From IMG/VR virus record IMGVR_UViG_3300032562_000154, positions 1-26,675 of that record: DNA of 26,675 nucleotides; one strand, written 5' to 3'. The translations under genes were made by a program, and so were the position numbers. Positions 1-26,675 of the stretch are shown in pieces. The stretch comes from a virus. The notes beneath the pieces were generated by a model. The model searched no databases and was not told where the DNA came from. It saw only the letters and a program-made list of their open reading frames with translations. The number at the start of each line of letters is the position of its first letter. The first letter of the stretch is position 1.

Positions 1-105
1 AGTTAACTGTGGCTGATTGCTGTTGACTACATAGCCTTCGATACTGCCCCCGTCAACTGTTAAATTTAAACTGGCATTTTTTGTATTAATTTCTGCTATT
101 TTCAT
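1..105 (-). CDS. Partial CDS, N-terminal 35 codons only, function unknown
   Basis: An ATG at 105-103 opens a frame that stays open to the window edge (35 codons, starting MKIAEINTKN and containing LTVDGGSIEGYVV). A GAGG about 15 nt upstream is only a distant ribosome-site candidate. The gene follows the 222-aa gene by 21 nt and is probably the next gene of the same left-end operon. The visible part looks like the start of a small beta-rich or ubiquitin-sized protein, but no family can be named from it. The rest lies outside the window. Confidence 0.6.
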   Translation of the reverse strand, partial: MKIAEINTKNASLNLTVDGGSIEGYVVNSNQPQLT

Positions 106-108
106 GTG

Positions 109-140
109 AATAAATCAAACCTCATATCAATAAATCAAAC
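109..140. repeat. 12-bp direct repeat spanning a gene junction
   Basis: AATAAATCAAAC occurs at 109-120 and exactly again at 129-140 (20-bp period). The second copy overlaps the end of the 222-aa gene and the first lies just upstream of the next start. It could be a slippage duplication or a binding site; nothing more can be said. Confidence 0.5.
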
Positions 141-795
141 TGTCAACACGTTTATACTTAATGTTAAACGCATTCATTAATAATTCTACTTCTTTAAGAC
201 ATTCTTCTCTACCACCACCTACCAAGTAAGCACCATTAAACCTCTTTAGTTGTGCGACACTAGCCCAACCAACAGTCATTGGATCGCCATTCATTTCATT
301 AATAGCACCCATAATTAATGATTGTGTTATTGTTCTTTGACTACTAGCAGGAAATTCTAAATCTCTTGTATCAGTTACTCGTTGGACATACATCTCGCGG
401 ATAGTTGCAATGATAGTTGATGTTTCAATTCCGTGATCCATCCAAGACCGCAAATACCCATACCCTTTATCTACAATTTCAAACCTACGCCAGTCAATTG
501 GGCTTTCTGGTTCCTTATAGTAATAATCACCATTTTCATCGTCACCTTCCTCGCCTTCTGTGACTAAAGTCTCGTCCCAAAATTGTTGTATTTGTTGTAT
601 ACTATCACCACTCATCCCTTGGTCTTCGGCATTAACAAAAAATAATACGGGACCTTTTTGCTTTTGTACAAAGTTCATTATTTGAACAAATTTAGGATTT
701 GTCGGAGGCCATGGGTGTCCATTATATTCTGGTTGAACATCAACACAGATAACCGGATGACTTAGTCCTTCATTAATCAACTCCTTTATTTTCAT
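127..795 (-). CDS. Conserved phage protein, possible isochorismatase-like fold, with capsid-targeting-like N-terminus
   Basis: The 222-aa product begins MKIKELINEG, in which I-N-E at residues 7-9 fits the (L/I)xE cleavage motif of the T4 gp21 prohead protease. The remainder has features of the cysteine-hydrolase (isochorismatase/nicotinamidase) fold: a strand ending VDVQ with Asp19, a Lys in VDKGYGYLR (Lys110) and a late Cys in GGGREECL (Cys199). This order, Asp-Lys-Cys, matches the family's catalytic triad, but the spacing is stretched by an acidic insert around residues 79-97, so the assignment is tentative. The ATG lies one base after the TAA of the 393-aa gene (TAATATG) and has no Shine-Dalgarno, so translation by re-initiation is likely. 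Confidence 0.8.
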   Translation of the reverse strand: MKIKELINEGLSHPVICVDVQPEYNGHPWPPTNPKFVQIMNFVQKQKGPVLFFVNAEDQGMSGDSIQQIQQFWDETLVTEGEEGDDENGDYYYKEPESPIDWRRFEIVDKGYGYLRSWMDHGIETSTIIATIREMYVQRVTDTRDLEFPASSQRTITQSLIMGAINEMNGDPMTVGWASVAQLKRFNGAYLVGGGREECLKEVELLMNAFNIKYKRVDSLIY

Positions 796-796
796 A

Positions 797-1978
797 TTAA
801 TGGAATAGTAAGAAACTGTTAATCACATCTCTGCGGTTAGCCGCACGATCACCTGCTCCTGGCTGTACTATAACATGCCATTTGGGATGATCACTTTCTG
901 GAGTATCCAACATTTCATCGTAAGTAATAATATCGTCTACATCTACTTGATATTTTTTAGCTAGTCTTTGTTTGAAATCATCTAATGCTGCTTGGTCTAT
1001 AAACTGTGTACGACCTTTGGCATCTTTAATAGGTTTGCCTTTAGCATCAAGCGCCACTACCGGAGGCTGTGCTCCGCTGGCAACTGCCTGCTTGCTGGCA
1101 GCAAACAATTCTTTTGGAACTGTTATCCCCTGCTTGACAGTGTTGCCTTTAGTTTGATGGAATTCTATCTTTTTCTCTTCTCCACGTTTAGCTCCGCTGC
1201 TGAAATTAATAATAAAATTAGCAGGTTTGTCAGCAGTGGCCACGTCAGCTATCTTAGTATAAGCATAAAACTTTACGTCGGGATTTTTACGTGCTACATC
1301 AAATGCCAAATCTAAATATTCCTTACTGAAGAAATCACCAGCATCGTGCCAACGTACAACTAACGAAATTTCATGTTTATCAGTTTTGCGTTTAATTTGA
1401 TTTATCTCACGATTAACCATATTGTTATAACCTTGGGGATCATTTACCAAAAAATTAAGTGCTTGTGCCGCACCCATTGAACTAGCTGGGAACATTACAT
1501 ATCCGCCTTTTCTAGCATAACAAAACAGTTGACAACTGCCAGCTCCTGGGCAAGTTGTTATCTCTACAAAGTCCCCGTTTGATTCATCTACTATAATACC
1601 ACTCAATGCTGGTAATGTTAAGTCATATACTATTTCGCCTTCAGTGGCGCTTTTACTCATTTTAGCATTGGTACCTAATAGGGTTTTAGGTCTTGACATA
1701 ATTTGTTGTGCTAGGTCATCTAAGTCCCATTTATCTCCTGAGTCATCTTTAGTAATAGCTTTAAGATTACTTCCATGCAACACTGGCGCAAATTTGTCTT
1801 TTTTAGTTTTGCTACCTGATTTTATTCTGTCAGCATAGCCCTGTAACTCGTCACGACTCATACGACGATGAGGAGCATTAAGTCCAATAGCCTCGTCAAC
1901 TTCTTGATCCTCGATATGTAATGGTTTAACTTGAAACCCACCTAATGTGGTTTCGTTTATAAATTCGTATGCTTTCAT
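797..1978 (-). CDS. GP88-like protein with T4-type capsid-targeting-like N-terminus
   Basis: The 393-aa protein starts MKAYEFINET, close to the T4 internal-protein capsid-targeting sequence MKTYQEFIAE|A, with a possible prohead-protease cut after Glu9. The core resembles the phage 'gene product 88' family: a cysteine cluster CPGAGSC...CYA (Cys143, Cys149, Cys153; C-x5-C-x3-C), then RWHDAGDF at 199-206 and FYAYTK near 237-242. The biochemical activity of the GP88 family is unknown to me; the Cys cluster could bind metal or an Fe-S centre. The C-terminus, around residues 366-393, is an Arg/Asp-rich segment ending SFLLFH. The start has a good ribosome site (AGGACC). It lies 11 nt after the 830-aa gene and 1 nt before the 222-aa gene, in one operon. 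Confidence 0.9.
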   Translation of the reverse strand: MKAYEFINETTLGGFQVKPLHIEDQEVDEAIGLNAPHRRMSRDELQGYADRIKSGSKTKKDKFAPVLHGSNLKAITKDDSGDKWDLDDLAQQIMSRPKTLLGTNAKMSKSATEGEIVYDLTLPALSGIIVDESNGDFVEITTCPGAGSCQLFCYARKGGYVMFPASSMGAAQALNFLVNDPQGYNNMVNREINQIKRKTDKHEISLVVRWHDAGDFFSKEYLDLAFDVARKNPDVKFYAYTKIADVATADKPANFIINFSSGAKRGEEKKIEFHQTKGNTVKQGITVPKELFAASKQAVASGAQPPVVALDAKGKPIKDAKGRTQFIDQAALDDFKQRLAKKYQVDVDDIITYDEMLDTPESDHPKWHVIVQPGAGDRAANRRDVINSFLLFH

Positions 1979-1989
1979 AATATTGGTCC

Positions 1990-4482
1990 TTATATTTTTC
2001 CTGTTGTTGGGTCGTTCATTGCTAACATATATTCTTTAAATTTGGCGTTGCGATCTGCCAATCCTGCCATACCAGGATTGATATGTTTGGTAACTTGGCT
2101 AACATTACGGAAATCAGATACATTGGGTTGTACCCGATTTTGCCAGTACCATACTGCTACTTTGGCAGCTATATCAGGACGTTCTACCAACTCTGGATGT
2201 TGCTCTAGTGGCAGATTTAATGCTTCACCTGCTCGTCGATAATTTTCTCTTCCTGTTAATTGTATAAACCCACGACCAGAATATCTATTACCGTCACCTG
2301 GGTTAACGTTACCCAGACGTTTGGCTTTAGAAGGGTTGAAGCTGATGTCATATTTTTTAAAATCACGCTTGCCCCCAAATTCTTTGAGTGTGCTGAAATT
2401 CGCAGTTTCGTGGGCGCACTGAGACATAAACGCGGCTAGTTCTGTGCCCTTTAATCCATAAGCTTCTGCTGTTTTTTGTAGTGTTTTGGCCGCAGGTGCT
2501 TGCGATGTTTGTGGTTGAGCCGCCTGTTGTGTAGTTGTTTGTGGTGCTGTAGATACTGCCGTAGGAGTTGGCGCTCCGAAAGCTAATGCTCCGGCAGTGG
2601 CTGCTCCTGCTAAAGTTGATCGCCATCCTTCTTCTAATTCTTTTTCAAGATCAAATTCTTCTGCCAGATTATATCTGCTGGTATTAGACATGCGATGTAC
2701 TTTGCCATCTGGGCGTAAAACCTGCGGATGTCCTTGGCTGTCTGTATCTAATAAAAATGCGTTGGCTGCTCGTCCTATTGCCCCTGGACGTACATCAACT
2801 GTCAAAGCCATTTTATATCTAGGATCGTTGGCTTCTGCGGCTGTGGGAATATATCCACTGCTTTCTGCTACGTTTTGATTAATTTTGACTAAATCAAATG
2901 TCACTGCTGTACGTCCGTCTATGATATTTTTCAATCTGTAGCCCCAGGTTTGAGCATAGCGTTGAAACAGCGCCGTGTATAAACTGCTTCTGCTGTCTCG
3001 TGCTTCGTTTTTTGCCGCAGTGAATGATATATATTTTGGTTGTGCTTTGGTTTTTAAAAAACGTTGAATAGCACTTAAAACCGTAGCAAATATTTTTTGA
3101 GCATCACCCTCACCTGTGACATTTTGACTATTGTTCCTGTAGAATTCTATAGTGTAGTGGTCTTCGTCCTCTTGATTGAACATGATACTTAATACCGAAC
3201 CATCGGGCAGATAAGTGTAAGCATCGTAGTCTCCAAACTCGCCCTTTTCCCATTTCAATCTATAAGGGCTATCAAAAGACTCGTTCAAGCTGGTAAAAGC
3301 AAATAACTCAGGATGTAGTTTTCCGTATCTACGCATTAGTACACCTGCTCGAGCATTAGCTTCATTTTCCCACTCACTGCCATCTTCACCGGCATCGTCT
3401 GGCATAGACATAACTTCATGTTGTCGCTGATGTACTAATTCATGGGCCAGTGTTCTCAGTATATCCATAATATGTCTATTTCCCACTGCTACTTCTAATT
3501 CGTTAGTCATGCCGTTATATCTACCAAATGTCTTGTTACGTTGACTCCAAGCAGGGTCACGACGTAATCTCAATGATATATCTTTTTCAAGACCTAATTG
3601 TTGTACACAGAACTCTGTAAAATTACGTACCACATCTTCGTCAGACTTACTTTCGGGTATTTCTTCATTGGTAAATTGACAAGTAGTTGGATTGGTTCCA
3701 TCGGGTGTTATGCCAACTTCTTCTATGTAGTCAGTACCATAGCCGTACTTTACAGGTTCCACATCACGTTCTTTTAAACTTAGCTCTTGACTTTTAATCT
3801 TAGCACGTTCCTTAAAGAGTTTTTCTAAGTCCCCTCGATTACGCAACAATTTATATGCGAGATTCTCTGGACCAAATTCACCGTGATTTGCCAATCCGGC
3901 GCTACGGAAATTTTTTAATTTGTCAGCTATCGCATTCATGTGTTCTAGATTTTTAGATTTCACAGCTTCTCGTATACGTTTGCTGAGATCTTTATATTTG
4001 CTCTTAACACTGACATCGTCTATATCAGCTTTGCTGCGTTTAGGTATCTGTTGCCAATCATTTTGTATTAAACTATAAATGCCTTGACTATGATGTTCTT
4101 CGTCACTGGCCTGTACATACAATTCTACAGGAATTCCTTTGATTTTTATATCGTGTTCTTTGTTGTAGATGGATTTTTTGGCATCAACTAGTTCTCTGAA
4201 AATATCATAATTTTCTGATTGGGGAAATTCTACCACTAGGTGTAGATCTATATCGCTATGAGGAGTATAAGAATATGCGGCATTACTTCCCGATACAGTT
4301 ACGTCTTTAATATCTAGATTTTTTACTCCTAAAAATTGTGCGAAATCTTCTGCTATGGTCATTAACTGTTCTTTTATCTCTGGAATTAGATGTTCTCTGC
4401 GATCCCATAATTTTGGGTTCAGCTTGTTATGGAACTTAACAGCATCTGATAGTTTGAAAGATTCTAATTGATATATGTTCAT
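1990..4482 (-). CDS. Multidomain virion/effector candidate: nucleotidyltransferase + HExxH protease + GH19 glycosidase
   Basis: The 830-aa product combines several modules. Residues ~35-125 look like a Pol-beta-type nucleotidyltransferase: GS at 65-66, D-I-D at 77-79, and a possible third carboxylate Glu120 in IPVELYV. Residues ~285-390 contain a zinc-protease motif HELVH (347-351), with WENEA (Glu372/Glu374) able to give the third ligand. Residues ~405-540 are a mixed domain of unknown function, followed by a DPR..AL..DV segment (~550-580). An Ala/Thr/Gln-rich linker (621-665) leads to a GH19 chitinase/lysozyme domain (~667-820) with HET at 691-693, Glu701 and a SGRGFIQLTG motif at 735-744. 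The ATG has no Shine-Dalgarno and sits 6 nt after a late-type element. It is probably a head- or tail-borne enzyme; the domain calls are by motif only. Confidence 0.88.
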   Translation of the reverse strand: MNIYQLESFKLSDAVKFHNKLNPKLWDRREHLIPEIKEQLMTIAEDFAQFLGVKNLDIKDVTVSGSNAAYSYTPHSDIDLHLVVEFPQSENYDIFRELVDAKKSIYNKEHDIKIKGIPVELYVQASDEEHHSQGIYSLIQNDWQQIPKRSKADIDDVSVKSKYKDLSKRIREAVKSKNLEHMNAIADKLKNFRSAGLANHGEFGPENLAYKLLRNRGDLEKLFKERAKIKSQELSLKERDVEPVKYGYGTDYIEEVGITPDGTNPTTCQFTNEEIPESKSDEDVVRNFTEFCVQQLGLEKDISLRLRRDPAWSQRNKTFGRYNGMTNELEVAVGNRHIMDILRTLAHELVHQRQHEVMSMPDDAGEDGSEWENEANARAGVLMRRYGKLHPELFAFTSLNESFDSPYRLKWEKGEFGDYDAYTYLPDGSVLSIMFNQEDEDHYTIEFYRNNSQNVTGEGDAQKIFATVLSAIQRFLKTKAQPKYISFTAAKNEARDSRSSLYTALFQRYAQTWGYRLKNIIDGRTAVTFDLVKINQNVAESSGYIPTAAEANDPRYKMALTVDVRPGAIGRAANAFLLDTDSQGHPQVLRPDGKVHRMSNTSRYNLAEEFDLEKELEEGWRSTLAGAATAGALAFGAPTPTAVSTAPQTTTQQAAQPQTSQAPAAKTLQKTAEAYGLKGTELAAFMSQCAHETANFSTLKEFGGKRDFKKYDISFNPSKAKRLGNVNPGDGNRYSGRGFIQLTGRENYRRAGEALNLPLEQHPELVERPDIAAKVAVWYWQNRVQPNVSDFRNVSQVTKHINPGMAGLADRNAKFKEYMLAMNDPTTGKI

Positions 4483-4488
4483 ATCTAA

Positions 4489-4496
4489 TATTTAGT
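4489..4496 (-). promoter_or_regulatory. Late-type promoter element (ACTAAATA) of the 830-aa gene
   Basis: ACTAAATA is a 6/8 match to the T4 late element TATAAATA. With T4 geometry (+1 six bases after the last A) transcription would start at about 4483, one base before the ATG at 4482, which has no Shine-Dalgarno. The same arrangement recurs at 6752 and 15763. Confidence 0.45.
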
Positions 4497-4531
4497 GCAA
4501 AAAAACAAAAGCCGCTAACAACGTCAGCGGC
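4497..4531 (-). terminator. Rho-independent terminator after the glycosyltransferase gene
   Basis: On the minus strand GCCGCTGAC-GTT-GTTAGCGGC forms a 9-bp stem (one G-U pair) with a 3-nt loop, followed by TTTTGTTTTTTT. It lies 27 nt after the glycosyltransferase stop codon and just before the late-type element of the 830-aa gene, so it separates two transcription units. It is the clearest intrinsic terminator in the window. Confidence 0.9.
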
Positions 4532-4557
4532 CCTTGTCCGTTTATATACTACGTAGT

Positions 4558-5511
4558 TTACTCAGCTTTTTTAACTTTGGCAACTACTTTAGATTTGGCT
4601 TTTTTAGGTACTGGGACAGAAATCTCAGCATTTGATTTGGTAACAGCTGGCTGAACATCTACAGATTGAGCTGGTACAGCCAAAGGACTCACTGGCTGTT
4701 GATTGCTAAGTGCCAGATTGTGTAGATCTTTGTACAGTTGATCCTGTGTAGCATAGTCAAATACATAGGTTCCGGTATGTTTTAGTAAAACACGCTTGTC
4801 TACCCATATCTTGCCACCTAGGTCACGCCAGTTTTCACAGAAAGTCCAATCTTCGCTGTAGTAACGATTTTCACGTACTGCTGTGTCAAAGTATGTTTTC
4901 ATATGAACATTGAGCTCTGACGGAAGTCCAATATCTGAATTGAATGGTTTCACTGCTGGGTGAGCATTGAGTTTTTCAAATATATGACGTTTCATTAATA
5001 AGAAACCAGTGCCAGTTTTAGTAACTTCCTGGAGACCATCTGGTCCTTCTTCTGCTCCATCAAATCCATTGACACACCATTTAACTGGTAATGATTTCAT
5101 CGGATACAATCCGCCAATAACATCCACATCACGATTTAACAATACTAGCAAGTGCCATGGCTCCCACCCAATATCAGCATCAATGAACATTAAGTGTGTG
5201 CTGTCTTGATTAGATAAGAATTTTGCCGTTAACGTATTACGAGCACGACTGATCAAAGATTCGTTAGTCATAGTTTCCATAGTCCAGTCTATGCCCAATT
5301 GACGTGCTGTATTGGCCCACTTGATATAACTCATAAAAGTAGATTCTGTTAACATGCCACCATAGCAAGGCATACATATATGCACGCGTGTAGTTTTAAG
5401 ATAGTCAATGTTGACTTGAATTTGTCCCTGCTGCGGAGCCGACGGAGCCTCAGTTGTTGGGATTGCTTGTGTTGCTTCGGCTGTTAAATCAGCGCCTTGA
5501 GTAGATACCAT
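4558..5511 (-). CDS. Glycosyltransferase, GT-A fold, with DxD motif
   Basis: The 317-aa protein has the layout of phage GT2/Anp1-like glycosyltransferases: a first strand VHICMPCYGG (~43-52), an R-A-R-N motif near 89-92, and the metal/nucleotide-sugar motif DAD at 111-113 within MFIDADIGW. An acidic motif EDWTF (220-224) and HTGTY (~245-249) follow and may hold the base and another metal ligand. The first ~35 residues are low-complexity, and the last ~55 form a Pro/Val-rich then Lys-rich tail (KKAKSK). The probable role is sugar transfer to phage DNA, virion protein or a host surface molecule; the acceptor cannot be told. The ATG is preceded by AAAGGAAAATC, a good ribosome site, and the gene ends at a strong terminator. 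Confidence 0.87.
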   Translation of the reverse strand: MVSTQGADLTAEATQAIPTTEAPSAPQQGQIQVNIDYLKTTRVHICMPCYGGMLTESTFMSYIKWANTARQLGIDWTMETMTNESLISRARNTLTAKFLSNQDSTHLMFIDADIGWEPWHLLVLLNRDVDVIGGLYPMKSLPVKWCVNGFDGAEEGPDGLQEVTKTGTGFLLMKRHIFEKLNAHPAVKPFNSDIGLPSELNVHMKTYFDTAVRENRYYSEDWTFCENWRDLGGKIWVDKRVLLKHTGTYVFDYATQDQLYKDLHNLALSNQQPVSPLAVPAQSVDVQPAVTKSNAEISVPVPKKAKSKVVAKVKKAE

Positions 5512-5538
5512 GATTTTCCTTTATAAAAATTGTGCTAT

Positions 5539-5546
5539 TATTTAAT
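5539..5546 (-). promoter_or_regulatory. Weak late-promoter-like element (ATTAAATA) upstream of the glycosyltransferase
   Basis: ATTAAATA in the 71-nt gap before the glycosyltransferase matches TATAAATA at 6 of 8 positions. The predicted start near 5533 would give a 21-22 nt leader containing AAAGGA. The match is poor in an AT-rich spacer, so it is tentative. Confidence 0.3.
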
Positions 5547-5582
5547 GAGAAGTTTACTCGATGTAATATTTCTAGGATGTTG

Positions 5583-6395
5583 CTAATAAGTTATATGGTG
5601 ATTTCGTTCGTCTATATAATCCAGTACAAGATCTTCCCTGAAAGGACGATAGCAGTGCTGAGCTATGCGTTCAGCATATATAGTAGATTCTAATAATTTC
5701 TTAAGTTTTTCCTTGTGCTCACGTTGTAAAGGTGCCGGAGTATCTAGCACATTGGCATCCACTGGGGGTTCTTGTATGACAATATCACGGGTCTTTTTGC
5801 CTACCCCTAATTTCTTGTCAAATATGTCTTTGATATGACTATCATCTATACCATACAGGTCATGTATTATCTGTTCTCTGTCCCCAGCACTGCCATTACT
5901 ATACATATCTCTTATGGCACTAGCTGAATTGGCGTCTCTACCACGCACTTTGAAAGTGGTAGTGGGTGTGATTATAACATAAGCATGTTTGGTTAAAGGC
6001 TGTAGTTTTTTTCCTTTTTCAGGATACGGCTGCATATAACTGGGTTCACCATTTTTTTTAGTTCCAAATTTAAAACGAGATTCAACACCTTCCATATCTT
6101 TTTGACTGACTGCGAAGACGAGTGCTGTGTTTTCTGGATCAGGAATATCTTTTACTATTTCTTGTGCTTGGTAGGGATTGCGTACCTGCACTATGTGACT
6201 GGCAGGCACTCCCATCTTGGTCCACATTAGAACTTTATCCTCAAAACTAAATGGATTTTTTATAGGAGCAACAACATTTGAAGTAACTACATACACGTTG
6301 TCTGCCCCAAATCGTTTGGCTATAGCATCATAGCTAGATTTATGTCCCAAATGAGCTGGCTGAAAACGTCCTGGATAAATTACCATTGTTTTCAT
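5583..6395 (-). CDS. HxGH-family nucleotidyltransferase (NMN/cytidylyl-transferase-like)
   Basis: The 270-aa protein opens with YPGRFQPAHLGH: the HxGH motif at 15-18 is the nucleotide-binding signature of the nucleotidyltransferase alpha/beta-phosphodiesterase superfamily (NadM, NadD, FAD synthetase, CoaD). A second family motif, SASAIR (157-162), corresponds to the ISSTxIR motif near the triphosphate. Both motifs are intact, so an active enzyme is expected. NMN adenylyltransferase is the commonest function of phage proteins with this layout, but the substrate cannot be decided here. The C-terminal ~90 residues are extra to the minimal domain. The start lies one base after the TAA of the 115-aa gene (TAATATG) and has no Shine-Dalgarno, implying re-initiation. 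Confidence 0.88.
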   Translation of the reverse strand: MKTMVIYPGRFQPAHLGHKSSYDAIAKRFGADNVYVVTSNVVAPIKNPFSFEDKVLMWTKMGVPASHIVQVRNPYQAQEIVKDIPDPENTALVFAVSQKDMEGVESRFKFGTKKNGEPSYMQPYPEKGKKLQPLTKHAYVIITPTTTFKVRGRDANSASAIRDMYSNGSAGDREQIIHDLYGIDDSHIKDIFDKKLGVGKKTRDIVIQEPPVDANVLDTPAPLQREHKEKLKKLLESTIYAERIAQHCYRPFREDLVLDYIDERNHHITY

Positions 6396-6396
6396 A

Positions 6397-6744
6397 TTAA
6401 TATACTAAATTGGCTGAATTAATCGTGCCACCTGTAAAATCTGTTACTTTAGCACGTATCCACACGAAATTACCTATCATATTGATAGCAGTGGAATCAG
6501 TTGTGGGAGTTGACGTATTTCCGTAACTTTCTATGTCAAACCACAAGGCCTGCTCAGTCCAGTCGTTGAGTGTTCCTTGAAGTGTGATATTTCCTATAAA
6601 TCCAGTAACCTGTATCAAAGCAGTTTGAGCGCTGCCTTGCCCACCATAATAGTTAGCCGCTGGTACAGCGGTACCTATAATAATATTTGTAGTTCCATCA
6701 TATATAGTTGTGGGTAACAGAGTTTGTGTAGTAAAAATAGTCAT
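6397..6744 (-). CDS. Small beta-rich structural protein, conserved phage type
   Basis: The 115-aa product is Thr/Gly/Ile-rich with alternating hydrophobic strands (TGFIGNITLQGTL, GNFVWIRAKVTDF). This pattern resembles small decoration or fibre-associated proteins of aquatic T4-like phages, where a sandwich domain ends with a WIRA.VT.F segment. No enzyme motif is present. The ATG lacks a Shine-Dalgarno, and a late-type CATAAATA lies 7 nt upstream, consistent with late expression as a virion component. The exact location in the particle is not known. Confidence 0.8.
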   Translation of the reverse strand: MTIFTTQTLLPTTIYDGTTNIIIGTAVPAANYYGGQGSAQTALIQVTGFIGNITLQGTLNDWTEQALWFDIESYGNTSTPTTDSTAINMIGNFVWIRAKVTDFTGGTINSANLVY

Positions 6745-6751
6745 TGTATAA

Positions 6752-6759
6752 TATTTATG
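6752..6759 (-). promoter_or_regulatory. Late-type promoter element (CATAAATA) of the 115-aa structural gene
   Basis: CATAAATA matches T4 TATAAATA at 7 of 8 positions. T4 geometry puts +1 at about 6746, giving a two-base leader before the ATG at 6744, which has no ribosome site. The element overlaps the stop codon of the 235-aa gene (6755-6757). Confidence 0.6.
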
Positions 6760-7462
6760 CCGAAATTATCTGTACTGTTTTCCTAAGTAACCCTGGTTGT
6801 ATCAAACATAGCATAGTGACACAGGATTCTGTATCATGATCTATAAAGAAATACTCTCGAAAATATTTGGTGTCAGTCTCCAAACACTGGCGCAGACTGG
6901 GACCTATTCTTACATTGGTTTGACCAAACAACCAATTTTTGATGTTATTTTTCTCTTCAGCAGACAATTTTTTTTCTTTAAAGTAACTACGATATATATG
7001 ACGAGCATTTTTTAACTTTATAGTGTCTTTGGGACGATTTACCACAGCTTGGCTATAAGATTTTTCAGTGATAATGCTGTTATTGCTCAGATCTTCTATA
7101 AGTTTGATATCGTTTGAATAAATCCATCCTGTACTCATACTAGTAACTAACTTAAATTTAAAATTACACAGCAATAGAATATCTAAAAAGCTGTGTAATT
7201 TGTGATAAGTTTCTTCAGTTATAGTAGGCCAGTCAGGACCTAACCCCATTCGACTCAGCATTGAACTTTGGGGACTATTCCAGGAAGCTCTTTTCGCCGC
7301 TTGCTGCCGCCAAGCTTTTCTACGATTCAATATTTCGTCTATCCTTAGATGATCTAAGGAATGCATCGCAGTGACTTCTTCTAGCGTAAATTTAATACTG
7401 TATTCCCATTTATCGTAGAAAAGTCTATCTTTGGGTATCTGTTTAAATTTAAGTTTGTTCAT
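6755..7462 (-). CDS. Conserved hypothetical phage protein, 235 aa
   Basis: The product is basic and mostly alpha-helical by composition (RIDEILNRRKAWRQQAAKRA near 40-60), with a segment SMSTGWIYSNDIKLIEDL around 110-127. It has no recognised catalytic motif, signal peptide or membrane segment. Its start overlaps the end of the ClpA-type gene by 14 nt and the nearest AGGA lies about 13 nt upstream, so translation is probably coupled. The position suggests co-expression with the unfoldase, for example as an adaptor or substrate, but that is only a guess from context. Confidence 0.75.
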   Translation of the reverse strand: MNKLKFKQIPKDRLFYDKWEYSIKFTLEEVTAMHSLDHLRIDEILNRRKAWRQQAAKRASWNSPQSSMLSRMGLGPDWPTITEETYHKLHSFLDILLLCNFKFKLVTSMSTGWIYSNDIKLIEDLSNNSIITEKSYSQAVVNRPKDTIKLKNARHIYRSYFKEKKLSAEEKNNIKNWLFGQTNVRIGPSLRQCLETDTKYFREYFFIDHDTESCVTMLCLIQPGLLRKTVQIISA

Positions 7463-9716
7463 CTGGGATTATAAATCCTTCACTATCAATTTTTAGCATG
7501 GTATGATTTAATACGATATTGAAATCAATTTTATCATCTACAAGCATAGCATTGACAGAGCAGTTGTTTAATTCTTCAAATAATATCTTTTTACTCAACG
7601 GCACACGTATCAACTCATCTATTTTGCGATTAAGCGGTCTGGCTCCCATCTTGCTATCGTATCCTTTGTCAGCCAACATATTGATAACAGGTTCCGAAAG
7701 ATTAAGTTTAATATTTTTAGTTTGGAGGCTAGTTTGTAATTGTTCAACAAATTTAAGCACAATCTTCTTGATAGCCAACTGATCCAACTTTTTAAATTTA
7801 CAAATTTGATCAATGCGATTTCTTAATTCTGGCTTGAAGAAATCCTTCATGGCTTTGTCTTCGCTTCCAGTTTTTTCAAACGCCTGCCCAAATCCAATAT
7901 TATTATTTTCATTGTCTCTAGCACCTAAGTTGCTGGTCATAATAATGATACTGTTCTTGAGATTGACTGTTTTGCCATTGCTACTTGTGATTCTAGCCTC
8001 ATCTAACATTTGCAACATAATATTAATTACATCCGGATGAGCTTTTTCAATTTCATCAAACAACAATATAGAGTAAGGATTTTTAGATAAATCGCTGATG
8101 AGTTTACCACCGCCCACGTTGCCATCCTCAAAGCCTACATAGCCCGGAGGAGCTCCTATCAATGAACTAACAGTATGACGTTCCTGATATTCACTCATGT
8201 CATACTTGAGTAATTTCATATCTAGATTATCCGCGAGCAATTTGGCCAGTTCAGATTTACCTGTACCGGTAGGCCCAAGGAACAAGAAACTAGCGATAGG
8301 CCGGTTGTCGTTGCCGATACCAGAAAAATTAATATACACACGTTCTAACACACTGTCTACAGCTTCATCTTGACCGTATAATTTTTCTTTTATCTTATCT
8401 TCTAACCCCACAATGCTGGCACTGCGTTCATTTTGTAAACGATCTAATGGCACAGTTGTAATACGACTCAACTGCTCCATAATCATTTCTTTATTGATGG
8501 TAACATTACCCAGATCCTTAACACGTTCTTTAGCACAGGCACCATCTAATAAATCAATACTTTTGTCTGGATTTTTTTTGTCATGAATGTATCTGCCGCT
8601 AAGTTCAACTGCGGCTGTGATAGCCTCTGTGTCTATCAATACGTTGTGAAAAGTTTCCAGTCTTGGGCTTAATCCCAACAATATTTGTTCTGTCACTGCT
8701 GGCGTGGGTTCGTCAATACTGACACGATGAAACCTACGCATCAAGGCACGATCTTTTTCAAACGATTCATAATACTCTTCCCAAGTTGTGCTGGCAATAA
8801 TCTTTAAGTTGCCTTTGGTAATAGCTGGCTTGAGCATGTTGGCAAAGTCTAGAGAGGATTGAGTCGATGCTCCTGCTCCCTTCATAGTGTGCGCTTCATC
8901 TATAAACAATACGCAGTTCTTTTTGGTCTCTAAAGCACTGATTACCTGTTTGAATTTTTCTTCGAATTCACCGCGATATTTACTTCCTGCTAGTAAGGAA
9001 GCAATTTCCATACCCCATACTTCGTAGCCCGATAAAAATTTAGGAACTCGATTTTTAATTATCTCCTGGGCTAATCCTTCTACTATGGCAGTTTTTCCTA
9101 CTCCGGGATCACCTACCATTAAAACGTTGGCTTTAAATTTACGTGCCAATACAGTTATCATCTCATCTAACTCCTGACTGCGACCTATCATGGGTTCCAG
9201 TTTGTCTTGCTCTGCTAGTTTAGTTAAATTAGTACAGTATTCAGTTAGTATTTCGTCAGCTTGATTGCTGTTTATAGATGCGTCATTATGATTATAATTA
9301 TTTTTCCAAAACTGATAAAAGTCTGCTTTATCTACATTATATTTCATGAGGAAATAGTGAGCATGACTATTGTTTTCTCCCATCATGGCAAGATAAACAT
9401 CTCCGGTATTCATAGTACGCCGACCGGTAAACAACACTTGAGTCATTGCCCGATTAAAACAGCGTTCAAGAGCTTGAGTCTTTCGGGGAGCCGCAGCGTT
9501 TTTAGTAACAAGACTAGTAATACTTTGAAGATATGCCTCTAGTTCTAAGTCTAACAAACTAACTTCGGTGCCGTAGGCTACTAATACTTTTTTAAACGGT
9601 TCATGTCGTATAAGCGCCAGTAGAACATGTTCAGTTAAGATATATTCATGATTCATATCTTTGGCTATTTTTACTGCGTTAGAAATTATCTGTTCAATTT
9701 CTTGATTATGATTCAT
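7449..9716 (-). CDS. clpA: ClpA-type AAA+ unfoldase with IGF loop
   Basis: The 755-aa protein has the full double-AAA+ layout of ClpA (about 758 aa in E. coli): an N-terminal Clp repeat domain (~1-145), D1 with Walker A GDPGVGKT (202-209), Walker B FIDEAH (271-276) and pore loop KYRG (246-249), and D2 with Walker A GPTGTGKS (481-488), pore loop GYVG (525-528), LFDEIEKAH (552-560) and sensor-2 GAR (691-693). It lacks the long coiled-coil middle domain of ClpB. In D2 the tripeptide I-G-F (607-609) sits where ClpA has its IGL ClpP-docking loop, so it may dock on host ClpP; no ClpP gene lies in the window. The start has AAAGGACC. DnaJ is encoded just upstream. Confidence 0.93.
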   Translation of the reverse strand: MNHNQEIEQIISNAVKIAKDMNHEYILTEHVLLALIRHEPFKKVLVAYGTEVSLLDLELEAYLQSITSLVTKNAAAPRKTQALERCFNRAMTQVLFTGRRTMNTGDVYLAMMGENNSHAHYFLMKYNVDKADFYQFWKNNYNHNDASINSNQADEILTEYCTNLTKLAEQDKLEPMIGRSQELDEMITVLARKFKANVLMVGDPGVGKTAIVEGLAQEIIKNRVPKFLSGYEVWGMEIASLLAGSKYRGEFEEKFKQVISALETKKNCVLFIDEAHTMKGAGASTQSSLDFANMLKPAITKGNLKIIASTTWEEYYESFEKDRALMRRFHRVSIDEPTPAVTEQILLGLSPRLETFHNVLIDTEAITAAVELSGRYIHDKKNPDKSIDLLDGACAKERVKDLGNVTINKEMIMEQLSRITTVPLDRLQNERSASIVGLEDKIKEKLYGQDEAVDSVLERVYINFSGIGNDNRPIASFLFLGPTGTGKSELAKLLADNLDMKLLKYDMSEYQERHTVSSLIGAPPGYVGFEDGNVGGGKLISDLSKNPYSILLFDEIEKAHPDVINIMLQMLDEARITSSNGKTVNLKNSIIIMTSNLGARDNENNNIGFGQAFEKTGSEDKAMKDFFKPELRNRIDQICKFKKLDQLAIKKIVLKFVEQLQTSLQTKNIKLNLSEPVINMLADKGYDSKMGARPLNRKIDELIRVPLSKKILFEELNNCSVNAMLVDDKIDFNIVLNHTMLKIDSEGFIIPDEQT

Positions 9717-9745
9717 ACCCGGTCCTTTTTTTATGATACATACAC

Positions 9746-9774
9746 AGTATATATTATTTTTGTTATAAGAACAA
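9746..9774 (-). promoter_or_regulatory. Possible sigma70-like promoter of the clp gene
   Basis: TTGTTC (9774-9769), a 17-bp spacer and TATACT (9751-9746) lie in the 61-nt gap between dnaJ and the clp gene. The -10 is 5/6 and the -35 only 3/6. The predicted start near 9739 leaves a ~22-nt leader with AAGGACC. Confidence 0.4.
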
Positions 9775-9777
9775 GTA

Positions 9778-10563
9778 TTACGATGATTTTTTTTGTGTTT
9801 CTTTGATTTTTTCTACCAAATCCGGATCGATAAATTTAGGAACTTGAGCTTGGATGCGTACCAATAAGTCTCCGCTAGCAGTGTTCCGAGCCGGCAATCC
9901 TTTGCCTTTAAGACGCATGAGATTTCCCGGTTGAGTCAATGGGGGAATGGTTATTGTAAATTGATTATTGAACACATCACGCACTTGTGTTTCGCCACCT
10001 ACCAAACAATCCCATATACTTACAGTGGCATCAGTGGTTAAATTAAGTCCATTGCGTTCAAATTTAGGATTGGGGTGTATGCGGAACTGAATTATTAAAT
10101 CCGAACCACCTGGGCCTAATCCTCCGTATTGCACATGATCCCCATCGTTTATTCCAGTGGGAATGTCTATTTCTATATTCATAACACCATGATTGGTGCC
10201 CACTGACACTGGACGTTTGCCGCCCTGTGCTATATCTAATAATGTCACCCACAAAGACATACGTAACTGCTGGCGTTGGGGTTGTGGCTGGTGAAATTGT
10301 TGACCAAACATATTAAATATGTTATTAAAATCAAAAGGTCCTGCGCCTCCTGAAAATTGAAACTGTGGTCCTTGAGGTCTATCATATTCGGCACGTTTTT
10401 GCTCATCGCCTAGAACACTATAAGCGGCTTGTATTTCTTGAAACTTTGTAGTTTCCCCGCCTTTGTCTGGATGGTGCTGACTGGCTAACTTGCGGAAAGC
10501 TTTTTTGATATCGTCCGAAGAAGCATCGCGTGATACGCCCAACGTAGAATAATGGTCACTCAT
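9778..10563 (-). CDS. dnaJ: DnaJ/CbpA-type Hsp40 co-chaperone
   Basis: The 261-aa protein has an N-terminal J domain (~3-62) with HPD in QHHPDKGG, which stimulates Hsp70 ATPase, then a Gly/Phe-rich segment (FSGGAGPFDFNNIFNMFG), and two C-terminal substrate-binding sandwiches starting near LWVTLLDIAQGG. No CxxCxGxG zinc fingers are present, so it is the CbpA-like type II class. It is shorter than CbpA (about 306 aa) and lacks a clear dimerisation tail. It should act with host DnaK, and it lies directly upstream of the ClpA-type gene, so the pair may form a protein-remodelling unit. The ATG has no Shine-Dalgarno, and a TATAAT sits at -13 to -8 relative to it. Confidence 0.94.
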   Translation of the reverse strand: MSDHYSTLGVSRDASSDDIKKAFRKLASQHHPDKGGETTKFQEIQAAYSVLGDEQKRAEYDRPQGPQFQFSGGAGPFDFNNIFNMFGQQFHQPQPQRQQLRMSLWVTLLDIAQGGKRPVSVGTNHGVMNIEIDIPTGINDGDHVQYGGLGPGGSDLIIQFRIHPNPKFERNGLNLTTDATVSIWDCLVGGETQVRDVFNNQFTITIPPLTQPGNLMRLKGKGLPARNTASGDLLVRIQAQVPKFIDPDLVEKIKETQKKSS

Positions 10564-10570
10564 TATAGTA

Positions 10571-10576
10571 ATTATA
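10571..10576 (-). promoter_or_regulatory. Possible -10 element (TATAAT) immediately upstream of dnaJ
   Basis: A perfect TATAAT at 10576-10571 would place +1 at about 10564, one base before the dnaJ ATG. No good -35 is found at 16-18 bp (TTGTAT lies at 14 bp), so the call rests on the -10 and on the missing Shine-Dalgarno. Confidence 0.35.
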
Positions 10577-10596
10577 CTAACTTACCAAGTATACAA

Positions 10597-10758
10597 TTAT
10601 TTTTTAGGTTGGGGTATTTGTTTACCATCAAACTTTTTATGTATCTTTATAGTCTTACACACTTGTTTATTTTTTACTTCGTGACATACTCGCTGAGTTT
10701 CTACAGCTGACACTGTCAAAGACAATGAAGATAATATTGCAATTGATAATAATTTCAT
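10597..10758 (-). CDS. Small exported peptide, 53 aa
   Basis: An ATG at 10758 begins one base after the stop codon of the holin-like gene, with GGAG seven bases upstream. The product starts MKLLSIAILSSLSLTVSA, a typical signal peptide with a likely cut after VSA, followed by about 35 residues that contain two cysteines (VCHEVKNKQVC) and a Lys-rich tail ending QPKK. The Cys pair could form a disulfide in the periplasm. It closes the lysis cassette. The function is unknown; a periplasmic accessory to lysis or a superinfection factor would both fit. Confidence 0.75.
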   Translation of the reverse strand: MKLLSIAILSSLSLTVSAVETQRVCHEVKNKQVCKTIKIHKKFDGKQIPQPKK

Positions 10759-10759
10759 T

Positions 10760-11509
10760 TTATTTCTCCGGAAATAACTGCGGGGGACCTTTTGGTTTAG
10801 GTTTAGAGACTGTAGTTACATTCTCATTGATGTTTACAACATTTACCTGCGTATCAGTAACATTGTTGGTAGTAGGACTGGGATTCGCAAATCCTGCGCC
10901 AAAACCTGACGGACTACTACCAGCTGATGGAGTCGAAAATCCACTTGTTGTCGGTGCTGTTGGGGTGCCTGATCCAAAGGCTCCGGTAGTTGTTGATCCG
11001 AAATTGTTTGTTTGTGAACCAAACCCTCCACTCATACCGGTGTTCATACCAGAATTCATGCCGCCCATACCGGTGTTCATACCAGAATTCATGCCGCCCA
11101 TACCGGTGTTCATACCAGAATTCATGCCGCCCATACCGGTGTTCATACCAGAATTCATGCCGCCCATACTCGGAGGTTGATATGTTGTACCAGGGCCAAG
11201 GTCAATCCCACCTTGTTCAGCACCTGCTAATTTTTCTTTTGTTCGACCAAACGCTGTAATACCTAATATAGCACCAAACGCAATATGTATCATCCCAGCA
11301 CCCTGTAGTGTCAATGGTTGCCACTGTACAAACGGAATAATATGATAGACAGCTTGAGTCATACTCCATAGCATTGGGAATAATATAAAGTCGCAGGCGC
11401 AAATAGCCATGTAGATATACCCCATTAAAGGTCTCCAACGTCGAGTCATCCAATCTTCTTGCGGTTTTTCGTTTGTAGTTTTTATTACATTTCGATGTCG
11501 GTGCGACAT
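10760..11509 (-). CDS. Holin-like membrane protein with tandem Met-Gly-Asn repeat tail
   Basis: The N-terminal ~105 residues of this 249-aa protein resemble the 3TM holin family of gene transfer agents and phages: a basic start, then RRWRPLMGYIYMAI, a proline-bearing hydrophobic stretch (FILFPMLW), W-Q-P-L-T-L and a final helix GAILGITAFGR. The rest is unusual: four exact copies of an 11-residue unit MGGMNSGMNTG (~114-158), then a Gly/Ser/Thr/Pro-rich region and a charged end PKPKGPPQLFPEK. Such a tail is not part of the holin family. The start has a strong AAGGAG. Its place in the lysis cassette supports a membrane-lesion role, but the holin call is by similarity only. Confidence 0.8.
   Translation of the reverse strand: MSHRHRNVIKTTNEKPQEDWMTRRWRPLMGYIYMAICACDFILFPMLWSMTQAVYHIIPFVQWQPLTLQGAGMIHIAFGAILGITAFGRTKEKLAGAEQGGIDLGPGTTYQPPSMGGMNSGMNTGMGGMNSGMNTGMGGMNSGMNTGMGGMNSGMNTGMSGGFGSQTNNFGSTTTGAFGSGTPTAPTTSGFSTPSAGSSPSGFGAGFANPSPTTNNVTDTQVNVVNINENVTTVSKPKPKGPPQLFPEK
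11037..11168 (-). repeat. Four exact 33-bp tandem repeats inside the holin-like gene
   Basis: A 33-bp unit (plus strand begins ccggtgttcatacc and ends gccgcccata) occurs at 11037-11069, 11070-11102, 11103-11135 and 11136-11168 without a mismatch. It encodes the 11-residue unit MGGMNSGMNTG. The identity at silent positions points to recent slippage or recombination expansion. Confidence 0.97.
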
Positions 11510-11527
11510 AGTAGCTCCTTTTGTTTT

Positions 11528-11908
11528 TTATTGTTGTGTTGTATCAGTTGTGTTATCTACTACCGGTGGTGTATCTGGAGTTGGATCTATAATTTGACTA
11601 GACTGTGTTAACATATCAGTGGTATGCGCTTTGGCTGCCGCTTCAAATGCTGTTGCTTCGGATTTTGCCTTATCAGCTGCCGCATTGGCTGCTTCTATAG
11701 CTGCCTGATGAAAGTTTTTACTTCTAATCAATGCCTTTTGAAGTTCAGCTTTGAGGTTAGCCACACGCTCGTTAGAACGTAGTGCTACTTCTTTAGCTTC
11801 GGTAAAAATAGCTTTAAGATCCTTTTCCATAAATGCTGTTACAGTTTGAACTTCTGTTTCTACAGCATCTATAATTTTTTTCCCTTTAAACATTGTTAGT
11901 AATCCCAT
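11528..11908 (-). CDS. Ala-rich coiled-coil protein in lysis cassette, unknown function
   Basis: The 126-aa protein begins MGLLTMFKGKK and continues with a long Ala/Lys/Glu heptad-like region (~35-100: AKEVALRSNERVANLKAEL, then AAIEAANAAADKAKSEA) that should form a coiled coil. It ends in a Thr/Asp/Pro-rich tail. There is no signal peptide or membrane helix. A good ribosome site AAGGAAAT precedes the ATG. It sits between the 86-aa gene and the holin-like gene, so a lysis-timing or structural role is possible but unproven. Confidence 0.75.
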   Translation of the reverse strand: MGLLTMFKGKKIIDAVETEVQTVTAFMEKDLKAIFTEAKEVALRSNERVANLKAELQKALIRSKNFHQAAIEAANAAADKAKSEATAFEAAAKAHTTDMLTQSSQIIDPTPDTPPVVDNTTDTTQQ

Positions 11909-11920
11909 TTTATTTCCTTA

Positions 11921-12181
11921 TTATAAAGCAAAACTGGCCACGGTAATAATACCATTAATCAGTGTGTTCAGATGTTCTTTATACTGAAGCTGGTTTATGT
12001 CTTCAATTATCATCATCTGCTTTTGTATATCCTGCATAGTTTCTGTCAGCTCACTGGCTGTCATTTGCCCTGCTTGTGCTGCTATAGATGTTTCTTTTAC
12101 ATATTTTGCGGCATTGGCAAATGTGTCGTCTCCGCAATTTGCTAACTGGTCTAAGCCAGCATAAATTTCATCTAAACTCAT
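11921..12181 (-). CDS. Small conserved-looking protein, 86 aa, unknown function
   Basis: The product (MSLDEIYAGLDQLANCGDD...) is helical and amphipathic, with one cysteine and a hydrophobic C-terminal end (LINGIITVASFAL), which might attach to membrane or another subunit. Its ATG overlaps the stop of the upstream lipoprotein gene (ATGA), and a strong GGAGGAAG lies upstream. No family was recognised. Confidence 0.72.
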   Translation of the reverse strand: MSLDEIYAGLDQLANCGDDTFANAAKYVKETSIAAQAGQMTASELTETMQDIQKQMMIIEDINQLQYKEHLNTLINGIITVASFAL

Positions 12182-12582
12182 CTAGGTCTTCCTCCAAGTA
12201 CTGTTTGTATTAAATCTGCACTGTGTTCTATTCCTTCAAACTTTAATTTACAGAACTGTGTGCTTACCTTTTCTCCTGCGGTATAGCGTTTAATTAACCC
12301 CTGTGCTATTTCGTTTAATGCCTGTGCGGCTTTGTAACTATCACCGTTATGCGGCAAATGTTCGCTGTACAATGCGAACAGCTCAGTTTCTTTGGCCACT
12401 ACTGCGGCATCGTTTTTAGCGGCAAAAAAATTATCACAATCATTTATACTGTATCTGGAATCTATTCTTATTTGGGTAATCAGTTGATACTCATTGGCGT
12501 CAAATTTGGTCATGAGATAACTGTCCTTAATAGTGGAACATCCTGTGATTAACATAGCCAACAATACAATCAGTTTTTTCAT
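12178..12582 (-). CDS. Predicted outer-membrane lipoprotein in lysis cassette
   Basis: I choose the ATG at 12582 over the upstream one at 12630: it overlaps the preceding stop as ATGA, has a GGAA-type site, and gives a clean lipoprotein signal MKKLIVLLAMLITGC with lipobox I-T-G-C (Cys15). The mature ~120 residues are soluble, with two further cysteines (NDCDNFF and QFCKLKF) that could pair. It is longer than usual o-spanins and has no proline-rich stretch. A periplasmic accessory lysis or superinfection-exclusion lipoprotein is possible; the family is not recognised. Confidence 0.78.
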   Translation of the reverse strand: MKKLIVLLAMLITGCSTIKDSYLMTKFDANEYQLITQIRIDSRYSINDCDNFFAAKNDAAVVAKETELFALYSEHLPHNGDSYKAAQALNEIAQGLIKRYTAGEKVSTQFCKLKFEGIEHSADLIQTVLGGRPR

Positions 12583-12848
12583 TTTATTCCGTTCCATATT
12601 TTCTTTTGTGTGTCGTACCAATTTTGCCAAGCTTCATATTTTTCCTTCAGTAGATAATATTGGGAATAATTGATGTTGGCATTTTCAATTAGGTCACTTA
12701 ACCGATGTTGATCGTCGCCTAATGGTTTTAGTTTTTCCGCAGGTTCAAACAGTGCCGACGGAGCAGATGGCCAAGATGGTTGAACTATGGGCTCTTGACT
12801 AGCACAGCTTGATAACAGATACAAACAAACAAACATTAATCTTTTCAT
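12579..12848 (-). CDS. o-spanin-like (Rz1-type) lipoprotein
   Basis: The 89-aa product has a lipoprotein signal MKRLMFVCLYLLSSC with lipobox L-S-S-C (Cys15), then a proline-rich stretch (VQPSWPSAPSALFEPAEKLKP) and a C-terminal helix with YYLLKEKYEAWQNWYD, the pattern of phage outer-membrane spanin subunits. Together with the i-spanin-like gene upstream (4-nt ATGA overlap) it would bridge the envelope and fuse inner and outer membranes at lysis. It implies a host with an outer membrane. Size and layout fit the separate (non-embedded) Rz/Rz1 class. Confidence 0.8.
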   Translation of the reverse strand: MKRLMFVCLYLLSSCASQEPIVQPSWPSAPSALFEPAEKLKPLGDDQHRLSDLIENANINYSQYYLLKEKYEAWQNWYDTQKKIWNGIK

Positions 12849-13300
12849 TTGGTCACCCGATTATAAACGGCATCGTTGTACAATTCCCAAGCTTCGGCAT
12901 CTATAATACTACAATCTTTATCTATCTGTTGTTGTACTTTTTTTATACGTTTTGATATTTCAGTTTTATTCTGAATCACAATAGTTTTTTGCCCACTCAT
13001 TACGATTCCCAAAGCAATATTGGCATCATCGCTAGCTTGCTGTGCCACTTTTATTTCATTTTCTTTGGCTAATATTTGTGCTTGGTAAATGGCAACCACC
13101 CCGGCCCCACCGTACATAAAAATACCCAGTACAGTTACTAATATACAAATAGGTCTTATAAATATCATCCAAGGTTTGAAATTGGGGAAATTTTGAAGTA
13201 TACCGGCAATAATGTATGCGCCACAGCCAGCTCCTGCCGTGAAAGGCCATATCCAAACTGGAATATGTCCTAATAGATGATTGACCACAAAACTAAACAT
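12845..13300 (-). CDS. i-spanin-like membrane protein (Rz-type), two TM helices
   Basis: The 151-aa protein has two hydrophobic helices (about 17-35 and 48-73) and then a charged coiled-coil region to the C-terminus (KENEIKVAQQASDD..., EISKRIKKVQQQIDK), with one cysteine (DKDCS) that could cross-link dimers. A membrane anchor plus periplasmic coiled coil, encoded directly before a proline-rich lipoprotein and directly after an endolysin, is the i-spanin arrangement. Two helices rather than one is atypical, so a holin or antiholin is an alternative. The ATG overlaps the endolysin stop (TAATG) with GGAG six bases upstream. Confidence 0.75.
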   Translation of the reverse strand: MFSFVVNHLLGHIPVWIWPFTAGAGCGAYIIAGILQNFPNFKPWMIFIRPICILVTVLGIFMYGGAGVVAIYQAQILAKENEIKVAQQASDDANIALGIVMSGQKTIVIQNKTEISKRIKKVQQQIDKDCSIIDAEAWELYNDAVYNRVTK

Positions 13301-13914
13301 TAGGCTCCTAATACTTGCAATGCGAAGTTACAATGTTGTTCGCGTTCATCTAATCCCAGTGTTCCGCCGTTGATTCTAACGCTTAATGTCTTTAGATCCC
13401 AAGCATCGCAAAATTGATTTAAATTGTTGTTTTCCCAAAACCAGCAGGCACTTTGTACAGCTCCTTCAAATGTGGTCAAGTACTCGGGAACATCATCGAT
13501 ATTCATTTGTAAACTATCCGCAAATGACTGATAATTATCATGTCCTGTTATTTGTATCAATCCTCGACCGCAATATTTCCAACCATCGCCTGAAGCCTCG
13601 TCACCATTACCCATACGACTACTATAAGCACGATTGGCTATTTTTTCTGGCTGATGTGCGTATTGATTGGCAATATCCATATTGGGAAATAATCTAGGCC
13701 AAACACGACATAAACTGGCTGCTTGATAGTTTAAATTTTCATGTAATGCTGTATATCCCATGGATTCTACATAAGTTTGTCCTATAAATCCTGCCGCGCG
13801 GCGCGGGGTGTTGATGTTATAGTCTGGAAATATCTTGTTTAGTGCGTCGCACCAATCTTCTACATAAGCATTGCCGTGTAGTATTTGATTTAATTGTTCT
13901 TGAGTAATCTGCAT
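13300..13914 (-). CDS. GH19-family endolysin
   Basis: The 204-aa protein is a single GH19 chitinase/lysozyme domain without a signal peptide, typical of a holin-released muralytic enzyme. The first catalytic Glu lies in GQTYVES (~51) and a second carboxylate in LHENLNY (~59). The motif GRGLIQITGHDNY (~116-128) is the family's substrate-cleft signature, and a WFWENNNL segment follows. It degrades peptidoglycan and heads the lysis cassette. Its ATG (13914) is preceded by AAAAGG within a hairpin, and a late-type promoter AATAAATA lies upstream; see the regulatory entries. It is a second GH19 domain, separate from the one at the end of the 830-aa protein. Confidence 0.93.
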   Translation of the reverse strand: MQITQEQLNQILHGNAYVEDWCDALNKIFPDYNINTPRRAAGFIGQTYVESMGYTALHENLNYQAASLCRVWPRLFPNMDIANQYAHQPEKIANRAYSSRMGNGDEASGDGWKYCGRGLIQITGHDNYQSFADSLQMNIDDVPEYLTTFEGAVQSACWFWENNNLNQFCDAWDLKTLSVRINGGTLGLDEREQHCNFALQVLGA

Positions 13915-13917
13915 CTT

Positions 13918-13940
13918 TGGTACCTTTTGAAAGTGTACCA
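13918..13940 (-). promoter_or_regulatory. RBS-sequestering hairpin in the endolysin leader
   Basis: On the minus strand TGGTAC (13940-13935) pairs with GTACCA (13923-13918), and after a bulged A, CTT (13933-13931) pairs with AAG (13926-13924), with a UCAA loop. The AAAAGG ribosome site lies in the 3' arm. A read-through transcript would hide it, whereas a late start near 13936 would drop the first four bases of the stem. Confidence 0.6.
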
Positions 13941-13941
13941 G

Positions 13942-13949
13942 TATTTATT
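13942..13949 (-). promoter_or_regulatory. Late-type promoter element (AATAAATA) of the endolysin gene
   Basis: AATAAATA is a 7/8 match to the T4 late element, with expected +1 at about 13936, inside the hairpin stem. The start of translation at 13914 would have a ~22-nt leader carrying AAAAGG. Confidence 0.6.
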
Positions 13950-13972
13950 CCAAGATTATGTAAGTTTTATTG

Positions 13973-14590
13973 CTATAGATTAGAGCATATAAATTTAGCC
14001 CAAGGGTCAGAATCTTGGGTAATCACTCTAAAATCAAATTTGTCAGGAGTAATAAACATTTTATTGGTATCTTCAAATCTACCTGATTCTATAGTATCTA
14101 CCCAAATGGTATAATCAGCCGCAAAATTATCACGCATTTTAGGCAACGGCGCCACAAAATCAGCCACAACATAATCAGTTTCAAACTCGTCAGCTAATGT
14201 ACGCATACGAATGCTTTGTCTTATGCGCCCTTCTTCTGAAAAATCCCAATCATCGTTGTTTTTACGTACTTCATCGGCGTTGATCCAAGCTACAGTTTTG
14301 TTTTTTGATTGTAATTCTTTTATTAAACTTTGGGCTAGAGTAGTTTTTCCTGACCCGGGCAATCCCATGATCAATATTCTTTTAGACATTTTCTTGCCCC
14401 ATTTTATTCTATCCCAGATTCGTTCGTGTAACCAGTAGTAAGCAATCTTAGTGACTATTTCAATGGATGCTATACTACCAGCCATGGCTAAGTGATCAGT
14501 AATTACCCAACTGATCAAAAATGTATCCAAACTTCCTGTTAGTCTCCAGCTGACAGCTTTGAAAAAACTTCTAGAATGTGTTTCCGCCAT
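13973..14590 (-). CDS. DUF2061 membrane domain fused to APS-kinase-like P-loop domain
   Basis: The first ~65 residues (RSFFKAVSWRLTGSLDTFLISW..., then IASIEIVTKIAYYWLHERIW) match the DUF2061 two-helix membrane domain. They join a P-loop kinase domain with Walker A GLPGSGKT (76-83) and further features of adenylylsulfate kinase (CysC): N-A-D-E-V-R, FSEEGRIRQSIRM and an ADFVAP strand. The kinase part (~137 aa) is shorter than free CysC (about 200 aa), so the substrate is uncertain and may not be APS. The fusion would tether the kinase to the membrane. A near-consensus sigma70 promoter stands directly upstream, unlike the late-type signal of the next gene, so early expression is likely. Confidence 0.9.
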   Translation of the reverse strand: MAETHSRSFFKAVSWRLTGSLDTFLISWVITDHLAMAGSIASIEIVTKIAYYWLHERIWDRIKWGKKMSKRILIMGLPGSGKTTLAQSLIKELQSKNKTVAWINADEVRKNNDDWDFSEEGRIRQSIRMRTLADEFETDYVVADFVAPLPKMRDNFAADYTIWVDTIESGRFEDTNKMFITPDKFDFRVITQDSDPWAKFICSNL

Positions 14591-14607
14591 GATGTGCCTA
14601 AAAATAT

Positions 14608-14636
14608 ATTATATATTAGACAGTAAACAAAGTCAA
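14608..14636 (-). promoter_or_regulatory. Sigma70-type promoter of the DUF2061-kinase gene
   Basis: TTGACT (14636-14631, 5/6), a 17-bp spacer and TATAAT (14613-14608, 6/6). The start is expected near 14601, giving an ~11-nt leader with TTAGG. It overlaps the end of the upstream gene by only a few bases. Confidence 0.85.
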
Positions 14637-14638
14637 TG

Positions 14639-15214
14639 CTAAATGAGACCGGCGGCAGCCTGCAAACTGATAATTGCGTTGTCACGCTCGTATACGGGTT
14701 TTGTTGGTATCCCGGCAGCTACACGCATTTCGTTCAATTCTCCGTCATGTGTTTCACGATACTTTTTGGGAGATAAGGGAACGATGCGTTCAAATTCTTC
14801 TTGACTAAATGGCACGTGTTTTTCATTGTACTTCATATGCCAATCTTTTAGTTCAAACTCTGTGAGAGTAGAAAGATCATTTAATAACTGCTCTACATGA
14901 GCTCCTGCTGTGCTGCGTCTGCGTATTTCTACATAAACCAAGTAACGATTGGGTTTTATCTCTCCAGGACTGCGATCTGCGTCTATAACAAAATCATATC
15001 CTTTTTCAAACCAAACCATGAGATCTTTGGCAGCTTGTGGATTACGTACATAAAAACTCACAACAATTATGTCGTCATCGTCGCCCATTTTACTAGTGAA
15101 CTCGTCAACATGTATTTCAGGCTTTATCAAGCCCTCCATGTCCTTGTAATTTAAACTCTCAAAGACTGGGAGATTAGAATTGGGGAATGGTTTGTATAGA
15201 TGGTTGTTGTTCAT
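14639..15214 (-). CDS. Conserved hypothetical phage protein, 191 aa
   Basis: The product has an acidic run MGDDDDIIVVSFYV (43-56) leading into a possible alpha/beta domain (AAKDLMVWFEKGYDFVIDAD, then NRYLVYVEIRRR), and a C-terminal third rich in Glu/Lys. No catalytic motif was recognised. Proteins of this kind occur in aquatic T4-like phages without known function. The start at 15214 overlaps the 193-aa gene by 41 nt and has no clear ribosome site; the internal Met at residue 26, preceded by AAGGAC, is an alternative start. Confidence 0.78.
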   Translation of the reverse strand: MNNNHLYKPFPNSNLPVFESLNYKDMEGLIKPEIHVDEFTSKMGDDDDIIVVSFYVRNPQAAKDLMVWFEKGYDFVIDADRSPGEIKPNRYLVYVEIRRRSTAGAHVEQLLNDLSTLTEFELKDWHMKYNEKHVPFSQEEFERIVPLSPKKYRETHDGELNEMRVAAGIPTKPVYERDNAIISLQAAAGLI

Positions 15215-15755
15215 TGTTATTAGGGTGTGATTGTTGTCTATCTAAATCTTCTTGATAAGCGGTATCTAAATCTTTTAAGTCTATCTCTTGATTTTCCAGT
15301 TCAATACTGCCTGTTCTTATATCGCTTAACAGAGTTTTAGGCATGGTTATTTCCACTAACCATATTTTCTTTTCTATAATCTTGGCTACTTTAGTTCCAG
15401 GACGATAGTCTGACGGATCTTCTATCTTTATGGGCAACTTCATGTTGGTTCTTTTGAATTTTACGTCGCAGTCAAAAGGCAAAAGTCTACGGGCCCCTCT
15501 GGGATCAGGCATCAATTTTTCCGGCCAGAGAAACACACAAGATACTTTATACTTGCTCACTGTAGGACCTTGAACTAATTCACCTATGATCCAATTCTTG
15601 AACGCATAAACATCTAGTTCATCTAATACTCTCTCAAAATCCAAAAGAGTCAACAAGCTACCTTCGCTTAGATAAAGGTTTTTAATGTTTTCAGCGACTT
15701 GCCAGTAGTCGGCATGATCTTTGAATAAGTCGCTGTCAAAAGGTTTATTTGCCAT
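15174..15755 (-). CDS. Conserved hypothetical phage protein behind a late-type promoter, 193 aa
   Basis: The product has an N-terminal helical part with hydrophobic GSLLTLLDFERVLDELDVYAF (~33-53), a central basic segment (PDPRGARRLLPFDCDVKFKR) and a C-terminal Gln/Asn/Pro-rich low-complexity tail. No enzyme motif was seen. GCTAAATA seven bases before the ATG and the absence of a Shine-Dalgarno suggest late, possibly leaderless, expression, which favours a virion or assembly role. It overlaps the 191-aa gene downstream, and the two are probably co-expressed. Confidence 0.8.
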   Translation of the reverse strand: MANKPFDSDLFKDHADYWQVAENIKNLYLSEGSLLTLLDFERVLDELDVYAFKNWIIGELVQGPTVSKYKVSCVFLWPEKLMPDPRGARRLLPFDCDVKFKRTNMKLPIKIEDPSDYRPGTKVAKIIEKKIWLVEITMPKTLLSDIRTGSIELENQEIDLKDLDTAYQEDLDRQQSHPNNNEQQPSIQTIPQF

Positions 15756-15923
15756 AGTTTAGTATTTAGCTTATTATGGAATATGTGCAGAGAATGTAGA
15801 ATGTTCAGTGTAGCTTAATACTTATCTGTTTTAACCTTCATTATGTAAGCACATTAAATGAATAATTTATATAGTTTAAATACTTGGGATGGCAGGGTGC
15901 TATCAAACACATCTTAACTACAA
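15756..15923. other. Divergent intergenic region between the 193-aa gene and phoH
   Basis: This 168-bp AT-rich region is the longest non-coding stretch in the window and the only divergent one. On the minus side it holds the GCTAAATA element. On the plus side a weak TTTAAATA (15875-15882, 7/8 to the T4 late motif) and a TATAGT (15870-15875) lie upstream of phoH without a good -35. A GC-richer patch (tgggatggcagggtgc, about 15885-15900) was checked for a tRNA or hairpin and none was found. Confidence 0.5.
15763..15770 (-). promoter_or_regulatory. Late-type promoter element (GCTAAATA) of the 193-aa gene
   Basis: GCTAAATA matches TATAAATA at 6 of 8 positions. Its geometry puts +1 at about 15757, two bases before the ATG at 15755. 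An identical octamer stands upstream of the 298-aa structural gene (22156-22163). Confidence 0.5.
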
Positions 15924-16670
15924 ATGGAGTCACACTTGAGTAGAAATCGAGCTTTAAAATCACAGAAACGTCAAATGACATACCAAGAAAACACTATAAA
16001 CTTTGAACAAGTAAAACCCATAAAGCAACGTCCTATTGATCTCGTTCCTCGAACCAAAAATCAAGAGCGTTTGGTATTGGCTTTACAAAGTTTCGATCAA
16101 CATATAGTGGTAACTACAGGACCAGCAGGATCAGGAAAAACTTATCTAACCGTGTTGGCTGCTGTAAAAGCATTTAGAGAAGGAGATGTAGAACGTATAG
16201 TATTAACACGTCCAGCAGTAGAAGTAGCAGAAGAAAAACATGGCTTTTTGCCCGGAGATCTAAATCAAAAAATGGATCCTTGGGTGCGCCCGTTAACTGA
16301 CATACTACGCGAGTATTATCGTCAACAAGATATCACAGCCATGATGGAAGATGGCAAGATAGAAATAGCTCCGCTTGCTTTCATGAGAGGTAGAACATTT
16401 CGAAATAGTTGGATAATTGCTGATGAATTTCAAAACAGTAGCCCCGAACAGGTATTGATGCTTATGACACGTATTGGGGAAGGTAGTAAGATTGTAATAA
16501 CCGGTGATGCCAGTCAGACAGATCACAAAAGAGGTAGTAATGGCCTAGTAGATTTATGCGAACGATTACAGAGGGGAGGTGTAAAGGGTATAGCTGTATG
16601 TGATTTAGACAATCGAGACATACAGCGGCACAAGATTATTGATAGTGTGCTACGCCTTTACTCTGATTAA
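15924..16670 (+). CDS. phoH: PhoH-like P-loop ATPase
   Basis: The 248-aa product is a classic phage PhoH: Walker A GPAGSGKT (66-73), a conserved LTRPAVEVAEEKHGFLPGD segment (94-112), DPWVRPL, Walker B IIADEFQN (144-151) and TGDASQTD (sensor-like). PhoH proteins are ATPases linked to RNA helicase/nuclease activity and phosphate starvation; their phage role is unsettled. It is the only plus-strand gene here, and its TAA abuts the stop codon of the HAD gene. The ATG at 15924 has no ribosome site; a TTG at 15936 in the same frame has GGAG six bases upstream and gives a basic start (SRNRALKSQKRQ) usual for phage PhoH, so it may be the true start. Confidence 0.95.
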   Translation: MESHLSRNRALKSQKRQMTYQENTINFEQVKPIKQRPIDLVPRTKNQERLVLALQSFDQHIVVTTGPAGSGKTYLTVLAAVKAFREGDVERIVLTRPAVEVAEEKHGFLPGDLNQKMDPWVRPLTDILREYYRQQDITAMMEDGKIEIAPLAFMRGRTFRNSWIIADEFQNSSPEQVLMLMTRIGEGSKIVITGDASQTDHKRGSNGLVDLCERLQRGGVKGIAVCDLDNRDIQRHKIIDSVLRLYSD

Positions 16671-17264
16671 TTAGTCTGTTTTTTTTGTGATTAACTGGTA
16701 AATTTCTTGCCAGTTTTTCACTTTAGGAATTTTAGGATGGTTATAATCAAGGTTATGACCATGCTCCATTAGTATACTGTTTAATCCCACAGCTAACCCA
16801 GTTTCGGCATTCAAAGTTTTGTCTTCAATCCACCAACACCCAGAGTCACGATATTTTTCAAGAGCATCATCTTTGTCGGCACCAGTGTCCAAGAATATAA
16901 ATTTTTCAAAAGTTTGTTTACCAAATAGTTTTCGTAGATTCATTTTGCGTAAATCTTGTGCATTTTTGTTTTTGCTTAAACTAGTAATAACATGGAATTT
17001 ATATCCATGTTTTTCGTTTAATTTTTTAACATAATACATACTATCTCTTAACGCTGGCAAAAATCCAATTGCCGCACTTTCATTGAATAATTTGATTAAT
17101 TTCTGTCCTTGTTCATAATCAATACCATATTTTTTTCCTATATCGTATTTGTATTCGCCGCCTTCGACTTTGTTAAAACCATGCTGGTTTAAATATATAT
17201 CAAAAGCATATTCCCACCCTAGTAAAACACCATCTACATCTGACAAAATTATTTTATCTTTCAT
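16671..17264 (-). CDS. HAD-superfamily phosphatase
   Basis: The 197-aa protein has the HAD signature LSDVDGVLLGW with Asp9 as nucleophile and Asp11 as acid/base, motif II in VITSLSKNKNA (~93-103), and the acidic motif WWIEDKTLNAE (~144-154), preceded by FLDTGADKDDALEKY. It resembles 5'-nucleotidase or polynucleotide-phosphatase-type HAD enzymes of phages and is likely a magnesium-dependent phosphatase. The substrate is not determined; a nucleotide or nucleic-acid end is plausible given its place at the end of the replication operon. The ribosome site is GAGAATAAA. The stop is adjacent to that of phoH. Confidence 0.87.
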   Translation of the reverse strand: MKDKIILSDVDGVLLGWEYAFDIYLNQHGFNKVEGGEYKYDIGKKYGIDYEQGQKLIKLFNESAAIGFLPALRDSMYYVKKLNEKHGYKFHVITSLSKNKNAQDLRKMNLRKLFGKQTFEKFIFLDTGADKDDALEKYRDSGCWWIEDKTLNAETGLAVGLNSILMEHGHNLDYNHPKIPKVKNWQEIYQLITKKTD

Positions 17265-17290
17265 TTTATTCTCAATTAGTTAGAATCCAA

Positions 17291-17581
17291 CTACGTTTGG
17301 GCTACATCTGTATCTGATTTAATGCTGATAGGATGTCCATTTTCTTGGAACATACGTTCAATTGTAGCTGTATAGTGTTCATAGTAATAGCTAACTATGC
17401 GATCCCACTCTTTGGGCATGGCTTCGCCATTGATGGTACATTGTAATACCTTGAGTTCTTTAAAATCTAATATCACTCCCATCAGTTGCAAGTCACGTTT
17501 TTTAAGTTTAACGCCCAAGCTCATTGCTTCATCGTACTGTCCCGTGGGTTTCTTTAAATATTGAAACATTAAATATCTCAT
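17291..17581 (-). CDS. Conserved small protein following the clamp loader gene, 96 aa
   Basis: The start overlaps the clamp loader stop (ATGA). The product (MRYLMFQYLKKPTGQYDEAMS...) has a beta-rich middle (LQLMGVILDFKELKVLQCTI) and a helical end (YYYEHYTATIERMFQEN). The similar position in T4 is gene 62, the clamp loader small subunit (187 aa), but this protein is about half that length and I see no convincing resemblance, so I do not call it gp62. Related small proteins occur in aquatic T4-like phages. Confidence 0.78.
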   Translation of the reverse strand: MRYLMFQYLKKPTGQYDEAMSLGVKLKKRDLQLMGVILDFKELKVLQCTINGEAMPKEWDRIVSYYYEHYTATIERMFQENGHPISIKSDTDVAQT

Positions 17582-18498
17582 AGATTAGTAAGCTCACAAA
17601 GTGTTGCCGAGATATTGATTTCGGCGTCTGTTACCATGGCAGCATTAACCAATCCGTTACGTATGATAGTGATAGCTTGGTCTTGTTTTTCAGTATCCTG
17701 ACTCCACAGATTTAGGTTGTCGTAGAACCATCTAAACATTGAATCCATATCTTCTGTGCTGGCTTGACTACAAATTATTTTGCGGCCTTCGCTAATTTTT
17801 CCAGATTTAAACAAAGCAACAGCATCCAGTTTCCAATCTTTAACTGCCGAATCGTTCTCTCCTGGAATTGCCAATGTACCAGTAATGCTATTAGGCTGTA
17901 CCAAATTAAGACATTTACGCAAGTCTGGATAAGAAGCCTTAACATAACTGTCTAATGTATCTAGATCAAACTCAACATTTTCTGTGACTAATATCGTAGC
18001 AACACGAGCAGTAAATTCCGTTAAGTCGGTTTTTTCAATATGGAAACCCTGACAACGACTGTGTATAGCCGGCATAATTTTGTTGGGATAGTTACATGTC
18101 AATATAAATCTAACACTTTCACTATAGTCTTCCATGAGATTACGTAGTGCTGGCTGTGTACTATTAATATTCATATAGTCAGCTTCATCAATCAATACTA
18201 CTTTAAATTTACCAAATGGCATTGTTTGGCAAAAACCTATCAGTTTGTCGACCCATTCAACTTTACGAGCATCTTTACTACCGTTAGCTGACAATACGTC
18301 ATATTCATCTACTCCCAGCTCATTGATTAACAATTTGGCTAGTGTAGTTTTACCTGTACCTGGACTACCGCTTAGTAGCAAGTGCGGGATTGATCCCTGT
18401 TTGATCCAACTTAATACTTGTTGTCTTTGGCTTTCGTCAGTAAACACATATTCTGAAGCTATTTTTGGCCGATATAATTCTGTCCATAATTTATTCAT
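17578..18498 (-). CDS. 44: Sliding-clamp loader ATPase subunit (T4 gp44-like)
   Basis: The 306-aa protein is an AAA+ clamp loader: LWTELYRPK at 4-12, Walker A GSPGTGKT (44-51), Walker B VVLIDEAD with DEAD at 104-107, sensor-1 region FILTCNYPNK (131-140) and the SRC motif (147-149) that supplies the arginine finger. A C-terminal helical collar domain follows. T4 gp44 is 319 aa. It loads the gp45 clamp, which in T4 is also needed for transcription from late promoters, in keeping with the late elements seen here. The start has AAGGAAGAAGT upstream and overlaps the 45-aa gene by 8 nt. Confidence 0.95.
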   Translation of the reverse strand: MNKLWTELYRPKIASEYVFTDESQRQQVLSWIKQGSIPHLLLSGSPGTGKTTLAKLLINELGVDEYDVLSANGSKDARKVEWVDKLIGFCQTMPFGKFKVVLIDEADYMNINSTQPALRNLMEDYSESVRFILTCNYPNKIMPAIHSRCQGFHIEKTDLTEFTARVATILVTENVEFDLDTLDSYVKASYPDLRKCLNLVQPNSITGTLAIPGENDSAVKDWKLDAVALFKSGKISEGRKIICSQASTEDMDSMFRWFYDNLNLWSQDTEKQDQAITIIRNGLVNAAMVTDAEINISATLCELTNL

Positions 18499-18628
18499 AT
18501 ACTTCTTCCTTATCTAATATTAGTTTTACATCATATCCTGCTAATTTTACAGCCGCCAATTTTGCTTTATTTTTTTCTTCTGGTAACTGTTGCTGAACCA
18601 TGAGATCATCTCGCAGAGGTTCTATCAT
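18491..18628 (-). CDS. Very small protein, 45 aa, unknown function
   Basis: An ATG at 18628 overlaps the stop of the zinc-ribbon-like gene as ATGA. The product (MIEPLRDDLMVQQQLPEEKN, then KAKLAAVKLAGYDVKLIL) is charged and may form a helix and a short strand. Its end overlaps the clamp loader start by 8 nt. Tight overlap on both sides and an intact frame support a real gene that couples translation from the cluster into the clamp loader. Confidence 0.65.
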   Translation of the reverse strand: MIEPLRDDLMVQQQLPEEKNKAKLAAVKLAGYDVKLILDKEEVYE

Positions 18629-18813
18629 TTTCTACGAAAGAAATTTAATAAGTTCCAAAATCTTGATTTATAAGGGTCAGATAAAATATTATCTAACAAA
18701 CTGGGACGATAGGGACAGCGACCTTGCCGCCAATCGCATTTGGTTTGAATGCTTCTGTGGCATATTTCACACGTTAATTCTTCAGTATTTCCAGCAGTCT
18801 TTCTTGTTCCCAC
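18625..18813 (-). CDS. Small four-cysteine (zinc-ribbon-like) protein with GTG start
   Basis: The GTG at 18813 has AGGAG seven bases upstream, which decides the start; no ATG gives a comparable frame. The 62-aa product carries CEIC at 15-18, Cys26 and Cys33 (C-x2-C-x7-C-x6-C), in the context KCDWRQGRCPYRP, followed by a basic end FFRRK. The pattern suggests a single zinc site. Related small phage proteins share the 'CDW.QGRCP' run, but no function is known to me. It overlaps the preceding gene by 40 nt and the 45-aa gene by 4. Confidence 0.72.
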   Translation of the reverse strand: MGTRKTAGNTEELTCEICHRSIQTKCDWRQGRCPYRPSLLDNILSDPYKSRFWNLLNFFRRK

Positions 18814-18995
18814 TCATTTTCTCCTGTAAATGTCGGCAATGCTTTATAAGCATCTTCTAAATAACATTTTAACAGATAAAGATCTCTTTTACAATAGCTT
18901 CCGGTAAAACCGTCGTTGTATGGGCTTGCTATTTCTTCCAAACTGTGAGAGATTGCTTGATAAGCCGGGGAAAGATTGGGTTTTATAAAACCCAT
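18774..18995 (-). CDS. Small conserved-looking protein, 73 aa, unknown function
   Basis: I choose the ATG at 18995, which overlaps the GroES-like stop as TAATG, over the in-frame ATG at 19049, which would overlap that gene by 55 nt. The product begins MGFIKPNLSPAYQAISHSLEE and is helical, with one cysteine in SYCKRDLYLLKCYLED and an acidic C-terminus (NEWEQERLLEILKN). No family was recognised. It is part of the tightly packed chain of small genes before the clamp loader. Confidence 0.65.
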   Translation of the reverse strand: MGFIKPNLSPAYQAISHSLEEIASPYNDGFTGSYCKRDLYLLKCYLEDAYKALPTFTGENEWEQERLLEILKN

Positions 18996-19378
18996 TAGAC
19001 TTTTTTGTCCACATGAACTGCCCCACTTTGTGTGTCGTCCTGTGGGCATTCTTCACTGTCGCTAACCAGTAGTATGTCGTTAGGATCTATCTTGCGTATA
19101 GTTTTGGCGCCTGTTTCATCTTCGATATCCAATCCACGTGTCCATCGACCGTGTGCTACCATAACCCACTGTCCCACTTTTACATCTGTTTGGTCTGGTC
19201 CTACAGCATAAACACGACCCCAGCGTGGGCGTATACCATAGCCTTTGCCGTTGTCACCAAGCAGAACAATGCCACTTTGAAGCTTTCTTCCGTCAAAGTT
19301 CATGTCTGTAATTATAATGTTGTCTTTAAGTACTCGAAGTTCTTTAATTTGATGTGGGGCAAATGCAGATTTTTTCAT
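18995..19378 (-). CDS. GroES-like co-chaperonin (T4 gp31-like)
   Basis: The 127-aa product fits the Cpn10 layout: a strand LKDNIIITDMNF, a glycine-bearing segment with SGIVLLGD (~36-43) where the mobile loop of GroES is expected, a strand GRVYAVGP with V-K-V-G-Q-W-V-M-V, and DILLVSD near 108-114. An acidic/charged extension follows, giving it a length close to T4 gp31 (111 aa) plus a tail. In T4, gp31 replaces host GroES on GroEL to fold the major capsid protein. The ATG overlaps the stop of the 155-aa gene and has AGGAAGAT. Confidence 0.8.
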   Translation of the reverse strand: MKKSAFAPHQIKELRVLKDNIIITDMNFDGRKLQSGIVLLGDNGKGYGIRPRWGRVYAVGPDQTDVKVGQWVMVAHGRWTRGLDIEDETGAKTIRKIDPNDILLVSDSEECPQDDTQSGAVHVDKKV

Positions 19379-19842
19379 ATCTTCCTAAGATTTTGTGGTT
19401 TTGTATTTGGTGCTTTTTCTAATTCTTGCTTGACTGTTTGACTACGTGCAATAGCCGCGGCTAACCCTCCCTTGGCGGGTTCTTCTTGGGGCACCGTAGT
19501 AGGTACTATTGCGGGCTGTACTGGATCGGGCTGAATTAAATCCGGTTGATCTATCGAATCTAATGGGCCCAATGGATCTTCTTCTATATCAGGATTTACT
19601 ACAGTTCTCTGAATAGCTTTTGAGCTTGAGTGTACAGGACCTCCCGACACGTTTGTTTGTTTATTGATTCGTCGTTGAGTCTGTTTGTTGATAGGATCTA
19701 TAACATTTCCTTGACTGTCTATCCGGTCACCGCGAGCGTTAACTCCCATATTTCCCACAGCACGTACATGTTCATTCTGTAGTCTTAAAGACCCTATATC
19801 AACTTGTTTGCCCCGTGCGGTTCTATATATTTTAGTTGTCAT
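19375..19842 (-). CDS. Conserved phage protein with Pro-rich C-terminus, 155 aa
   Basis: The N-terminal third (TARGKQVDIGSLRLQNEHVR, then AVGNMGVNARGDRIDSQGNV) resembles a conserved segment found in aquatic T4-like phages, with no function I can name. The middle and C-terminal parts are low-complexity, rich in Pro, Gln and Val, ending in a basic run. A strong AGGAG precedes the ATG. A GTTAAATA element lies 20 nt upstream. Position before the GroES-like gene suggests a link with capsid assembly, which is only an inference. Confidence 0.8.
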   Translation of the reverse strand: MTTKIYRTARGKQVDIGSLRLQNEHVRAVGNMGVNARGDRIDSQGNVIDPINKQTQRRINKQTNVSGGPVHSSSKAIQRTVVNPDIEEDPLGPLDSIDQPDLIQPDPVQPAIVPTTVPQEEPAKGGLAAAIARSQTVKQELEKAPNTKPQNLRKI

Positions 19843-19861
19843 TTGTTTCTCCTAATACGTG

Positions 19862-19869
19862 TATTTAAC
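19862..19869 (-). promoter_or_regulatory. Possible late-type element (GTTAAATA) before the 155-aa/GroES-like pair
   Basis: GTTAAATA overlaps the stop of the polymerase-like gene and matches TATAAATA at 6 of 8 positions. The predicted start near 19856 leaves ~13 nt of leader with AGGAG. It could allow late transcription of the GroES-like gene inside an early operon. Confidence 0.3.
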
Positions 19870-20380
19870 GTAAAAATTCACTAATGCTTAATTTATACGT
19901 GATGCTATTGATTCTGTGTACGCCCAGTTTATACAAAATAAAACTAGCCACACTACTACCTCGCCCAACACCCCATATTAATTGATTATCACGCATTGTA
20001 TCTACTAGATATTTTAAATAACGCAATAAATCAAATAAATTTCGTTCTTGGTACAATAGCAATTCTTCGCCTACACGCTGCAGTTCTACTTCATCATCGC
20101 CACACAGATCCAATACATACTGAGCTATGTCCAAATCTCGATACTGTTGAGGCATGTGCCAATTTTTTTGATTGTTACGATCCCAATCAGCTATCTCAGT
20201 ATCGTCATTTGTTTGGCTGACAAAAAACGGCAAAGGTCCCAGTAATTTGACTGCTTCTTCGATTTTAACCGAGTCATCTACTAACACGTTTTTTAATACG
20301 TCAACATCATGACCTTTCATGAGAATGTCGCAGACATCATCTTCATTAAAAATCATTTCACCAAATTTATTTTGTCTCAT
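19865..20380 (-). CDS. DNA polymerase III alpha (DnaE)-like fragment
   Basis: The C-terminal third of this 171-aa protein (IWGVGRGSSVASFILYKLG, then VHRINSI) matches the C-family polymerase segment with the GRGS motif (GRGSS at 139-143), which binds the incoming nucleotide's phosphate in DnaE. It ends at SISEFLR, equivalent to the FERFLN of DnaE, just before the catalytic Asp motifs. It has no PHP domain and no catalytic aspartates, so it cannot be a polymerase alone. The N-terminal ~110 residues are charged and helical. It overlaps the 204-aa gene by 14 nt. Similar short proteins appear in aquatic T4-like phages; the role is unknown. Confidence 0.78.
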   Translation of the reverse strand: MRQNKFGEMIFNEDDVCDILMKGHDVDVLKNVLVDDSVKIEEAVKLLGPLPFFVSQTNDDTEIADWDRNNQKNWHMPQQYRDLDIAQYVLDLCGDDEVELQRVGEELLLYQERNLFDLLRYLKYLVDTMRDNQLIWGVGRGSSVASFILYKLGVHRINSITYKLSISEFLR

Positions 20381-20981
20381 CAGTTCTTTTGAAATCAGCG
20401 AATACCACAGTATTTCCTGACTCTGTGGCCGTGTTGGACATTTGGTTATCCCAATTCAATTCTAACTCACGCCAAACACTATTTTGTGTTATTTTAACAA
20501 TCTTTTCGGAATTAGTCAACTGAGGATCGGCATGTGTAAGGTCAGATGTACGCCACCAGTCAGGAACGATTAAGTCACTCATGTTTTCTTGCTCGCTGTG
20601 TATGTATATCATACCGTCGCCCAGCTGACTGCTAATTTCAATTTCACCTATTAACATTTTGTTTTCAGTTATAGCTGATAATTTATAAAATAACATAATG
20701 CCTATCAATTGATCAGCGGGTTCAGACGGCAGTGTGGTGATATTTATGCCGGCGGCAATAAATTTTTTGGCTTGTTCTACATCGTCTTCGGCAATAAAAA
20801 CACAACTATCAATTTCATTATAGATAAAGTGTTTGATACGATCAAACGCCATGTTGGTAATGTACGAACTTTCGCTGTTTGTCATCATAAAAATCTTGGC
20901 AGTGTAGTTGTTCATTATCAATTGATTATGAAAATAAACTCCTGCGTTAAAAGTGATTGGATATATTAGTCTAACATTCAT
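20367..20981 (-). CDS. Conserved hypothetical phage protein, 204 aa
   Basis: The product begins MNVRLIYPITFNAGVYFHN and has alternating strands and helices (FDRIKHFIYNEIDSCVFI..., then AAGINITTLPSEPADQLIGIML, LIGEIEISSQLGDGMIYIH). The N-terminal part looks like an alpha/beta domain of no recognised family. It stands between the 74-aa and the DnaE-like genes, overlapping both, in the early operon. A function with nucleic-acid metabolism is suggested by position only. Confidence 0.8.
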   Translation of the reverse strand: MNVRLIYPITFNAGVYFHNQLIMNNYTAKIFMMTNSESSYITNMAFDRIKHFIYNEIDSCVFIAEDDVEQAKKFIAAGINITTLPSEPADQLIGIMLFYKLSAITENKMLIGEIEISSQLGDGMIYIHSEQENMSDLIVPDWWRTSDLTHADPQLTNSEKIVKITQNSVWRELELNWDNQMSNTATESGNTVVFADFKRTDETK

Positions 20982-21205
20982 TATGATACGTCTATCATTC
21001 CGTCATATCCAGTATCCTTTTGATTTTTCTTAAGTTTTTCCTGATATTTGTTTTGATAACTTTCGATGGCCATTCTCAATTGATTACAGAGATCATGATT
21101 GCCAATTCTATAGGCTATTGCTAATTTTTTATTGAGTTGTGTAACTACAGAGCTGAGTTCTTCAGCTTCTAGATTGTTTATATTGCCAATTAAAGGATGT
21201 TCCAT
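20981..21205 (-). CDS. Small conserved helical protein, first gene of the early operon, 74 aa
   Basis: The product (MEHPLIGNINNLEAEELSSV...) is a helical hairpin by pattern: NLEAEELSSVVTQLNKKLAI and GNHDLCNQLRMAIESYQNK are amphipathic. It is typical of small proteins at the head of replication operons in aquatic T4-like phages. The ATG has no Shine-Dalgarno, and a perfect sigma70 promoter would start transcription about one base before it. Confidence 0.75.
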   Translation of the reverse strand: MEHPLIGNINNLEAEELSSVVTQLNKKLAIAYRIGNHDLCNQLRMAIESYQNKYQEKLKKNQKDTGYDGMIDVS

Positions 21206-21212
21206 ATAGTAT

Positions 21213-21241
21213 ATTATATAGAATTTATTTTAAAATGTCAA
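21213..21241 (-). promoter_or_regulatory. Perfect sigma70 consensus promoter of the early/replication operon
   Basis: TTGACA (21241-21236), a 17-bp spacer and TATAAT (21218-21213): every consensus position matches. The -35 overlaps the TGA of the 298-aa structural gene. The expected start near 21206 is one base upstream of the ATG at 21205. Confidence 0.92.
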
Positions 21242-22134
21242 TTAAAAATGGCACTGTTGTTGCCAATACATATCCAACTGCCATTTGACATTAGTAAAGT
21301 ACATGCTTGACCATGGTTTGATAAAATAATATTCCCCGACGCACCTGATTGCCAAGATGCCGACGCAACTTGGCAAGTCATTGTTCCTACAAAATTAGTC
21401 ATGGCCAAAACTTTAATTTGTCCTATAACTCCCGATGCCAAAGTGGTTGCAATAGCTCCGCCTGAAGTGTTTATATAGCTTGTTGTATAAGATAAACTTA
21501 ACGCAGTACTAGTACTTACTGTTTCGTTGCTGGCGTTGAAAGGGGTAAGAAGTTTATTATTGCCGCTGATTGTAATGGTAGTTCCATTATCTGATGAACC
21601 AAATGAAAACTTAACAACAACAGGACTGGAAAAATATAATGTATTATTAGAACTATTCCACCCTACTATCTGCTGGTTTACACTGACTGCAGCGGGAAAT
21701 GTGATATACTGTGTACTTGGATCAGTTATGGTAAATTGTACTTCTACTGCTCCATATTGTCCGGCAATGGGCCAATTGCTAAATCCCAGTGTAACTGGTC
21801 CGCCCAAAGTTAAGGTTTGATAGTGCCCTGAAGCGTAATTTATATTTACCGATCCAGTGAGCATTCCCAAAGCCACTGCCGGAGTAGCAAAATCACTGAA
21901 TAAAGCATTGATCAACGGACCGTTGTTCATGTTATTCTGAGTAGACAAAGCGGCTCCGCCGGATAATTGGGCATTGACTATTACTTTATTTTGCAAATCT
22001 GTAATTTCATCTGCGGCATATTGAAAATTTGTGCTGGTATTAGTAAAGTTATCTCTAAACCCCTGCGAATTGTTATCTTGTCCAGCGACTGGATAAGCCC
22101 CATTTATATTATTTGGATTGATTAATGACGTCAT
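21238..22134 (-). CDS. Tail/fibre structural protein, 298 aa
   Basis: The product opens MTSLINPNNINGAYPVAGQD and NNSQGFRDNFTN, an opening found in structural proteins of aquatic T4-like phages, followed by a helix AADEITDLQNK and a beta-rich region of Ser/Thr/Asn/Gly-rich strands (TLTLGGPVTLGFSNWP, VQFTITDPSTQYITFPA, ILSNHGQACTLLMSNGSWICIG). No enzyme motif is seen. It is probably part of the tail fibre or baseplate periphery. GCTAAATA lies 22 nt upstream of the ATG and the ribosome site is AGGAATAA, so this is an ordinary leadered late gene. Confidence 0.85.
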   Translation of the reverse strand: MTSLINPNNINGAYPVAGQDNNSQGFRDNFTNTSTNFQYAADEITDLQNKVIVNAQLSGGAALSTQNNMNNGPLINALFSDFATPAVALGMLTGSVNINYASGHYQTLTLGGPVTLGFSNWPIAGQYGAVEVQFTITDPSTQYITFPAAVSVNQQIVGWNSSNNTLYFSSPVVVKFSFGSSDNGTTITISGNNKLLTPFNASNETVSTSTALSLSYTTSYINTSGGAIATTLASGVIGQIKVLAMTNFVGTMTCQVASASWQSGASGNIILSNHGQACTLLMSNGSWICIGNNSAIFN

Positions 22135-22155
22135 TTTTATTCCTAGTTATGTTAA

Positions 22156-22163
22156 TATTTAGC
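22156..22163 (-). promoter_or_regulatory. Late-type promoter element (GCTAAATA) of the 298-aa gene
   Basis: Same octamer as at 15763-15770. Expected start near 22150, leader ~16 nt with AGGAATAA. The match to TATAAATA is 6/8. Confidence 0.5.
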
Positions 22164-22186
22164 TAATTTAATAGCTGAATTAAATC

Positions 22187-23419
22187 TTATGATCCGCGTA
22201 TCCAAGCCGCTTGGAAAAAACATCCTGTTGATGCGCCTATCTGCCAAACTCCTGTATTAGAATACACCGCCGCCAATATTTGAAGATAATCAGTAGTGCC
22301 ATTAAGATATACTAAAGTGCTGACACTGCTGTTTGTTACTGTTCCCCAAGTAGATGTCAAAACAGTTTGTGGTCCCGACGCTACAGCACTACCATTTTTG
22401 TTTAGTATTAATGCGGCTGCTATTTCTTCTGTTCCTGATACGTATTGAGGTAGCATACTGGCATTTACTTGATACCACCCAGGAACTTGAGGTGTAAATT
22501 GCCCGTTTGAAAAATTGTAGTAATTGCCGTCATCAGCAAGTATACCATTATATTTTAGCACTGTTGTTGTTTGATTAGTCAATGAGCTGTTTGCCGCAGA
22601 ATATGTGGCAAATATGGGTCCAGATAAATTTACTGCCGTTACATTTCCCGACACACTGATATTATTAGCCGACAAATTGCCCGAATAAGTTGGTAGATAC
22701 GCAGAAACGTTGGCATTTCCATAAGCCGCTGGCAATCCGGTTAGTTGACTGCCATTTCCAAAAAACACACTGCCTGATATGTTACCAGTAGTAGAAACAT
22801 TGCCAGTAAAACTTTGTAGATAACTAGTGACATTACTGTTGCTGTAGTTGTTAACACCGCCAGTTATACCGCTAAGATAGTACCCATTGCCTAAAATATA
22901 ACTGCCAAATACATTGCCTGCTGTAGACACGTTACTGGTTAATACTTGAAGGTAACTTCTCACGTTAGAGTTACTGTAATTTTTAGTAACTCCACTCAGC
23001 TGACTACCGTTGCCTATAAAATAGCTGGCAGCGACATTACCTGCTGTAGACACATTACTGGTTAATACTTGTAGATAACTAGCGACATTGGAGTTACTAT
23101 AACTGTATCCGCCGCCCGATATGCCACTAAGAAAATATCCGTTACCCAGAATATAATTTCCAGATACATTACCTGAGTTAATGTTGCCTACAGTAATATT
23201 ACCTGATATTGACGCTGTGCTGGCAAACACTATATTTGCGTAAGTATTTCCAACTACTGTTAAACTACTGAGATTTCCTACACTAGTGATGTTAGCTTGT
23301 ATGTTTGATACAACCGTATTAGCCGTTGCGACATTAAGCTGGACAGCTTCAAAATTGGCATCTAGCTCACTTAGCTGTAAGCTTGTGGTTGAATTGGCAA
23401 AACTATAAGGTACGGTCAT
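22187..23419 (-). CDS. Repetitive tail fibre with C1q-like C-terminal knob
   Basis: After a short N-terminal part (VPYSFANSTTSLQLSELDAN), the 410-aa protein consists of repeats of about 38-43 residues of the form YSNSNV.SYLQ...NVSTAGNV..SY..GNGSQLSG, expected to form a trimeric beta shaft. The C-terminal ~140 residues (from GPIFATYSAANSSL) show the C1q/TNF-like pattern: TTVLKYNGILADDGNYYNF, FTPQVPGWYQVNASML and a final CFFQAAWIRGS strand. C1q-like heads bind ligands as trimers, so this could be a receptor-binding tip. A TATAAATA late promoter stands upstream. The shaft is paralogous to that of the fibre at the right edge. Confidence 0.88.
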   Translation of the reverse strand: MTVPYSFANSTTSLQLSELDANFEAVQLNVATANTVVSNIQANITSVGNLSSLTVVGNTYANIVFASTASISGNITVGNINSGNVSGNYILGNGYFLSGISGGGYSYSNSNVASYLQVLTSNVSTAGNVAASYFIGNGSQLSGVTKNYSNSNVRSYLQVLTSNVSTAGNVFGSYILGNGYYLSGITGGVNNYSNSNVTSYLQSFTGNVSTTGNISGSVFFGNGSQLTGLPAAYGNANVSAYLPTYSGNLSANNISVSGNVTAVNLSGPIFATYSAANSSLTNQTTTVLKYNGILADDGNYYNFSNGQFTPQVPGWYQVNASMLPQYVSGTEEIAAALILNKNGSAVASGPQTVLTSTWGTVTNSSVSTLVYLNGTTDYLQILAAVYSNTGVWQIGASTGCFFQAAWIRGS

Positions 23420-23435
23420 TTTTATCTCTTTAGTA

Positions 23436-23443
23436 TATTTATA
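23436..23443 (-). promoter_or_regulatory. Late promoter, perfect T4 consensus TATAAATA
   Basis: TATAAATA (8/8) upstream of the C1q-knob fibre gene. Expected start near 23430 gives an ~11-nt leader with GAGATAA. It is the best late promoter in the window. Confidence 0.8.
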
Positions 23444-23445
23444 GG

Positions 23446-26043
23446 TTAATTAGAAGTCCAGGGGATTCCAATATTGGAATTATTTAACCAAACTATGGCG
23501 CGTGATTGATTATTCAGCCACAATGCTATGTTGGTTTCCGGCACGCTTAATATGTTTCGTCTTGGGAAAATTAAATATTTGTCATAAGCGTCAGTGTTGG
23601 TATTTAAGTCAGTTGGAATATTGAACTGTAAGCTGTTGCCATCAAATACTGTTTGACGCCCTGGAACCACAGTGACATTAAACGTTGCCCCTAATCCGTA
23701 TCCTACAAAAGTAGCACTATCTAAATTAGAAAAAGTAAGACCATTGGCAGCAAAAGCCGCTGTACCATAATATATTATTTGTGTAATAGCTCCGTTTGAG
23801 TCAACATCTGCAACTGTAATAATTGCCCAGTTGTCGGGATTGATGCCCAGCATATCTGTTCCGGATATAGCAAGTTGACTGCCAATTCCGTAATTATAGC
23901 CACCTGACTGTATGGAAATGTCATAATTCCACAGCACATCAAATGTAGTAGAAGTGCCTGGTGTCGGAACCCATTCTTGGGTGTCAAGATTCCAATTAAC
24001 AGATAGTGAATCATCTAGCTCATATCTATCTACTTCAAAATCCACTAGATTCAAACTGTCACCTATGGTGTTTTGTATCTCATAAGCTATTTTGCCGCTA
24101 GCTCCTGGTACTGTGTAAGCTATTACCCAAGCTGGGGTAAATCCCAATACATTGCCGTTAGTTTGTTTTGACAGCATCCATAACGGTAACATGTTGCTTT
24201 CCTGTCCTATGGTATCTATCACTTGATTACGCATGTTGTCCAATGAATTGGGATAAACTACGAGAACTTCCTCGGGCACGTTAGGAGGTTCAACTGGATA
24301 GGCCAGAACAACATCTTTGCCTACGCTGACGTTTTGATTGTTAACTAGATCATCTACTATGGTACTATAAACTACTTCATATATCACCTCACCAGTCACT
24401 GGATCTAGTGCTTGAGCTGTTTCTATACCGCCCAGTACGAGATTTTTCCAATAGTGATTGAGTCTTAGAGAAGCTAGATAATTATCCACGCTGGTAGAAT
24501 ATAATCCGTAAGCATGATGATAAGTTACATTGGTACTTAACCCAAAATTGGCATCATCGGGTCGATACAGTAGTGAGGGATTAAAAATACTTCTATTTTC
24601 CAATAAATTATTAATCTGCTGTCTATTGTTTTCGGGAGGCATACACAACACATAGATATTGTTATAAGGAGTAGCATATATTTTTAATACTCTAATAGAG
24701 AATTCTTTATTAATATTAACGTACCCATTGGCACTTACTGCGTTGACTGTGAATGTGTATGTGAGATCAAATGAAGTTGTGTCATTATCAAAATATGTAG
24801 TGCCTTTATCTAAAGCAAATGTATTAAAGCTTACACGACCTACAATGTTACCCGACGGATTTAAAGTCAATCCCTGCGGCAGAGAACTATTGCTACCAGA
24901 TAATAATTGATAGGTCAATGCCAGTCCAGACGAGTTTATTGCTGACACATAAAACATGCTAGTGCCACCGTTGGCAATAGTGCCTAGATAACTAGGTGTT
25001 AGCCAAGTCACGCTGTTGCTTAATAAGCCTGACACTGTGAGAGCATAGTGAAAAGGCTGACTGATTAATTGGTGGTATGCTGCGTCATAAGCTTGAATAG
25101 TAAAACTATAAGTGATTTCGGTCAATCCTAGTAAGGGAACGGTACCGTACAAAAAACCAGTGACAGAATCTAAAGACAGGCCAGGCGGCAAATTATGTCC
25201 TAGATAATTGATAGTGTAGATTGAGTCTGAATAACCTGTAAACTGATAGGCAAAATAACTGTTGCTTGGAATTGTTCCAATGCTGCCTTGTGCGTTAATA
25301 ATGATAGGTCTAATAAGATCGGAATTACTAGCTAACCAAACTGTTGTATCGGCTGTTAATACAGTAGTGGGAGCAGAAAAAATATCTGTATTGATAGCAC
25401 TCATAGAAAAAGTTTGAAATACAGAAATTACGCCATCTGTTAGTTTCAAGGTAAAGGTGTATATGAAATATACATTTGTATTATTAGATTCTAGTTCTAT
25501 AGTTCCGTGTATTAATCCAGTAGAACTAATAATCAATCCAGGTGGCAAACTACCAGATACTAAGGTTATTGCTGGTGGGAAACCTGTTGTATTATCATTA
25601 GTATATTGTAATTGAATTCCTGGAACCAATACCGAACCATTATAAAATTCTCCCAGTGATCCCGACAAAGTAATCCATTTTGGTCTGTTCTGTGATACCA
25701 CTGTCATAGTAAATGTTTGATCAGCAAATCCAGTGACTATTGTCTTGCCCATTACTGTATTGGTAGTGTAAGCACGTATGGCAAATTTGGATATAACATC
25801 AGCCGGAACTAATTCTGACTCAATTTGTTGATTGGCAGTGACGATATTAGTCGGAACACCTTGTACAACGCCGTTATCCAAACAAACCATACCCGAAGGT
25901 AAATCACCGGCTATAAATTCATAATGTACCTGGCTACTGTCTGAACTAGTGGCCAACAAAGGTGGATCAACTTGGTAAAATACACCTTGTGGTATAGTAC
26001 CTAAACTGCCAGGGGGAGTAGTCCAAACCACCTGTGTTGGCAT
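23446..26043 (-). CDS. Large virion protein with Ig-like (He_PIG) repeats
   Basis: The 865-aa product carries at least four putative Ig domains of the type LPPGL...G.I.G: GDLPSGMVCLDNGVVQGVPT, GSLPPGLIISSTGLIHGTI, HNLPPGLSLDSVTGFLYGTV and SSLPQGLTLNPSGNIVGRV, in the first ~430 residues. The remaining half is a conserved region (NIYVLCMPPENNRQQINNLL..., then YWKNLVLGGIETAQALD) without known domain, then a beta-rich end. Such proteins are peripheral tail or baseplate components that may contact the host surface. The ribosome site is GGAAG, nine bases before the ATG. It lies 2 nt after the upstream fibre gene. Confidence 0.88.
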   Translation of the reverse strand: MPTQVVWTTPPGSLGTIPQGVFYQVDPPLLATSSDSSQVHYEFIAGDLPSGMVCLDNGVVQGVPTNIVTANQQIESELVPADVISKFAIRAYTTNTVMGKTIVTGFADQTFTMTVVSQNRPKWITLSGSLGEFYNGSVLVPGIQLQYTNDNTTGFPPAITLVSGSLPPGLIISSTGLIHGTIELESNNTNVYFIYTFTLKLTDGVISVFQTFSMSAINTDIFSAPTTVLTADTTVWLASNSDLIRPIIINAQGSIGTIPSNSYFAYQFTGYSDSIYTINYLGHNLPPGLSLDSVTGFLYGTVPLLGLTEITYSFTIQAYDAAYHQLISQPFHYALTVSGLLSNSVTWLTPSYLGTIANGGTSMFYVSAINSSGLALTYQLLSGSNSSLPQGLTLNPSGNIVGRVSFNTFALDKGTTYFDNDTTSFDLTYTFTVNAVSANGYVNINKEFSIRVLKIYATPYNNIYVLCMPPENNRQQINNLLENRSIFNPSLLYRPDDANFGLSTNVTYHHAYGLYSTSVDNYLASLRLNHYWKNLVLGGIETAQALDPVTGEVIYEVVYSTIVDDLVNNQNVSVGKDVVLAYPVEPPNVPEEVLVVYPNSLDNMRNQVIDTIGQESNMLPLWMLSKQTNGNVLGFTPAWVIAYTVPGASGKIAYEIQNTIGDSLNLVDFEVDRYELDDSLSVNWNLDTQEWVPTPGTSTTFDVLWNYDISIQSGGYNYGIGSQLAISGTDMLGINPDNWAIITVADVDSNGAITQIIYYGTAAFAANGLTFSNLDSATFVGYGLGATFNVTVVPGRQTVFDGNSLQFNIPTDLNTNTDAYDKYLIFPRRNILSVPETNIALWLNNQSRAIVWLNNSNIGIPWTSN

Positions 26044-26045
26044 AA

Positions 26046-26675
26046 TTACAATCTTCCAACGACTATTTCAATAGTTCCAAAATCACCATTAAATGATTCC
26101 AGAGCTTTCCCTATGACCGATCCCAACTTAGGATTTGATTCGGCTCGGGCACGACCATTACCAGCAGATATCATCATAGCTCCTTTGGTCACACTTCCTT
26201 GTACTTGACAGGGAGTACGGCCAGTCAATGCCAACTTGGCAACATAAGTAGATTTTAAATTAGAATTCATTAAGTAAGCTGGATCTGTGGATATCACCCC
26301 AGCTACAGTTGTATCACTATCTAATCTGCTCATAGTCAATTCTTCGTCACCCCCAAATGACACAACAGTACCCGGAGCATAGTCATCATCAGCACGATAA
26401 CATTCTGCTAAGTCAGCGTATAAGGCATGCGTAGCAGTGCCGACAAAATAATTTCCAGTTACATTGCCTGTTACACTGATATTGCCTGCTGTGAGATTTC
26501 CTGAATATGTTGGCAAATAAGCAGCCACTTGGGTGTTGCCATAAGATGCTGGCAATCCAGTTAATTGACTGCCATTTCCTATTATATAATTTCCAACAAC
26601 GTTACCAGTTGTACTAATCAATCCACTTGATGTTATTGAAGTAAGTGTGCCTACTGATGTAATATTTGGTTGAGC
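26046..26675 (-). CDS. Tail fibre, C-terminal part; gene continues beyond the window
   Basis: The frame is open to the window edge: upstream of the first TTG at 26621 it reads AQPNITSVGTLTSITSSG, a typical fibre repeat, so the gene extends to the right. Visible are shaft repeats (YIIGNGSQLTGLPASYGN, VAAYLPTYSGNLTAGNISV), then a globular C-terminal domain starting ADLAECYRADDDYAPGTVV, with VAGVISTDPAYLMN, GRTPCQVQG and SVTKGAMMISAGNG. This resembles the self-cleaving or chaperone-type end domains (peptidase G2-like) of fibre and tailspike proteins; the cleavage residues are not confirmed. Confidence 0.85.
   Translation of the reverse strand, partial: AQPNITSVGTLTSITSSGLISTTGNVVGNYIIGNGSQLTGLPASYGNTQVAAYLPTYSGNLTAGNISVTGNVTGNYFVGTATHALYADLAECYRADDDYAPGTVVSFGGDEELTMSRLDSDTTVAGVISTDPAYLMNSNLKSTYVAKLALTGRTPCQVQGSVTKGAMMISAGNGRARAESNPKLGSVIGKALESFNGDFGTIEIVVGRL

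Follow-up and report, generated by a model that had tools for sequence, protein, structure and literature searches.

Capsid-targeting-like tags on two adjacent proteins and predicted head-protease sites in a neighbouring polyprotein of an uncultured T4-type virus

The stretch of DNA analysed here (the window) is a 26,675-nt fragment of an uncultured T4-type virus of bacteria. Two open reading frames on its minus strand adjoin, one base apart, and their products of 393 and 222 aa start with MKAYEFINE↓T and MKIKELINE↓G (arrows mark predicted cuts). A sequence-only reading had proposed that both starts are T4-like capsid-targeting sequences (CTS) ending in the [LI]xE site of a gp21-type head protease. 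The starts lie where that reading placed them, and both proteins carry a short N-terminal tag ending in [LI]xE. The two products are probably internal head proteins of the T4 kind, and an 830-aa neighbour probably belongs to the same system as a polyprotein cut at [LIV]xE. The 9-residue tag would bring each precursor into the prohead core, where a gp21-type head protease would remove it after [LI]xE and leave the mature proteins in the head, probably to be delivered with the DNA; cuts at the internal [LIV]xE sites would split the polyprotein into its modules. Packaging, cleavage and injection, like any effect on the host, are inferred here from sequence, and a role against host defences would be hypothetical.

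The GP88-like nature of the 393-aa protein was confirmed by a Pfam match to PF17338 (6.6e-33; 114.9 bits versus a gathering score of 24.4). It contains an invariant CX5CX3C motif (C143, C149, C153), and a Foldseek search with its model returned no significant match and no solved relative by fold. For the 222-aa protein, a Pfam search found no match and a PDB sequence search with its profile gave one weak match (E 0.14). Its AF2 model had a mean pLDDT of 87.6 with residues 1-7 below 50, and the tag was of low confidence in the models of both proteins. The cysteine-hydrolase fold suggested earlier for this protein held in part: D19, K110 and C199 were invariant in 36 homologues and correspond to the Asp, Lys and Cys of isochorismatase-like hydrolases, but the best relevant Foldseek match, 8rkz_B, was not significant (E 0.07). 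The fold is probably that of isochorismatase-like cysteine hydrolases. In the alignment of these homologues, which reaches down to about 31% identity, 34 rows have a residue at position 9, and 32 of these retain Glu9. In bacterial genomes the family was found on two short contigs only, which gave no host clue. Adjacency of a GP88-type and a 222-type gene was rare (4/97 GP88 genes by a motif test), and the T4 late-promoter sequence TATAAATA showed no excess in the window.

The 830-aa protein had been missed in the earlier reading, as had the wider modular system of the relatives. It joins a nucleotidyltransferase, a zincin-like part with the motif HELVHQ, a DUF6934-like part, an SGYIPT module and a GH19 hydrolase. 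We predict from its sequence that it is a polyprotein with internal sites of the tag kind (Table 1). The module after residue 401 occurs as a separate, tagged protein in two relatives (L036 and L013), and the last site precedes a Gly/Ala-rich hydrophobic segment followed by the GH19 module. The protein's own start, MNIYQLES, resembles the tag and has no clear [LIV]xE site. Elsewhere in the window (10760-11509), a 249-aa protein contains a tandem MGGMNSGMNTG repeat and faces an open frame on the opposite strand.

Table 1 Features of the locus, with predicted cuts shown by arrows; positions refer to the window unless a relative is named
Feature	Position	Strand	Evidence
393-aa tagged protein, GP88 family (PF17338)	797..1978	-	ORF, MKAYEFINETTLGG
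222-aa tagged protein, probably isochorismatase-like (cysteine-hydrolase) fold	127..795	-	ORF, MKIKELINEGLSHP
N-terminal tag MKAYEFINE (393-aa protein), with the predicted cut behind Glu9	1952..1978	-	Tag enrichment and junction test
N-terminal tag MKIKELINE (222-aa protein), with the predicted cut behind Glu9	769..795	-	Glu9 conservation; internal site DLAE↓ in G025
830-aa predicted polyprotein	1990..4482	-	ORF, domain matches, homologue comparison
Predicted site IEE↓V after residue 255	3718..3726	-	Homologues have LDE↓V, LNE↓V, IEE↓V there
Predicted site LNE↓S after residue 401	3280..3288	-	Module tagged in L036: MRAQDFIKE↓AFDKPYKLLRWEKGD
Predicted site VAE↓S after residue 540	2863..2871	-	Module tagged in G017: MRLQELLE↓CSGYIP
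Predicted site LEE↓G after residue 618	2629..2637	-	L040 xEE↓GW[KR]; L013 DE↓GWR, same order
GH19 behind site and segment	L219:3858-4493; L237:6261-6890; window 1990-2628		

Relatives of both window proteins were taken from IMG/VR, three long ones being fetched in tiles, and their genes were called with a simple script. Neither a gp21 nor a capsid gene was found in the window fragment. A gp21-type protease (Peptidase_S77) was present in 26 of 50 relative records, namely in 20/38 records of relatives, most of the longest included, and in 6/12 records chosen through a DNA linker described below. In three of them (G004, G025 and G017) gp21 lies upstream of the genes for scaffold-like and capsid proteins; the capsid protein of G004 shares 65% identity with its counterpart in Methylophilales phage Melnitz. 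When placed by analogy with FLTE↓A of T4 gp23, the capsid propeptide ends of distinct relatives read LNE↓T, LKE↓N, LSE↓S, LRE↓S, LDE↓A or ISE↓A. Scaffold-like proteins of the relatives contained 5.2 to 7.1 [LIV]xE per 100 residues compared with 1.48 overall. The proposed gp21-type site at the tag end is thus backed by gp21 and by matching capsid and scaffold sites, both in relatives.

The same data bear on whether cleavage would take place in the infected cell instead of the prohead, with the tag as a general processing signal and the cut made by another protease, for instance the host's or the zincin-like domain inside the polyproteins. The HELVHQ part inside the 830-aa protein would suit such a role, and release by embedded peptidases has been proposed for polyvalent proteins (PMC5512222). 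This explanation is nevertheless unlikely: gp21 is present in relatives, the same [LI]xE stands at the capsid propeptide end, the scaffold-like proteins are enriched in [LIV]xE, and the likeness between the tag and the T4 CTS extends along the full length of the tag. Judged from the sequences, the tag is still most likely a capsid-targeting sequence with a site for the head protease.

A protease site at the end of the tag predicts that the same site precedes the tagged domains wherever they are fused internally. In a junction test, the sequences after Glu9 of tagged proteins were aligned to all proteins and the internal placements were kept. Among 89 distinct junctions, 87% had Glu at the aligned P1 and 76% had [LIV]xE, which was seen in 19 of the 23 module families with internal placements. 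False cuts at 15, 20, 30 and 40 gave 0% [LIV]xE and untagged proteins 5% (68/89 versus 13/251; Fisher p 4e-39). Untagged M[KR] proteins reached 31%, and some of these controls probably carry weaker tags. Both window proteins provide examples: the mature start in MKIKELINE↓GLSHPVICVDVQPEY aligns with the internal EQDLAE↓GLSHPVICVDVQPEY of G025, in which an acetyltransferase-like part precedes the homologous module, and MKAYEFINE↓TTLGGFQVKP aligns with the internal SKLNE↓KTLGGFQVKP of L031.

Upstream of the junctions only P3 and P1 were conserved. Shared ancestry alone is therefore insufficient as an explanation, since it would have kept the neighbours of P3 and P1 too. This also weighs against a reading of the tag as some other N-terminal address, for instance to a phage-made compartment or the membrane, with the Glu site as a by-product of the ancestry shared by fused and separate genes. 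Some proteins with no clear site retain the first six residues, as such an address would have it; given that the rest of the upstream sequence differs at the junctions, we consider this reading quite improbable.

In the uncultured relatives, the tight pattern M[KR]..[EDQ][FLIY][LIVFM].E matched 123 of 769 M[KR] gene starts versus 4 of 1740 M[KR] inside genes, some of the latter four likely being miscalled starts (Fisher p = 1e-60, a value inflated by related sequences). The 123 tagged proteins formed 49 groups that showed no detectable similarity to one another beyond the tag; the tag consensus was M-R/K-A/I-x-E/D-F/I/L-I/L-T/N-E, and up to about ten tight-tag genes occurred in one relative genome. 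An [LIV]xE with Glu at position 9 was present in 20% of 589 non-redundant M[KR] proteins versus a background of 1.4%, in a set biased by its choice through the two window proteins; loci for which the DNA linker was the sole search key had the tag just as often (63/326 M[KR] genes). As a control, IPII and IPIII, which both read MKTYQEFIAE↓A in the T4 record, were the only tight-tag genes among those called in two T4 stretches. Position, motif and spread over unrelated proteins thus bear out the T4-like capsid-targeting tag. Not all start tags would be cut, because several in the relatives resemble the tag and lack a clear [LIV]xE site. That Lys/Glu-rich N-termini resemble the T4 tag by chance or composition is highly improbable: M[KR] starts are frequent, as are N-termini rich in Glu, but the tag is about 70 times rarer at internal Met-Lys/Arg, and the junction test and the conservation of Glu in diverged homologues also contradict it.

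The nearby cultured relatives Melnitz and S-SRM01 had few or no tags in the parts read, which weighs against the reading as internal head proteins, as do the start tags with no clear site and the window fragment's lack of a gp21 or capsid gene. In S-SRM01 (L194, 4894-6737), two adjacent cyanophage genes have nearly equal tag-like starts, MKTFQEFQESAAIARGAL and MKTFQQFQESAAIARGAL. Cytidyltransferase-like genes of two cultured freshwater cyanophages start with MKLFNQFFKE↓A (S-CRM01, L199, 13692-14549) and MKRFLQFLSE↓A (DSL-LC02, L200, 23899-24978). In many proteins, tags and internal sites are followed by recurrent small basic Cys/His modules (e.g. L033:12522-12722 and L005:9804-10004), one with the motif NFADGK.PGRKG...HWCANM and another with KWSQKYK.SINC...QRAHC; these are possibly DNA-binding cargo.

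Export signals were found behind several of the sites. A pattern search yielded 15 twin-arginine candidates, one of them plainly spurious; each of the 14 remaining Tat-type candidates had an [LIVM]xE at most 16 residues upstream, compared with 20% in controls. Pfam TAT_signal scored above the cut-off at residue 462 of an 849-aa protein and directly behind the tag in L219 (tag, Tat signal and GH19), just at the cut-off at residue 197 of a 773-aa GP88 protein, and slightly below it in others. A mid-protein Tat signal is meaningful only with a cut just upstream of it. GH19 peptidoglycan hydrolases were also observed immediately after the combination of a head-protease-type site with a segment that is either Tat-type or hydrophobic and rich in Gly/Ala (Table 1). 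Such a wall enzyme may have to lose its upstream part before it can be exported.

In many relatives the modules are joined by QGVAE↓G, with 53 occurrences of QGVAE versus 0.5 expected and up to eight GVAE sites in one protein. This linker is conserved as DNA: CAAGGTGTGGCGGAA was present in 33 of the 53 QGVAE sites, its Ala codon was GCG in 83% versus a usage of 9%, and the 17-mer CAAGGTGTGGCGGAAGG occurred in at least 120 IMG/VR stretches. Of 156 distinct linker contexts, 154 had QGVAEG in the longest of their six open frames, and beyond about 20 bases the flanks were without conservation. The modules between linker sites had a median length of 76 aa and formed 118 groups. In-frame CAAGGTGTGGCGGAAGG is repeated between unrelated polyprotein modules with its rare codons conserved (L204-L323, e.g. 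L258, L212 and L271). A 542-aa linker polyprotein had no relative among 50,697 cultured-phage records. The window contains no linker with up to three mismatches; the linker is therefore part of the relatives' system and not of the window's.

Of 42 multi-member inner families, 21 had more than one neighbour context. Loose clustering gave 47 one-module insertions or deletions between equal neighbours, a count that leaned on one overgrown family and was rejected; strict clustering gave zero such events between otherwise equal neighbours, so module exchange at the linker is not proven. We tentatively consider a cassette system, a possibility to which we give rather less than even weight, in which the element of about 20 nt (consensus AGCAAGGTGTGGCGGAAGGC) would be both a module-exchange border and a QGVAE↓G site, and the Tat signals would be exposed by the head protease. 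A module could then join a capsid-tagged polyprotein and be freed in the head, and those modules that carry Tat-type signals would, once these are exposed, be directed into the periplasm of the host infected next.

The lack of shared sequence makes injected phage proteins difficult to spot. With tag and site together, candidate packaged proteins of large uncultured T4-type phages can be listed by a rule read from sequence; the functions of many of them are unknown. The results also suggest that a bacterial DNA virus processes modular polyproteins with its capsid protease. A search of mostly open-access literature turned up no description of head-protease sites that link the modules of phage polyproteins, and no work on the CTS together with metagenomes.

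Among known systems, the closest likeness is to the T4 proteins IPI, IPII, IPIII and Alt, whose CTS is the same short N-terminal M-K/R...E-F-I-x-E tag with an [LI]xE site. The T4 CTS and internal proteins, like the system described here, combine a gp21-type protease in the phage group with diverse, unrelated cargo (PMC3012670, PMC5694885). The tag has 9 residues here and 10 in T4, a genome here holds at most about ten tight-tag genes, and the same sites also join polyprotein modules. The system is wider and more modular than that of T4, and the protein cargo that these viruses seem to pack and release is large and shuffled. Polyvalent proteins, for which packaging and injection have been proposed, are likewise long, multidomain phage proteins with enzymatic domains (Iyer et al. 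2017, PMC5512222), a description that also fits the 830-aa protein. Their proposed release is by embedded peptidases, whereas the junctions here match the head-protease motif and a capsid tag. The injected DarB of P1 likewise has an N-terminal packaging signal, but another one, of 30 residues, and modular sites of the present kind are not described for the Dar proteins (PMC9024508). In phiKZ and SPN3US the head protease cuts the propeptides of many head proteins, some at several sites (PMC5694885); their ejection proteins have long propeptides with A/S-x-E motifs and are separate proteins, not polyproteins of swapped modules.
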